Origin: Clostridiales bacterium | GTDB lineage: Bacteria; Bacillota; Clostridia; Christensenellales; Borkfalkiaceae | Direction: 5' to 3' | Assembly (NCBI GenBank): GCA_015071005.1 | Contig: SVIG01000001.1 | Location: 186,001-250,000 of the forward strand | DNA: 64,000 nucleotides | In this document: positions 1-64,000 of the stretch, piece after piece | Layout: the number at the start of each line of letters is the position of its first letter | How positions within the stretch are numbered: position 1 is the first letter of the stretch | Notes under the pieces: generated by a model | Database searches by the model: none | The model's input: only the letters and a program-made list of their open reading frames with translations | Told to the model about the DNA's origin: nothing | Translations under genes and position numbers: made by a program

Positions 1-8593: not shown

Positions 8594-9532
8594 TTATTCC
8601 CAAATTTCACGAGTGATGGATAAAATCTCGTCGGGAGTTTGCGCTTGAAAAAGTCTATCCTTAAACGCCGCCGCGCCGCGCGTACCTTTCACGTAAAACG
8701 CCGCCATCTTGCGCATAAACACCGTCGTAAAGCGTTCATCGCATACCTGCCTCGTCCATTTCATTTGTTTTTCAAACATTTCTTTGCGACTTTCCGTAGG
8801 CGTACCCGTCAACGCGCAAAAAATTTGCGGATCAAATAGCGCCGCGCGCGCGACCATTACGCCGTCCGCACCCGTTTCCTTCATTAACCTTTCAGCGTCT
8901 TCGTTAGAGAACACGCCGCCGTTGGCCATCACAGGAATTTTAACCGCATTTTTCGCTTTTGCAATTTCAGCAAAGTTCACGTCACCTGCGTAAATTTTAT
9001 CCTTCGTGCGTCCGTGAATGGTAATAAGGCTCGCCCCTGCGCCTTCCATACGCTTGGCAAATTCTTCCGTGACAAGTGAATCTTCGTTAATCCCTATGCG
9101 AAATTTTACGGTGATTGTTTTGCCGCTTTTCACGCATTCCTTAACGATTTTCTCCGCAAGCTTAGGATTTTCTAAAAGGGCGCTGCCTTCCCCGTTTTTA
9201 TAAATTTTCGGTACTGGACAGCCCATATTGATATCTATGATCGGAAAGGGCGCAAGCGCTTCATTTTCGCAAGCCATACGCATAATTTCAGGCTCACTTC
9301 CAAAAATTTGCGCCGCACAACCCCCTTCGCGCTCGTCAGTATATAAAAGCTCTTTGGTGTTTTCACTACCGTATTTCAAGCCCTTTGCGCTTACCATTTC
9401 CGTATAGCACAACCCTGCGCCGTAACCCTTGCAAAGTCTACGGAACGGATAGTTGGTATACCCCGCCAACGGCGCAAGAAATACGTTGTTATTAAGTTGT
9501 ATTTCCCCTACGCGAATTGGCGTTAAACGCAT
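8594..9532 (-). CDS. dusB: tRNA-dihydrouridine synthase B (Dus family)
   Basis: A 312-aa FMN-dependent TIM-barrel enzyme that reduces uridine to dihydrouridine in the D loop of tRNA. It shows LAPLAGYTNYPFR at the N terminus, DINMGCPVPKI with the catalytic Cys normally found one turn later, FRIG, TIHGRTKDKIY, MANGGVFS and DGVMVARAAL. The ATG follows AAGGGGGCAGGT, a ribosome site shared by several genes in this window. It lies 16 bp after yabN in the same direction, so YabM-like, yabN and dusB form one unit. The substitution position on tRNA is inferred from family resemblance to bacterial DusB. Confidence 0.93.
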   Translation of the reverse strand: MRLTPIRVGEIQLNNNVFLAPLAGYTNYPFRRLCKGYGAGLCYTEMVSAKGLKYGSENTKELLYTDEREGGCAAQIFGSEPEIMRMACENEALAPFPIIDINMGCPVPKIYKNGEGSALLENPKLAEKIVKECVKSGKTITVKFRIGINEDSLVTEEFAKRMEGAGASLITIHGRTKDKIYAGDVNFAEIAKAKNAVKIPVMANGGVFSNEDAERLMKETGADGVMVARAALFDPQIFCALTGTPTESRKEMFEKQMKWTRQVCDERFTTVFMRKMAAFYVKGTRGAAAFKDRLFQAQTPDEILSITREIWE

Positions 9533-9548
9533 ACCTGCCCCCTTCGTT

Positions 9549-10982
9549 TTACTTTAACTGCGCTTTTGCACGGACGTAATATTCGTCCCATTCTTTCTCA
9601 GAAAGCGCAGTGACAACCTTCCCATCGTCAAGCGCGAGTTTTTCCGCCGCCGTGAAGCGTTTTGCGAACCGCTCCGCGCTTTCTTTAAGCGCTTTTTCGC
9701 AATCGCAGCCCGCCTTTCTACCCACGTTGACCACCGCAAACAACACGTCGCCAAGCTCCTTTTCCGCTTCGATATTTTTTCCTGCTTTATACGCCGCAAA
9801 AAATTCGTTCAGCTCCTCTTGAATACGATTTGCCGCGGCTTCCACGCTTGCAAAGTCCATTCCTGCTTTCGACGCGCGTTTGCCAATCTTTTGCGCACGC
9901 ATCGCCGCAGGGAAGCACTTGGGCACGTCGTTTACCGAGTCCCCATACGTAATTTGATGTTTTTCGGTCATCTTGTTCTTTTCCCAAACGGAAAGCGCGC
10001 TTTCCCCGTCCGTCGCCTTATCCGCACCGAAAACGTGGGTATGGCGAGTGATGAGCTTCGTGCAAATGCCGCTGACTACGTCGTTGAGATCGAACGCACC
10101 CTGTTCCTCTTTCAAAACCGCGTGGAACACCGCTTGCATCAAGATATCCCCAGCCTCTTCGAGAATCTTCTCATCGTCGTCGCAATCGATTGCGTCCACA
10201 AGCTCGTACGATTCTTCCACCGCCGACATTTTAATGCTCTCGTTCGTTTGTACGCGATCCCAAGGACAACCGTTCGGCGCACGCAAACGCATAATAATTT
10301 CTTTCAAATCCTCTATCCCAAAACGGGTTTTTTCGAGCAGTTCCATTTCTTCAATCGCAACCGCCGACGTATAATCGTATTCCTTTTGTCTATCGAGCTC
10401 CCAAAGACTGATTTTCTTGCGCTTACCGCCGCAAAGATAATAAACCTTCAAGTCCTCGCCAAACCGATTGCCAAGCGCGAGCTTACTATCCGAAGCAAGC
10501 CCTCTATCGTCCAAATCATACACGATCAAGGGCAGCGCAACGTCGCCACTCGCCGTTTTTTGCGTCAATTCATAAGCGGAAATAGCGGTATACGAACAGC
10601 TCTTAAACCCAGCCGCGCGCACAAGCGCCGTTGTCTTGGATACGCCGTCGATAATTTCCACTTTTCCGCGCAAACGTTTCAAAAGCACTTTCACCGACGT
10701 ATCTTCCGTCGCCGCGCCGTCCACAAGATACACCGCGTCTGCCCCTTGCTCCGTCACCGCTGTCGCGAGCTTCTTTGCAAGCGCGCCAAAATTTGTGCTC
10801 GTCTCGTACACGGTATCGAGTGTCACGTGCGGAACGCCCAGATCCAACACCGTTTCATACGAGCGGGTATGCGCCGTCCGTACCACGATTTTGCGGTTTT
10901 CTTTCGCCGCGTCCAAAATTGCTTGTTCGCCGCGTTTTGTCAAATCTCCCTTTTCCACACCGAGACCGATTACCGTAATCAT
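9549..10982 (-). CDS. yabN: YabN: tetrapyrrole-methylase-like domain fused to MazG pyrophosphohydrolase
   Basis: A 477-aa protein of two parts. Residues 1 to about 215 form a SAM-dependent tetrapyrrole-methylase-like domain (MITVIGLGVEKGDLT..., YLVDGAATEDTS). Residues about 235-477 hold two MazG units: the first has GCPWDRVQTNES, EESYELVDAID and EEAGDILMQ, and the second has EELNEFFAAYK and KELGDVLFAVVN. MazG hydrolyses nucleoside triphosphates to monophosphates and pyrophosphate as a house-cleaning or stringency activity. The same fusion next to a YabM flippase occurs in Bacillus subtilis. The start ATG is 6 bp after the upstream gene. Confidence 0.93.
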   Translation of the reverse strand: MITVIGLGVEKGDLTKRGEQAILDAAKENRKIVVRTAHTRSYETVLDLGVPHVTLDTVYETSTNFGALAKKLATAVTEQGADAVYLVDGAATEDTSVKVLLKRLRGKVEIIDGVSKTTALVRAAGFKSCSYTAISAYELTQKTASGDVALPLIVYDLDDRGLASDSKLALGNRFGEDLKVYYLCGGKRKKISLWELDRQKEYDYTSAVAIEEMELLEKTRFGIEDLKEIIMRLRAPNGCPWDRVQTNESIKMSAVEESYELVDAIDCDDDEKILEEAGDILMQAVFHAVLKEEQGAFDLNDVVSGICTKLITRHTHVFGADKATDGESALSVWEKNKMTEKHQITYGDSVNDVPKCFPAAMRAQKIGKRASKAGMDFASVEAAANRIQEELNEFFAAYKAGKNIEAEKELGDVLFAVVNVGRKAGCDCEKALKESAERFAKRFTAAEKLALDDGKVVTALSEKEWDEYYVRAKAQLK

Positions 10983-10988
10983 GCTTCT

Positions 10989-12338
10989 TTACTCCTTTTT
11001 TCTCTTACTTACGATTAAATTATATAATAAATCGAGCAAAAAAGCAATCAAATAACACACGTTTGTCGCATACGCCATTCCATAAACGGACGTATTGGGA
11101 TCGCGCAGCCACCAGGAATACAGCGCCGTTTTGACCGTGACGGCTATAAGCATAGAAAGAGCGGCAAATTGCGGTTTTCCCTGCGCCGTCAAGCACGCCG
11201 AAAGGGTTTGCACCAACGAGAGCAACAGCGCGCTCACCGAAAAAATTTGAATAAGCTTGACAAGGGTGACAAGCTCATCCCCCTTCAACGACCGAAAAAT
11301 GATTTTCGCAGCAGGCTCGGCGAAAAAATAAAGCCCAAGCGCCGAAGGAAGCGCGACCGCTATCGTCACCAACAGCGAGAAATAAATTCGTTTTCGAATA
11401 CTCCTTCCGCCCCGTTTCCCCACCGCTTTCGCGCTCACCGTCGCAACGGCAGGCACACTCGCCGCCGCAATCCCATAGCAAATGGAAACGGGCAAATTGA
11501 TTACCGTCACCGCGCCGCCTGAAAACAGCCCGAACAGCGCAACGGGGTCGCTTGCATACGCACCCAAAAACCGCGGCACGAGCACACTATCCAAAAGCCC
11601 CGAAAGGGGGATTAAAATCGAGCTAAACGTGACGGGTATACTCAATCGTAAAATGGATTTCATCGCGACCCTGCCCCCGTCGTTTGTCTTTTTTATCCCT
11701 TTTTTTGCCCTTTTATAAAAGGCGAGCATTAAAAAGAGTGCGACAAGCTCGGAAATGGATACGGCGAGCAGCAAAAAAGCGACCGCCCTTGCTACGTTAT
11801 CACGAAAGAGATAGGCAAACAAAAGCCCTACGCCCACCTTTACCGCTTGTTCGGTGATTTCGGAAAGGGCGGTGGGGTGCATTTTATTCCTGCCTTGAAA
11901 CCAACCGCGAAAAACGGAAATTGCCGAAACGAGCAAAACGGACGGCGCGAGCGTGAAATATCCTGCCGTGATTTCCCTTGCGCCCTGCGCGCGCGCTAAA
12001 AAGGGCGCAATTATACACATCAACACCGTGCCGCAAAGCCCGATAATTAGAAAAAGCTTCATCGCCGTTTTGAAAAGCGGTCTATCCGACTCTCCTTTTC
12101 CGAGCTTTTCCGCGGTTAGCTTAGAAATGGACGCAGGAATCCCCGTTGCGGAAACGGTCAAGAGCAAGCAATAGACGGGATAAACCATTTGATATAGACC
12201 GATCCCGTGACTACCGATTACGTTTGTTAAAGGAATGCGATATATCGCGCCCAAAATTTTGGCGATAAAGCCGCCGACCGCAATCCACGCCGCGCCCTTC
12301 AAGAATGCGCCTTTGCCTTGTTTTTTTGCTTTTTCCAT
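10989..12338 (-). CDS. Polysaccharide/lipid flippase of the MOP superfamily (YabM/SpoVB-like)
   Basis: A 449-aa polytopic membrane protein. FLKGAAWIAVGGFIAKILGA and IYRIPLTNVIGSHGIGLYQM at the N terminus and GIPASISKL are typical of the SpoVB/YabM branch, which moves lipid-linked glycan precursors or lipid II-type substrates across the membrane. The loop with FRGWFQGRNKMHPTA is also a SpoVB-family hallmark. It is the first gene of a unit with yabN and dusB, matching the yabM-yabN order of B. subtilis. The ribosome site is GGTGGGGGGT, richer in G than usual. A sporulation role cannot be concluded from this alone. Confidence 0.88.
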   Translation of the reverse strand: MEKAKKQGKGAFLKGAAWIAVGGFIAKILGAIYRIPLTNVIGSHGIGLYQMVYPVYCLLLTVSATGIPASISKLTAEKLGKGESDRPLFKTAMKLFLIIGLCGTVLMCIIAPFLARAQGAREITAGYFTLAPSVLLVSAISVFRGWFQGRNKMHPTALSEITEQAVKVGVGLLFAYLFRDNVARAVAFLLLAVSISELVALFLMLAFYKRAKKGIKKTNDGGRVAMKSILRLSIPVTFSSILIPLSGLLDSVLVPRFLGAYASDPVALFGLFSGGAVTVINLPVSICYGIAAASVPAVATVSAKAVGKRGGRSIRKRIYFSLLVTIAVALPSALGLYFFAEPAAKIIFRSLKGDELVTLVKLIQIFSVSALLLSLVQTLSACLTAQGKPQFAALSMLIAVTVKTALYSWWLRDPNTSVYGMAYATNVCYLIAFLLDLLYNLIVSKRKKE

Positions 12339-12383
12339 ACGTACCCCCCACCGCCTTATTATGGGGATAAACGTTATGAAAAA

Positions 12384-12430
12384 TACAAAAATCAGGGCTG
12401 TCGCCTTTCGGCGACAGCCCCTTTTTTCTT
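12384..12430 (-). terminator. Terminator after the large lipoprotein gene
   Basis: An 11-bp GC-rich stem (12395-12405 with 12410-12420) closes a GAAA tetraloop on the minus strand, followed by a T-rich stretch. A T run on the other strand allows weaker use in the plus direction. Confidence 0.8.
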
Positions 12431-12472
12431 AAAACTTATGCAGTTTTATTTAGCGATTATGCTTTTTAAGCA

Positions 12473-15097
12473 TTATGCAACGTAGGAAATAACCCAATTG
12501 TCCTTGGTCGTAGCAGCTACGTAGAAAGAAAATTCTTCTCCTTCTGCAAGCGTAACGGAGAACGTATCGCCATTTTCGTTTGCGTAATAGTCAATGAAAG
12601 GATTGCTGTTCCAATCAGTTTCATAAGCTTCAGCTTCCCAAACGCCAACCCCTGCAGGAACGGTGAAGGTATACGTGCCAGCTTTTTCTGCCGTGAAAGT
12701 GTATTTGTCAACCCAACAATTGTTATCCGTCGTGGTTACGTTGATCGTACCTTCAATACCCAAGCTTTCGCCGCCTTCTTCACCACCTTCTTCACCGCCT
12801 TCACTGCTTTCAACTACAGCGAACCAGAAGTTCATATTCATACTCGACATAGGATGAACATAGCCAATTTCCGCTGCGTTCATACCCGCATAGTAGTTAC
12901 CCGTGCCCGTAAGATTGAAGAAGTCTGCCGTTATGGATCTAACCATTTCAACCGTTATTGCACCATTCGAAGAAATCGTATAGGAAATCAACATCGAATA
13001 TTGATTATCTAATGCGTAAGGATCCGTCGAGCTGCTGATGAAAGCAAGTTTTTCTGCCTTATTTACAATAAGGTACAAGCCAGCATTTTCATCATAGTAG
13101 AGCTCACTTGCAAAATCTACTTCGGGTTCTACCGTAGGAGCGTCTACTTTTACGCAGTCTTGCATGTCAAGCTGTAAACCGTAGTTTGCCGTGATAGCAA
13201 GATAGATGTTCATTTCGTCGCCAGATACGTAGGTCCAGGAAAGACCCGTTGCTTCCGTATATTCATAGCTGAATACTGCAGACTTGTTTACAGTGGTTTG
13301 CGTGCTCCAGCTGTATTCTGCTTTGTCAACTGCTACCGTACCGCTCATCGCGCCTTCAGAAGCAGGCGTGAACGCAAGCGAAGCAACCTTGGATCCATTC
13401 CAATCGTAAACTTCATAGTAGCCGCTAAGGATATCCGCAACGGAAGGAGCTGCTTCTACCGTAATAACAAACGTATCGGTAAGCCCTTCTACAACCGTCG
13501 AAGTAACCGTAACGGTGTACGTGCCAACAACGTTGGAAACGAAAGACGTAAAGTATTCGCCTGCCGTAAGCGTAGCGTCTTCGCTATCTACCGTCATCGT
13601 ATGGCTATTATCCGTATAATCGTCGGTCGTTGCGTAGATGTCTACTTGTACGCCTGCATATACCGTAATTTCGTTTACTTGATTCATATTGCTGTTATAA
13701 GCATACGCGTTGATGTACGTAGGATCTTTCGCCGCAATTTTTACGGTAAGCGTCTTTTCCGCTGCGCCGATCTTAACGCCTACGGTGAATTCGCCTACTT
13801 GTTTCGCCGTCATAGCAATACCGTTTAACGTAGCAACATCGTTGTCGTCGTAATTGTTCGTAGCCGACAAAGCGATTCTGCTATCAAAAGATGCCCATTC
13901 AACGACTTCGCCGTTAATCGAGAATACGGGTTCGTTGAAGGAAGAAACCGCACCTTCGGATAATGCAACTTCAAAGTTTACGCTGTCGCCTGCGCGCAAT
14001 TCAAGAACTGCACCGCTTTCAACCGCTGCGCCGTCTTTGCTCATCGTGAAATCGGTCGCATATACAGATTCCGCCGAATACGCATTTTCCGTAGGCAATT
14101 CAACGCCGTCAAGTTCAACGTTTTGTTGGATAGCTACCGTGTAGGTGTTGTTAAACGTTGCTTCTTCATTTTTCACCAAAACGTCTGCCGTAGCCGCGGG
14201 AACGCCGTTTTCTTCATCCGCAAGCGTTACTTCTTTCGTTTCTACCGTATAGAAGTCAGGGGAATACTTTTCCGTGCTAACGCTAAGCATTTCAATATAA
14301 CCGTATTCAGACAACGTGAATACTACGTTCGTTTCATAAACGTAATATTCGGACATTCTGAGCGAGAACATATACATTTTTTGACCTTCAACTTCCATAG
14401 CCATTTCTTGGAAGCCGCAGTTTTCAATAACGTATTCAACGTTTGCAATCAACGTTGCGTCATTTGCAGTTTGTGCATCTTCAAGACATTGCTGATAGTA
14501 AGCATATTGTTCGCTTGCTATGTTGTAAAGATTGGAAACAAGCGCGTCAACCCCGTAATAGCTCGCATAATTACCCGTAATATCAGATACGTTGAAACCG
14601 TAACCATTCATCATGTCTTCGCTCGGTTCTTCATCATAAGGAGCTCCATTCTTTACTGCAAAAATGTCACCGTTTGCATCCAACGAGAACCAGCATTCTT
14701 TTTCTTCCGCGTATTCGTCTTCACCGGTCACTTCATTCGTGTAAACAAATTTGTCATTCAACGCATAAATAACACTCGTCGTGCTATCATACATCGACAT
14801 TTCCGGATCCGCATAAGTGGAAATGAGAGCACCTGCGCCGTGCGTTACTCTGCTTGCATAATCTTTACCGAATGCAATTGCACCTGCTACGTCGAGATCT
14901 TCGGGGATTTCCACGGGCTCGATTACTTCGCCGCCTTCGCCACCTTCGCTGCCTTCTCCTTCGCTTCCTGCGGGCGTTTCGCTCGTGATAGGATCGGAGG
15001 TGTTGTTGTCGTTGTCCTTATCCTTGCCGCCGCCACAAGCCGTGAACGCGCCAAGAACAAGCATCATAGACAATGCTAAATAGATACCTTTCTTCAT
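12473..15097 (-). CDS. Large lipoprotein with Ig-like domains, unknown function
   Basis: An 874-aa lipoprotein. The signal peptide ends in a lipobox (LGAFTACGGG), followed by a D/N/S/G/E-rich linker of about 50 residues. About 60-320 is a mixed alpha/beta region. From about 330 several bacterial Ig-like or cadherin-like beta domains follow (for example GEFTVGVKIGAAEKTLTVKI, VVGTYTVTVTSTVVEGLTDT). Near the C terminus an E/G-rich hinge (GGEEGGEEGGES) leads to a final pre-peptidase-like beta domain (YTFTAEKAGTYTFTVPAG). A strong AGGAGG precedes the ATG. It lies downstream of the hairpin array and has its own terminator. No enzymatic motif is seen; adhesion or ligand binding outside the cell is inferred. 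Confidence 0.8.
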   Translation of the reverse strand: MKKGIYLALSMMLVLGAFTACGGGKDKDNDNNTSDPITSETPAGSEGEGSEGGEGGEVIEPVEIPEDLDVAGAIAFGKDYASRVTHGAGALISTYADPEMSMYDSTTSVIYALNDKFVYTNEVTGEDEYAEEKECWFSLDANGDIFAVKNGAPYDEEPSEDMMNGYGFNVSDITGNYASYYGVDALVSNLYNIASEQYAYYQQCLEDAQTANDATLIANVEYVIENCGFQEMAMEVEGQKMYMFSLRMSEYYVYETNVVFTLSEYGYIEMLSVSTEKYSPDFYTVETKEVTLADEENGVPAATADVLVKNEEATFNNTYTVAIQQNVELDGVELPTENAYSAESVYATDFTMSKDGAAVESGAVLELRAGDSVNFEVALSEGAVSSFNEPVFSINGEVVEWASFDSRIALSATNNYDDNDVATLNGIAMTAKQVGEFTVGVKIGAAEKTLTVKIAAKDPTYINAYAYNSNMNQVNEITVYAGVQVDIYATTDDYTDNSHTMTVDSEDATLTAGEYFTSFVSNVVGTYTVTVTSTVVEGLTDTFVITVEAAPSVADILSGYYEVYDWNGSKVASLAFTPASEGAMSGTVAVDKAEYSWSTQTTVNKSAVFSYEYTEATGLSWTYVSGDEMNIYLAITANYGLQLDMQDCVKVDAPTVEPEVDFASELYYDENAGLYLIVNKAEKLAFISSSTDPYALDNQYSMLISYTISSNGAITVEMVRSITADFFNLTGTGNYYAGMNAAEIGYVHPMSSMNMNFWFAVVESSEGGEEGGEEGGESLGIEGTINVTTTDNNCWVDKYTFTAEKAGTYTFTVPAGVGVWEAEAYETDWNSNPFIDYYANENGDTFSVTLAEGEEFSFYVAATTKDNWVISYVA

Positions 15098-15172
15098 AAA
15101 TAAGCCTCCTTTTGCTTAATTTAATGTTTTTTTATTAAGATAAACCCTTTCGGGATTGTCTTTGGTAGGATA

Positions 15173-15427
15173 CATTGAAAAGCTTTGCTTTTCGTGAATT
15201 GCATTTCTGTGCAATGCGTGAATTGGCTATCGCCGTGAATTGAACGCTTCGCGTTCGTGAATTGCAAGGCTATGCCTTGCGTTATGGAATTATTTATATA
15301 TTTTTCCGCAACGAATTGCTTTTGGGAAAAGCAATTCAATTCACGCGCCGTTAGGCGCAATTCACGCCGACTTCGTCGGCAATTCACGTTCGCAGAACAA
15401 TTCACGTTTTCGTCAGAAACAATTCAC
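15173..15427 (-). repeat. Array of small hairpins joined by a conserved GTGAATTG octamer, in two inverted halves
   Basis: On the plus strand GTGAATTG occurs at 15194, 15218, 15235 and 15257. The reverse complement CAATTCAC occurs at 15337, 15358, 15380, 15398 and 15420. Between the octamers lie short spacers, each a different palindrome using the octamer's outer G or C: GAAAAGC-TTT-GCTTTTC, GCATT...AATGC, GGC-TATC-GCC, GAACGC-TTC-GCGTTC, GCAAGGC-TAT-GCCTTGC, GCGCC-GTTA-GGCGC, GCCGAC-TTC-GTCGGC, GTTC-GCA-GAAC and GTTTT-CGTCA-GAAAC. The centre holds an 11-bp hairpin, GAATTGCTTTT-GGG-AAAAGCAATTC. The spacer arms differ but always pair, so base pairing rather than sequence is conserved. It begins at the stop codon of the upstream minus-strand gene. 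Confidence 0.92.
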
Positions 15428-17263
15428 TTACAAATAATACAAACAGCCAAACAGCCATTGATCGGCTTCCGCACAATCAATCGTGGGAGAAAGATAGGTT
15501 TCCGCCCAACCGTTGCCGTCCATAAAATACCGTTGCGAAATCGCAAACTGCTGCAAGAAAATCTGCAGCTCCTTGGTCACGGGGAATACACCGTCCCCCA
15601 TTGCTACGTCCGCATAACCGAACGTTTGGAATAATTCTTCGGGACAGTTCAAGCAGTCCTTCGTACAAGTCGCGCAGTCTGCAATACATACGCCGCTTTG
15701 TATAGTTTGACCGGGATTCGCCGCCGATCCAAAAGGCGCCCCTACTTGCGCATGTTCACAAGTACAGCTATCCGAGCAGAAATACGAGAACCCTGACGCA
15801 CCGTTCAGAACGCTCCTATACCCTTCCAAGAAAAGCTTGTGGTTGCGGAGCTTGATATTGCCGTTCTCGTCTTTTACCGCAACGGACAACGCCTTATTCC
15901 CTGCCGATTCAATCAGGGTAAGGGGCCAATTCCCCGGACCTTGATATTCGGGAATGAAACGATTATTCATCGTAATCGTCGCATACAAGATCGGGCCGAA
16001 GCCGTCCGTCGTCGCATACTTAATCTCGTCGTAAAGATGATAGAATCCGTCGCCATTTGCGTATTTATCGGGATCGTAATACTTAAACATCGAGCCGTCG
16101 AAATAAGTAACGCCCTTGCTGTTGGTCACTTCGGGATAATGCATCGTACCGCTCGGCGTGTACTGCCCTAAAATATAACGCAAAATAGCCGAACCGCTAA
16201 ACATTCTATACGGCGTATGCAAATCTTTCAGCTGACCGTCCGTAAGATCTTGCAAAGTCGTCCAATCCATACTCGACAAGCCCGTCACCGACGTAAACGT
16301 GTCCATCGGCATGGAACGCAGCTCGCTAATTTCTTTAAGCAGCATTTCGTTCAGCTCGGTCGCTGCAATCAATTCCGTAGGATAGGTATCGTACGAGAAG
16401 GGCGCTTTGTAGCTGATTTGGAAACGCACCTTCACGGGATAATTCCCGTCGATTTCTTCCGCGCGGATCGCAAAAACAAATACTACCTGCCCATTTCCGT
16501 CTTCCGCGAAGTTGCTTTCGTCCATGTTAATTGCGTAAGAGAAGTTCTTGGTGAACGTACCGCTTGCGCCGCCGTCGTTGACCGTGAAAAACTCTTTACG
16601 CAAAACGTAGCTTTCGAACATTTCCATTTTAGGATTTACTTTGTCCGTATTGACGTCTACCCACGATTCAATCGTGTAAGTACCCGGTTTATTTGGCGCG
16701 TATAAGCAGTAAACCTTATCGTTCTTATTCTCAATTTCCACTTCGTAAACGCCTGCCTGCGAGACTTCGCGAGGCGACCAAGCGTCCTTACCTTCGCCGC
16801 CCGTGAATCGGCCTATACGGAAAAGGGTAATTTCAATGTCACGGTTTCCGTTCGTCGTTTTTGTCTTGTTGGTGTTATAAACGTAGTTAAATTTCGAAAC
16901 GTTTTCTTTGGGTACTTCCAAGGAAACCTGATAGTTCCCGTCCAAGCCCGTCACGCTCGCATAGCCGCTTTCATCAAACGGCGCTCTATGCACTTCTGCA
17001 ATCCCGTCCGTGCGCGTCCATTGCGCCACTACGCCGTACTTTTCCGCGGTCGTGAGCGGTTTTCCGTTGAACATCAACGTGACGGAGAAGGTTCTTTGAA
17101 TGGTTTCGCCACCTTCGCTCGTTTCACCGCCGCCGCTCGAGCTTTCCGAGCTTATGCCGCTTTGGTCGTTGGAAATACCCTTGTACTCCCCGCAACCGCC
17201 AAGCGCAAATATCATAAAGGTCATCAAGAACAGGAGTATATTCAAAAAGATTTTTTTGACCAT
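15428..17263 (-). CDS. Lipoprotein with Cys-rich C-terminal segment, last gene of the MoxR/VWA operon
   Basis: A 611-aa lipoprotein with a clear lipobox (FALGGCGEYKG), then a Ser/Gly/Glu linker. About 60-300 contains beta domains (one carboxypeptidase-regulatory-like, FSVTLMFNGKPLTTAEKYGV, and a pre-peptidase-like domain). About 310-480 is mostly unclassified. Near residues 505-560 lies a dense cysteine cluster (CSDSCTCEH, then CIADCATCTKDCLNCPEE). Its start is 3 bp after the VWA protein's stop, so it belongs to the operon and is probably the external partner or substrate of the VWA membrane proteins. The cysteines could bind metal or form disulfides. Function unknown. Confidence 0.78.
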   Translation of the reverse strand: MVKKIFLNILLFLMTFMIFALGGCGEYKGISNDQSGISSESSSGGGETSEGGETIQRTFSVTLMFNGKPLTTAEKYGVVAQWTRTDGIAEVHRAPFDESGYASVTGLDGNYQVSLEVPKENVSKFNYVYNTNKTKTTNGNRDIEITLFRIGRFTGGEGKDAWSPREVSQAGVYEVEIENKNDKVYCLYAPNKPGTYTIESWVDVNTDKVNPKMEMFESYVLRKEFFTVNDGGASGTFTKNFSYAINMDESNFAEDGNGQVVFVFAIRAEEIDGNYPVKVRFQISYKAPFSYDTYPTELIAATELNEMLLKEISELRSMPMDTFTSVTGLSSMDWTTLQDLTDGQLKDLHTPYRMFSGSAILRYILGQYTPSGTMHYPEVTNSKGVTYFDGSMFKYYDPDKYANGDGFYHLYDEIKYATTDGFGPILYATITMNNRFIPEYQGPGNWPLTLIESAGNKALSVAVKDENGNIKLRNHKLFLEGYRSVLNGASGFSYFCSDSCTCEHAQVGAPFGSAANPGQTIQSGVCIADCATCTKDCLNCPEELFQTFGYADVAMGDGVFPVTKELQIFLQQFAISQRYFMDGNGWAETYLSPTIDCAEADQWLFGCLYYL

Positions 17264-17266
17264 AGC

Positions 17267-20005
17267 TTAACCTCCCTTCTTGACGTTCGGGTTCGTCTTT
17301 TTGAACAAACCTTTAATGTCGCTCCATTTGAGTTTACGAATGATAATATCGGCTACAAAGAGAATTACCACCGTCACCGCAAACGGAATTGTGAAATCAA
17401 TCGTATACGTCGCCACTTGATCGTCGGCGTTCGAAAGATCGACGCTGCCGTCCGTCGTCACTTGCCCTCTATGGCGAATAAACTGATGAATATCCGCAGG
17501 ATCAAACGCAAGGAAAGAATTGTATTCAGGCGAGTACGCCAAATCAAAGAATACGCTTGCGTCCGGCTCGTCTTCCTCGCTCGCGCGTGCATTCGCACGA
17601 ACATATTTCATATTGATAGTATACTTGCCCGTTTGCTTCGCTTCAAACGTATAGAAATATCCGTTTGTCTTGAAACGAAGAATTTCCGTTTGCTTGCTTC
17701 CATCCGGCGCAATTACTTCAATTTCCACGTCCATGTCCGCATTCAAGCGCAACGGCAAAATGTCTACGTAACCCTTCAAGCCGTCGTTAGAAATGTGAAT
17801 TTCGAAAGGATAATCCACCTTTTCTTCGGGCGTGTTCGTGTTGAACAGGTTACGATAGAATGCTACGCCTGCCGAATCGCTCGTCCAATGCTTCGTCCAA
17901 TCGAAACTACTTGCAAAATAGGAAACTCTACCCTTATTCACCTTCACGTAGGAATAAATCGGCACTTTAATCGCCTTGTCCGCACCCTGCGGCAAATAGT
18001 CCGCGGTGAGCACCGTCACAGCGTCTTCTTTTTGTACGTTATTTACGAACGCGTTGACCGTCGTTTCGTTCAAGCCGACAAGTGAATCGTCCTTTTCAAG
18101 TACGTCCATCGGTACGTCCTTCAATACGTCGTCGTTGTAGAATTCTACGTTCAATTTCGTCGGCGTTTCGATAATCTTTTCCGCGATATCGTCGAGAATA
18201 CCCGCAAGTGTGACGTCCGTAGAAGAATTAGGATCGATATAGTGCGTCTTACCGCCGCCCGCTTGACCCATTTCTTCAATCTTTGCAAAGTTCGGAGGTG
18301 CAGCAACGTTACCGCACACGTTTACAACGGAAGTGACGATGCGGTTCGTATACATATCCGCAATGACCTTCGGCGGATTCTTTTCCGCTTGTCCCCAACC
18401 CGAACCGTCGGTGATGAGCATCACTTGTTTATCGCCAAAGGAAGTCATTCCACGGATTACGCTAAACGCTTTTTCCATCGCTTCGCCAATAAGCGTACCC
18501 TGTCTACATTGCGCTTTTTTCACCGCTTCAACGGCTCTTTCTACGTTTTCCTTCGTCGCTTGGACGGGTTGCTGTAAAACGTTGTTTTCGCCCCAGAAGG
18601 TAATGATTGCAAAGTTGTCTTTTTCGTCGAGCGATTCCAAAATCCCTATCGCGATTTGTTGTGCCATAAGGAAGAAGCTCGCGTTTTCCATACTGCGCGA
18701 CGTATCCAAAACGATCGTCACGAGTTTTTTGTTTTGGTTGACGTTGCCGATATGCGTAGGCAATAAGCCGCGCATAAGCTCAAGTGCGGGATCGGGAGTT
18801 TCCTCTTCCTCCGCGTCTTCCGTCCCAACTTTGTTTTGAAGCTGAGTGTCGCCCATAACGACAAAGCTCTTACCAAGATTCGAAACGACCGTGTTTACCG
18901 AGCTGATAAACGCCAAGCTATTTTCAAACGTTGACAAATCCACGTCCGAAAGCACGATTTCATCGTACTTGCAAAGGCTTTCTACCGTATACGGTACGAT
19001 GGGCGGTTGCACCCATTCAATCTTGGAGTTCGCGCCGTAAATCGCTTCCAAAGCCGCTTTATCGCTCGCTTTGTTGGAAAGGAGCAAGATGTTCGCCTTA
19101 CTCAAAACCTTTTGCGTAAACGTAAAATCGTTGTTATGCTTGTTTTCGTCCTTTCCGTCACGCGTGGAAAGGGACAGCTTATATGCAAACTCCCCTTCTG
19201 TTTCCGTAGGCAAATTGAAATTGATCACGTTCAAGCCCTTGGACAAAACCGCGGCTTTTCTTTCAATTTCCACGTCGCCCTGCTTCAACGAAACGTACAC
19301 TTCCGATTCTTGATTCGATTCAATCAAAACGTCCGCCGTCGTTTGCTTTGCTAAATAGGTCGACTTCGTATAATCTACACTCGTGATTTGGACTTCGTTT
19401 GCGTCCTCGTCGATATTGCTATCGATATACATCGCGTCGATTTCAATGTTTTGCGCGTGCAAACTTTCTACCGCAGCGATTAAATCGCTCATACCCCTCT
19501 CTTCCGTTTGTTTACCGTCGGTGATGAGCACGATTTTCTTGATCGCGTTGTCCGAGAATAAGCTGGCCGTGTAATCCAATGCGCCCTTGATGTTCGTTGC
19601 GCTACGGTCTACGTCCGAGCTAGAAACCGTCTTAAATTTTTTACCGAGCTTGGTGTGCAGCTCGTAGTCCGCGCCGAAACAAACGACGCCCATTTTCGAA
19701 TTTCGAGGCATAGAATCTTTCACTTCGCGGATGTAATCGTCCACGGTGTCAAGCTCTCTATCCGTCGAATAAGAAACGTCGGCTACGACGTATACCTGTG
19801 TTTTTGTGATAACGGCAGTCAACGTTGTGCCAGCCGCCGAAAGCGCGATAAGCCCGACCATTACGAGGTGCAAAACCAACGACGTAATAACGGACACGCT
19901 GCGGTTGTCCTTGCGAATCGCGATACAAAACGGGATAATCACGAGCGCAAGCAACGGGATTGCAATGAGTAAATAATAGGAATTAGCGAAGCTGATATTT
20001 ATCAT
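17267..20005 (-). CDS. Membrane protein with two von Willebrand A domains (BatA/BatB-like)
   Basis: A 912-aa protein. The chosen ATG at 20005 overlaps the end of the upstream gene by 23 bp; an upstream TTG is less likely. Two N-terminal helices are followed by a first VWA domain with MIDAS D76-V-S78-Y-S80 and LITDGKQTEE. A beta region and a ThuA/glutamine-amidotransferase-like stretch come next, then a second VWA domain with D434-T-S436-R-S438 and LITDGSGWGQ. A final helix (about 870-890) and a lysine-rich tail close it. Both metal sites look intact. VWA proteins of this type work with a MoxR ATPase, probably in envelope assembly or in activating partner proteins. Confidence 0.88.
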   Translation of the reverse strand: MINISFANSYYLLIAIPLLALVIIPFCIAIRKDNRSVSVITSLVLHLVMVGLIALSAAGTTLTAVITKTQVYVVADVSYSTDRELDTVDDYIREVKDSMPRNSKMGVVCFGADYELHTKLGKKFKTVSSSDVDRSATNIKGALDYTASLFSDNAIKKIVLITDGKQTEERGMSDLIAAVESLHAQNIEIDAMYIDSNIDEDANEVQITSVDYTKSTYLAKQTTADVLIESNQESEVYVSLKQGDVEIERKAAVLSKGLNVINFNLPTETEGEFAYKLSLSTRDGKDENKHNNDFTFTQKVLSKANILLLSNKASDKAALEAIYGANSKIEWVQPPIVPYTVESLCKYDEIVLSDVDLSTFENSLAFISSVNTVVSNLGKSFVVMGDTQLQNKVGTEDAEEEETPDPALELMRGLLPTHIGNVNQNKKLVTIVLDTSRSMENASFFLMAQQIAIGILESLDEKDNFAIITFWGENNVLQQPVQATKENVERAVEAVKKAQCRQGTLIGEAMEKAFSVIRGMTSFGDKQVMLITDGSGWGQAEKNPPKVIADMYTNRIVTSVVNVCGNVAAPPNFAKIEEMGQAGGGKTHYIDPNSSTDVTLAGILDDIAEKIIETPTKLNVEFYNDDVLKDVPMDVLEKDDSLVGLNETTVNAFVNNVQKEDAVTVLTADYLPQGADKAIKVPIYSYVKVNKGRVSYFASSFDWTKHWTSDSAGVAFYRNLFNTNTPEEKVDYPFEIHISNDGLKGYVDILPLRLNADMDVEIEVIAPDGSKQTEILRFKTNGYFYTFEAKQTGKYTINMKYVRANARASEEDEPDASVFFDLAYSPEYNSFLAFDPADIHQFIRHRGQVTTDGSVDLSNADDQVATYTIDFTIPFAVTVVILFVADIIIRKLKWSDIKGLFKKTNPNVKKGG

Positions 20006-21824
20006 AGCAATATACCGCCCAATCTGCCAAGAATATAATTCCAAGTCCGATAAATACCAAGAACAAGTTATCGTATTTACCGTCCATTCCCTTCGAGCTA
20101 GCTTCCCCGTTCAAGCTATACTCGTCTGTTGACGCCACTATCGGCACACTTTCTTCTTTCGCAAGTGCCGAGTAGGCGTGGAAGACCTTTTCGCTGCCTG
20201 CAATCGTCATCGTCACCTTGTACACGCCCACTTCATCAAGGCGCATTTCGGCAGCGACCGTATTTGTATTGAGATATACCACGTTTTGCGACGGGCTTTC
20301 CACTTTGATACTCGTGCACCCCGGCAAAACGTTTACCGACAAATTGTCACCGCAAACGTAAGAAACCGTTTCCGTCATCGGAGGGAAAGAGTATTCCAAT
20401 AAGTTTCTCATAAGCGGAATAAAATCGAGCTGCAAAGGCAAGTTCGAATCGTGAATATCAAAGGCGAAAACAACCTGTCTTGCACCCTTTTCCGTCGTCG
20501 TAGTAAAGAGCAAGGGATTGCCCTTATACGAGAGCAACGTCGTCACGTTTCTAACGCTGTATTTTTGGAAGCTCTTAATCGTAATATCCTGTCTTGTCAC
20601 GTCCGCCAACAGCTTTTCTACCGTCGACGCCGTCGAATCGGTGTATTCGAGTACGCCGTCCTCTTTCAATTCCACCGCACCTTGTACGGTAAAGCCTGCG
20701 CCTTCCAAATTTGAAGGCAAGTTCAAGAACCATACCGCACCGTCGGTCGGTACGCGACCGGGGTTAAAGCCATCGAAAATATACAGCCCATACCCGTTCG
20801 GATCGTCGTATTTTGAAGGACTCATTACCTTAATATCGGTGTAGCCAAGCGTCGAAATCGCCTTCATCAAGAAGAAGGGTTCTTCGCTAACTAAGAGTAC
20901 CTTATACGCCTCTTCGCTGGACATATTGTATTCCACGCGCTCGTTATCGATTGCGCTCGCATCCGCGTTACGGATTCTCGCACGAACGTAAGCCACGCTT
21001 TCCGTCAACTCCTGCACGGCAAACTCGGCTTCTTCGCCCGATTTGGCTTGCACTTCCGTTTCCGCAATCAGCGTTTCGCCCGCGTAAACTTCCACCGTCA
21101 AGATCTCGTCCGTCACGTGCGAAAGCACCTTCCCTTTTACGGATATCTTCCCTTCTGCATACGAGAAGGAAAGCTCCGTCACGGAATAGTTTACTTCGTC
21201 CGCCGCCACGTTGACAATTTCCACGTTGTCGTGTTTATCATACGTCTTATCGGTGAAAAGATAGGTCTTCAAGCCCGCGTTTTCATTGAAAAGCTCCTGC
21301 ACTTGGTCCATAACGTTTGCAACGCTGTCGGGCGTATACGCGCAAGTCAACTTCTTCAATTCCGCATACGCGTCCGACTTATCGTCCGTTTGCACAACCG
21401 CCGCCATCGTCGTATCGCCTGCGTAATAGATGGAATACATACTTCCGTCTTTCGCGTCGGAAATGATGTCCTTAATCTTATCCTTTGCCACGTCGAAACG
21501 GGTAGTGCCGTCCTCGCGCGCCATTTGCATACTGCCCGATCCGTCCAAGATAAAGCAATATTCATGCGCCTGCCCCTTCAAAACGAGTACGGGGTGCGCG
21601 ATTGCAAAGGAAATCAAAAGCACCGTCAAGCATTGTAAAATCAAAGAGATTAAACCCTTGATTTTGCTGATCGGGTTTTTGCGTTTCAAAAACTTTTCGG
21701 AAAGTCGCCACAAATAGGTGGACGAAATCGTTTGCTCGGTGTGTTTGTTTTTGATGATGTAGATGATGATAAGAATGGGAATGCCAATCAAACCAAGCAA
21801 CCCTAAGGGATATAAAAATCTCAT
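19983..21824 (-). CDS. Membrane protein with BatA N terminus and one von Willebrand A domain
   Basis: A 613-aa protein. MRFLYPLGLLGLIGIPILII is the BatA N-terminal helix pair, with a second helix at about 58-78 and the VWA MIDAS D94-G-S96-G-S98-M right after it. A long extracytoplasmic beta region follows, then a C-terminal helix (LFLVFIGLGIIFLADWAVYC). Its ATG overlaps the end of the DUF58 gene by 4 bp and its own end overlaps the next gene, so the three are coupled. It probably sits in the membrane with the DUF58 protein docking on the cytoplasmic side. Confidence 0.88.
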   Translation of the reverse strand: MRFLYPLGLLGLIGIPILIIIYIIKNKHTEQTISSTYLWRLSEKFLKRKNPISKIKGLISLILQCLTVLLISFAIAHPVLVLKGQAHEYCFILDGSGSMQMAREDGTTRFDVAKDKIKDIISDAKDGSMYSIYYAGDTTMAAVVQTDDKSDAYAELKKLTCAYTPDSVANVMDQVQELFNENAGLKTYLFTDKTYDKHDNVEIVNVAADEVNYSVTELSFSYAEGKISVKGKVLSHVTDEILTVEVYAGETLIAETEVQAKSGEEAEFAVQELTESVAYVRARIRNADASAIDNERVEYNMSSEEAYKVLLVSEEPFFLMKAISTLGYTDIKVMSPSKYDDPNGYGLYIFDGFNPGRVPTDGAVWFLNLPSNLEGAGFTVQGAVELKEDGVLEYTDSTASTVEKLLADVTRQDITIKSFQKYSVRNVTTLLSYKGNPLLFTTTTEKGARQVVFAFDIHDSNLPLQLDFIPLMRNLLEYSFPPMTETVSYVCGDNLSVNVLPGCTSIKVESPSQNVVYLNTNTVAAEMRLDEVGVYKVTMTIAGSEKVFHAYSALAKEESVPIVASTDEYSLNGEASSKGMDGKYDNLFLVFIGLGIIFLADWAVYCYDKYQLR

Positions 21825-22705
21825 TTCAATACCCCCATTTCCACCAATTTACCGAACAGGATATCCCCTACCGGCTCATCCGACGAAGCGAGCAAATAAT
21901 CCCCGCCGCGCGAATTGCAGTAGTTGCGGATACGGCTCGTCGCATAATCGAGCGCCGCTCTATACGCTTTCACGATCTCCTTGTCGATATTCTTACGGTA
22001 ATCCTTACCCAAGTCTTCCGAATCGAATAAGTGCATTTTTCCGCGGAACTGCGGATTCAGCTCCTCTCTATCCAACACCTGCAAACAGAACAAATGGCGT
22101 TTTTTGCTCGCCAAATGATCGATTGCGTCCTCGAAATTGTTTTCCGTCAAGAAATCGGAAATGATCACGGACATGCCGTCGCCGTGCCCCACGTTCGTGG
22201 GTAAAATCGCTTCGCTGATATAGCTATCGCCCGAGAACTCAATTTCATTGAGTTTGCCGATGGAATTGATAAAAGCTTCCTTGCCAACCATACCCGTAAT
22301 GACTTCGTGGACTTTCTTATCGCGGATTGCGTAGATAGACACCTTGTCCATCTCGTGCACGGAAAGGTATGCTAAAGCAGCGGCAAGCTTGAGCGCTTGA
22401 TCCGCCTTTCTCCCTTTCCCGTAATCCATCGAACGACTTGCGTCTATGTAGATTCGAGTATGCATTTGTCGTTCGTCTAAATAGAGCTTTAAGTACAGCT
22501 TATCAAAGCGTGCGTATGCGTTCCAGTCGAGCTTGGTGATATCGTCGCCTGGAATATAATCACGATAGTCGGAAAATTCGCAGGACGAACCGAAAGTCTT
22601 GCTTTGGTGGTTCCCCCCGAAAAGTCCGGCTACGTTATTTTTTATCAGCATCTGCAACGCTTCTATCTGCTGCAAAAACTCTTCGTTAATTGCCCATTTC
22701 GCCAT
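21821..22705 (-). CDS. DUF58 family protein
   Basis: A 294-aa soluble protein. GSSCEFSDYRDYIPGDDITK and LDWNAYARFDKLYLKLY are the DUF58 signature. IDASRSMDYGKG is a VWA-like MIDAS (D-x-S-x-S), and VIISDFL is a second metal-site element. DUF58 proteins nearly always follow a MoxR gene, as here (9 bp gap), and are thought to be adaptor or client proteins of the MoxR AAA ATPase. Confidence 0.93.
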   Translation of the reverse strand: MAKWAINEEFLQQIEALQMLIKNNVAGLFGGNHQSKTFGSSCEFSDYRDYIPGDDITKLDWNAYARFDKLYLKLYLDERQMHTRIYIDASRSMDYGKGRKADQALKLAAALAYLSVHEMDKVSIYAIRDKKVHEVITGMVGKEAFINSIGKLNEIEFSGDSYISEAILPTNVGHGDGMSVIISDFLTENNFEDAIDHLASKKRHLFCLQVLDREELNPQFRGKMHLFDSEDLGKDYRKNIDKEIVKAYRAALDYATSRIRNYCNSRGGDYLLASSDEPVGDILFGKLVEMGVLK

Positions 22706-22714
22706 AATCGCGCC

Positions 22715-23692
22715 TTACTTCGTTTCCTTTATAAGCAACGCAATTACGTCGTCTACCGTCAAGCGGTCGTTAACTGCGTTATAGTTGATTTTAATTCTAT
22801 GTCTTAAAACGGGTTTTGCAAGCGCGTCGATATCTTCGTACGAAACGTTGTAGTTCCCGTTGATGAGCGCGCGAACCTTCGCGCAAGTAATGAGCGCCTG
22901 CGCCGCACGGGGAGACGCGCCGTATTTTACGTATTTCTTCGCCGTAGAACAAGCGCCGTCAAGCTCGGGGTGCGTGTTCGTGACAAGTTTCATCGCATAT
23001 TGCAAAATTTCGTCCATAACGGGTACGGTCGACGCGAGCGCGCGCATTTCGAGAATGGTCTCGCCGTCTACTACCGCTTCCGCCGTTTCCGCCATCGTCT
23101 TTTGCGTCATCGTGACGATGTCCGCAAGCTCGTCGAGTTTGGGGAATTCCATGATAAGCTTGAACATGAAACGGTCCATTTGCGCTTCGGGCAAGGGATA
23201 CGTACCGTCTTGTTCGATAGGGTTTTCCGTTGCGAGCACGAAGAAGGGTTCTTCGAGCTTATACGTGCTGTTCGCCACCGTTACTTTATGCTCCTGCATT
23301 ACTTCGAGCATTGCAGACTGCGTTTTCGGCGTCGCACGGTTGATTTCGTCCGCAAGCACGAGGTTTGCGAAAATCGGACCCTTGCGGAACACGGTGTTGA
23401 GCTTGCCGTTATCGTCCTTTTCAACGATGTTCGTACCCGTAACGTCCGAGGGCATCAAGTCGGGCGTAAACTGAATACGCGAGAAAGGCAAGGAAAGAGT
23501 TTGCCCAAGCGTACGTACCAAACGGGTCTTACCAACGCCGGGTACACCTTCGAGCAACACGTTACCGCCTGCAACAATCGCGATGATTACGTTGTCGATG
23601 ACTTCTTGCTGACCAACAACGTCCTTACGAATTTCTTGCTTGATTCTCGCAATCGCTTCACTGAACTTTTGTACTTTTTCTACGTTTTCCAT
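22715..23692 (-). CDS. MoxR family AAA+ ATPase
   Basis: A 325-aa ATPase. Walker A is GVPGVGKT (residues 49-56) and Walker B is LVLADEINRA; ATENPIEQDGTYPLPEAQMD is the classic MoxR sensor-1 and following block, and GASPRAAQALI is the sensor-2 region. MoxR proteins form hexameric chaperones that remodel or insert metals into protein complexes together with VWA proteins. It is the second gene of a six-gene operon with DUF58 and two VWA membrane proteins downstream. Confidence 0.95.
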   Translation of the reverse strand: MENVEKVQKFSEAIARIKQEIRKDVVGQQEVIDNVIIAIVAGGNVLLEGVPGVGKTRLVRTLGQTLSLPFSRIQFTPDLMPSDVTGTNIVEKDDNGKLNTVFRKGPIFANLVLADEINRATPKTQSAMLEVMQEHKVTVANSTYKLEEPFFVLATENPIEQDGTYPLPEAQMDRFMFKLIMEFPKLDELADIVTMTQKTMAETAEAVVDGETILEMRALASTVPVMDEILQYAMKLVTNTHPELDGACSTAKKYVKYGASPRAAQALITCAKVRALINGNYNVSYEDIDALAKPVLRHRIKINYNAVNDRLTVDDVIALLIKETK

Positions 23693-23733
23693 ATGATTAA
23701 AGATTCCTTCTTAATTATTTTTTATTTTGTCGC

Positions 23734-25182
23734 TCAACTGTTTACCTTGTTCAACTCGTTGAGATAAGCGTCGATCAAATCGATAAGCTCTTGGGAAAGC
23801 TCCCCTTTGTTCGCCGCGATGATTGCGCTGTACTTATCCAATACGTCGCCGTATACTACGTGATTACCAATTACGCCGTCTTTTTCATAGGTCGGGTCGT
23901 AAATTTGTTCGTTGCTCCCGTACATGGTATCGCCCGTACCCATACCGCCGTCGCCGCCTTCATTGTTTTCCTTATCTTCTTCGTCAGGGGGAATATTTTC
24001 CAGCTTTGCCGGCGAAGAACTATTCAACTGCCCGATTTCCGCGTCCGTGATTCCGAAAATTGTTTTCAAACGGTCGATGACGTAATAGCGCATGTCCGAG
24101 TTAATCTTTTGTTCTTCAAGGGAAAGCCCGATTATTTGGTTGCTTTCCGTAAACAACGTTTCTAGCTCCGCTAATTTCTTTTCGTCGTCCCATTGATCGC
24201 ATTTCGCCGCATAATCCTCAAGCGCCGTCGTAAATGCGTAAATTCTTTGATACAACTCCTCGGTATCCGCCACGCCGCTATTGACCATCGTGTCGCGAAT
24301 GCCTTGACTCAAATTCTTCACGTCCGTGACGAAATATTCCGATTTCTCAAGCGCCGTACGAATCTTTGTCATGTATTTGGAAAGATCCATCGGATCGCAC
24401 GTGACAAGCCCGATTGAAAAACTTTGCGCCGTGGGAATCAAGCTCTTATTGATGCTTTCCGCCAGCTCGCGATAGGTATTGACTTCTTCCACCGCGTCGT
24501 CGATATCCTTAATCGTTTGCACGACCAAGTCACGCATCAAAGCGGCTTTATCCGTGAGTTTCAAATCCGCAAGCAACGCTTCAAGCTCCGCTACAACGGG
24601 CTGCTTCGCCGCGTCTTGCATATCCGAATCCTTGACCTCACGAATCAATTCTTCAAGCATGGTTAAGTCGAATTCGCGTTCCTCTTCTTCGTACTCCTGC
24701 TCCGGTGGCTGTGCCGCAGGCTTCACCGTCTTCCCAGGAATAAGCGCCGCCGCTACGATAGAAGCGCACGCCAACGCGCCGATCACGCCGTACACCCACA
24801 AACGTTTAGGCTTAAACGCCGATTTTTGCGTCGCCGCAATACGCTTTTCGGTGTCTTGCCGTTGCAAAAGGACCATCTCGTCGCTCTCATTGGCGAATTC
24901 GTGCATAGTTTGCGTTCTTTCCTGCAAGTCCGCGCGCTTATCTATCTTCTTTGCAATCCGCTTGTCGCTCGGGCGCAAAATCAGAAACGCCAACGCGCTT
25001 GCCACGAGGGAAACGCCCGCGAAAAGCAACAAATAAAGAAGCACGTTCCATTCCGCCGCCGCGCGTTTTTGCAACGCCCACGTCACCGCCATCGTAATCA
25101 ACCCGACGGATACGCCAAGCGCGATGCTCTTCAGCAATGCTTCAATATGAAATTTTCTTCGAAGCTTTCTAAAATTTTCCAT
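23734..25182 (-). CDS. Membrane protein with coiled-coil region, first gene of the MoxR/VWA operon
   Basis: A 482-aa protein. The start at 25182 has GTGGAG five bases before it; the longer frame begins in promoter sequence. Two helices near the N terminus (about 20-40 and 48-70) and one near 125-145 anchor it. The rest is highly charged and helical (EQEYEEEEREFDLTMLEELI onward), with likely coiled coils at about 165-350 and a flexible Gly/Glu-rich tail. It belongs to no family I can name. As first gene of the operon it may be a scaffold that brings the MoxR complex to the membrane; this is inference. Confidence 0.75.
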   Translation of the reverse strand: MENFRKLRRKFHIEALLKSIALGVSVGLITMAVTWALQKRAAAEWNVLLYLLLFAGVSLVASALAFLILRPSDKRIAKKIDKRADLQERTQTMHEFANESDEMVLLQRQDTEKRIAATQKSAFKPKRLWVYGVIGALACASIVAAALIPGKTVKPAAQPPEQEYEEEEREFDLTMLEELIREVKDSDMQDAAKQPVVAELEALLADLKLTDKAALMRDLVVQTIKDIDDAVEEVNTYRELAESINKSLIPTAQSFSIGLVTCDPMDLSKYMTKIRTALEKSEYFVTDVKNLSQGIRDTMVNSGVADTEELYQRIYAFTTALEDYAAKCDQWDDEKKLAELETLFTESNQIIGLSLEEQKINSDMRYYVIDRLKTIFGITDAEIGQLNSSSPAKLENIPPDEEDKENNEGGDGGMGTGDTMYGSNEQIYDPTYEKDGVIGNHVVYGDVLDKYSAIIAANKGELSQELIDLIDAYLNELNKVNS

Positions 25183-25270
25183 AAAACTCCACTCGGATTT
25201 CTTCGCAATATCTACGAAAAAACACTCGTTTTTTACTGCCTTATTATATAATAATAAAAATATATGCCTT

Positions 25271-25299
25271 ATTTTATCATTTTCCATCGATAAAGTCAA
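25271..25299 (-). promoter_or_regulatory. Promoter of the MoxR/VWA operon
   Basis: On the minus strand TTGACT (25294-25299), a 17-bp spacer and TAAAAT (25271-25276). About 90 bases of AT-rich leader follow before the first gene. The rest of 25300-25452 shows no gene. Confidence 0.78.
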
Positions 25300-25452
25300 T
25301 GCAAAACACGCCTAAAATGAATTTTTTTGTAAGTTTTTTTGTAAACCCATTGACATTTTTTCTCTCACTTTTTAGGTTTTTATTGTTGCGCACGCTTTAT
25401 TTTTTTTATAAAATGAGTATACCATGTACGCGTTGAATGTAAAAACAGCGTC

Positions 25453-25483
25453 AAAAAAACGCGCATTCGTAAAGAATGCGCGC
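25453..25483 (-). terminator. Terminator after the TRIC-type channel gene
   Basis: A 9-bp perfect stem (25460-25468 with 25474-25482) is followed on the minus strand by seven T. Confidence 0.88.
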
Positions 25484-25506
25484 CCCAAAAACATCTTTGT
25501 CAATTT

Positions 25507-26160
25507 TTATTGTTTATCGTCCTCGTCCAAATGTACTTTGGGAAGGCTCCATCTAAAATGTGCCGCAAGCATGCGGATTGTCACAATCAAAACGCCTGCA
25601 ATAAGAGACGGAATCCATGCTTTTTCCACGTTGTAACGAATGAAATAATACACCACCGCACCGCCGATAGAAGCAAGCGCATAGACGTGTTTTTTGAAAA
25701 TATACGGCGTCGTATCCGTCAAAACGTCGCGGAAAATACCGCCGCCAACGCCCGTAAGCATACCAAGCGCAATGGATAAAAATGCGTTTTCGTGAATCCC
25801 GTTTACGAACGCCACTTCCGTCCCCATCACCGTAAATGCCGCCAAACCCACAGCGTCGAAAAAGGTGTTTACGTATTCTACCTTTTTTTGGATTTTGTCA
25901 AAATCCTTTCTATGGATATACGCAAGCAAAAATACGAGCGCCGACGCGCCGAGCGCAACGAATAAAATGTACGCACGGCTAAAAATCGCAGGCGGCGTCG
26001 CGCCGATGAGCAAATCGCGCACAATTCCACCCCCTACGGCGGTAATACACCCGATAAAGAGTACGCCAAAAAGGTCAAGCCTGGCTTTGATGGCGACAAA
26101 CGCGCCCGAAACCGCAAAGGCAATCGTACCCACAATCTCCAAAATCTTCAAAACAACCAT
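25507..26160 (-). CDS. Trimeric intracellular cation channel family protein (UPF0126/YadS type)
   Basis: A 217-aa membrane protein of about seven helices in two similar halves. Each half carries the family signature: AVGGGIVRDLLIG in the first and GVGGGIFRDVLTD in the second. Bacterial TRIC homologues form K+/Na+-permeable trimers; YadS-type proteins have also been linked to glycine uptake in some bacteria. It is a single gene with its own terminator, between the MoxR operon promoter and the esterase gene. Confidence 0.92.
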   Translation of the reverse strand: MVVLKILEIVGTIAFAVSGAFVAIKARLDLFGVLFIGCITAVGGGIVRDLLIGATPPAIFSRAYILFVALGASALVFLLAYIHRKDFDKIQKKVEYVNTFFDAVGLAAFTVMGTEVAFVNGIHENAFLSIALGMLTGVGGGIFRDVLTDTTPYIFKKHVYALASIGGAVVYYFIRYNVEKAWIPSLIAGVLIVTIRMLAAHFRWSLPKVHLDEDDKQ

Positions 26161-26249
26161 TAGATGTTCTTCCTCGTGAATTTCTTTTGTATTCTATCCT
26201 ATGCACGCAAACGATTATAGCATACCTATATTAAAAAGTCACGCGCTTT

Positions 26250-27191
26250 TTATGATTTTTCGACAAAAAAACACTTCTTCAAAAACGCTATGCGCTTTTC
26301 AATACAAGCGCGCGTAATAGCGCTTTTTTGCGCGATATCAAAGGCGTGCATTGTGCCGCGCGTTTCGTTTAATTGCACGTCTACCCCTTCCTTTTTCAGT
26401 CTTTCCGCAAACAAAATTCCCCCGTCGCGCAAACAGTCAAATTCCGCCGTTTCAATATACGTGCAGGGCAAAAAAGACAAGCTTTCCGCCTCTATCGGCA
26501 ACAAATATTTCCGTTTTTCGTCTGGAAGAAGCGGGGCGTACAGCTTTTGATATTTTTCCATATCCTTTGTACTGCACATGGGCGTATCCACAAACCGTTG
26601 CATGGATTCCGTTTCTAAATTTTCACCCGTCACGGGATAAGTAAGCATTTGCGCGCAAGGCATTCTCAGCCCTAACTCCTCTGCCTTTAAGCAAACCGAA
26701 ATCGCCAAGTTTCCGCCAGCACTTTCGCCACTCAACGCAACCCTGTCCCCGTCAATTTGCAATTTTTCCGCATTTTCAAGCACCCATTTATAAGCGTCGA
26801 AGGCATCGTTATGCGCCGTAGGGAAACGATACTTGGGTGCAAGCCGATACAAGACAAATAAGACCTTACAGCCAACCCTTTGGGCGTATTCTCTCGCCAA
26901 ATCAAAATGATAGGGCGCGGGCGGCAACACAAACCCGCCGCCAGGATAGAAAATCAAACAAGGCGCTGACTTTTCCACGCCGTTGGGGGTATATAATAGC
27001 GCAGGAATTTTTGCTCCGTCCGATATGGGAATAAATCGTTTTTCCACCTTACAAGCAGGGGTGGATTTTTGTTTTTTATAAAGCCCGCCCACAAACGTTT
27101 GGATAAGCCGCAAAATCGGCTTATTTAAGGGCGGATGGGTATTCGCCCATTTCTTAAAATCGTCGTGAATCGGATATTTTATTCGTTTCAT
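26250..27191 (-). CDS. Alpha/beta hydrolase of the HSL (hormone-sensitive lipase) esterase family
   Basis: A 313-aa predicted cytoplasmic esterase. The nucleophile elbow GESAGG and the acid and His positions (AEFDCLRDGG, GTMHAFD) are present. The oxyanion-hole motif of the family, normally HGGG, reads YPGGGF here, so the first His is replaced by Pro. It lies behind a strong promoter (27220-27249). The leader holds CAGGTATGCG directly before the ATG, giving a possible three-codon ORF (ATG-CGA-TGA) that overlaps the start. Substrate unknown; small acyl or acetyl esters are usual. Confidence 0.85.
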   Translation of the reverse strand: MKRIKYPIHDDFKKWANTHPPLNKPILRLIQTFVGGLYKKQKSTPACKVEKRFIPISDGAKIPALLYTPNGVEKSAPCLIFYPGGGFVLPPAPYHFDLAREYAQRVGCKVLFVLYRLAPKYRFPTAHNDAFDAYKWVLENAEKLQIDGDRVALSGESAGGNLAISVCLKAEELGLRMPCAQMLTYPVTGENLETESMQRFVDTPMCSTKDMEKYQKLYAPLLPDEKRKYLLPIEAESLSFLPCTYIETAEFDCLRDGGILFAERLKKEGVDVQLNETRGTMHAFDIAQKSAITRACIEKRIAFLKKCFFVEKS

Positions 27192-27219
27192 CGCATACCT
27201 GCCCCCTGCATTTTAGAAA

Positions 27220-27249
27220 ATTATACAACTTTTCCAACAAGAATGTCAA
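27220..27249 (-). promoter_or_regulatory. Promoter of the esterase gene
   Basis: On the minus strand TTGACA (27244-27249), 18 bp, then TATAAT (27220-27225). It overlaps the tail of the terminator of the upstream gene. Confidence 0.82.
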
Positions 27250-27288
27250 TAAAAAAGCCTGCGCTTTTTGAAAAGTCGCAGGCTTTAT
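27249..27288 (-). terminator. Terminator after the Gfo/Idh oxidoreductase gene
   Basis: A 10-bp stem (27254-27263 with 27277-27286), 13-base loop, followed by a T run on the minus strand. It ends the long ABC-transporter operon. Confidence 0.8.
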
Positions 27289-27291
27289 CTT

Positions 27292-28572
27292 TTATTTAAG
27301 CTCTACAATACTCCCCGTTTTGCGGCTTTCTTCCGCACCGTAAACAAGGAAATGGCTTGCCATGGAATCGTGCAAGAAGGTGATGGACGAAGAGGTTTCC
27401 TCGCCGTTTAAGTAGCGCACTAAATCGTGCATAATCCCATAGTCGCCGCCACAATGTCCGCCGTATTTTGCACGGTTGACAACCTTTTTCGATACGTCGA
27501 TAATTTCTTCTTTGTAAGAAACGTTTTCTTTGTCATAGGTACGGTAAATAAAGCGGTGTTCTTCCAATTTCCCCTCAATCTCTCCCTTCGTACCGACGAT
27601 ATGAATATATCGATCGGGACGACAAGAGGCACAAGAAAGAGTAAACGCCACCACACGCCCGTCTTCAAAATCAACGATCACGTTTTGTCTATCCACGATA
27701 TCCCCGCCGCAATCATACGCGCATTTTCCGTAAATATCCTTCTTTAAGAATTCCAATCTTTCCTCCGCCGTAATCTCATTATACGGCTTATTTAAGGAAT
27801 CCCACACTAAAAACGGCATTGTATCGTGACGGTAGTTTAAGTTCATCGCACTCGAATCGCAATCCTTTTCAAAAGGACAGTTATAGCAATAGTCCGTTGC
27901 CCCCTTAGGTTTGTTTTGAGGATTGTAAATACGTCTATGTGCAAAACTTGAAACGCGCGTCGGCTTGCTGTCTGCGTTTAGCCAACAAATCAAGTCCATA
28001 TCGTGGCAACATTTTGCAAGCAAAATCGGGCTCGTACATTCTTCTTCGCTGCGCCATTTACCGCGCACGTAGCTCGAAAGATAATGCGGAAGCCAAACGT
28101 GCTCGTTCATCTCCATCGACGTAATTTCGCCCAGTTTCCCGTCTTCAATCATCATTTTGATTGTCTTGTAGAAAGGACTGTAACGCAAAACGTGACAAAC
28201 GAACACCTTACAGCCGTTCTCGTTTGCCAAGCGGTAAATCTCCGTCAATTCGTCTTTCTTTGCCACAATCGGCTTTTCAATCAGCATATTGTGCTTGGAT
28301 TTAAGGATTTCCACCGCCGTTTGATAATGCAGCTGCTCCATCGTTGCGTTTGCTACAATGTCCGCTTCCAAGCCCGATGCAAGAAAATCTGAAAAAGAGG
28401 TAAACACCTGTTTTTCCGAAAGTTTGTATCTTTCCCTTGCCACCTTTAATTTGTATTCGTTCGGGTCAATGACCGCAACGACTTCCATTTCCTCGGGTTC
28501 GTCCAAGGAATAGTCCGCGTACACCTGACCGCGATTGCCGTATCCCACAACAGCCAACTTAATCTTTTTCAT
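27292..28572 (-). CDS. Gfo/Idh/MocA family NAD(P)-dependent oxidoreductase
   Basis: A 426-aa protein. The Rossmann motif VVGYGNRG (residues 8-15) is at the N terminus and the family EKP motif lies in NMLIEKPIVAKKDE. A C-terminal beta-sheet domain binds the sugar or inositol substrate. CHDMDLICW matches the conserved H-D-L catalytic region. Between residues about 225 and 245 there is a cysteine group, CYNCPFEKDC, plus others (CGGD, CASC), unusual for the family. It is co-directional with the ABC-transporter genes 64 bp upstream and probably processes the imported sugar or polyol. Confidence 0.88.
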   Translation of the reverse strand: MKKIKLAVVGYGNRGQVYADYSLDEPEEMEVVAVIDPNEYKLKVARERYKLSEKQVFTSFSDFLASGLEADIVANATMEQLHYQTAVEILKSKHNMLIEKPIVAKKDELTEIYRLANENGCKVFVCHVLRYSPFYKTIKMMIEDGKLGEITSMEMNEHVWLPHYLSSYVRGKWRSEEECTSPILLAKCCHDMDLICWLNADSKPTRVSSFAHRRIYNPQNKPKGATDYCYNCPFEKDCDSSAMNLNYRHDTMPFLVWDSLNKPYNEITAEERLEFLKKDIYGKCAYDCGGDIVDRQNVIVDFEDGRVVAFTLSCASCRPDRYIHIVGTKGEIEGKLEEHRFIYRTYDKENVSYKEEIIDVSKKVVNRAKYGGHCGGDYGIMHDLVRYLNGEETSSSITFLHDSMASHFLVYGAEESRKTGSIVELK

Positions 28573-28596
28573 ATTTTTCTACTCGTTTTCATCAAG

Positions 28597-28626
28597 CGGC
28601 AAGGGGAAATGACTCCCCTTGCGCCG
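28597..28626 (-). other. Intergenic RNA hairpin without T run
   Basis: A stem of about 9 bp (28598-28607 with 28614-28622) between the surface protein gene and the oxidoreductase gene. Without a T run it is more likely an mRNA processing or stabilising hairpin, or a weak attenuator, than a terminator. Confidence 0.5.
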
Positions 28627-28635
28627 TCATATTTT

Positions 28636-30780
28636 TTATCTTTCGTTCTCTTTTTTCTTGCAAGCGAGCAACGCGCACGCACCAGCAACCAAGCCTACCG
28701 TTGCGCTCAAACCCACGATAGAGCCACAGCCTTTTTCTTTTTTATCGCTTTCTTTTTTGGTCTTTGACAACTTTTCTACGCCGTCGATCGCCGCTACAAA
28801 GTTTGCCACCGCGCTATCCAAATCGTCCTGCGTTTTCGCACTTGCAATTGCGTCCTTTGCCGCCTTGTAAAGTTCGTTGATGCGCATTTGATTTTCCAAG
28901 GAATACTCGTCGAAAATAACGCTTGCTTTTTTCGCATTGATCGCGTCCTTTGCCGCCTGCACGCTGCCGTTTCTCTTTTCATCCACAGCCGCTTTTGCCT
29001 CTTCTACAAGCGCGTCCAAATCCGTCTTATTGTCTACAAGCTCCATACTCTCAAACGCGCCGCTAAGAATCAACTCAACGTCAATTACCCCTACCGTGTA
29101 CGCGTTCAACTCATTTTTTGCCGCTTCCACGTAGCTTGCCTTGGTCGTAAGAACGTCCACCGTAGCTTTGAACGTCGTCGCCGCGTTTTCAATTTCCTCT
29201 TCCGTTCTCGCGTCGATAACCGCCTGCAGCGCCACCGCTTTCGCCGCATCGAAAAGTTCCTTTTCTTCGCTCAAATATACAACGTCTTGCAAGTAGGTTT
29301 TTATCGTTTCGTTTGCGCTTGCTTTGACGGGCGCAAGCTCTTCGTCTGCGTACTGCGCCGCCGTTTTTAATTTGTCAATTTCCGCTTTAACGGCCGAAAT
29401 AACGTCTTCCAAAGCGTCCTTGCTTTCCGCGTTTTCAATATCTGAAAGCGCCGTAGCTACGTATTGCAAACGCTGCGTTTCTTCCGCCGCACGGAAATAA
29501 CCTTCTTCCGCTTTATAGTTTTCTACGTCCACTTTCGCCGCCGCAATCACGTCCGTCTTGGGCAAAATTGCGTCGAGTGTACTTGTATAAGCGTCGAAAA
29601 TTACGTCCACCGCGGATACCGAGTCTGCGCTTGCAACCTCTTCTTTCACGTCTTCAAGCAACTCGTTCATATTCGCCACGTCCGCGCTAAAATAATCCGC
29701 ATCCGCTTTTGCTTGGCGATATTCGTTCATCTCAGCTATCTTCACTTCTTTATACTCTTCCAAGAGCATAAAACCTTTTTCCGTTTTTACAAACGTCATA
29801 TCAGTTTGCGTTTGATAGGTGATGAAAACCGTATTAGGACTATTGATAATCGTCAAATCTTCCATTGCACGAGCAGGGAAACGAGTACCCTTGGGAATGG
29901 TGATCGTTTCGCATTCTTCTTCGGGAATGGTAATCGCAAAGGAATAATAGCCTTTTCCTGCTTCACCCAAGTTGTAAAGCCCGTAATATTTCACCAAATC
30001 ATCTTGACCGTTAATCAAAATAGTTTCCTTGTAATCGGGCGCGTAATGATATTGATGGTTCGAGTTTCCAACAAGCTGCGTACCGTCGCCCAAGAAGTCA
30101 TCCCCTTTGAGCGAAACGCCGACGTACGCCGTCGCGCCGTCCCAGCCTTGCGTAATCTTCAAGTCTTCTACGTCCGTTTTACCGTTCGTTTCACGGCTAT
30201 ACGCAACAATGGACGACACCGATTCATACGCAACCGCCGCACGATAAACAATCGGATTTTCCGCACCCGTAAAATAGCTATAACCAGGGAAACAGAAGCC
30301 TTCTTTCACGCTAACCGTGCTTTGTGGAAATTGCACTTCGCCGTTACTATACGCCGCCTTCCAAATTTCGGGATCGGCGTGACAATGCACACGCACGAGA
30401 TTTTGCGGTTCGTTCGTACCGTAAGCAAGCGCTTCCTTCCACAAACCCGTACAGCCAAGCTCTTTCAACGTCTTTTCGCCGACCATAACGTTATCGAAAA
30501 AACCAAATTCCTGCAAAATGCTCGTCAAATTTTCCACGGCGAAGTTTTCGCTAACGCCAACGTAGTCCGTTTGCGGAAGGGTGATTAAAATATTAAACTT
30601 CCCATTGTCCACGTCCTCGTTATTGATTTGCAGCATCATCGGAGTATCGACAACGGTGTATTCCACCGCCGTCGTTTCTTCGGCACTTGCCACCGTATTT
30701 CCGTTTGCCGCAACGCCGCCCGCAAAAGCAATACAAGCCACCGCCGCAAAACCAAGGATAAATTTCTTCATTCTCGTCAT
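28636..30780 (-). CDS. Secreted, C-terminally anchored protein with helical repeats
   Basis: A 714-aa exported protein. After the signal peptide (ending near ASAEE) come about 300 residues resembling a NEAT-like or cell-wall-binding beta domain. A long series of three-helix FIVAR-type repeats follows at about 360-670 (for example AKAAVDEKRNGSVQAAKDAI). The end is KKEKGCGSIVGLSATV, a hydrophobic segment and KKKENER. This matches the C-terminal pattern of the surface protein at 3587-5416 (GCG before a helix, then a basic tail). The start at 30780 has GGAGG eight bases upstream. It is co-transcribed with the ABC transporter genes and may capture or display the substrate. Confidence 0.8.
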   Translation of the reverse strand: MTRMKKFILGFAAVACIAFAGGVAANGNTVASAEETTAVEYTVVDTPMMLQINNEDVDNGKFNILITLPQTDYVGVSENFAVENLTSILQEFGFFDNVMVGEKTLKELGCTGLWKEALAYGTNEPQNLVRVHCHADPEIWKAAYSNGEVQFPQSTVSVKEGFCFPGYSYFTGAENPIVYRAAVAYESVSSIVAYSRETNGKTDVEDLKITQGWDGATAYVGVSLKGDDFLGDGTQLVGNSNHQYHYAPDYKETILINGQDDLVKYYGLYNLGEAGKGYYSFAITIPEEECETITIPKGTRFPARAMEDLTIINSPNTVFITYQTQTDMTFVKTEKGFMLLEEYKEVKIAEMNEYRQAKADADYFSADVANMNELLEDVKEEVASADSVSAVDVIFDAYTSTLDAILPKTDVIAAAKVDVENYKAEEGYFRAAEETQRLQYVATALSDIENAESKDALEDVISAVKAEIDKLKTAAQYADEELAPVKASANETIKTYLQDVVYLSEEKELFDAAKAVALQAVIDARTEEEIENAATTFKATVDVLTTKASYVEAAKNELNAYTVGVIDVELILSGAFESMELVDNKTDLDALVEEAKAAVDEKRNGSVQAAKDAINAKKASVIFDEYSLENQMRINELYKAAKDAIASAKTQDDLDSAVANFVAAIDGVEKLSKTKKESDKKEKGCGSIVGLSATVGLVAGACALLACKKKENER

Positions 30781-30793
30781 TTCTTTATCCTCC

Positions 30794-32461
30794 TTATTTT
30801 CTCGGCCAACCTTCGTCCGATTTCAAATTCTCGTTCGTGACCACACCGCCGTCCTGCAAACCGCCAAAGACGTCGCGCATTTCTTCTACGTCGCCAACGT
30901 AGAGCGCGTAGCTATATTCAAGCGGTACGAAGTTCACCATTTTACGAATGATTGCAGGGTTGATATAGCTATAATTGAAGGTCGCGTAGCTGGGAATAAT
31001 TTCCGATTCGTCGAATTGGAAAAACTCTTTATAATATCTCGTGTTTTCCGTTTCGTTAAAATAATTGGTGGAAATTTGTCCGCGCGACGCGATATATCTA
31101 TCCGCATTCGGCATCAAGATCCCTACGCCAAATTTGTTTTCGTTGACAAACGCACACCAACCGTCAATAACGTTTCGACCTTTCAACGCATAGAAATATT
31201 CGCCGCTCACTTCCCCTCGAGGCGAGGTCCTTTCTTGCGATCTACCGTTTTGCGCGCTGATATTTTTATCGAAAATCGTGCCCTGTCTCGTTTCGCAATA
31301 GAAATAGTTCAAGGGATACACGAAATAGGTCGCGGGCGTTTCTTGGCTGCTTACCGCCACGTCCTCCAAGTTAATAAACTGCGAGAAATCGGTGTAGCGG
31401 TTGTCTACCACCAACGCGCCGTCCTTGAAATAATAGGTAACTTCAATATACCCGTTCGCCTGAATATTCGTGAAGAAGAACCATTCCTGCCCCTTCATTT
31501 TGATGTACAAATAATCTTCTTTATAGACGTAGTCTATAATTTGCGGCGTATGCCCGCCGTAGTCACCGCATTGAATCGGGTTATAGATGGGCTTGCCGTT
31601 GGTAAGACCTTGATAGTAAGAATCCTTATCCTCGGGATCGTAATCGGGTTTATAACCGTTTTCTTCCTGCACCAACGAATAATAGGAAGGCTGAATTTCA
31701 CGACCCAAGTCGCAAATATTGACAAGGTTTACCCTTTCCTTGCTTACCTGGTATACGAAATCGGGGTCAACGTCGCGATCGACGCAAATATTCCCGTCGC
31801 TATCCATATATTCGTAGATGTCCGCGTCGGTGCGTTCAAGATAGGAAATACAGCCGCCGTAATAGGGCGAAGTGCCAAGCACCGTCGCGCCGTCCGTGAT
31901 ATACATATCCTCTTTCGTGACAATCTTACGGTCGGAAATACCCAACGACTTAAACTTAAACGTGCCGTCCTTCGTGTCGTCTACGTTTTGGAAGGAAATC
32001 GTGCTAATCGTCTTATCAAACGCACCGCGCGCACCAACTCTGTACGCGTCCAAAAACGTCGTAAATTCCGTATCGTTCGCTTCAATATAGAATTTTTCGG
32101 AATTGATGACGGTGGGATTTTCATTGCTATAATAATTGATATAGCCCACCAAATTTACATCCGTTTCAATTTCCATTTTCAAATAGTTCTTGCCGCCGAT
32201 ATTGCTATATACGTCGTACACAACGTTGCCGTTTTCCTCGGGAACGTCGGGATTATACGCATTCAAGTTCACCGTATCGCCGTCCGTATAAATCGGTGTA
32301 AAGGAATAGGATTCCGCCGTATAACCGGGCAAACCGCTTTGCGTAGAAGAACCCGAATCGTTGTTACCGCCGTCCGACGAGCTCGACCCACAAGCGTAGG
32401 ACGAGCCAATCATACCGACTAAAAGTAAACAAATAAGTTTTTTCAAAGAATGCTTATTCAT
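30794..32461 (-). CDS. Lipoprotein of unknown function in the ABC transporter operon
   Basis: A 555-aa lipoprotein with lipobox IGSSYACGSS and a Ser/Asp/Asn linker. The body is beta-rich with many aromatic residues (YINYYSNENPTVINSEKF, FYCETRQGTIFDKN) and looks like a carbohydrate-binding or glycan-processing module, but no family or catalytic motif is recognised. Its ATG overlaps the stop of the preceding lipoprotein gene (ATGAATAA), so the two are translationally coupled. Confidence 0.77.
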   Translation of the reverse strand: MNKHSLKKLICLLLVGMIGSSYACGSSSSDGGNNDSGSSTQSGLPGYTAESYSFTPIYTDGDTVNLNAYNPDVPEENGNVVYDVYSNIGGKNYLKMEIETDVNLVGYINYYSNENPTVINSEKFYIEANDTEFTTFLDAYRVGARGAFDKTISTISFQNVDDTKDGTFKFKSLGISDRKIVTKEDMYITDGATVLGTSPYYGGCISYLERTDADIYEYMDSDGNICVDRDVDPDFVYQVSKERVNLVNICDLGREIQPSYYSLVQEENGYKPDYDPEDKDSYYQGLTNGKPIYNPIQCGDYGGHTPQIIDYVYKEDYLYIKMKGQEWFFFTNIQANGYIEVTYYFKDGALVVDNRYTDFSQFINLEDVAVSSQETPATYFVYPLNYFYCETRQGTIFDKNISAQNGRSQERTSPRGEVSGEYFYALKGRNVIDGWCAFVNENKFGVGILMPNADRYIASRGQISTNYFNETENTRYYKEFFQFDESEIIPSYATFNYSYINPAIIRKMVNFVPLEYSYALYVGDVEEMRDVFGGLQDGGVVTNENLKSDEGWPRK

Positions 32462-35150
32462 GTGCTACCCCCGTTTCAATGCTTACAACACGGATGGCAA
32501 TTTCCGTGCCTTCGAATTGCAAAACCGTCTTGCCAAGATACAAGTTCGCAAAGTTCGCGGGAACTTCAATTTCAAGCGTAGACCATTCGTATTCTTGCAT
32601 TTTGCTATCGATTGTAAGCCTGTAATTTTCCATTGCCGGCAAGCTATCGACGTCCGGGTTTCCTGCTTCCTTCTTTGCAAAATAGAGATGGAAATTCAGC
32701 TTAGAAACCTCCGTCTTGTTTTGATATACAATCTTGACCTTCGTCGTTTCCGTCATAAGCACGTTGTACGTCGTATGCGGAGGAATAATGTGTCCGTTAT
32801 CGCGCGTAATGCCGATATACATAGACGCGCTCAAAAGCGCCGCGCCTGCACTCTTTGTAAAGATAGAAGCCTGCAATTTTTCGTCGTATTGGTATGCGCC
32901 GCCGCTATACCAATCCGCCCAGCCCTTATAAACGGGCGCATAAGAACCGTAATAAGGCAAGCTCGTTTCGCCCGCTTCATAGCGGATTTCGCGAATCAAT
33001 ACGCTGCCGGTTCCCTCAAAGGTCAATCTTACCGCTTGCACCGTGCCGCGTTCTTCAAGAATGAAGGGAAGGTTGACTTCTTTCACTTTGGCAAATTCTT
33101 CTCTATCCAATTCATACTTGTACGGAGTGGTAAATTCGCCGTTAATCTTATATTCCACCGTCACCGCGGTAATATCCGAGCCGTTCGGCAAACGGTAAAC
33201 AAGCGTCGCGCTTGCATAGCCGTCCGTCGTTGCTTCGTACGCCTTATCAGGCGTCGTTACGGACGCACCGCTTTCGTTTACCTTAAAGGATACGCCCGAG
33301 CGGTTGCTATCAAAGAGTACGTCTACCTTGTCGTTGGATTCAAAGCCGTAGCACCACTTGTCGTTCAAGTTGATCCCCACCGTGTCGTAAGGCACAAATT
33401 CGCCAAGGGAAATATCTTCGAATACAATCAAGTTATCCACGCCTACCGACGTATATAAAACTTCAATCGCTTGCAATTCCCCTTCCATAAACGCCTTACC
33501 GTACAGGTTTGCCGAATAGGTCTTGCTAAAATCCATGCGCTTTGCAATTTCCATCGTCGTTTTGACGATAGCGCCCTCTTTATTATACAAGTAAACGGTA
33601 ATTTCATCCCCGTAGCCGTAGTTTTGAAGGGTGACGTTCAAGGTGGTATACGTGTCCAAATCGATGGATTTTCCTTCGGGTACAACTACCTTAAAGCCGC
33701 CTGACGTAACCCCCGTTTTTCTACCCACAATTTCGTTTCCCGCGTAGAAAAGTAAGCCCTGCGTCGAATTATAAATCTTCGCGTTGCCCGTCACTTCGCC
33801 GTCTTCCGCTACGTAGTAGTAATCCTTAGGGAAGGTGAAGCCGAGAGGATTTTCCGCTTGTGCGTCCATCACCTCGTAAATCTTCTCCGGATCCATACCT
33901 TGCGCCGTTTCAATGACTTCCGTTATTTTTTCGCTGTCTTCTACGGGTACTTCGTGATAAATCCCCTCGATTGCCTTAATCAAAAATTCATTCGACAAAT
34001 CGTCTTCGTTGACGTTTTTATAGTTTGCTTGAATACGAAGCGCGCCAAGGAAAGGGGACGTTCCCCAAATGGAATAACCGTTTTTATAAATTTCGTATAA
34101 ATTGAAATCCACGTACGTCCATTCCGCCGTTTCGTCCATTTCGATTTGATCCGCCGTCAAGGTCAATCGTGCGTCAGGTGCGCCCGTATGATTCGGATAG
34201 CAGAAATCTTGCGTATAGTTCGGGCCCGTTTCCGAGTATTTCCCGCCATCGGCATTCAGCATCGTAGTAAAGTAGGCGCATAACGTATCCGCTTTACCCA
34301 AATTCTTAAACCAAACGCGGATAATTTGCGATTTGGAAATATCGAACGGCATAGAAACCTCGACGTACGGATCGCCGTAGCTGGGCGAGTAGCCAAAGTT
34401 CACGTAGGTGCAGTTTTCTTCCTTCGCGCCCGTGGAATAATTGGTCGTCACCGTGTACTCTTCCACCCAACCTTCTTCGTCGATAAGGTTGCCTTTCGCA
34501 TCCATACCGTAAGAGCCGATATAGGACGCAAGATAATTGGAAAGACCGCCGGAAGAAAGTTCCCCATCTTCCACGCAATCGCTCAAATACAGCCCTTCCG
34601 AGCACTTGATATAGACGCTCGAATCTTGGGATACCGGTTCAAGATAATCGTAAGGAATTTCATACTCCTCGTTTACAAACGAACCAAGATATTTATACCC
34701 ATCGGCAAGGGTTGCGTCCTCTTCCAAGAATTCCCCCTTAAAGACAAGGTCGGATTTCTCGAAAACGCCGTTGACGTAGTAGCTCACGGTGTATTGCTCT
34801 ACCCATTTTGCATAGAGCGTCATATCTTCCTGTGCGCGGCCGTTCTTGAAATCCCAAGCCTGCGTACATTCCGCGTCGATATACCAGCCGTAAAGCTGCA
34901 AATTCGTGGGATTATCTTCGGTAATAAGCGCTTTCGGGCGGGAAACACGTTTCCCTACCTCTACCGTCTTATCCTTAACCACGTTTGTTTGGAGCGTCGT
35001 GTTTACGTCAAATTTTACGGTGACCGTTGTCGGCGCGGCGGAGCCGTTATCCGAGCCCTTGTCCTTGCCACCGCACGCCGTCATCACGCCGCCGATGCCC
35101 GCCAATAAAAAGACGGAGCATACGCCTGCAATCCATTTTTTAAGTTTCAT
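32454..35150 (-). CDS. Large lipoprotein with InlB-type repeat, probable carbohydrate-binding
   Basis: An 898-aa lipoprotein. The ATG at 35150 is preferred over an upstream TTG because GGGGG lies eight bases before it. The lipobox is GVMTACGGKD. At about 45-115 lies an InlB/Listeria-Bacteroides-type repeat (NLQLYGWYIDAECTQAWDF ... MTLYAKW). Several jelly-roll-like beta modules follow, each of the type seen in CBMs (TYTTLNVTLQNYGYGDEITV, TTYNVLMTETTKVKIVYQNK). It follows the second permease gene by 15 bp. It probably binds polysaccharide at the cell surface and passes it to the ABC importer. Confidence 0.8.
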   Translation of the reverse strand: MKLKKWIAGVCSVFLLAGIGGVMTACGGKDKGSDNGSAAPTTVTVKFDVNTTLQTNVVKDKTVEVGKRVSRPKALITEDNPTNLQLYGWYIDAECTQAWDFKNGRAQEDMTLYAKWVEQYTVSYYVNGVFEKSDLVFKGEFLEEDATLADGYKYLGSFVNEEYEIPYDYLEPVSQDSSVYIKCSEGLYLSDCVEDGELSSGGLSNYLASYIGSYGMDAKGNLIDEEGWVEEYTVTTNYSTGAKEENCTYVNFGYSPSYGDPYVEVSMPFDISKSQIIRVWFKNLGKADTLCAYFTTMLNADGGKYSETGPNYTQDFCYPNHTGAPDARLTLTADQIEMDETAEWTYVDFNLYEIYKNGYSIWGTSPFLGALRIQANYKNVNEDDLSNEFLIKAIEGIYHEVPVEDSEKITEVIETAQGMDPEKIYEVMDAQAENPLGFTFPKDYYYVAEDGEVTGNAKIYNSTQGLLFYAGNEIVGRKTGVTSGGFKVVVPEGKSIDLDTYTTLNVTLQNYGYGDEITVYLYNKEGAIVKTTMEIAKRMDFSKTYSANLYGKAFMEGELQAIEVLYTSVGVDNLIVFEDISLGEFVPYDTVGINLNDKWCYGFESNDKVDVLFDSNRSGVSFKVNESGASVTTPDKAYEATTDGYASATLVYRLPNGSDITAVTVEYKINGEFTTPYKYELDREEFAKVKEVNLPFILEERGTVQAVRLTFEGTGSVLIREIRYEAGETSLPYYGSYAPVYKGWADWYSGGAYQYDEKLQASIFTKSAGAALLSASMYIGITRDNGHIIPPHTTYNVLMTETTKVKIVYQNKTEVSKLNFHLYFAKKEAGNPDVDSLPAMENYRLTIDSKMQEYEWSTLEIEVPANFANLYLGKTVLQFEGTEIAIRVVSIETGVAHE

Positions 35151-35165
35151 GTAGGTTTCCCCCAA

Positions 35166-36065
35166 TTATAATTTTAAGCCCGCGGCAAATTCACCGCTCT
35201 TGAAGTACTTCATCGAGATAATCGTTGTGATAATGAGCGGGAAGGACGAAATAACGTACATTGCGTACGATTCGCCGTACACCGTCGTATCGCTTGAAAC
35301 GAGCGAATGCATCAACGAGGTCAACGTCTGATTTTCTCTCAAAATCAAGCTCGCCCATAAGTATTCGTTGTAGATACTCGAGAAAGAACCGATAAAGTGA
35401 TACAAAATGATCGGGAATGCCAAAGGTATGGTGATTCTCGTAATCAAAATGAAATCGTTCGCGCCGTCCAATCTCGCGCTTTCATAGAGCGATTTCGGCT
35501 GCTGCGAGAAGAAGGTTCTAAACAAGAACATCCCGATTACCTGCCCGCCGCCCACGATCGGCAATAAGTAGCCGACGTAGGTATCGAACATTCCAAAGCT
35601 ATCTCTAATCAACGGCACGAGAATCGGGTAACCGATAATCGAAGGCACGAGCAAAATAGAGATAAATACCATAAAGATAAAGTTCTTGAAATAAAAATCC
35701 TTAAAGGTGAAAATGTACGCAATCAAAATACTGATTACCACCTTCCCAACCGCGCCGACCAACGATACGGCAATCGTCGGGAAATACACGTCCCCAATAA
35801 GACTCCACGCCTTGCCGAAGTTATGCTTCGACGCGTCTATCATAGTAGAAAATTGCGGCAAACCGAATGCGTTCGTACGCACCTGCGTATCCGTTTTCAT
35901 CGAGTTTACAATCGTCAAGAAAAGGGAAAGGAAAGAGAAAATCAAGCAAAAGGTGATAATCGAAATCAAAATCGCTTGCACCCATCCCCTTTCGTGCGGT
36001 TGCATCAATCTGCTCTTCTTTTTAACGGGTTTGGAAATAACGTTATTTTGTTGTTCATTCATCAT
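35166..36065 (-). CDS. Carbohydrate ABC transporter permease (MalG/LacG type)
   Basis: A 299-aa protein with six membrane helices. The EAA loop ESARLDGANDFILITRITIP contacts the ATPase. The short N-terminal cytoplasmic tail and the ending EFAAGLKL are typical of the MalG family. Its ATG overlaps the stop of the first permease (ATGA). No ABC ATPase gene is present in this cluster; such importers often share one (MsmX-like) encoded elsewhere. Confidence 0.92.
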   Translation of the reverse strand: MMNEQQNNVISKPVKKKSRLMQPHERGWVQAILISIITFCLIFSFLSLFLTIVNSMKTDTQVRTNAFGLPQFSTMIDASKHNFGKAWSLIGDVYFPTIAVSLVGAVGKVVISILIAYIFTFKDFYFKNFIFMVFISILLVPSIIGYPILVPLIRDSFGMFDTYVGYLLPIVGGGQVIGMFLFRTFFSQQPKSLYESARLDGANDFILITRITIPLAFPIILYHFIGSFSSIYNEYLWASLILRENQTLTSLMHSLVSSDTTVYGESYAMYVISSFPLIITTIISMKYFKSGEFAAGLKL

Positions 36066-38692
36066 AAGTCATCCCCCATCGTATCTTTTTTCTGCATTTT
36101 GAAGTTCGCCGTAATCGCCATAAACAAGCAAACGAAGATAATCGTTGCATAGGCACTTGATAAGCCGTAATCTTTCGTCGTACCCATCATCGCGCTGTAC
36201 AGCGCTTCCGCAAGCGTCGTCGTACCCGAAGAGCCCAAGACGTACGTTCTCGAATAGTTCTGTACGGAATCGATAATCGTCATAATGAATATGTACTTGA
36301 TTTGCGGTAAAATCAAAGGTATGTCGATACAGAAAAGTCTTTTCCATACCCCCAAGCCTTCCAGCCTGCCTGCTTCGTGGTATTCCCCAGGTATGTTAAT
36401 CATACCGCCGTAGAAAATCAAGTAACCGCCGATGAACGGGAAGCCCATAAACACAAGCGCCCACCGCGACCAATTTTCATCAGCGAGCCACTTGACGGGG
36501 TGGCCGCCAAAGAAAGAAACTACTTGGTTCAGCGCGCCGCCGTCCGAAGCCAAAATACCTTGCCGCCAAATCAACATCGTTGCCATGCTCGGAATAATCC
36601 CCGGCAAGAACATGAGCGATCTAAACCAGCCCGAAAGCTTTTGATTGCGAAGTAGCACGAGCATAAACGCAAAGAGAAGGGGCGGTGCGATACAAAGAAT
36701 AATATCGAAGAAGAGGAAGAACACGGTGTTCATCGTCTTTTCCATAAGATCCATATTGAATACGCGGAAATAGTTGCCGAACTCGTTCCAAATCCATGCG
36801 GGTTCTGCTTCCGTATAGTTAAAGAAGGACATTGCAATCGCGCCAATCGCTTCATAATAACAGAACAAAATCAAGAGCACCACGAAAGGAATCAAGGCGA
36901 CGTAAATCCACTTATGCCGCTTCAAATCCTCTTTGATGACCTTCATTTTCATAAGCGCGCGTTCGCTCTTGCTCGCAACGATAAACCAAATTAAAAGCAG
37001 GAATACAACGATCGCCAAAATCAAGGAAACAAGGAAGATCGTTGAGAACAACGATTTCTTTTCAAATTCCGCAGGCTTATACATGGACGCGTACTTTTTC
37101 GTATCAGGATTCCCTTTTTTGTCCCATTTTTTATATTCACGGATAACGTGCGTCACGTCGTTGTCCTTATCCCCAATAAAGCTGACAATATTGAAGTCCC
37201 CTTCATAGGAATAAACTACTTCGTAGTTTTCCGTATCGTTCAAGTCAACAATCTTGATCACCTTTTCGTTTTGGAAGGTCAAATACAGGGTGTTTGCGAA
37301 CTTATTGAGCGCAATCCCGTTCCCTTCCGTCTTGAACATTTTGTCCCCAAAATACAGCTCGTCAATACGCGTTGCGATATCGTTAAGCGTCGTGACCGTC
37401 GGTTTTTTCGTCAAATCCTCGGTGTTGAGTATGAACATTTTCGCTTCGTTAATATCCTTTTGCGAGACCGAATACACGTACCCGTCCAAACCGTTCGTAT
37501 AATAGATCATATCGTTTTTCTTGGAGTAAACGATACCGCAAAGGTTTGCGCCCGATTCCACGATGGAATAATAATCGTTATTTTCGTTCAAGTACTGCGC
37601 CGAAACGTGCATGCTGCCCGTTTTACTAATTTCGCCGCCATACCAAGGGAAATGCTGGGAAATCGCCGCCTCTGACGCTACCCCCTCGGCTGCCTTTTGT
37701 CCTTTACTGATGTTAGACGCAAGAACGTTCTTTCCTTCCAAAAACGCAATTAGCTCTTCCACCGTTTTGCCAAGCGCTTCATCTTCCGTTATATATTCTT
37801 CGTCAATAAAGTATTTTGCAAATGCTTTTGTGTACTCTTCTTGATAAAGCGCCTCATATTCCGCTGTTTTTTGATAATCGCTTACCGCGTTGAAATAGTT
37901 GTATTCTACGCCGTTTTCCACGTAATCGGCAAGCATCGGAGTCAATTTGAAGACCATCCCGCCTTCCTTGAATATGTAGATAGCGTCCTTGGTAACGGCA
38001 AATGATAAAATCCCCGTCGATGCGCCAGGCATCGGCTTCAGCGTAATATAACCAGCCGGCGTTTTTTCATTGGCAAGATCAAGTTCCCAAAGGTTTTTTT
38101 GGCGAACGTCACCGCTTGCGAGATTCAAAAGATTCAGCTCACGTATTTCCATCGGATTGTAACCGACCGCGGAAAGCACGTAAAGCTTATCTTCCAAAGT
38201 ATCCACGTGCTTAATAATCGTCTTTTCTTTCGCAAGGAAATAATCCTTTGTAACGCTTAAATTTTCGCCGTCGTCTTCCAGCTTAAAGATGTTCCCGCCG
38301 TCGTCGTAGGCAAGGAAATAATCCTTATCCCCAACGCCTGCATAGGTAATCTTCCAGTTGCTTAAGCTCCCCCCGCGCAAAGCGTCTTGAGAAACCCCGT
38401 CGTTTGACAGCTGCTCTTCAATTTCCGAAAAATAAAAAACGGAAATTTTATCGTTCGTATACGCGTCGTAACGGTAAAGCGCCTCGTTCGTCCTTAAGAA
38501 GTAATCGCTTCCGTCCTTGCCTTCCACCTGTCCTTGAATCGCCTCTCCGCCCAAAGACTTCTTTTCTTCTGCTTTCGGCTCGAGAATTCCAAACACCGTG
38601 GCAAGCGTCGCCAATAGAAGCAAAAGGACAGCGAGCACAATACAGGTCACTTTCACCGCTTTTTTATCTTTTTTGGTTACGCTATATTTCAT
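36062..38692 (-). CDS. ABC transporter permease (MalF/LplB type) with a large N-terminal extracytoplasmic domain
   Basis: An 876-aa protein, about three times the usual permease length. Helix 1 is at about 17-38. Residues 40-545 form an extracytoplasmic domain of repeated short beta strands (DYFLAYDDGGNIFKLEDDGE, YYTNGLDGYVYSV), suggestive of a beta-propeller. A second helix (549-572) leads to a normal six-helix permease with the EAA loop EAGRLEGLGVWKRLFCIDIP near 775. The ATG at 38692 has GGGGG five bases before it. A fused substrate-sensing or docking domain is inferred; the fusion itself is plain in the unbroken frame. Confidence 0.88.
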   Translation of the reverse strand: MKYSVTKKDKKAVKVTCIVLAVLLLLLATLATVFGILEPKAEEKKSLGGEAIQGQVEGKDGSDYFLRTNEALYRYDAYTNDKISVFYFSEIEEQLSNDGVSQDALRGGSLSNWKITYAGVGDKDYFLAYDDGGNIFKLEDDGENLSVTKDYFLAKEKTIIKHVDTLEDKLYVLSAVGYNPMEIRELNLLNLASGDVRQKNLWELDLANEKTPAGYITLKPMPGASTGILSFAVTKDAIYIFKEGGMVFKLTPMLADYVENGVEYNYFNAVSDYQKTAEYEALYQEEYTKAFAKYFIDEEYITEDEALGKTVEELIAFLEGKNVLASNISKGQKAAEGVASEAAISQHFPWYGGEISKTGSMHVSAQYLNENNDYYSIVESGANLCGIVYSKKNDMIYYTNGLDGYVYSVSQKDINEAKMFILNTEDLTKKPTVTTLNDIATRIDELYFGDKMFKTEGNGIALNKFANTLYLTFQNEKVIKIVDLNDTENYEVVYSYEGDFNIVSFIGDKDNDVTHVIREYKKWDKKGNPDTKKYASMYKPAEFEKKSLFSTIFLVSLILAIVVFLLLIWFIVASKSERALMKMKVIKEDLKRHKWIYVALIPFVVLLILFCYYEAIGAIAMSFFNYTEAEPAWIWNEFGNYFRVFNMDLMEKTMNTVFFLFFDIILCIAPPLLFAFMLVLLRNQKLSGWFRSLMFLPGIIPSMATMLIWRQGILASDGGALNQVVSFFGGHPVKWLADENWSRWALVFMGFPFIGGYLIFYGGMINIPGEYHEAGRLEGLGVWKRLFCIDIPLILPQIKYIFIMTIIDSVQNYSRTYVLGSSGTTTLAEALYSAMMGTTKDYGLSSAYATIIFVCLFMAITANFKMQKKDTMGDDL

Positions 38693-38741
38693 TTGCACCC
38701 CCAGCGCGCCTCGTGTGGCGCTCGGCTTTGTTTTTGATTGA

Positions 38742-38775
38742 ACAAGCCCGTTTTCTCAACGAGAAACAGGCTTGT
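38742..38775 (-). other. Hairpin between the binding-protein and permease genes
   Basis: A stem of about 14 bp with two bulges and loop GTTG on the minus strand, without a following T run. Such hairpins after binding-protein genes commonly protect the upstream mRNA so that binding protein exceeds permease. Confidence 0.55.
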
Positions 38776-38815
38776 ATCAGTTCGTTATTTTACAAGCGGC
38801 ACTCCGCTTTTGAAT

Positions 38816-40600
38816 TTACATGTTGTAGTTCGGGTCTTTCCAGAAGTCTTTCGGCCACTTATTGTCGGCGCAAATCAATTCCATATCCTTTTCCACAGCT
38901 TCACCCCATTTTGCTGCAAACGCAGAAACCGTCAAGCTTTGCGAAGAAGATAAGCCCGTCATCAAAAGGTTGCGCCAATATTCGCAGATAACGTCTTGCG
39001 TGTTGGTATAACCGTTGCCGTAACGTACGCCCCAATTCAAGAAGGGATTCGCGTCTACGTCGCCGCTGAAGGTAATCGTTTCGCCGCTTTCTTCAAAGAA
39101 GGTTTTCCATTCTTCGGGAATTACCACGAGCTCGTTCTTTACCGAAGACAAGCCCTTGGGTACTCTGCCAGCCGCCGCCAAACCCTTATAATAAATCGTT
39201 TGCCCGTACGGAGACATTACAAATTTTACGAAATCCTTGTTAAGCTCGTTTTGTGCCGAGTCTCCAATATGATTGATAACGGACAAGAAACCGCCGTTAC
39301 CGCCGATATCACGAGTAATCGTTGTAGGATCTACGATATCTTCGCCCGCTTTATCGCCCTTTTCGTATTTTCCCGAAAGCATTTGGGGATAATCGAAATA
39401 GCCCACGTCGAATTTATCCGTAGTCGCCTTTTCGTAGTTGATACCAAAGCCTTGGTAGTCAAGCATAATTTGGGGAGAGCTCTTCCCGTCGGACTGCGTT
39501 TCAAACTGATCGCGAAGCATATTAAACTCCGTCGCTTCCACGTTTCTCATCAAGTGACCCTTCATCTTTGCAAGCTGCGTAACGAAATCACGGTAAACCT
39601 CGCTTCCCATGCCGACGTAGCCGCATTCGCCAGCCAACGGCTTTTCATTTGCAAGCTCTTCTCCAAACATGATATACAACGTCTTCGCGTGCATAGGCGT
39701 ATAACCAAGACTCGTTTCTACAACGGGTTCCATAGGATCGTATTTATCCCAAACGCCCGCTTCCGGATCATACGCGTCACCCGCCATGATATATTTATAG
39801 AATTGACGGTAATAATAGTCGCCGTATACGCGCAAAAGCCAAGTGAATTGCAAGGATTCGATGCTTGCGTCGCAAAGGGTAATCCCCAAGGGGTTGCTAT
39901 ACCCAGCGTCTTCCATCTTTTCGCAAAGCAACATCAAATCATCCCAAGTTACAGGGTATTTTGCTCTGCCTTCTGCGTTCAAATAGCCTTCTTCCACCGC
40001 AGCTTGGAAAGCTACGTCGTTGATAAACCAGCACGTCTGCATGACTTCGGTATTCAAGATATAGCTTTCACCGCTCGTATCCGCTTCCTTCGTCTTATAC
40101 GCCGCAGGGAGCAAGGTTTCGCTCCAAAGCACGTCCTTACCGCAATAGGGATTGTAGGAGTTGATGGCGTTACGCATATCGATACAATAGATCTTCGTCG
40201 AGTTATAGCCCAAGTTCCCTTCTACGATATCCCATTGCGTATCCTTGTTTTTCAATTCATAATTCAAAGTTTCCGAATATTGCGAACCCGAATAGGTGGT
40301 GTCGATTCTTACGTCAACGCCGCCGCCGTGCAATCTTTCGTATTCCTTTTCAAGCGCTTTCCAGCCTTCTTGCGTACCTTCAAAGTCCAAACAAACGTCG
40401 ATTCTACCCGTACGTTGCTTGATAGCACTCGCGTCAGGCAAATAGTTCGCGTTAAAGCCTTCGCCGAGCTCTTCGACCGTCAAAGGTGCACCCGGCTCCT
40501 TACCTCCCTTATTCGAGCCGCCACCGCAACCTGCCACGCCTAAAAGGGTAGAAAAACTGATCGCCAAAGCAATCACGTTTGTTAAAAGTTTTTTTCTCAT
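38816..40600 (-). CDS. Extracellular solute-binding lipoprotein of the carbohydrate ABC transporter
   Basis: A 594-aa lipoprotein (lipobox LGVAGCGGGS). It is a large family-1-like solute-binding protein of the LplA type: RIDVCLDFEGTQEGWKALEK at the N-terminal strand, then VTWDDLMLLCEKMEDAGYSN, GFLSVINHIG and FVKFVMSPYGQTIYYKG. At nearly 600 residues it matches binding proteins for large or complex glycans. AGGAGG precedes the start, and a strong promoter drives it. It is the first gene of a seven-gene unit. Confidence 0.9.
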   Translation of the reverse strand: MRKKLLTNVIALAISFSTLLGVAGCGGGSNKGGKEPGAPLTVEELGEGFNANYLPDASAIKQRTGRIDVCLDFEGTQEGWKALEKEYERLHGGGVDVRIDTTYSGSQYSETLNYELKNKDTQWDIVEGNLGYNSTKIYCIDMRNAINSYNPYCGKDVLWSETLLPAAYKTKEADTSGESYILNTEVMQTCWFINDVAFQAAVEEGYLNAEGRAKYPVTWDDLMLLCEKMEDAGYSNPLGITLCDASIESLQFTWLLRVYGDYYYRQFYKYIMAGDAYDPEAGVWDKYDPMEPVVETSLGYTPMHAKTLYIMFGEELANEKPLAGECGYVGMGSEVYRDFVTQLAKMKGHLMRNVEATEFNMLRDQFETQSDGKSSPQIMLDYQGFGINYEKATTDKFDVGYFDYPQMLSGKYEKGDKAGEDIVDPTTITRDIGGNGGFLSVINHIGDSAQNELNKDFVKFVMSPYGQTIYYKGLAAAGRVPKGLSSVKNELVVIPEEWKTFFEESGETITFSGDVDANPFLNWGVRYGNGYTNTQDVICEYWRNLLMTGLSSSQSLTVSAFAAKWGEAVEKDMELICADNKWPKDFWKDPNYNM

Positions 40601-40659
40601 AATATCCTCCTGTTTTCACAGTCTTCTCGCTTTTTACGGCGAATTTCTCATTTTCTTAT

Positions 40660-40689
40660 ATTATACATTATAGTATTAGGAGTTGTCAA
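40660..40689 (-). promoter_or_regulatory. Promoter of the ABC transporter operon
   Basis: On the minus strand TTGACA (40684-40689), an 18-bp spacer and TATAAT (40660-40665). The divergent AraC promoter lies about 90 bp away, so a shared control region is likely. Confidence 0.82.
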
Positions 40690-40772
40690 TAACATTTTTT
40701 ACGCCATCTATGACAAAAATTAAGCTGATTTCTTCCGAAAACGCATATTTATGGATTTTTTTGGATTTAATA

Positions 40773-40801
40773 TTGACAAATTTTAATTTTTGTGTTAAAA
40801 T
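40773..40801 (+). promoter_or_regulatory. Promoter of the AraC regulator, start of a leaderless mRNA
   Basis: TTGACA (40773-40778), a 17-bp spacer and TAAAAT (40796-40801). The ATG is at 40811, only nine bases after the -10, and no ribosome site exists between them. Confidence 0.75.
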
Positions 40802-40810
40802 TTTTGCACT

Positions 40811-41620
40811 ATGACGAATGCAAACACACAATCTCAAGAAAACTATTTATACGAGCACTTCGCCGACGACCCGTTTTACCTCTTTTTGAAAAAAGAAACC
40901 TTCCTTTTGGATGAGCCGCATTATCATGAAAGCTTGGAGATCATTTATTTGATTCGCGGGAAGACGGTCGTCCACCTTAGCGGTGCAACGCATCCCCTTT
41001 CGGAAGGGGAAATTTTCATTTGCAACCGTCAACAGGTGCATTTTTATGAGAATTTTGATTGCGACACGCTCGCTTTTTGCGTGGTTTTGAGCAATAAGTA
41101 CACGCACGATTTTCGGCAAATCTATAACAACGCGCAATTCCCCTCTTTCTTAACGGACAAAACGCGCAACCAAGAGATTTATCAGCTTCTTCAAGAATGG
41201 TTTGAAAACCCTTCCCACACTTTTTTGGTGGACTGCGCTTTTGCAAACCTACTTTTAGATAAGCTCGTGCGCTTATACGGTTTTAGTCAAACGACGCAGG
41301 CGGACGATTTGAACACTATGGCAATCCGTTTAATCAATTATATTGCCACAAATTATGCTCAGGATATTTCCTTAACGTCCGCCGCCAAACACTTTGGGTA
41401 CTCAAAGGAATATTTTTCCAAAATTTTTAAGGAAGCGGTGGGGAAAAATTTTCTGTGTTACCTAAATGAAACGCGCGTGCAAAAAGCATTAGAGTTTATG
41501 CAAGACCCGCAAAACAAAAAGAGCGCGAATGAAATTTGCGCCGCTTGCGGTTTTAATAACACAACCTCTTTATACCGTCACTTAAAGCGGGCTTCCAGCA
41601 CACAAAACAAGGCGGAATAA
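40811..41620 (+). CDS. AraC family transcriptional regulator
   Basis: A 269-aa protein. The N-terminal cupin ligand-binding domain contains HYHESLEIIYLIRGKTVVHL and LSEGEIFICNRQQVHFYEN. The C-terminal pair of HTH motifs includes ISLTSAAKHFGYSKEYFSKI and SANEICAACGFNNTTSLYRH. Divergent from the ABC operon, it is the probable sensor and activator of glycan uptake. The start lies about three bases from the predicted mRNA end, with no ribosome site, so translation is probably leaderless. Confidence 0.92.
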   Translation: MTNANTQSQENYLYEHFADDPFYLFLKKETFLLDEPHYHESLEIIYLIRGKTVVHLSGATHPLSEGEIFICNRQQVHFYENFDCDTLAFCVVLSNKYTHDFRQIYNNAQFPSFLTDKTRNQEIYQLLQEWFENPSHTFLVDCAFANLLLDKLVRLYGFSQTTQADDLNTMAIRLINYIATNYAQDISLTSAAKHFGYSKEYFSKIFKEAVGKNFLCYLNETRVQKALEFMQDPQNKKSANEICAACGFNNTTSLYRHLKRASSTQNKAE

Positions 41621-41664
41621 TTCACATTTTTTCAAAAACCACCCATACAGGTATGCGTTGAAAC

Positions 41665-41699
41665 GAAAAAGAGCGAGACAAACGTCTCGCTCTTTTTTT
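41665..41699. terminator. Terminator between AraC and the SecB-like gene
   Basis: A 9-bp perfect stem (41671-41679 with 41684-41692), loop AAAC, flanked by A and T runs. It can act on both convergent genes. Confidence 0.88.
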
Positions 41700-41711
41700 G
41701 CTTTTTTAGGA

Positions 41712-42152
41712 TTAGTTTTTCAACGCGTCGGGTACGTTAAAGCTCGTTTCCCCTCTGTCTTCAGGGAACATCGTACCAGCGGGAATTACGGGAAGGATCA
41801 TCGGGTTGATGAACGCGTTTGCCGTAAGGGAAGAAACCGCCGCGCGAAGGTAAGGATATACGATTTCCGTCGTGCTGATTGCAAGGACTTGCTTATCTTC
41901 GTCCGTATTCACGTCTTCCGCTTCGAATACGCCTACAAGACGAGCCTTCAAGTTGAAAGGCTTGGGGGATTCCTCCGTGGATTCCACTTTCACTTCCAAG
42001 GTAACGAACCAAATTTTGTCGTTTTCCTGTACGCGTCTAATGGTACGGGAGAATTGGGGCTTGATTTCGAATTTCGTATCGGGAGCAACCTTAATACGGT
42101 TCATCGAATAGGAGAGTTCTTCTGCGGTAATGCCGCGGAGTGCGTATTTCAT
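41712..42152 (-). CDS. SecB-like export chaperone
   Basis: A 146-aa protein with the SecB fold pattern: long beta strands, then YLRAAVSSLTANAFINPMIL and a proline-rich end. In proteobacterial SecB the equivalent region reads 'YLRE.IS....RGGFP.L.L.P'. SecB-like proteins are uncommon in Firmicutes and in several lineages accompany toxin-antitoxin pairs, but no toxin gene is adjacent here. It is probably a free-standing chaperone that keeps preproteins soluble. It has its own promoter (42192-42220). The family call is from pattern resemblance only. Confidence 0.65.
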   Translation of the reverse strand: MKYALRGITAEELSYSMNRIKVAPDTKFEIKPQFSRTIRRVQENDKIWFVTLEVKVESTEESPKPFNLKARLVGVFEAEDVNTDEDKQVLAISTTEIVYPYLRAAVSSLTANAFINPMILPVIPAGTMFPEDRGETSFNVPDALKN

Positions 42153-42191
42153 AATTTATATACCTCTATATTTATTTTTTCGTACCTTGAT

Positions 42192-42220
42192 ATTGTAGCA
42201 CGGTTTTATCTATTTGTCAA
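42192..42220 (-). promoter_or_regulatory. Promoter of the SecB-like gene
   Basis: On the minus strand TTGACA (42215-42220), 17 bp, then TACAAT (42192-42197). Confidence 0.78.
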
Positions 42221-42360
42221 GACGAAATCGGCTATTAATTATTTATAAACAAATTTCACCTGCCATAAACAATTTTTTTCCCCTGATTTTAAGGGAATTT
42301 TTAACGGAAAAATATTTTTTGAAAAAATTAAATTTTTTTTGAAAAATTGATAAAAAACGC

Positions 42361-42389
42361 TTGCTTTTCTTGTTTTAATATGCTATTAT
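42361..42389 (+). promoter_or_regulatory. Promoter of the tRNA cluster
   Basis: TTGCTT (42361-42366), a 17-bp spacer and TATTAT (42384-42389), ending 15 bases before tRNA-Val. Confidence 0.65.
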
Positions 42390-42404
42390 TATAAAGCTTT
42401 CGAC

Positions 42405-42480
42405 GGAAGCTTAGCTCAGCTGGGAGAGCATCTGCCTTACAAGCAGAGGGTCACAGGTTCGATCCCTGTAGCTTCCACCA
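42405..42480 (+). tRNA. tRNA-Val (anticodon TAC)
   Basis: A 76-nt cloverleaf with encoded CCA. The acceptor is GGAAGCT/AGCTTCC, the anticodon loop CTTACAA, and the T arm ACAGG-TTCGATC-CCTGT. Confidence 0.97.
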
Positions 42481-42504
42481 ACAAAAGACAGTGCGGATAA
42501 GTAT

Positions 42505-42579
42505 GCGGGAATAGCTCAGTGGTAGAGCGTCACCTTGCCAAGGTGAATGTCGCGGGTTCGAATCTCGTTTCCCGCTCCA
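42505..42579 (+). tRNA. tRNA-Gly (anticodon GCC)
   Basis: A 75-nt cloverleaf with encoded CCA. The acceptor is GCGGGAA/TTCCCGC, and the anticodon stem CACCT/AGGTG carries loop TGCCA with GCC. Confidence 0.97.
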
Positions 42580-42629
42580 AAATATCCGTACTGTTTTTTT
42601 ATTACTTTTTTGCCGACGGAGCAAGAGAC

Positions 42630-42704
42630 GGCGCTATAGCCAAGTGGTAAGGCCAAGGTCTGCAAAACCTTTATCCCCCGGTTCAAATCCGGGTGGCGCC
42701 TCCA
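42630..42704 (+). tRNA. tRNA-Cys (anticodon GCA)
   Basis: A 75-nt cloverleaf with encoded CCA. The acceptor is GGCGCTA/TGGCGCC (one mismatch-like pair), the anticodon loop CTGCAAA, and the T arm CCCGG-TTCAAAT-CCGGG. Confidence 0.97.
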
Positions 42705-42742
42705 AAAGACCTCTGCACCAAGCGGTGCAGAGGTCTTTTTCT
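42705..42742 (+). terminator. Terminator of the Val-Gly-Cys tRNA transcript
   Basis: A 15-bp perfect stem (42705-42719 with 42724-42738), loop AAGC, extended by T run. Confidence 0.92.
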
Positions 42743-42774
42743 CTTATATTTACGGTAAAAGTTATATAGAAAAC

Positions 42775-42814
42775 GCTCGTGTGGTGGAATAGGCAGACGC
42801 AAGGGACTTAAAAT
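42775..42814 (+). pseudogene. 5' half of a second tRNA-Leu (TAA), broken in the anticodon loop
   Basis: GCTCGTGTGGTGGAATAGGC and the following AGACGCAAGGGACTTAAAAT match the acceptor 5' strand, D arm and anticodon loop of a tRNA-Leu. After TTAAAAT the sequence leaves tRNA structure (TTTTTGTG...). No matching 3' half (which would end ...CACGAGC) was found nearby. The nearby intact tRNA-Leu has a different acceptor, so this is a separate, disrupted gene. Breakage at the anticodon loop is a known integrase target site. Confidence 0.85.
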
Positions 42815-42822
42815 TTTTTGTG

Positions 42823-42841
42823 TTGTGAATTTTTCACATTT
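42823..42841 (+). repeat. Direct repeat TTGTGAATTTTTCACATTT, copy 1
   Basis: A 19-bp direct repeat containing a TGTGAA/TTCACA palindrome, found again at 43084-43102. The two copies bracket the intact tRNA-Leu. They could be recombinase arm-binding sites or operator boxes. Confidence 0.8.
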
Positions 42842-42875
42842 CCACTCAAAACTCTCAAAAATTTCATATTTTTAT

Positions 42876-42964
42876 GCCACTGTGGCGGAATAGGCAGACG
42901 CAACGGACTTAAAATCCGTCGAAATTAACCTTTCGTACCGGTTCGACTCCGGTCAGTGGCACCA
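42876..42964 (+). tRNA. tRNA-Leu (anticodon TAA)
   Basis: An 89-nt class II tRNA with encoded CCA. The acceptor is GCCACTG/CAGTGGC, the anticodon loop holds TAA in ACTTAAAATCC, a long variable arm is present, and the T arm is ACCGG-TTCGACT-CCGGT. It lies between the broken tRNA-Leu and the recombinase gene. Confidence 0.96.
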
Positions 42965-42969
42965 AAATT

Positions 42970-43000
42970 AGGGTAAAATCTTCGGGTTTTACCCTTTTTT
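42970..43000 (+). terminator. Terminator after tRNA-Leu
   Basis: An 8-bp stem (42971-42978 with 42987-42994), loop TCTTCGGG, and six T. Confidence 0.85.
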
Positions 43001-43083
43001 GTTCGGTTTGGGAACTTTTTGGGAACCAAATTTTATCATTTTTAAGGGTTTTTCGGCTTAAAAACGCCTATTTTAGGGTGTTT

Positions 43084-43102
43084 TTGTGAATTTTTCACAT
43101 TT
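43084..43102 (+). repeat. Direct repeat TTGTGAATTTTTCACATTT, copy 2
   Basis: Identical to 42823-42841; it ends one base before the recombinase stop codon (43103). Confidence 0.8.
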
Positions 43103-44344
43103 TTAAGCATAATCGTAGTCAATTTTCTTACTTTCCGCTAAAAGATACTCCTCCGAATAGGTGGTGTATCCTCTATCTACGCGGCTCGTTTTGACGTCGC
43201 TATCCGACTCGTGTCCAGCCCAAAGCATTACCACTTCGGGGTTTACACCGCACTCTTTCGACCTTGTTATAAAGGTGTATCTAAATTCATGCGCGTGCCG
43301 ACTGGGAAAAATTCTTTTAACGCCATCTCGAATCGTATCCTTGTTCGCCGTCTTGACTTTTTCAAAATCAATCATCCACATAATCTTTTTCAGCATAGGA
43401 GAGATGGGGATCTTTCTCACAACGTCCCTTCTGCCCCTACGCGTTTTCTCCGATACGCAGGTTATATAAGTATCATCGCAAGTAATACTCGCCAATTCGC
43501 CTACACGAAGCCCCGTGTACATAAGAACCAACATTGCATCGTTCGCCTGATAATGCGGATTCTGCTTACAGAACTCAATTAGAGTCTTTTCTTCATCCTT
43601 AGACAAGGCTGTACCCTTTTTAACCTCATAGTGCGATAAAACCACCTTTTTTGTTGGATTTGTCAATTCTGGATAATCATCCACAATTACCTCAAACATT
43701 GCGTTTAAGACCTGTTTAAGCTTGTGTGCCGTGCGATTCTTGCCCGCCTCAGCAAGCTCGAATAAAAATCCTTGAATTTCCTTTCGAGTAATCTCATTGA
43801 CGGGCATTTCACCAAACCTTTCTAATAAGTTAAACCTTGTTAAATCGCAATAAGATTTGTAAGTGGATTCCTTTACCGTCTGCTTCTTTATCCCCAACCA
43901 TTCCTGTAAAAACTCACCGAACTTGGGATAACGATTGCTTTTGTTTTCCATCATTTCCTCCGCCTCCTTTAACTTTTCTAAAAATTTTTGTTTCATAATA
44001 TCAAAGTCTTTTGATGCGACCTCAATGGAATATCCATTACGACGAAACCTTGCTTGATACATTCCTCGCATAAAACGATACGTAACGATTTTCTCTTCAA
44101 CTACAAATAGCTTTTTTAAATTGTCTGGCATAGATTCTATCTCCTTTTTCTTAAATTTGACATATCCATGCTCTTTTCCTTGAACCTTCTTTTCCTCACG
44201 AAAAGAAGATATTTTTTTTAGCCGTTCCATTGTAATGCTTTCCGCTGCCGCTTTTAATACAATTTCTATTGCATCCGCACGGCTTTGCTCGTTTGGGATT
44301 TGTTCCAAGCATTGCAAGACCTTAGCTAATTCCTGATCTTTCAC
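43103..44344 (-). CDS. Tyrosine recombinase (phage/ICE-type integrase)
   Basis: A 413-aa protein. An N-terminal alpha-helical region and an AP2-like arm-binding beta domain (about 85-130) are followed by a SAM-like core-binding domain (about 145-230). The catalytic domain has TGLRVGELASI, HEFRYTFITR, LWAGHES and the terminal tyrosine near YTTYSEEYL. All usual active-site positions (R, H-x-x-R, H, Y) are present, so it should be active. AGGAGGTGAAAG precedes the start. It sits beside a broken tRNA-Leu, the likely integration site. Confidence 0.93.
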   Translation of the reverse strand: MKDQELAKVLQCLEQIPNEQSRADAIEIVLKAAAESITMERLKKISSFREEKKVQGKEHGYVKFKKKEIESMPDNLKKLFVVEEKIVTYRFMRGMYQARFRRNGYSIEVASKDFDIMKQKFLEKLKEAEEMMENKSNRYPKFGEFLQEWLGIKKQTVKESTYKSYCDLTRFNLLERFGEMPVNEITRKEIQGFLFELAEAGKNRTAHKLKQVLNAMFEVIVDDYPELTNPTKKVVLSHYEVKKGTALSKDEEKTLIEFCKQNPHYQANDAMLVLMYTGLRVGELASITCDDTYITCVSEKTRRGRRDVVRKIPISPMLKKIMWMIDFEKVKTANKDTIRDGVKRIFPSRHAHEFRYTFITRSKECGVNPEVVMLWAGHESDSDVKTSRVDRGYTTYSEEYLLAESKKIDYDYA

Positions 44345-44490
44345 CTCCTGAACCTTTTTTCCGAGCCTACAGCTCTCCCCTTATAAATTTCTATTCGGGT
44401 AGGTTGATTATACCACACTCCGACCTTTAATATCCAGCTATTTGTTGTGCAAGTTCCCAAAATCATATCATATTCCTCATTGAAATCATT

Positions 44491-44525
44491 AAAAAAGCGG
44501 CCGCTCATCATAAACGGCCGCTTTT
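44491..44525 (-). terminator. Second terminator after the accessory lipoprotein genes
   Basis: An 11-bp stem (44493-44503 with 44515-44525), 11-base loop, flanked by A and T runs. The stretch 44345-44490 holds only the recombinase leader and a TATAAT; no gene is seen. Confidence 0.7.
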
Positions 44526-44540
44526 ATCCTTTTATTAATT

Positions 44541-44560
44541 AAAAAGCCTGCATGTCAGGC
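44541..44560 (-). terminator. First terminator after the accessory lipoprotein genes
   Basis: GCCTG-ACATG-CAGGC followed by five T on the minus strand. From here to 44698 no gene or further structure is recognised. Confidence 0.6.
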
Positions 44561-44698
44561 AAAAGTTCAATAAATTTCGCCGCCCGATGCTCTATCCGAC
44601 ATTTTTTCTTCCCTGCCCCCACCTTGCCGTAAAAGCGTTATTGCCGCTACCGCGAATATGAAAGCAACCCCCTCATATCAAGATTTTCTCTTTCATGA

Positions 44699-45841
44699 TT
44701 AGAAATCAATCTTGCTGTAATTTAACGTAATACTGCCGCTTGATATTTCAGGGAAAAGTTCTTCTGGATTAAAATCCATTTGCACCTCGTATTGTCTTAA
44801 AACATTCCTGTTTTCTTTACTATCGTACTGCGTTAACACAAGCGTAATCAAGAACTCGTCCGACTCTTGCCACGCAGAAAGAACTGCTTCGCGATAACGA
44901 TTATAGGCGTCTATTTCTTCTGCGGACAAAACGCCGTCATCGTCCATCCCCGTCGTCACCCACAAGTATGCTTGTCGAATCAACTCGCTATGTTCCGCCC
45001 CGATAATAGACGCGTCTGCACCGGGCAAATAAAGCATCGTTTCATAGCCATAATAGCCTAACTGTACTTGCGGGGCATACAAAGGCGCACCATAATTCAC
45101 GCACGTGTCATAAATCGTAAACCCGACGTCGTGGAGATAATGGTGCAGTACGTCACTAATTTCCATAGATAAGTCAAATACCGTAGAATCCACCGTTCCA
45201 ACGCCATTGTTCAAGCCCGTAAACGTTACCTTACCTTGACCGATATTACTTGTTTCAAAGGTGAAGGTTGACACCACACCATTATCAAAGGAAATCAAAG
45301 TGCCGTCGTCGAGCTTTGCGCCCACATTGTCATAGCGCCTAATATAATTACAGATGCAGGTTCCGAATACGTTTGGATTACTTTTGGCCGCTGCCTTAAT
45401 CACAATCGCCTCGCCAAACCCCTGCAAACATTCAATTACCGCCTGATGCGCAAGATCCCCAATGGGTGTTATTTTAATGTAATCGCTAACGTCCTTATCT
45501 TTTGCCCAAGCTGCATTAAATCTTTCAAACTCCGCAGTCCAAACAAGCTCCACAGTATTCGCCCTATACTCAGGCAAAACTGTTGCTTCGATCGTATATG
45601 CCATTTCAGATTGAGGGGAGACCCCGTAAGAGGCATACTGAGCAGGTTTAATTTCCCTGCTCAACATGCTTATCATAGAGTTTTCCCCATCCACAATATC
45701 CATCCCATCATTGTCAGTGACCACATCCTCTGTCGCCGACGAATTTTCCTTTTCTTTCTCACCACTGCATGCAACAGCCGTAAATATGCCCGTCATCGCT
45801 AATACAGCCGCCATAATGCCGGCTAAAACTTTTCTCTTCAT
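44699..45841 (-). CDS. Lipoprotein, paralogue of the next gene
   Basis: A 380-aa lipoprotein (lipobox TAVACSGEK, then a charged linker). Residues 80-180 form a beta domain with FNAAWAKDKDVSDYIKITP and AVIECLQGFGEAIVIKA. The same pattern (AWAK.K.V.DY..VTP...ATVECL..FGE.I.I) is in the upstream gene, so the two are diverged tandem duplicates. The second half (about 200-370) is a conserved domain of unknown function. It follows the paralogue by 18 bp, and both lie next to an integrase, suggesting mobile cargo. Confidence 0.78.
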   Translation of the reverse strand: MKRKVLAGIMAAVLAMTGIFTAVACSGEKEKENSSATEDVVTDNDGMDIVDGENSMISMLSREIKPAQYASYGVSPQSEMAYTIEATVLPEYRANTVELVWTAEFERFNAAWAKDKDVSDYIKITPIGDLAHQAVIECLQGFGEAIVIKAAAKSNPNVFGTCICNYIRRYDNVGAKLDDGTLISFDNGVVSTFTFETSNIGQGKVTFTGLNNGVGTVDSTVFDLSMEISDVLHHYLHDVGFTIYDTCVNYGAPLYAPQVQLGYYGYETMLYLPGADASIIGAEHSELIRQAYLWVTTGMDDDGVLSAEEIDAYNRYREAVLSAWQESDEFLITLVLTQYDSKENRNVLRQYEVQMDFNPEELFPEISSGSITLNYSKIDF

Positions 45842-45859
45842 TCTTGTCTGCCTCCTTCA

Positions 45860-46876
45860 TTAAATGATAATATGGCTTTGATTCAAGATAATTTGCGTTA
45901 CCAAAACATCAAGTGCTTCCCCACTCAAATAGATAGGAAGCTCTGCTTCATAAGTCGAATATTGTCCTACTGCTTTATAATGCAACGTAAACATTGCCTT
46001 ATCCGTATTTTGCGCCAGCCAATCTACAAGCGTATTATAAAGAGTTGCATCATTCCAGTTAATACCGTCCAAAATGCTAACCAACGGGCCGTAAATTCCA
46101 CCTTCAGTTCTATCCATTTCCAACGTCGTAATTTCAGGCGTAATTCCCGTATCTGCGGAAAACTGCGCCAAAACGTTTTCATTTGCATAAATTTCAAGCG
46201 TCGTCGCAAAGGAATCATTTATCGTATAGTCGCTATATACACAAGCAGGCTCATCAATCCACAAATCCCAGGTCATCCCGACATTTAAAGACAATGCCTC
46301 CATTGAAAAGTCTAAATATCTAAGACTGTAATTTTCTTCTGAACACGCCACCTCGAAAGGAACACTTACAATTCTCTTGGCGAAATCGACCCTAGATTCA
46401 GCTTTCGCGTTGGGGTTGGATAAACTTGTTACTGTGATTTTGATTTGCTCGCCAAATGGCTGCAAACATTCCACCGTTGCGATATTACTTCCTTCCGATT
46501 GGGGCGTTACTGTAACATAATCATTTACATTTTTCCCTTTCGCCCAAGCACTATTGGCATTAAGAAAAGACACTGTCCAAGACACGTTCTTATTCGTAGC
46601 GTTATCAGGCTTCACCGTCGCTTGAATGGTTACCCCCTCGTACTCTTTCTCACTGGAAAGCATCTTTGCATTACGGAACGTCATTCGAGAAGGCATTGCA
46701 TTAACTGTTTCGGTCAACGCGTTGCCGTTTTCGTCCGTCACTTGATCATCCGGCGATTGTGTTTGCGTACTTTCACTCGTAGGCTTGTCCTTAAAAGCAA
46801 CACACGACGCTACCGTTACTCCTGTCGTTGCCAAAATCGACAACGCTAAAATACTTGCTAAAAGTTTCTTTTTCAT
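45860..46876 (-). CDS. Lipoprotein with Ig-like (Big2-type) domain, paralogue of the preceding entry
   Basis: A 338-aa lipoprotein (lipobox VASCVAFKD). Residues 70-165 form an Ig-like domain (GVTIQATVKPDNATNKNVSW) with NANSAWAKGKNVNDYVTVTP and ATVECLQPFGEQIKITVTSL. The C-terminal half is a beta-rich domain. It is the first gene of the two-gene unit, with ATAGGAGAA before the ATG and a hairpin terminator (46925-46954) separating it from the RNA upstream. Confidence 0.78.
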   Translation of the reverse strand: MKKKLLASILALSILATTGVTVASCVAFKDKPTSESTQTQSPDDQVTDENGNALTETVNAMPSRMTFRNAKMLSSEKEYEGVTIQATVKPDNATNKNVSWTVSFLNANSAWAKGKNVNDYVTVTPQSEGSNIATVECLQPFGEQIKITVTSLSNPNAKAESRVDFAKRIVSVPFEVACSEENYSLRYLDFSMEALSLNVGMTWDLWIDEPACVYSDYTINDSFATTLEIYANENVLAQFSADTGITPEITTLEMDRTEGGIYGPLVSILDGINWNDATLYNTLVDWLAQNTDKAMFTLHYKAVGQYSTYEAELPIYLSGEALDVLVTQIILNQSHIII

Positions 46877-46924
46877 AATTTTGTTCTCCTATTTTTTTAT
46901 TCTTTGTTTTACTTCATAAAAATT

Positions 46925-46954
46925 GAAAGCGGCCGTTTTACAACGACCGCTTTC
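46925..46954 (-). terminator. Terminator of the structured RNA
   Basis: A GAAAGCGG/CCGCTTTC stem with an inner CGTT/AACG pairing and a T-rich tail on the minus strand. It lies between the RNA candidate and the lipoprotein genes. Confidence 0.7.
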
Positions 46955-47268
46955 TTATTGTTCAATCGTTTCCTTTTTGTTCGTATTTGTCACTTCACTT
47001 CCCCGAACTTGGGTACGCATTCTTCCGAGCATGCATTTGCTCTCATAGGAATTTCACCTCCGCGCGGTTCTCGCCCAGGCGCCCTCATTGGTTGCGACGG
47101 CTCACGGTTTTCACCGCTTCAACGCTCGACCTGTGACTGGACGCAAGTATCATTATGCCCTCTGCCTATCTTGGCCTTCAATACGGATTGCGCCGTACCG
47201 TCTGAGTCTTGGAAAAATGTCCGCTCACGTGGCTTGCCGTTTTTACGACGGCAGAAGGAAAGTAAAAG
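46955..47268 (-). ncRNA. Candidate structured RNA with embedded micro-ORF
   Basis: About 310 bases between a promoter (-10 TATACT, 47275-47280) and a terminator, without a normal gene on either strand. The minus-strand RNA shows many local hairpins: GCCGT...ACGGC, TACGG-CGCAAT-CCGTA, CGGT-GAAA-ACCG (a GNRA loop), CCC...GGG and GAGC...GCTC. The segment GCGCGGAGGTGAAATTCCTA leads into an 18-codon ORF. The base composition is richer in G and C than the AT-rich neighbours. I do not recognise the family; a search of structured-RNA models is the test. Confidence 0.6.
46990..47046 (-). CDS. 18-codon micro-ORF inside the structured RNA
   Basis: ATG at 47046 with GGAGGTGAAATTCCT before it; the product is MRANACSEECVPKFGEVK. 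It has two cysteines spaced by three residues. The ribosome site may itself be part of a hairpin, so the ORF could be a regulated leader peptide, a small protein, or a chance reading of conserved RNA. Confidence 0.45.
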   Translation of the reverse strand: MRANACSEECVPKFGEVK

Positions 47269-47274
47269 GTGCGT

Positions 47275-47305
47275 AGTATATTCAATTGTTAAGGTGAACT
47301 CACCT
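47275..47305 (-). promoter_or_regulatory. Promoter with operator palindrome before the structured RNA
   Basis: TATACT (47275-47280) is the -10 on the minus strand. The perfect palindrome AGGTGA-AC-TCACCT (47292-47305) covers the -35 position and overlaps the stop codon of the HTH gene. This is the layout of a repressor-controlled promoter; the adjacent HTH protein is the obvious candidate repressor. Confidence 0.6.
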
Positions 47306-47637
47306 CATTTATGGCTAGCAGGTTTCCGAAAAGTTTTTATAATTGAATATAAAACCTCTTTGTCTGCCCCTTCCAACGTTTCCAACAACCTTTCAAGCAA
47401 AGCACATTGCTTGTCCGTGAGATATTTCATCCCCAGGCGAAAGCCTTCCATCATATGTACTCCCCCGCCCGTACCTTTGGTTGTATACAAGGGGAACGAT
47501 ACGCTTAATGCTTCAATATCGCGTTTTATAGTATTTCGACTAACTGCCAATTCAAAAGCAAGATTATCAATCAATTCTTTGCGTCTTTCGCATAAAATCA
47601 GTAGGATTTTATATCTGCGTTCTGTCGTACTATGCAT
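47305..47637 (-). CDS. Short HTH transcriptional regulator (WYL/HTH_11-type DNA-binding domain only)
   Basis: A 110-aa protein. TERRYKILLILCERRKELID and NLAFELAVSRNTIKRDIEAL form the HTH of the WYL/DeoR-like class, followed by a wing ending in TKGTGGGVHMMEG. The usual C-terminal WYL or ligand domain is absent; about 45 residues of helix (LTDKQCALLERLLETLEG) follow. Its start overlaps the end of the 36-codon ORF by 8 bp. It probably controls the adjacent structured RNA. Confidence 0.78.
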   Translation of the reverse strand: MHSTTERRYKILLILCERRKELIDNLAFELAVSRNTIKRDIEALSVSFPLYTTKGTGGGVHMMEGFRLGMKYLTDKQCALLERLLETLEGADKEVLYSIIKTFRKPASHK

Positions 47638-47740
47638 TTTTTACCCCCGATTTCTTTTCGTGGGTTAATTCTAACGACCCAATAGCCCACCTAATGAGCC
47701 ATTGAAAAAAATATTTTTTATTTTTTGAAAAATTTCTCAT
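47630..47740 (-). CDS. 36-aa small protein coupled to the HTH gene
   Basis: ATG at 47740 preceded by TCGGAGGAAATT; the product begins MRNFSKNKKYFFQWLIRWAI and ends GSLELTHEKKSGVKNA. The start has a strong ribosome site and the stop overlaps the HTH start (ATGCATAG), so it is probably translated and couples translation of the HTH gene. It is basic, with an aromatic and hydrophobic centre suggesting membrane association. About 75 bases upstream lies a weak promoter (TCGACA near 47836, GATAAT near 47815). No family recognised. Confidence 0.6.
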   Translation of the reverse strand: MRNFSKNKKYFFQWLIRWAIGSLELTHEKKSGVKNA

Positions 47741-47844
47741 AATTTCCTCCGACTTAATTTTGTTTTTTCGACAAAACCCGACGCGGAGGCGCGCGTATAC
47801 GCACGTAAATTATCAAAATATGTATTTTATTGTCGATGGAGTAT

Positions 47845-47889
47845 AAAAAAAGACACCCACCGAACAGATTTCTCTGTTCAGCAGATGCC
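47845..47889 (-). terminator. Terminator of the nine-gene glycan operon
   Basis: A 17-bp stem (47852-47868 with 47873-47889) with many G-U pairs on the minus strand, closed by a GAAA tetraloop and followed by seven T. Confidence 0.85.
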
Positions 47890-47919
47890 TTATATCGTAT
47901 TTCTTTTGTTTTTAATTCG

Positions 47920-47975
47920 CCGCGCTAATCACTCGTCCCCGATGATTGCTGCTTTTTACAAGCAGCTCCGCGCGG
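47920..47975 (-). other. Three-way-junction RNA element in the 3' region of the glycan operon
   Basis: Three stems are visible: P1 47920-47925 with 47970-47975 (CCGCGC/GCGCGG), P2 47927-47931 with 47943-47947 (AATCA/TGATT) and P3 47948-47954 with 47960-47966 (GCTGCTT/AAGCAGC). It lies between the last gene of the operon and its terminator. Confidence 0.55.
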
Positions 47976-48027
47976 TCTTTTCCCCACCGCATTTTATGTT
48001 CCCCTTATCGTAAAGTATTGCTTTTGT

Positions 48028-49026
48028 TTAAATTGTGATTCCTAAAACCTCACTCATAAATAAATACATCAGTGGCAAGGTAGCTATGGATAATATTGTA
48101 GACAAAACGACTCCAACCGAAGCAAAATCACTATCCTTTTTATATTGTACCGCCATCATTGCCCCACTCGTTGCACTCGGCATTGACAGCAAGAAGAATA
48201 CCGTGTACCTAATCGTGCTTGCAATCGGCAAATACGCCACTAAAAACATCGTAATAAACGACATCGCTACCAGCTTTACCGCCGTTGCGATATACGCCCA
48301 TTTATCCGTTAATAAACCTTTCCAACTTATATTCGCCAAGCGGATACCAATTACGAACATCGAAAGCGGCGTAACCATATTTGATAAGAAATTTAACGTC
48401 GTCATCAATTTACTTACAATTTTATAGGCAACAGTACCATTCGTAGTAAAATCAATAAACGGCTTTTGCATTGCAAAGAATAAGATTAAGCTAATTGCTA
48501 CGGCAATAATAACGGGGTTTAACAGGATCTTTTTTGCCGAAATTTCCTTTTTATCATTTGTTATAATATAAACCCCAAACGTCCAATTTAAGACGTTGAA
48601 AACGGCAAGTACAACAGCACAATAAATCACTAACTCCGCCTGCAAACTTGCATCGGTAAATAAGGCTTGCAAAAACGGCAATCCCATAAAACCGCAATTG
48701 GAAAATACGCTTAAATATTTAACAAGTTTTACTTTATCGTCTTTTTGCCATTTGATAAAAACAAGTTTTACAAGCGCAAACATAATCAAATGCACTATAA
48801 CCGCAATCCCTGCCACAATCAACATGTTTAAGCCGATATCGGGGTTGAACGCACAACCTTGAAAACTTGTAAAAATCAAAATAGGCTGACAGCCGTATAA
48901 AACTATGGTTGATAAAGTTTCGCTCGCCGTTTTAGGAAACATCTTCGTCTTTGCAAAGATAAACCCCGGAATTGCTAATGCAAGCAAAAATATTACTGTT
49001 ATAAAGACATCAAAAAAATTTATCAT
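48028..49026 (-). CDS. AEC (auxin efflux carrier) family transporter
   Basis: A 332-aa membrane protein of about ten helices in two five-helix halves. SNCGFMGLPFLQALF is the conserved broken helix of the first half and VTPLSMFVIGIRLA that of the second. PSATSGAMMAVQYKKD near the C terminus is also typical. AEC members carry organic acids such as malate or malonate by exchange. It is the last gene of the operon, 15 bp after the hydrolase; given the sugar-acid enzymes upstream it may move acidic products. Confidence 0.9.
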   Translation of the reverse strand: MINFFDVFITVIFLLALAIPGFIFAKTKMFPKTASETLSTIVLYGCQPILIFTSFQGCAFNPDIGLNMLIVAGIAVIVHLIMFALVKLVFIKWQKDDKVKLVKYLSVFSNCGFMGLPFLQALFTDASLQAELVIYCAVVLAVFNVLNWTFGVYIITNDKKEISAKKILLNPVIIAVAISLILFFAMQKPFIDFTTNGTVAYKIVSKLMTTLNFLSNMVTPLSMFVIGIRLANISWKGLLTDKWAYIATAVKLVAMSFITMFLVAYLPIASTIRYTVFFLLSMPSATSGAMMAVQYKKDSDFASVGVVLSTILSIATLPLMYLFMSEVLGITI

Positions 49027-49041
49027 TACGCTTCCCGTTTT

Positions 49042-49743
49042 TTACAGAAGGTTCCTTTTATCGATAAACTCAATAATCGGCTGAATATTATCAAGAGAAT
49101 GAGGATGATGCTTACATTCTTCTTTGATAATAGAAGTAATTTCAATATTATTATCTTTGCAATACGTGATTAACTTGCCGGCATTCCTATCAAAAGTAAC
49201 TACTTCATCTGATCCGCCCGCAATAATCAAAAGAGGTATTGACAAAGAGAAAAATTCCTTCAAGTTATCAATAGGATTGCCCATAAACGTTTGCAATGTT
49301 TCTTCGTTTAATCCATACTCATTAAACATTTGCTCCTGTTCGATACTCCCTTTGGGCGGCCACGTTTTCAAGTCTAAGACGGGAGCATCTAAGTATACCT
49401 TTTCTACGCATTCAGGATAAAATAACGTAAAATTAAACGCATACAGCCCACCACGGCTAAACCCAAAAAGAATACATTTTTCATCTAAGGAAAATTCTTT
49501 GATAATAAATTGATAAAACTTGCGCATCAAACGAACCGCATTATAACTACCGTATTTATCGCTAATTCCATAATACACACGCGTATATCCATCGTTCAAT
49601 AATGCTCTTTCCGCTTGGTCGAATGCATACAAAAACTCCGTTTTCCATATCCATTTCCCATTAGGTTTCTCAGGTACAATTATTGTTGCCGTATACCCAT
49701 TAAACTCAAATTCTTCAGTCGTAAATTTCGAGGATTTTTCCAT
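49042..49743 (-). CDS. Alpha/beta hydrolase (peptidase S9/esterase-like)
   Basis: A 233-aa cytoplasmic protein. The nucleophile elbow is ILFGFSRGGLYAFNF, the acid is in AGGSDEVVTF, and the His is in KHHPHSL. Its layout fits esterases that act on small acylated sugars. It sits between a beta-lactamase-like serine hydrolase and the AEC transporter in the glycan operon, suggesting deacylation of imported glycans. Confidence 0.82.
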   Translation of the reverse strand: MEKSSKFTTEEFEFNGYTATIIVPEKPNGKWIWKTEFLYAFDQAERALLNDGYTRVYYGISDKYGSYNAVRLMRKFYQFIIKEFSLDEKCILFGFSRGGLYAFNFTLFYPECVEKVYLDAPVLDLKTWPPKGSIEQEQMFNEYGLNEETLQTFMGNPIDNLKEFFSLSIPLLIIAGGSDEVVTFDRNAGKLITYCKDNNIEITSIIKEECKHHPHSLDNIQPIIEFIDKRNLL

Positions 49744-49774
49744 ATTAAACCATTCACAGTCTTATACTCAACCT

Positions 49775-50890
49775 TTACTTTGTCAAAACACTTTGATAAA
49801 TGCGTTCAACTATAGCTCCATGCTCCCCACGAAATACATTGGGCCAATCAAGCAAGTTCATTCCTATTGTAATAGAAATGTGATTTTTCCTATCAATCAA
49901 AACATAAGAACCCGCTGCGCCATCCCAACCAAATTCACCGCACGGCACACCGCAAGGCGATTCTTTGATTCTAGTGCGAACCCCATATCCATAGCCATAG
50001 TCATCGCCTTGAATACACGTAAATTTATTATCAATCGACAACTTGCCAACTTGGTTCACAGTCATTAAATCAATACTCTCGTCATCTAAAAGCTTATACC
50101 CTTGACGCGAGATACCATTACACGCAAGTGTATCGGCAAACTCTGAATAATCCTCTACAGTCCCTATCAGTCCACCACCGCCACTCTCGTATCGCTTGGA
50201 CAACTTCATAAGATGAAAAAGATTTTCAGGTTCATACACGTCGCTTTTATATGTATAACAATTTGTTATCGCATCATTAAATATCTTCTCATCAAATCCG
50301 CTATTTTGCATTGCTAATGGATTTAATACTGTTTCTGCAACATAATCAGCAAAAGACTTTCCTGAAACGACTTCAATAACGGCACCTAAAACATCCAAGC
50401 ATAAACTATACAAAAATCGGCTACCTGGTTCGAATGCGAGAGGTGTTTCCGCAAAAGCCGCAACCATTTGCCGTGTGGTTGCACTTCCGTCCGTTTCTTT
50501 TAATACTCTCTTAATCGCCTCCGTTTCCCGCTCGTATGTCAAGCCCGCTGTCATTGTTAAGAGATGCTTGATTTTCATCCTTGTTTTAGGAGTAATACGA
50601 TTACGATTGTTGTCAAGAAGAAAAACATGTTCATATTCAGGCAAATACAATGAAACATCGTCCTCCAAGGACATTTTTTTCTCTTGCAAAAGACGCATTG
50701 CACAAACTGCCGTTATCGGTTTTGTACACGAATATAAATATAAAATCTCTTTTCCCGTCGGTTGATACTCAAAACCGTCCATATACCGATAAACAGTTTT
50801 ATGACTTTTTTTTACAAGAATATCGATGTAGGGAATATGTTTTTCTTTAATTAATTTTTCTTTTACATAGTCACTAACTATTTCAAACAT
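49775..50890 (-). CDS. Serine hydrolase of the beta-lactamase/class C family
   Basis: A 371-aa protein. The active-site SxxK is S54-C-T-K57; RFLYSLCLDVLGAVIE gives the YxL/N motif. No signal peptide is seen, so it acts inside the cell, unlike true class C beta-lactamases. Such enzymes often hydrolyse esters or D-amino acid amides. It probably serves glycan deacylation in this operon rather than drug resistance. Confidence 0.85.
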   Translation of the reverse strand: MFEIVSDYVKEKLIKEKHIPYIDILVKKSHKTVYRYMDGFEYQPTGKEILYLYSCTKPITAVCAMRLLQEKKMSLEDDVSLYLPEYEHVFLLDNNRNRITPKTRMKIKHLLTMTAGLTYERETEAIKRVLKETDGSATTRQMVAAFAETPLAFEPGSRFLYSLCLDVLGAVIEVVSGKSFADYVAETVLNPLAMQNSGFDEKIFNDAITNCYTYKSDVYEPENLFHLMKLSKRYESGGGGLIGTVEDYSEFADTLACNGISRQGYKLLDDESIDLMTVNQVGKLSIDNKFTCIQGDDYGYGYGVRTRIKESPCGVPCGEFGWDGAAGSYVLIDRKNHISITIGMNLLDWPNVFRGEHGAIVERIYQSVLTK

Positions 50891-50919
50891 TTTTAGCCTT
50901 TATTCTGACTTTATCCGCC

Positions 50920-51597
50920 TTAAAATTTAATACTTTGATACAACTTTGGGATACGCTTATTTTCAACCTGCCACTCTTCAGGCTTTATATCATCAAACAT
51001 CCCGATGTGCATAGGAATACAATATTTAGCATTAATACGTTCAACAAACCTTTTCGCATCCCTAAAATTCATATTATTGCCCTTCCCATTTATAGGCAAA
51101 AAAACAGCTTCGATATCATTAGGTAAAGACTCAAATATTTTGTGATTATATAAAGTATCTCCTGTAATATAGTAATGTTTTTTATCTATATTCAGAATTA
51201 CGCCTATAGCAAAATCATCCGAATGTTCTGCTGGAATTGCTTCAAATGCAATATCCCCTTCCGTCCATACTGTCCCACAATTAAACATAACATAATTATT
51301 ATTTGCCCCACCAAATTGACGAACTTCCTTCCATGCGTTATATGAAGCCAAAACAACCACGCTCGTATCTTCGCCCAAATAATGTTTCAATGTTTCTTTA
51401 TCGGTGTGATCGGCATGATTGTGTGTTAGAATAATAATATCGGGTCTTATTTTCAAAAAGCGTTCATCCACCGGCTGGCGACGAAAATTTTGCGGTTGAA
51501 TCTTTGCAACACTATTGGATAAATAAGGATCTATTATAATTTTCTTTTCACCGACCTCAAACAGTAAGCCCGCCTGTCCTATCCAAGTAATTTTCAT
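50920..51597 (-). CDS. Metallo-beta-lactamase fold hydrolase, UlaG-like (sugar-lactone or acid-sugar hydrolase)
   Basis: A 225-aa protein. The start at 51597 has AGAGGAAAAA before it; eight extra N-terminal codons would lack a site. MKITWIGQAGLLFEVGEKKI and THNHADHTDKET give the metal-binding HxHxDH motif, and PAEHSDDF and TGDTLYN supply further ligands. It resembles UlaG-type L-ascorbate-6-phosphate lactonases, so a sugar-acid lactone is a likely substrate in this operon. Confidence 0.87.
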   Translation of the reverse strand: MKITWIGQAGLLFEVGEKKIIIDPYLSNSVAKIQPQNFRRQPVDERFLKIRPDIIILTHNHADHTDKETLKHYLGEDTSVVVLASYNAWKEVRQFGGANNNYVMFNCGTVWTEGDIAFEAIPAEHSDDFAIGVILNIDKKHYYITGDTLYNHKIFESLPNDIEAVFLPINGKGNNMNFRDAKRFVERINAKYCIPMHIGMFDDIKPEEWQVENKRIPKLYQSIKF

Positions 51598-51636
51598 TTT
51601 TTCCTCTTTGAATATATTCATTTAAAATAGTTGAGA

Positions 51637-52995
51637 TTACGCTTTTGCTTTATGCAACTTAAATACACTATACAATTCATCAACAAAGATAGAAGTTTTA
51701 ATAATAATGCCTTGTGGATTTTGTTCGAAATCCAATTCAAGCCCATTATTCAAAAGCTCAATTTTTGAAACCTTTTGCACACAAGGTATAAAATTTCCAT
51801 TAAAATTTTTAGCTGTTGCATAAATAGAAGTTACCGTCTGTGTAAAAAAGATATTATCTACTTTATATGGTGCGCACGGACGTGTTTTAAAAATAGCCTC
51901 ACCGTATTTTTGCAACCAAGCGCCAAATTCATTCAAAACCTTAATCGCATTTTTCGGCATTCTCCCATCTGGTTGAGGTGATACGTTAAGAGCCAAATTT
52001 CCGCCCTTACAAACAATTTCCATCAACATTTCTATTAACTCATTCGGGGACTTATAATCATCATCGTAAATATAATGAAAGTTTTTCCCCAACGTCAAGC
52101 AACTTTCCCAAGGGACAGAAATCACTTTTTCCGGTATAGTCATTTCAGGAGTAATATAATTTTCATATTCCCCGCCGGCGGTTCTATCCGCTACGATGAG
52201 TTCAGGATTGACTTCTCTAAGTTTAGGGATAATCTCTTCTAATTTAATATCTAATCCTTGCTTTTTACAAACTTGTCCACCATCAAGCCACAATATATCT
52301 ATTTTTCCATAATTTTCAATAAGCTCAACAAATTGATTATGCGTATATTCCGTAAAAGACTGCCACTTTGCAGGTTTTTCTTTCACATCATACGTAGGCA
52401 TTCTCGTTGTTTCGCCATTGTAATCCTGTTCCCAAAAATCATCGTTATGCCAATCTGGTTTTGAGAAATACGCGCCTATTGCAAGTCCCTTTTTTCTAAA
52501 TGCATCAAATACATGTTTTACAACATCTGCCTGTTCATTCTGAGAAAACGGGCATTCTGCATCCGTTATTTTAAAGTCCGTCTGTTTAGTATCCCACATA
52601 CAAAAACCATCGTGATGTTTTGTAGTAAAAATTAAATATTTAAAGCAATTATTTGCCGCAAGTTCTGCCCACTCCTCTGGATTGAAACGTATGGGATTAA
52701 ACGATTTCTTCAGCGCAAAATATTCTTCTCTTATTTTTGCACCGTCTTCATGCCAATTAGGTCTATCCCCATATTCATTATAAGCTCTCGACCATTTCTT
52801 TTCAGCATCTACTAACCCCCAAGAAGCGATAATCCCCAATTGAGAATATAACCCCCAGTGAATCATAAAGCCCAGCTTCATATCCTTAAAATCTTCAAGC
52901 TTATTTTTAATTATATCTGCTGGCTCGACATAATATTTTTCTGACGAATAGTTATGTACACCCTCAATAATTACCGTTTCGTTACTCTCTTTCAT
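51637..52995 (-). CDS. Alpha-L-fucosidase (GH29)
   Basis: A 452-aa protein without a signal peptide. GFMIHWGLYSQLG, TTKHHDGFCMWDT and AYFSKPDWH are the GH29 signature blocks, and DILWLDGGQV contains the catalytic nucleophile Asp. It removes terminal L-fucose from glycans. As a cytoplasmic enzyme in an operon with GH20 and GH16 it should act on imported oligosaccharides. It is shorter than fucosidases that carry a C-terminal beta domain, but the catalytic core is complete. Confidence 0.93.
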   Translation of the reverse strand: MKESNETVIIEGVHNYSSEKYYVEPADIIKNKLEDFKDMKLGFMIHWGLYSQLGIIASWGLVDAEKKWSRAYNEYGDRPNWHEDGAKIREEYFALKKSFNPIRFNPEEWAELAANNCFKYLIFTTKHHDGFCMWDTKQTDFKITDAECPFSQNEQADVVKHVFDAFRKKGLAIGAYFSKPDWHNDDFWEQDYNGETTRMPTYDVKEKPAKWQSFTEYTHNQFVELIENYGKIDILWLDGGQVCKKQGLDIKLEEIIPKLREVNPELIVADRTAGGEYENYITPEMTIPEKVISVPWESCLTLGKNFHYIYDDDYKSPNELIEMLMEIVCKGGNLALNVSPQPDGRMPKNAIKVLNEFGAWLQKYGEAIFKTRPCAPYKVDNIFFTQTVTSIYATAKNFNGNFIPCVQKVSKIELLNNGLELDFEQNPQGIIIKTSIFVDELYSVFKLHKAKA

Positions 52996-53042
52996 TTGTT
53001 TCCCTCGCTTAAAATCACCAAATTAATTTCTAAGTTTTTGTA

Positions 53043-53825
53043 TTAATTTTTGGGAATTATTGGATATAACTGAATGGTGTTGCCACCGTCAACCACAAGT
53101 TCTGCCCCCGTTGTATTGCGCGCATGTTCAGTAAAATACCAAACCGCATCCGCCACATCTTCACCAATTGCCACATCTTGAAGTGGCGTATAACGAGATG
53201 GTACATCTTTGTAAAAATCAGGATTCTTTTCCCAACGATCCGTTTTAATCATTCCTGGTAAAACCGCATTGACACGGATATTATATTTTCCCAAATCCAA
53301 TGCAAGGCCACGCATCATACCAAGTTGACCGCCCTTGCTTGCCTCATAGGCAATACGGTCAGGAATCGCTCTATACGCCGTATTTGAATTAATAAAAACG
53401 ATACTACCTCCTCCGTTTTCCTTCATTCGTTCTGCCGCTTGTTCAACCAAAGCGTAATTCCATACTATATTCGTGTTAAGCACGCGCATAAAATCTTTTA
53501 ATGGGTTCTCAAAAATTTTCATCCCTAATCCTTGATCTGCAGCATTAAGAACGAGACTTTCAATAAATACCCCGCTCGCATCAAGCATATCAAATAATTC
53601 TTTAATTGCTTGCTCATCAACAGTACGTTCATCAATCAAAGAATCTATCGAATACCCCATTATTTCGACTAAAGGAAATTTTTCACGGTATAACCTTTCA
53701 GCAATTTGAACTTTTTCAAGGTTTCTTCCCGTAAAAACAACATTCTTTCCTTCTTTTGCATATTTTTCTACAATAGCCACGCCAGTATTGATACAAGCAC
53801 CCGTCACTAAAACTGCCTTTTTCAT
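53043..53825 (-). CDS. Short-chain dehydrogenase/reductase (SDR)
   Basis: A 260-aa protein. The start at 53825 is used because AAAGGTGATATT precedes it; longer frames run into the GH16 gene. The cofactor motif is LVTGACINTG, and the catalytic residues are in IVFINSNTAYR and AYEASKGG (YxxxK). ARNTTGAELVVDGG is the usual SDR end. It probably oxidises or reduces a sugar or sugar acid between the glycosidases and the dehydratase. Confidence 0.9.
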   Translation of the reverse strand: MKKAVLVTGACINTGVAIVEKYAKEGKNVVFTGRNLEKVQIAERLYREKFPLVEIMGYSIDSLIDERTVDEQAIKELFDMLDASGVFIESLVLNAADQGLGMKIFENPLKDFMRVLNTNIVWNYALVEQAAERMKENGGGSIVFINSNTAYRAIPDRIAYEASKGGQLGMMRGLALDLGKYNIRVNAVLPGMIKTDRWEKNPDFYKDVPSRYTPLQDVAIGEDVADAVWYFTEHARNTTGAELVVDGGNTIQLYPIIPKN

Positions 53826-53835
53826 AATATCACCT

Positions 53836-54681
53836 TTACTTTTTATCAAAAACTCTAACGTAATCCACCACAAAAATATCACCAGCTTTCGCTGCGGCTC
53901 TTGCCTCGGGCGTAGCGGTATGTTCTGCACTTCTATACCCTCTCGCTTCCGTTGAAATTAAGATAAACTGTGGAATTTGTGAAACGGGTTCTGTTATCTT
54001 TTCACCATCTTGAACTCCATCAATAAAGAAAGTATAACCATCAGGTTCCCAAAGCATCCCAAACGTATGATATTCGTCAAGAGAAACCTCTTTACCTTTT
54101 CCGGCAACCTTCGATTGATGGTCTATACCATAGCCGTTATAATGAATTGCATGTCCAGCCACATTACCAGGCTTAAAAGCCTCCATTATATCCGTTTCAA
54201 CCCCAGAAACCGCAGGATTAATGCTTGACCCAATAACTGGGGATTGCATCCAAAATGCGCCCCACCAACCGTCACACTTTTGTAATTTGCAACGACATTC
54301 ATAATAGCCGTATCGATGTGCAAATTTCGGTTCACGCAATTTACCAATCGGCCATACAAGCCCAGGTTTATCATTTTCATCTACATCGCCAAAGAGAGCT
54401 TCTTCGGTGTGCGGTGCGTCAATCCAATTATATCCCGTTTGAAGTTGTGCAGTGCAAATCTCCCCATTTTTCTCAAAAATCCTAAAAACCGCATTTGATT
54501 TGCCGTCTAAATAAACGCCTTCTTTGTCCCAAGTAGGAAATCTTTTACCCCAGATATGTAATCTATAATCCCACTTAGACATATCCAATTCCATTCCATC
54601 AAACTCATCTGACCACACTAATTCCCAGTCGCCGTCAGGCAATAAACTATCTTCGTGATCTTTAACCTTAAATTTCTTCAT
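53836..54681 (-). CDS. Glycoside hydrolase family 16
   Basis: A 281-aa protein. LVWSDEFDGMELDMSKWD opens the GH16 jelly roll, and GVETDIMEAF is the catalytic E-x-D-x-x-E motif. GH16 enzymes cut beta-1,3-, beta-1,4- or beta-galactan and agarose-type chains. No signal peptide is visible, which is unusual for this normally exported family, so the substrate may be an imported oligosaccharide. It is preceded by the enolase-superfamily gene (15 bp) and followed by the SDR. Confidence 0.9.
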   Translation of the reverse strand: MKKFKVKDHEDSLLPDGDWELVWSDEFDGMELDMSKWDYRLHIWGKRFPTWDKEGVYLDGKSNAVFRIFEKNGEICTAQLQTGYNWIDAPHTEEALFGDVDENDKPGLVWPIGKLREPKFAHRYGYYECRCKLQKCDGWWGAFWMQSPVIGSSINPAVSGVETDIMEAFKPGNVAGHAIHYNGYGIDHQSKVAGKGKEVSLDEYHTFGMLWEPDGYTFFIDGVQDGEKITEPVSQIPQFILISTEARGYRSAEHTATPEARAAAKAGDIFVVDYVRVFDKK

Positions 54682-54696
54682 TTTTAATACTCCTAC

Positions 54697-55857
54697 TTAA
54701 AAATAGAATTCCGTTTTCGGGGGACGAATATCCGTCAAAGCGCCCGTATAATGGCGTAAATTGTGTTCCACGTACGGGTGTTTTAAGCACTCTTCTTCGT
54801 TAAGCTCGATACCAAGCCCAGGTTTATCCCCGATTTTAATTCTACCATCTTCATATTTTAAGTTCTCGTTCGTGATATACTTTCTATATTCCACATCAGA
54901 ATACATAATTTCCAAAATGCAGAAATTTGGACAGCACGCCGCAATTTGCAAAGTCGCTGCGTTTGCAATCGGTCCGCTCGGGTTATGCGGTGCAAACGGA
55001 ATATAATTCGCTTCGGCAATTGCCGCAAGTTTTTTTAGCTCCATAATACCGCCTGCGTGGGAAATATCGGGTTGGATATAATCACACGCGCGTAATCTAA
55101 ATAGTTCGTTATAATCAAATCTCGTATACAATCTCTCGCCTGCGGAAATAGCTACGGGCGACTTATCCCGAACAGCTTTTAATGCTTCTAAATTATTCGG
55201 AGGTACGGGTTCTTCCAAGAACATCGGCTTAAACTGCGCTACTTCCTGTGCAATTTTTATGCCCGTCGGTACATCAAATCTGCCGTGTGCTTCAATCAGC
55301 AAATCCACTTCGTTTCCAACCGCTTCTCTTACCGCTTGAATACATTTTAATGCGGTATCTAAATCCTTGTTGGAAATTTGCAAGTAGTTCTTTCCAAACG
55401 GGTCCCACTTCATTGCGGTCACGCCTTTTTTTACCGCTTCTTTCGCTTTTGCACCAAATTCTTCGGGTGTTTTCGCACCTGCAAACCAACCGTTTATGTA
55501 AATACGACAATCGTCGTTTACTTTACCGCCCAAAAGCTGATATACGGGTACATTCAAGGACTTCCCTAAAATATCCCAAAGCGCCATTTCCACGGCGGAT
55601 AACGCACTCATCAGCACTGCGCCACCACGCCAATACGCATCACGATATATATCATGATAATGTTTTTCGATTTGACGAGGGTCTTTCCCTACGAGATAAC
55701 TTTTGATATGCTCAATTGCCCCGCAAAGTGCTTTTTCTTTGTATTCCAGCGTACCTTCGCCTACGCCCGTAATCCCTTCGTCCGTATACACTTTTACGAA
55801 CACCCAATTTGTTCGAAAACAATCTACCACAAATGTTTTTATATCAGTTACTTTCAT
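54697..55857 (-). CDS. Mandelate racemase/enolase superfamily dehydratase (galactonate-dehydratase-like)
   Basis: A 386-aa protein. The N-terminal capping domain (VVDCFRTNWVFVKVYTDEGI) is followed by the TIM barrel with metal ligands and catalytic residues in LIEAHGRFD, FLEEPVPPNN, AGERLYTR, DISHAGG and FAPHNPSGP. The pattern fits galactonate-dehydratase-like members of the mandelate racemase subgroup, which turn aldonic acids into 2-keto-3-deoxy acids. In this operon it should act on a sugar acid released from the glycan. The exact sugar acid is inferred, not shown. Confidence 0.88.
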   Translation of the reverse strand: MKVTDIKTFVVDCFRTNWVFVKVYTDEGITGVGEGTLEYKEKALCGAIEHIKSYLVGKDPRQIEKHYHDIYRDAYWRGGAVLMSALSAVEMALWDILGKSLNVPVYQLLGGKVNDDCRIYINGWFAGAKTPEEFGAKAKEAVKKGVTAMKWDPFGKNYLQISNKDLDTALKCIQAVREAVGNEVDLLIEAHGRFDVPTGIKIAQEVAQFKPMFLEEPVPPNNLEALKAVRDKSPVAISAGERLYTRFDYNELFRLRACDYIQPDISHAGGIMELKKLAAIAEANYIPFAPHNPSGPIANAATLQIAACCPNFCILEIMYSDVEYRKYITNENLKYEDGRIKIGDKPGLGIELNEEECLKHPYVEHNLRHYTGALTDIRPPKTEFYF

Positions 55858-55893
55858 CTTTGAGCTCCTTATTTATCGCAATTTCTACGCAAT

Positions 55894-57525
55894 TTAATTA
55901 TAGAAACGATTAGGTGAAACGCTTAAATAATATTGTGCAAAACATCTAATAGGTTTTTGGCTTAATTCATAACCTCCACCATAGAAGTCCAACATCTTTT
56001 CACTAAGTTCGGGGATTTCTTTACCTGTCTTTACATATGTAAGTAGCAATTTCTTGCAATGCTCCGCCCGCTGAATAATCCCACCTAACTTAATATCTTC
56101 TATTTCAGCCCCAGTTGTTTTATTCTCGGTTTCCCACAGCCGAGCAACCGCATCAAATAGACGATTCAATCTCTTTTGGATAAGCGTATATTCGTTCAAC
56201 GCCAAAGATTTTAAGGTTTTTTTATCATTAGATAAATATGCATTTCTAGTTTTTACACCCAACTCATATTTAATATCCATTACCGAACAAAGCTGGTAGG
56301 CAAGATCAAAAATATACCCAAAATCTTTATGTTTTCTATACGGCTTTAATCGTTTTGCATATCCTTTATAAACAAGCCCATCTCCAAGTTTAACTGTACA
56401 ATCAAATGTACCAACAAAGAAATCATTATACAGCATATAAGAAGAAGGATTGGTGAAGGGCATGTTGGGATTTCCAATCTCATTCGGTAAATCCAAGAGC
56501 ATAAAAGTATCCCAATCCATACCGAACAACTGATAGAATTTATCCTTAATAGACTGCCAATCAAAATTGCCCTTTGCAAACTCCGCATAAGCCAAAATAG
56601 TAGGCAATGCACTATAGAAAGAACAAACCGCACTACCATCTCCCCAACAAGTAACCATAACCTTATCTACACCGTTTTTAAGCACGCTTCTCATTGAGGT
56701 TTCCGCTATTTTAATGGATTGTTTATTGAGTGGCACATATCCAAATTCTGTCCTTGCACAACCAGTAAAGAGTACTTTGTCAAAATACTTTTTATGCAAC
56801 GACAACATCTTATCATAAACTTTTTCGTCATCGGCATAATACTCCCAATAACACATCGTGGCATTTTTAGGCGCGCCAGCTATTGCTTCTGCTAAAATGT
56901 CCTCATCACACTTTTCGGGTGCATACGTGCCGTTATTCGCAAAGCAAAAATACATATCCGACCACAAATAACATTCATACCCATATCCTTCCGCCATCGC
57001 AAGTACTTTTTTGAAATGTTCGTTGAAAATATCGTGAGCAGGTTTGTACCCATTCTTTTTGAAGTATTTCCCCTTCCCCAAGTTATGAGTTTCATCCATT
57101 CCTAAGTGAATTTTATTAGATGTAAATACTTCTTTGCAAGTTTGCAACATTTTTTCTATTAAGGCATAGGTCTGTTCTTCACCGACAAGCAACAAATCAG
57201 CACAATCGTGAATTTTTTCATAAATCGGCCAATGAAAAATTCCATTCAAATGCGCAAGCGTTTGTATGCAAGGAATTAATTCTATCCCTTTTTTGACACA
57301 ATATGCATCTATCTCTTTCAATTCTTCTTTTGTGTATTTCCCACGCAAGAAGCCAAAATATGGTTCTCCATCTATCTCGTAAGTATCTTCCGTATAAAGC
57401 AACAAGGCGGAATACCCCATCGCTGCAATATGGTCTACAAAGCTTTTTATCTGGCTAGGTTTCATAACAGCATTTCTTGATACATCAAGCATGATACTCA
57501 ATTCAATTTTGTTCATCTTTTCCAT
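55894..57525 (-). CDS. Beta-N-acetylhexosaminidase-like glycosidase (GH20 family)
   Basis: A 543-aa cytoplasmic protein. KIHLGMDETHNLG carries the conserved D-E catalytic pair of GH20, with a TIM barrel before it (YSALLLYTEDTYEIDGEPYF). It would remove terminal GlcNAc or GalNAc. GGAGG lies nine bases before the ATG. It is the first gene of the nine-gene operon, so it is expressed at the head of the glycan pathway. Confidence 0.88.
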   Translation of the reverse strand: MEKMNKIELSIMLDVSRNAVMKPSQIKSFVDHIAAMGYSALLLYTEDTYEIDGEPYFGFLRGKYTKEELKEIDAYCVKKGIELIPCIQTLAHLNGIFHWPIYEKIHDCADLLLVGEEQTYALIEKMLQTCKEVFTSNKIHLGMDETHNLGKGKYFKKNGYKPAHDIFNEHFKKVLAMAEGYGYECYLWSDMYFCFANNGTYAPEKCDEDILAEAIAGAPKNATMCYWEYYADDEKVYDKMLSLHKKYFDKVLFTGCARTEFGYVPLNKQSIKIAETSMRSVLKNGVDKVMVTCWGDGSAVCSFYSALPTILAYAEFAKGNFDWQSIKDKFYQLFGMDWDTFMLLDLPNEIGNPNMPFTNPSSYMLYNDFFVGTFDCTVKLGDGLVYKGYAKRLKPYRKHKDFGYIFDLAYQLCSVMDIKYELGVKTRNAYLSNDKKTLKSLALNEYTLIQKRLNRLFDAVARLWETENKTTGAEIEDIKLGGIIQRAEHCKKLLLTYVKTGKEIPELSEKMLDFYGGGYELSQKPIRCFAQYYLSVSPNRFYN

Positions 57526-57588
57526 CCTAATGAACCTCCACGCATCATTGAAATCAATTACTTTTCATTCTTATAATTTTTCATCTTT

Positions 57589-57617
57589 ATTATAGCACAC
57601 AGCACGTAAACCGTAAA
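57589..57617 (-). promoter_or_regulatory. Promoter of the nine-gene glycan operon
   Basis: On the minus strand a perfect TATAAT (57589-57594), 17 bp from a weak -35 (TTTACG, 57612-57617). TTTACG is repeated seven bases further in (57605-57610). The weak -35 suggests that an activator, probably the divergent AraC protein, is needed. Confidence 0.65.
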
Positions 57618-57705
57618 TATAAATAAACGAAAAAAAGCATATAAAAAAGTGATTTCTACTTGTTAATTTTTTTGTTAGTATACGTATAAAATTATTTATA
57701 ATAAT

Positions 57706-57734
57706 TTGACATTGAAATTTTTATATGCTAAAAT
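57706..57734 (+). promoter_or_regulatory. Promoter of the second AraC regulator
   Basis: TTGACA (57706-57711), a 17-bp spacer and TAAAAT (57729-57734), followed by ACGGAGG before the ATG. Confidence 0.8.
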
Positions 57735-57754
57735 AAAATAACGGAGGCAACACT

Positions 57755-58630
57755 ATGAAAGACTTATATCTCTTTTCGATTTTAGGAGAAAACCTTAATG
57801 CCAATGACAATTTTTATATTGTAAATTGCTGTAGGAACTCCTACTCAAAAGAAAATTTTAAATTAAATCGCACTCGCACAGACTGGTCTTTTTGTATTGT
57901 TACGCACGGTGAATTGGTGTTGCCATTAACAAACGAACATATTGAAAAGAATAATATCTATATTTTCCCTCCAAATGTTTATCAAAAAGTATTTTATAAA
58001 ACCAATAGTTTAACTTATTGGCTCCACCTTAAGGGAACTGAAGTCGATAAAATTATGAACGAAATAAATGTTCCTCTTGGTTGTGCATGTCCAATTCACA
58101 ACAATAACGCAACCAATATATTAGACGACATTATAACAGAATATCTTTCTTTTGGTGAATATTACGAAGAAATGGCTTGTTTGCTAGCGAGAAAGTTTTT
58201 ATACAATATTCCGCGTGAAATCAACGCTGAAAATACTGGCACGGCTGAAATGTTGAAAAAAATCGCACAAAAACTTTATTTTAATCCTAAATTGTCAAAT
58301 GAAGAATGTGCAAAACTTTGTTTTATGACAACCGAAAACTTTATTCGCATTTTTAAAGCACATTATCACGTTACTCCTCATAAGTTTAAACAACAGTTAA
58401 TTCTTTCTAGAGCAAAAGAATTATTGATAAAAACAGATTACAGCATAAATCAAATTGCTATTATTTTAGGATTTGAGAAAAATCCCCTTTATTTTAGTAA
58501 TTACTTTCACTCCTTAACTGGCTATTATCCTTTGCAATATAGAAAAGATAATACCATCCTTGCACCAGTTTCCAAAACGCAGTTTGAGCCCCCTATTTGC
58601 GTTAGTACAGATAAAAATTTAGATGTTTAA
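57755..58630 (+). CDS. AraC family transcriptional regulator of the glycan operon
   Basis: A 291-aa protein. The N-terminal ligand domain holds RTDWSFCIVTHGELVLPL and NIYIFPPNVYQKVFY. The two C-terminal HTH motifs are LSNEECAKLCFMTTENFIRI and YSINQIAIILGFEKNPLYFS, with a YYPLQYRK end. A good GGAGG site precedes the start. It is divergent from the nine-gene operon, the usual layout for an activator responding to the operon's own glycan. Confidence 0.93.
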   Translation: MKDLYLFSILGENLNANDNFYIVNCCRNSYSKENFKLNRTRTDWSFCIVTHGELVLPLTNEHIEKNNIYIFPPNVYQKVFYKTNSLTYWLHLKGTEVDKIMNEINVPLGCACPIHNNNATNILDDIITEYLSFGEYYEEMACLLARKFLYNIPREINAENTGTAEMLKKIAQKLYFNPKLSNEECAKLCFMTTENFIRIFKAHYHVTPHKFKQQLILSRAKELLIKTDYSINQIAIILGFEKNPLYFSNYFHSLTGYYPLQYRKDNTILAPVSKTQFEPPICVSTDKNLDV

Positions 58631-58638
58631 TCTATGTT

Positions 58639-58673
58639 TACGCATACTTTCATAGTATGCGTATCATTTTTTT
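58639..58673 (+). terminator. Terminator after the AraC gene
   Basis: A 10-bp perfect stem (58639-58648 with 58654-58663), loop TTCAT, then TCATTTTTTT. Confidence 0.85.
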
Positions 58674-58755
58674 ATATAAATTATAGCAAAATATTATATT
58701 GCAAAAAATACACTGGTGCTATATAATAAAACTAACAATCTTAGGAGTATTTCTT

Positions 58756-59658
58756 ATGCAAGCAAAAGAATGGAAGTTAGGTGTAAGTACTATTTCGTGG
58801 AATAAATCCCCCGAAACGGTTTTAAGCCGAGAAATGTTCGACGCATATCAAAAAGGCGGAATAGATTGTCTTGAAATTTCTACAAACTGGGCACTTTACG
58901 ATAAAATTAATTATAGAGAAACCGAAAAACTTTCTAAGGAATTTGGAATCGAGTTATGGTCTTATCACCTTCCCTATATGCCTTTCCCGGAAGTAGATAT
59001 TACAAGCAAAAATAAGCACGTTCGAGATGCTGCATTTGAAAAGCAAAGTAATTACATCAAAAAAGCAGCCGAAATCGGCATTAAAACCATTGTAATCCAC
59101 CCTAGCATAGAACCAAACGCGCCCGAAGATAGAGAAGAGCTAATTAAATGCACACAAGATTCTTTGGTTCGTTTCGCTCAATTAGGTGAACAATGTGGCG
59201 TAGTTCTTGCGGTAGAAAATCTCCCCCGCACCTGCATCGGCAATTGTTCAGCTGACATTAAAAAACTGATTTCAGTTGACGATCGCTTAAAAGTTTGCTT
59301 CGATACCAACCATTTATTGATTGAAGATAACGCTAAATTTATTCAAGAGCTGGGCGACAAAATCATCACCATACACGTTTCTGATTATAATTTTTTAAAC
59401 GAACAGCATTGGTTGCCATACGAAGGTTTAATCGATTGGAAACAACTCATTTCCCTTTTAGAAAAAGTAGGTTACAGTGGTCCTTTCCTTTACGAATTAG
59501 GCCTAATTGCTCCCAATACAATCAAGCGGCGTGAACTTACTTATACCGATTTTAGAAACAATTATCTCGCCTTAATCAACGCACAAACGCCCGAAATCCT
59601 TGGAAAAATAGACGATACTTGTTTTAAGAAAATTTATTTTGAAACTAAACAATTTTAA
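58756..59658 (+). CDS. Sugar phosphate isomerase/epimerase (xylose-isomerase-like TIM barrel)
   Basis: A 300-aa protein. The start at 58756 has TTAGGAGTATTTCTT before it; the longer frame lacks a site. The AP-endonuclease-2/xylose-isomerase-like TIM barrel shows IKTIVIHPSIE, LAVENLPRT, VCFDTNH and TIHVSDYNF, which supply the metal-binding E, D and H. These enzymes isomerise or epimerise keto sugars. Divergent from the glycan operon and after the regulator, it probably feeds the released sugar into central metabolism. Confidence 0.88.
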   Translation: MQAKEWKLGVSTISWNKSPETVLSREMFDAYQKGGIDCLEISTNWALYDKINYRETEKLSKEFGIELWSYHLPYMPFPEVDITSKNKHVRDAAFEKQSNYIKKAAEIGIKTIVIHPSIEPNAPEDREELIKCTQDSLVRFAQLGEQCGVVLAVENLPRTCIGNCSADIKKLISVDDRLKVCFDTNHLLIEDNAKFIQELGDKIITIHVSDYNFLNEQHWLPYEGLIDWKQLISLLEKVGYSGPFLYELGLIAPNTIKRRELTYTDFRNNYLALINAQTPEILGKIDDTCFKKIYFETKQF

Positions 59659-59670
59659 TTTTTAAGAAAT

Positions 59671-59706
59671 AAAAGCTGTTCCTCCACGAGAACGGCTTTT
59701 TCTTTT
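59671..59706 (+). terminator. Terminator after the isomerase gene
   Basis: AAAAGC.GTTC pairs with GAAC.GCTTTT (59671-59681 with 59690-59700), then TCTTTT. Confidence 0.75.
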
Positions 59707-59710
59707 GATA

Positions 59711-59750
59711 AAAATCGCAGGGGCTTTTCATAGAAAAACCCCTGCTTTTA
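59711..59750 (-). terminator. Terminator of the surface-protein operon
   Basis: A stem GCAGGGG...CCCCTGC (59717-59729 with 59733-59745) followed by a T-rich tail on the minus strand. Confidence 0.8.
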
Positions 59751-59777
59751 TTTTGCTTTTAACAGTGCATTACACTC

Positions 59778-62700
59778 TTATCTCGCCCACGTAGGAATAC
59801 CGTCTACAATCGTCCAATAAGGATTATTTTCGGTAAATGCCGTGTAAGAATTACCCGCATTCTTCATATCCAAAGCAGAAAGATACTGTGTAATCAAATG
59901 CGTCTTATTATTTACACTACCGCCAGGATAGGTTACTTTAAACTTCGTAAAGTTAGGCGTTGTCGAGTTAGACGCCATCTTAGCAGCAATACCCGCAATT
60001 GCTTTTATCTCATCGCTATATGCGCTTCCATCCGCCAATACGTCCGCAATCGTGTACTCTTTAGCGATTTCTATATCACCATTCAAGTTTTTACCAACAA
60101 TCAATTGAATCGTCGTATTCGATGCCTTAAGAATCATTTGCGCCGACTCGGAGATGAAATAGCTATTAGTAAATGTATTTGCGTAGTTTGAATAACCAAA
60201 CAAGCCAATAACGTCTTCGTTCGCCGGTTGATTGTTCACAACAATCACTTGATTAAAGGTATTATTGTTTGCGGTATCCGACAAAATACCACCGTATTCT
60301 CCCGCTTTGTGTTTCAAGTTGCCTTTATAGGAAACATAAACATTTTCAAGCGTAGCGTATTTTATCATCACACCAAACAAACCTCTACCTCTGCCATCCC
60401 AAGTAAACCCAACATCGATAAATGCAACATTCTTTACTACAGCATGCGCCGTCTCGCTGGTGCCTTGCAAGTTACCAAATACGCCACCTTTGGGCGTAAG
60501 AAGATTTACCACCTTGCGTCCGCGTCCGTCAAAGGTTCCGCTAAACGTCACAGATGTGCCAGGTTCATGTTCTGCCGTTGTAGTTTCTTGAACAATATCT
60601 TGCGCAAGTACGTAATAGCCATTATTGCTCGTATTAAATACCGACAAATCGCTAAGAGTGAAGAGCGCCTTTGTGATATAAGTAGCCGTCACAAGTTTAG
60701 TGCCGTTTCCAACAAATTTAATATTTACAGCATTACCAAGCGTTTCACTCGTCAAATCTGCAACGTTAAACGCAACGTTATCACCTGCGTTCAAAGTCAC
60801 CGCCGTATTACCTACCAAAACGTTAGAAATCGTACCCAACGCAGATTTTTGTACGTATTGCAAGTCGCCTTTTACATCTGCCATCAAGAGCGCACCCGTA
60901 TTCGCTTCTACATAGAACTCGCCTTCCCAAACAACGGGAACATCCAAAGCAAGCAATCTATCCGCCTGCGAATTCCATATAACCGCACCCTTATAGGTGG
61001 ACCAATAATCAGAGCTAAACGCCGTCAAATCATTCGCGCCATCGCTCATATCTTTGAAATCTTGATACTGCTTAACGGTTTCACCTGCAAGAGTATCCGC
61101 TAATACAAAACTCGTTGCCGCATCCACATATACCGTCGTTACGATTGACGCAATACTCTTCAACGCATCATTTGTACCAGCATTTACCTCGGATATGGTA
61201 TATTCTTTGTTCAATTCAATGCCCGTACCTGCCGTAATGTTTCCAGCAAATTCCAACGTAACTTTTCCATTGTCAGGTCTAGAAATCTTATACGGTTGCT
61301 GACCAACAAGATACATATTATTAATCGTATTGTTGGACGTCGTTTGGGGGAACAAAGGCAATGCACCAAGTTTCTTATTTCCCACCTGAGTATATTCATA
61401 AGGAACATCAACAACAACATTGTTAAAAGTAGAGTTCTTTACAGAAGTACCTGCTAAAATAGCACCTGTTGCCGTCTTATTTTCCCACCAAGCCGCAATG
61501 TTATTTTCATCTGCATCTTTCAACGAAATATATACGTTTTCGATTAAAGAATTATCTTGAATATGCGTAGCCAATACCATTCTATCTTGCTTATTATAAG
61601 AGATAGTCGTATCTACAAACCCCACATTTTTAATGGTTGCGCCACGAAGAATACCAAACATACCACCTGACGTCGCTTTAAAGTTAGACAACGTATAACC
61701 TAAGCCGTCAAACGTTCCCGTAAAGGCATAGTCATAATTCTCTCCGATATTCGAAGTATAAGCCTTCCAGTAGGAACCCCACGTACCAGTCCATTCAAAG
61801 GTAATGTCGTTCCCCAACAAGTAGTATCCATCAACGTTCTTCAAGGTTGCACTACTATTTGCAATGCTATCATATTGACCCGTAAAACGAAGATCTACAA
61901 GGTCTTCCTGAGTTCTAAGAACCTTTGTGACAACCGTTGCTTTAATATTTCTCGTTGCTTCGCTATTCACCAAGGTGATACCACGAACCTTCCCCGTTGC
62001 TGCAGGTACGTCCGCCACATCAAATTGAACCGTGTCTTCTTCTGCCGTTTCAACTGTTTTACCGGAAAGAACGTAACTGTCTACGTTGCCAAGCTCCGCT
62101 TTGGTGACATAATCCAATTCACCGTTTCGATAGCATAACAAATCACCTGTGGATGCGTCCAAATAATAATCGCCGCCTTCTACCAAGGTAGTTTCACCAA
62201 CAAACTCATTCAAGATTTCCGCAGGAAGCGTAATTCCCGTCGCTTCGGGTCCGCGAAGATTCGTTTCATTAAGTATATTCTTAATTGAACGAGTTACAGT
62301 TGAGTCAAGATATACTGGATCGTTATCCCCTACTCTATAATAAGGACGGGCTGTGAGTTCTAAACTTGCCGCTTTTTGCAAGATTTCTTCTCTCGTTTCA
62401 TCAGGCTCTACAATTTCATTATAACCATTAACAATATTATTGCTGTTATAAATAATAGAGGCAGTAAAGGTATACGAACCATTCTCAAAATTAGGAATAG
62501 CCGTCACGCCGGAAATCGAAGTATCGCTACCAACATAGCAAATATTTGCAACCCTATCGGTTGAAAGCGTAATTTCTTCCGTTTGCTTGGGGGCAATAAG
62601 AACACCCAAAACATAATCGTTGCCCTCTAAATTGGCATTGTAAAATGCTTCATCTAATACCGCCGTATAATCCAATGAAAATGACGTACTTTCATTTTTA

Positions 62701-62864
62701 CTACCAGTAAGAATAGTTACACTTGCGCCATTTACCAAATAATACGAACCCGTTTGCTCGGTAGCGGCTTTTGCCGAAAGAAGATTCACACCCATCGTGA
62801 ACGATACTGCCGCCACTGCGGATAATAAACCTACAGTTGCTAATTTTTTATTGATTTTTTTCAT
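59778..62864 (-). CDS. Large secreted surface protein with GLUG-like beta-helix modules
   Basis: A 1028-aa exported protein. The start at 62864 has AAAAGGAGAAGAAACATT before it. The signal peptide ends near AKAATEQ. Two large modules follow (about 240-620 and 630-1028), each with a repeated GLUG-like pattern (FTGTFDGLGYTLSNF..., FSGTFDGRGRKVVNL...), strings such as GGMFGILRGATIKNVGFVD, and a YW...G.P.W ending. No enzyme motif or C-terminal anchor is seen. Adhesion or matrix function is inferred. It follows the 49-aa peptide gene by 16 bp. Confidence 0.82.
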   Translation of the reverse strand: MKKINKKLATVGLLSAVAAVSFTMGVNLLSAKAATEQTGSYYLVNGASVTILTGSKNESTSFSLDYTAVLDEAFYNANLEGNDYVLGVLIAPKQTEEITLSTDRVANICYVGSDTSISGVTAIPNFENGSYTFTASIIYNSNNIVNGYNEIVEPDETREEILQKAASLELTARPYYRVGDNDPVYLDSTVTRSIKNILNETNLRGPEATGITLPAEILNEFVGETTLVEGGDYYLDASTGDLLCYRNGELDYVTKAELGNVDSYVLSGKTVETAEEDTVQFDVADVPAATGKVRGITLVNSEATRNIKATVVTKVLRTQEDLVDLRFTGQYDSIANSSATLKNVDGYYLLGNDITFEWTGTWGSYWKAYTSNIGENYDYAFTGTFDGLGYTLSNFKATSGGMFGILRGATIKNVGFVDTTISYNKQDRMVLATHIQDNSLIENVYISLKDADENNIAAWWENKTATGAILAGTSVKNSTFNNVVVDVPYEYTQVGNKKLGALPLFPQTTSNNTINNMYLVGQQPYKISRPDNGKVTLEFAGNITAGTGIELNKEYTISEVNAGTNDALKSIASIVTTVYVDAATSFVLADTLAGETVKQYQDFKDMSDGANDLTAFSSDYWSTYKGAVIWNSQADRLLALDVPVVWEGEFYVEANTGALLMADVKGDLQYVQKSALGTISNVLVGNTAVTLNAGDNVAFNVADLTSETLGNAVNIKFVGNGTKLVTATYITKALFTLSDLSVFNTSNNGYYVLAQDIVQETTTAEHEPGTSVTFSGTFDGRGRKVVNLLTPKGGVFGNLQGTSETAHAVVKNVAFIDVGFTWDGRGRGLFGVMIKYATLENVYVSYKGNLKHKAGEYGGILSDTANNNTFNQVIVVNNQPANEDVIGLFGYSNYANTFTNSYFISESAQMILKASNTTIQLIVGKNLNGDIEIAKEYTIADVLADGSAYSDEIKAIAGIAAKMASNSTTPNFTKFKVTYPGGSVNNKTHLITQYLSALDMKNAGNSYTAFTENNPYWTIVDGIPTWAR

Positions 62865-62880
62865 AATGTTTCTTCTCCTT

Positions 62881-63030
62881 TTACCTATTTCCTGCAATCC
62901 ATCCCGGGTCGAAGTCGTTCGCATTTCCATTGTCCAACCAGCTATCAGCATCGTTATTCCCACTTGCTGTCAAAACGTCGACTTCCCTGAAATAGATAAT
63001 CTCTATTATAATCGGTTTATATTCTGCCAT
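62881..63030 (-). CDS. 49-aa small peptide between two surface-protein genes
   Basis: ATG at 63030 with AAGGAGATAGAAA before it; the product begins MAEYKPIIIEIIYFREVDVL and ends in GNANDFDPGWIAGNR. A short amphipathic leader-like part (YKPIIIEIIYF) is followed by a TASG turn and an acidic Asn/Asp/Gly-rich tail. Peptides of this style (...EIIYF..D/V..TASGG...) accompany surface-protein operons in many gut Clostridia. Its position between two large surface genes in one transcript suggests a co-secreted or regulatory role. Function unknown. Confidence 0.65.
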   Translation of the reverse strand: MAEYKPIIIEIIYFREVDVLTASGNNDADSWLDNGNANDFDPGWIAGNR

Positions 63031-63084
63031 TTTCTATCTCCTTTTGATTCCTTCAAGAAATCCAATATAAAATATCGACAACGA

Positions 63085-64000
63085 TTATATAATTGGCGTT
63101 TGAATAGCACTGGGATCTTTTTCCCAAACGGCAACTACCGTCATCGCACGTCCATCATAGGCAATAATTTGCCCACCATCAAGCATTTCCCCCATATATT
63201 GCCAACCTTTGAAAATGTATCCCATACAGCTAATATTAGTCGGGAGCGCAACCGTTTCACCTACATCAACCTTCAATTCTAAGCTTTCAATCCCCGCTAC
63301 GTATTTACCAGATACAATACCCAAATCCAAATAAATTGTACCTTGTTCAACTGCGCCAGGATTATTTTTACCCCAAAGCAATCTGTTTTCACTAATCGTC
63401 CAATATTCCGTAGAGAATAAACTCAGAATGCCACTAGTATTTTCAATATCCATTTGAAGATCTTTTATGGAATTATATTGGCGAACGCCTTTCAGTTGAA
63501 CAGTCTTTACGGTTAAAGAATCAACTGGCTTTCCATTTGCTATTGCAAAATTTTGCTTAATGTTATTCGCCAAAGCACTTAAGTAATCAGAACTGATATT
63601 AGAAGCTACAGCAACTTGCAAATTAGATTGTTCCGTTTTGCAAACCCCAATGGGGGCTTGTGATACAATCAAACAGTTTTCAAACGTAGGTTCGTTCCCA
63701 GGTTTTATTGCACCAAATGCAGAATAACAATTGTCATAGCTTACGTCCCCAATGCTCTGCGAATATTCCAAATAAGTGTATTTGAATGTGCCACCTTCAA
63801 TCTTATAAGATGCCAATACGCTTGCACCCTGTGCCACTTTGGGCAGCTGACTAATTTTCACATAAACATTGCTCGTTTTTACACCTTCTACATTTACGCC
63901 TAAAATACCCGTTGATTGTGAGAAGTTTTCAGGGTACGCCCAATTCATAAATGCAATATTCTTAATAGTGCCATAAGTTATTGATCCAAATAAACCTTGA
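63085..64000 (-). CDS. C-terminal part of a second GLUG-like surface protein, running off the window
   Basis: The reading frame is open from 64000 without a start; 304 codons plus stop are visible. The first visible residues (QGLFGSITYGTIKNIAFMNW) continue a GLUG-like repeat. The internal Met at 63948 has no good ribosome site, so this is not a complete gene. It ends with a YWTISENRLLWG module and an InlB-type repeat (SCMGYIFKGWQYMGEML ... AVWEKD). It is upstream of the 49-aa peptide gene in the same direction. Confidence 0.85.
   Translation of the reverse strand, partial: QGLFGSITYGTIKNIAFMNWAYPENFSQSTGILGVNVEGVKTSNVYVKISQLPKVAQGASVLASYKIEGGTFKYTYLEYSQSIGDVSYDNCYSAFGAIKPGNEPTFENCLIVSQAPIGVCKTEQSNLQVAVASNISSDYLSALANNIKQNFAIANGKPVDSLTVKTVQLKGVRQYNSIKDLQMDIENTSGILSLFSTEYWTISENRLLWGKNNPGAVEQGTIYLDLGIVSGKYVAGIESLELKVDVGETVALPTNISCMGYIFKGWQYMGEMLDGGQIIAYDGRAMTVVAVWEKDPSAIQTPII

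Follow-up and report, generated by a model that had tools for sequence, protein, structure and literature searches.

Short sequence units that are repeated together with hairpins or with inverted ends are known from several kinds of elements. REP/REPIN sequences with their RAYT proteins combine a short tag with a hairpin in inverted arrangement, MITEs and other internally deleted non-autonomous elements are short and non-coding, have inverted ends like those of a coding relative and occur in many copies, and the heptanucleotide tandem repeats of cyanobacteria (STRR) form arrays of 7-nt units with no hairpins between the units. Closest to the array described here are the Gut-1 RNA of Rfam (RF01706) and the intervening sequences (IVSs) of 23S rRNA genes with their S23/IVP reading frame. 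Gut-1 consists of three hairpins joined by GUGAAAU, and it is rated as certainly an RNA, as not cis-regulatory and as occurring only in the human gut in the passages that deal with it in Weinberg et al. 2010 (PMC2864571). The IVSs known so far are situated within 23S rRNA, from which RNase III excises them, their inverted ends fold back, they are thought to be selfish, and the IVP protein forms a pentamer; as stated in the relevant passages of the same 2016 source (PMC4990558), even 25 years after the IVSs had been discovered it was not clear what they and the S23/IVP protein do and where they come from.

The window, which is the whole 64-kb stretch of DNA that was analysed, contains an array of nine exact copies of the octamer GTGAATTG, four in forward and five in inverted orientation, as described in the original prediction. 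The octamer occurs 13 times in the window, with 2.7 occurrences expected, and 0 of 100 shuffled sequences reached this total. The array probably arose by internal deletion from a selfish element and represents a non-coding copy of it; in the intact form, an IVP/S23 gene lies between inverted arrays of linkers and hairpins. The anatomy of the window copy is given in Table 1. The 11-bp hairpin that had been described at its centre is present, and a hairpin with a degenerate octamer, recognized by eye, extends the left side to give five plus five linkers (about 15170-15427). That every spacer is a palindrome holds for most of them, but one window spacer is imperfect (CATTTC-TGT-GCAATG, by eye). 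The right end adjoins the TAA (15428-15430) of the 611-aa reading frame, which itself follows genes for MoxR, DUF58, BatA and VWA proteins, so that the described start directly behind the MoxR/VWA operon is correct.

Table 1. Features of the linker-hairpin element in the window and of the adjoining genes
Feature	Position	Strand	Basis or remark
Whole element	15170..15427	- (IVP-sense orientation, as upstream gene)	orientation from copy L030
Outermost octamer, degenerate, ATACATTG	15170..15177	+	by eye
Leftmost hairpin GAAAAGC-TTT-GCTTTTC	15177..15193	+	by eye
Octamer linker	15194..15201	+	exact GTGAATTG search
Octamer linker	15218..15225	+	exact GTGAATTG search
Octamer linker	15235..15242	+	exact GTGAATTG search
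Octamer linker	15257..15264	+	exact GTGAATTG search
Core-adjoining hairpin GCAAGGC-TAT-GCCTTGC; homologues in other copies with compensatory changes	15264..15280	+	
34-nt core, CGTTGCGGAAAAATATATAAATAATTCCATAACG on the - strand; read as remnant of a deleted IVP gene	15280..15313	-	
11-bp central hairpin GAATTGCTTTT-GGG-AAAAGCAATTC (arms 15313-15323/15327-15337)	15313..15337	.	inverted-repeat search
Octamer linker	15337..15344	-	exact GTGAATTG search
Octamer linker	15358..15365	-	exact GTGAATTG search
Octamer linker	15380..15387	-	exact GTGAATTG search
Octamer linker	15398..15405	-	exact GTGAATTG search
Rightmost octamer, abuts TAA stop of upstream gene	15420..15427	-	exact GTGAATTG search
Match to whole Rfam Gut-1 model, below cut-off (24.1 bits, gathering score 50)	15333..15407	-	
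Upstream gene: 611-aa lipoprotein-like ORF, no Pfam family	15428..17263	-	lipoprotein likeness by eye
Downstream gene: 874-aa lipoprotein-like ORF, no Pfam family	12473..15097	-	lipoprotein likeness by eye

The array is not a CRISPR, as had already been stated, since the repeats of a CRISPR are direct and its spacers are unrelated to one another and nearly constant in length, whereas this array is inverted and has mostly palindromic spacers of 8-16 nt. It is also not a simple terminator: terminator-like sites are absent from the element, and the region 15050-15550 contains one outside the element (0.7 expected by chance) together with one promoter-like site (15410-15438, + strand; 1.2 expected), which is near chance and led to the rejection of a promoter or terminator role for the host. 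Like an IVS, the element has inverted ends that can form a long stem, and its coding relatives encode the same protein family, but it lies behind the stop codon of a protein gene and not inside a 23S rRNA gene, the window copy has no reading frame, the arms are repeat arrays, and elements of this kind are found behind protein and tRNA genes and can be numerous in one genome. With MITEs the family has in common that it is short, non-coding and present in many copies, with inverted ends that it shares with a coding relative, yet this relative encodes IVP and no transposase, and the target-site duplication of DDE transposons is missing: none of at least 4 bp was found in the 16 of 23 copies that were examined, two of which have an imprecise end.

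The original prediction had named an array occurring only once as a finding that would speak against it, and this is not what was observed. In the genome of the window, the pattern GTGAATTG-N6-30-GTGAATTG gave 42 + 50 matches, which group into 23 elements, and the same pattern read backwards, used as a control, gave none. A 67-nt core query detected 22 near-full copies in this genome with 85-100% identity (window copy 90%). In the usual copy, an AT-rich core of about 34 nt is preceded by one set of linkers and hairpins and followed by an inverted set, and a few of the 23 copies are shortened on one side. Among 61 genomes (the own genome, 36 of the same genus and 24 of the order), the pattern was found in 15 and the backward control in none, and the array counts within one genus range from none to dozens. 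A scan of named genomes gave at least 111 stretches, mostly, to judge by title, in Clostridia MAGs from gut and rumen. Carriage by phages was considered and dropped, as the only two matches in a viral contig set were other repeats by eye. One 3.9-kb contig (L094) carries three array pieces spaced by about 1.3 kb, and in another locus (L029, 3983-4209) a T-box leader barely above its cut-off (93.9 vs 93 bits) is separated from one array copy by about 90 bp.

The octamers are conserved and the hairpins between them are not. The spacers in the window's genome number 92, of which 61 are distinct, and 76 of the 92 can form a stem of 4 or more pairs, compared to 13% of shuffled spacers; in the Clostridia loci among the matches listed, such stems are found in 268 of 373 spacers. 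Twelve loci from other phyla were left out of this count (L044, L058, L065, L069, L074, L096, L098, L118, L119, L122, L126 and L147) and are rejected as family members, as by eye they are tandem or other repeats without hairpins. Between copies in the window's genome, different palindromes occupy one and the same place, and in sister species the octamer is identical with largely different palindromes. The compensatory change that had been proposed is seen in the core-adjoining hairpin, which could be compared in 18 of the 23 copies (the rest could not be parsed with the modal length; 13 distinct sequences): 77 of 78 cells are paired, and of the six pairs tested, pairs 3, 4 and 5 are changed on both sides (8 cells), although the control for this hairpin alone is weak, with re-dealt right arms giving a mean of 68 and a maximum of also 77.

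The relation to IVP is seen in copies that have a longer interior. In two loci, opposed arms enclose about 420 bp, and the interior of L095 encodes a protein of 117 aa which belongs to Pfam PF05635, the 23S rRNA-intervening sequence proteins (E 2.1e-26). Its AlphaFold model (pLDDT 96) has its best Foldseek match in 2rld of the S23 family (E 8e-9), followed by 2gsc. The protein Avd of diversity-generating retroelements (4dwl/8ube and DGR ribonucleoprotein entries of 2024) is matched with TM values of about 0.7-0.8, but with E-values of about 0.05 or worse, and this resemblance is weak by E-value, as an unrelated helical protein ranks alongside. IVP reading frames inside GTGAATTG arms are found in L095 (same place as L178), L144 (same place as L177) and L234, and in L175 such a frame lies between mostly degenerate octamer arms. 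L178 belongs to a 'Clostridia bacterium' MAG (G028) in the genus of the window. In the window's own genome, which is 93.9% complete, no PF05635 gene was found at E 0.001, so that an IVP gene accompanies these arms in copies of sister species and not in the window's genome; missing contigs or the loss of a master copy could explain arrays without the gene there and the missing co-variation of arrays and IVP genes in the genus described below.

L175, L177 and L178 sit between glnS and a gene that we take from its C-terminus to be that of FTHFS, and by eye L234 adjoins the same FTHFS end. For this site, 30 loci were taken from the 60 genomes with a match, and 28 could be parsed. The gap is 577-629 bp long and contains the IVP element in three of them (G028, G006 and G030), and it has 25-56 bp without any exact octamer in nine. 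It measures 54 bp in the window's genome (G000), with a one-unit relic (hairpin + CAATTCAC), 39 bp with a single octamer in G035, and 145 bp with a partial arm in G009, and the other 13 genomes have unclassified spacers of 80-417 bp. The presence and absence of the element among these genomes indicate that gain or loss has taken place at an orthologous site. The relic is located just above position 129934 of G000:C2 with glnS upstream (L263).

The cores of the gene-less copies were compared with the four coding copies, using eight cores of the window's genome, the window's own included, on the IVP-sense strand, with 2000 shuffles. The match is 15/15 bases with L178 (0/2000 shuffles as good; score 30, best shuffle 29), 22/24 bases with L175 (0/2000) and 24/30 bases with L234 (4/2000), and there is no match with L177 (146/2000 shuffles as good). 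The matched part of the coding copies is the 3' end of the element, and in L178 and L175 the common stretch takes in the IVP stop codon. The best-matching cores are those of L034 and L022, and the core of the window differs from that of L034 at three places. The window family thus shares its octamer arms with the coding copies and lacks the gene, and its core is common to three of the four coding copies, in one case narrowly, and not to the fourth. As far as can be judged from sequence, the family is best understood as non-autonomous copies of an IVP element with an internal deletion. The mobile element is the best supported of the three roles that had been offered for the array (RNA element, non-autonomous mobile element, protein-binding array); a protein-binding array may still be the mechanism of such an element.

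Repeat arrays next to IVP genes are not limited to this octamer. PF05635 was found in 17 of the 61 relatives and, across the order, in 38 of 151 genomes. Among 51 IVP loci (the weak matches L188 and L198 were left out), a 7-mer occurs at least five times within 450 bp of the IVP frame in 37, compared to 4 of 51 in distal windows; the windows comprised at least 700 bp in 48 of 51 loci near the frame and in 38 of 51 distally, with means of 866 and 786 bp, and 14 of the 51 loci have no 7-mer repeated five times. With a strict detector, which demands chained linker-hairpin-linker units, 31 arrays were found in 39.5 kb near IVP frames (23/51 loci) and one in 114.8 kb elsewhere; shuffled flanks gave arrays in none of 51 loci, and the detector misses 28 of the 51 real loci. 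Under two other settings of the detector, arrays were found in 20 and 22 of the 51 loci; the near arrays then numbered 27 and 28 and the distal ones 3 and 2. The linkers vary (GTTATAT, ATGAAAT, GAAATCC, GCGATAT, AGTGAAG, ATCATCA, GTGATGT and others, partly by eye), and they do so together with the protein: pairs of loci from different host families that have a 7-mer in common (17 of 568 pairs) show a mean IVP identity of 0.70, compared to 0.45 for the other pairs, which was reached in 0 of 5000 permutations, and distal 7-mers from the same 51 loci show no such relation. This indicates that linker and protein travel together. No published link between IVP genes and repeat arrays was found, an absence that weighs little as the literature search covered subscription journals poorly.

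Repeated 7-mers also lie near IVP genes in more distant bacteria. Seventeen further genomes were examined, 12 of which belong to other groups (among them cyanobacteria, Bacteroidota and a planctomycete). IVP genes are present in 13 of the 17, and 30 loci from them have a repeated 7-mer nearby in 22 cases and distally in 4. Two Tychonema loci and one of Oscillatoriaceae contain STRR-like 7-nt tandem arrays without hairpins, inverted on either side of the IVP frame. Within the order, L207 resembles these inverted arrays, and L206 has both orientations on each side. In a genome of the Rikenellaceae (G187), ATTCACA heptamer arrays lie beside an IVP gene (L235) and at L044, which is a possible hairpin-less parallel of the window case. 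A reverse transcriptase was considered as obligate partner of IVP and rejected, as RVT_1 is present in only 13 of the 38 genomes with IVP (17 of the 113 others; a weak association, p 0.017), and none was found in the window's genome. Two weak PF05635 matches that are located beside RVT_1 (G107:C47:81727-83178 and G165:C83:2453-3932) are probably Avd genes of diversity-generating retroelements.

Gut-1 has the same architecture as the window array, with hairpins and a repeated G-UGAA-rich linker, but the linker is GUGAAAU in Gut-1 and GUGAAUUG in the array. Its model aligns over the full length with 24.1 bits in the window and at best 25.1 bits in the genome, below the gathering score of 50, so the array resembles a described family without belonging to it by score. 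A match to a described repeat family, the other finding that the original prediction had named against itself, thus applies in part, and the statement that the array is no known REP/REPIN stands as regards a RAYT of its own, with this described likeness to be added. The Rfam entry describes only one arm, as an sRNA, whereas the window element has an inverted second arm. In the 151 genomes of the order, Gut-1 matches 37 at E 0.001, 26 of them above the cut-off, with up to 30 matches each, and like the window family some copies form opposed pairs: at least 8 pairs spaced by 20-330 bp are among the matches listed, and in 9 of 20 Gut-1 loci examined, TGAAAT is present two or more times on either strand near the match, a strict test that the other 11 fail. 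In 12 of the 40 IVP loci scanned (of 51), Gut-1 is found at E <=0.1, always within 250 bp of the frame and in two cases above the cut-off. Genomes with Gut-1 and with IVP largely coincide (30 common of 37 and 38, n=151, p 8e-18), also when counted by genus (22 common of 26 and 28, n=92, p 4e-12), both without correction for the tree, and Gut-1 shows no association with RVT_1 in the 151 genomes (9 common, p 0.48). The Gut-1 'noncoding RNA' thus appears to be a single arm of an element of this kind.

The view that follows from the Rfam entry would be that such arrays are structured noncoding RNAs that act in trans or in cis and are kept for a host function, for example the protection of mRNA 3' ends. 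In line with this, the - strand of the window element folds as RNA with -106.5 kcal/mol (z -8.75; 0/200 shuffles as good), the hairpins show compensatory changes, the rating of Gut-1 as an RNA is firm, and the copies lie just behind stop codons. According to codon-scored gene calls, 22 of the 23 copies face the 3' end of a gene, with an edge-to-stop distance of -26 to 118 nt (median about 12), and in 17 of these 22 the IVP-sense orientation agrees with that of the faced gene (p 0.017). However, the DNA fold is equally far from its shuffles (z -8.73; 0/200 as good), the copy number varies from none to dozens within one genus, the hairpins differ among species, and Gut-1 co-occurs with IVP genes, to which the arrays are adjacent; a retained host RNA is therefore unlikely. 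An RNA element that connects two envelope transcripts, as had been envisaged for the window, finds no support, as the 23 copies adjoin many different genes by eye. A REPIN- or BIME-like repeat, for which a RAYT-like Y1 transposase would recognize a short tag and a hairpin in single-stranded DNA and move the repeat, would account for the conserved tag followed by a variable hairpin, for the inverted arrangement and for the lack of target-site duplications, but Y1_Tnp is absent from the window's genome, and in the 151 genomes it is associated neither with Gut-1 (12 common of 37 and 56, p 0.56) nor with IVP (13 common of 38 and 56, p 0.7). As the family also differs from REPINs in its four or five units per arm and its eight-base linker, this reading was rejected and is highly improbable.

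It could also be that IVP genes and arrays are separate and both pile up at tolerant 3' ends of tRNA and protein genes, with a third machinery spreading the arrays. The two indeed differ in their neighbours, as a tRNA or tmRNA lies upstream on the same strand in 17 of 51 IVP loci (two more have a tRNA elsewhere), compared to a tRNA in none of 18 stretches of the window's genome. Furthermore, this genome has arrays without IVP, and exact GTGAATTG arrays are unrelated to the presence of any IVP gene within the genus (4 common of 13 and 13, 37 genomes, p 0.73), which leaves a present dependence of the arrays on IVP unsupported there. Against separate origins, IVP lies inside the arms in L177, L178 and L234, the motif follows IVP similarity across host families, and inverted heptamer arrays flank the IVP frame in the three cyanobacterial loci, which renders separate origins still somewhat less likely than a retained host RNA. 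That the window array is a relative of IVP elements thus remains the probable explanation. The positions behind genes, together with the classical IVS site in 23S rRNA, suggest an insertion, or a survival, behind transcript ends, and selection against harm could produce the same positional picture. In L028 and L029 (about 2017-2257), an array copy follows directly after the stop codon of a 552-aa frame, in opposite orientations, and these are perhaps independent insertions behind paralogues.

An intact element would consist of one gene for the four-helix-bundle protein IVP/S23, flanked by two inverted arrays of linkers and hairpins. Transcription from the gene in front may read through the element, the linkers and hairpins of one strand would then fold into a rod, and IVP pentamers may attach to the series of linker-hairpin units, either in RNA or in single-stranded DNA; binding by the RNA route has somewhat less than an even chance of being correct. 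The complex of IVP and array would be copied into new sites behind other genes, and gene-less copies such as that of the window would be served in trans or be dead by now. Mobility and IVP binding are here proposed on the basis of the sequence comparisons. If linker and protein belong together in this way, IVP has a candidate substrate in its linker-hairpin arrays, a specificity that can be tested, in which every IVP goes with a linker of its own, and a place outside rRNA, and it is suggested that a family filed as sRNA in Rfam is one arm of a selfish element. Avd-like proteins would also become accessible to experiment in genomes in which a reverse transcriptase is not obligate. More tentatively, and rather doubtful as a whole, IVP/S23 may mark a separate class of prokaryotic mobile elements with one gene, inverted arrays of 7-8-nt linkers with or without hairpins, an Avd-like pentamer that recognizes the linker of its own element within structured RNA and drives insertions downstream of transcript ends, and gene-less satellites; Gut-1, the IVSs of 23S rRNA and the heptamer arrays that border on IVP genes in cyanobacteria and in further phyla would then be parts or forms of it.

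Elsewhere in the window, two Rfam families were found above their cut-offs, a glycine riboswitch at 375-470 (58.5 bits) and a pemK RNA at 47043-47156 (67.5 bits).
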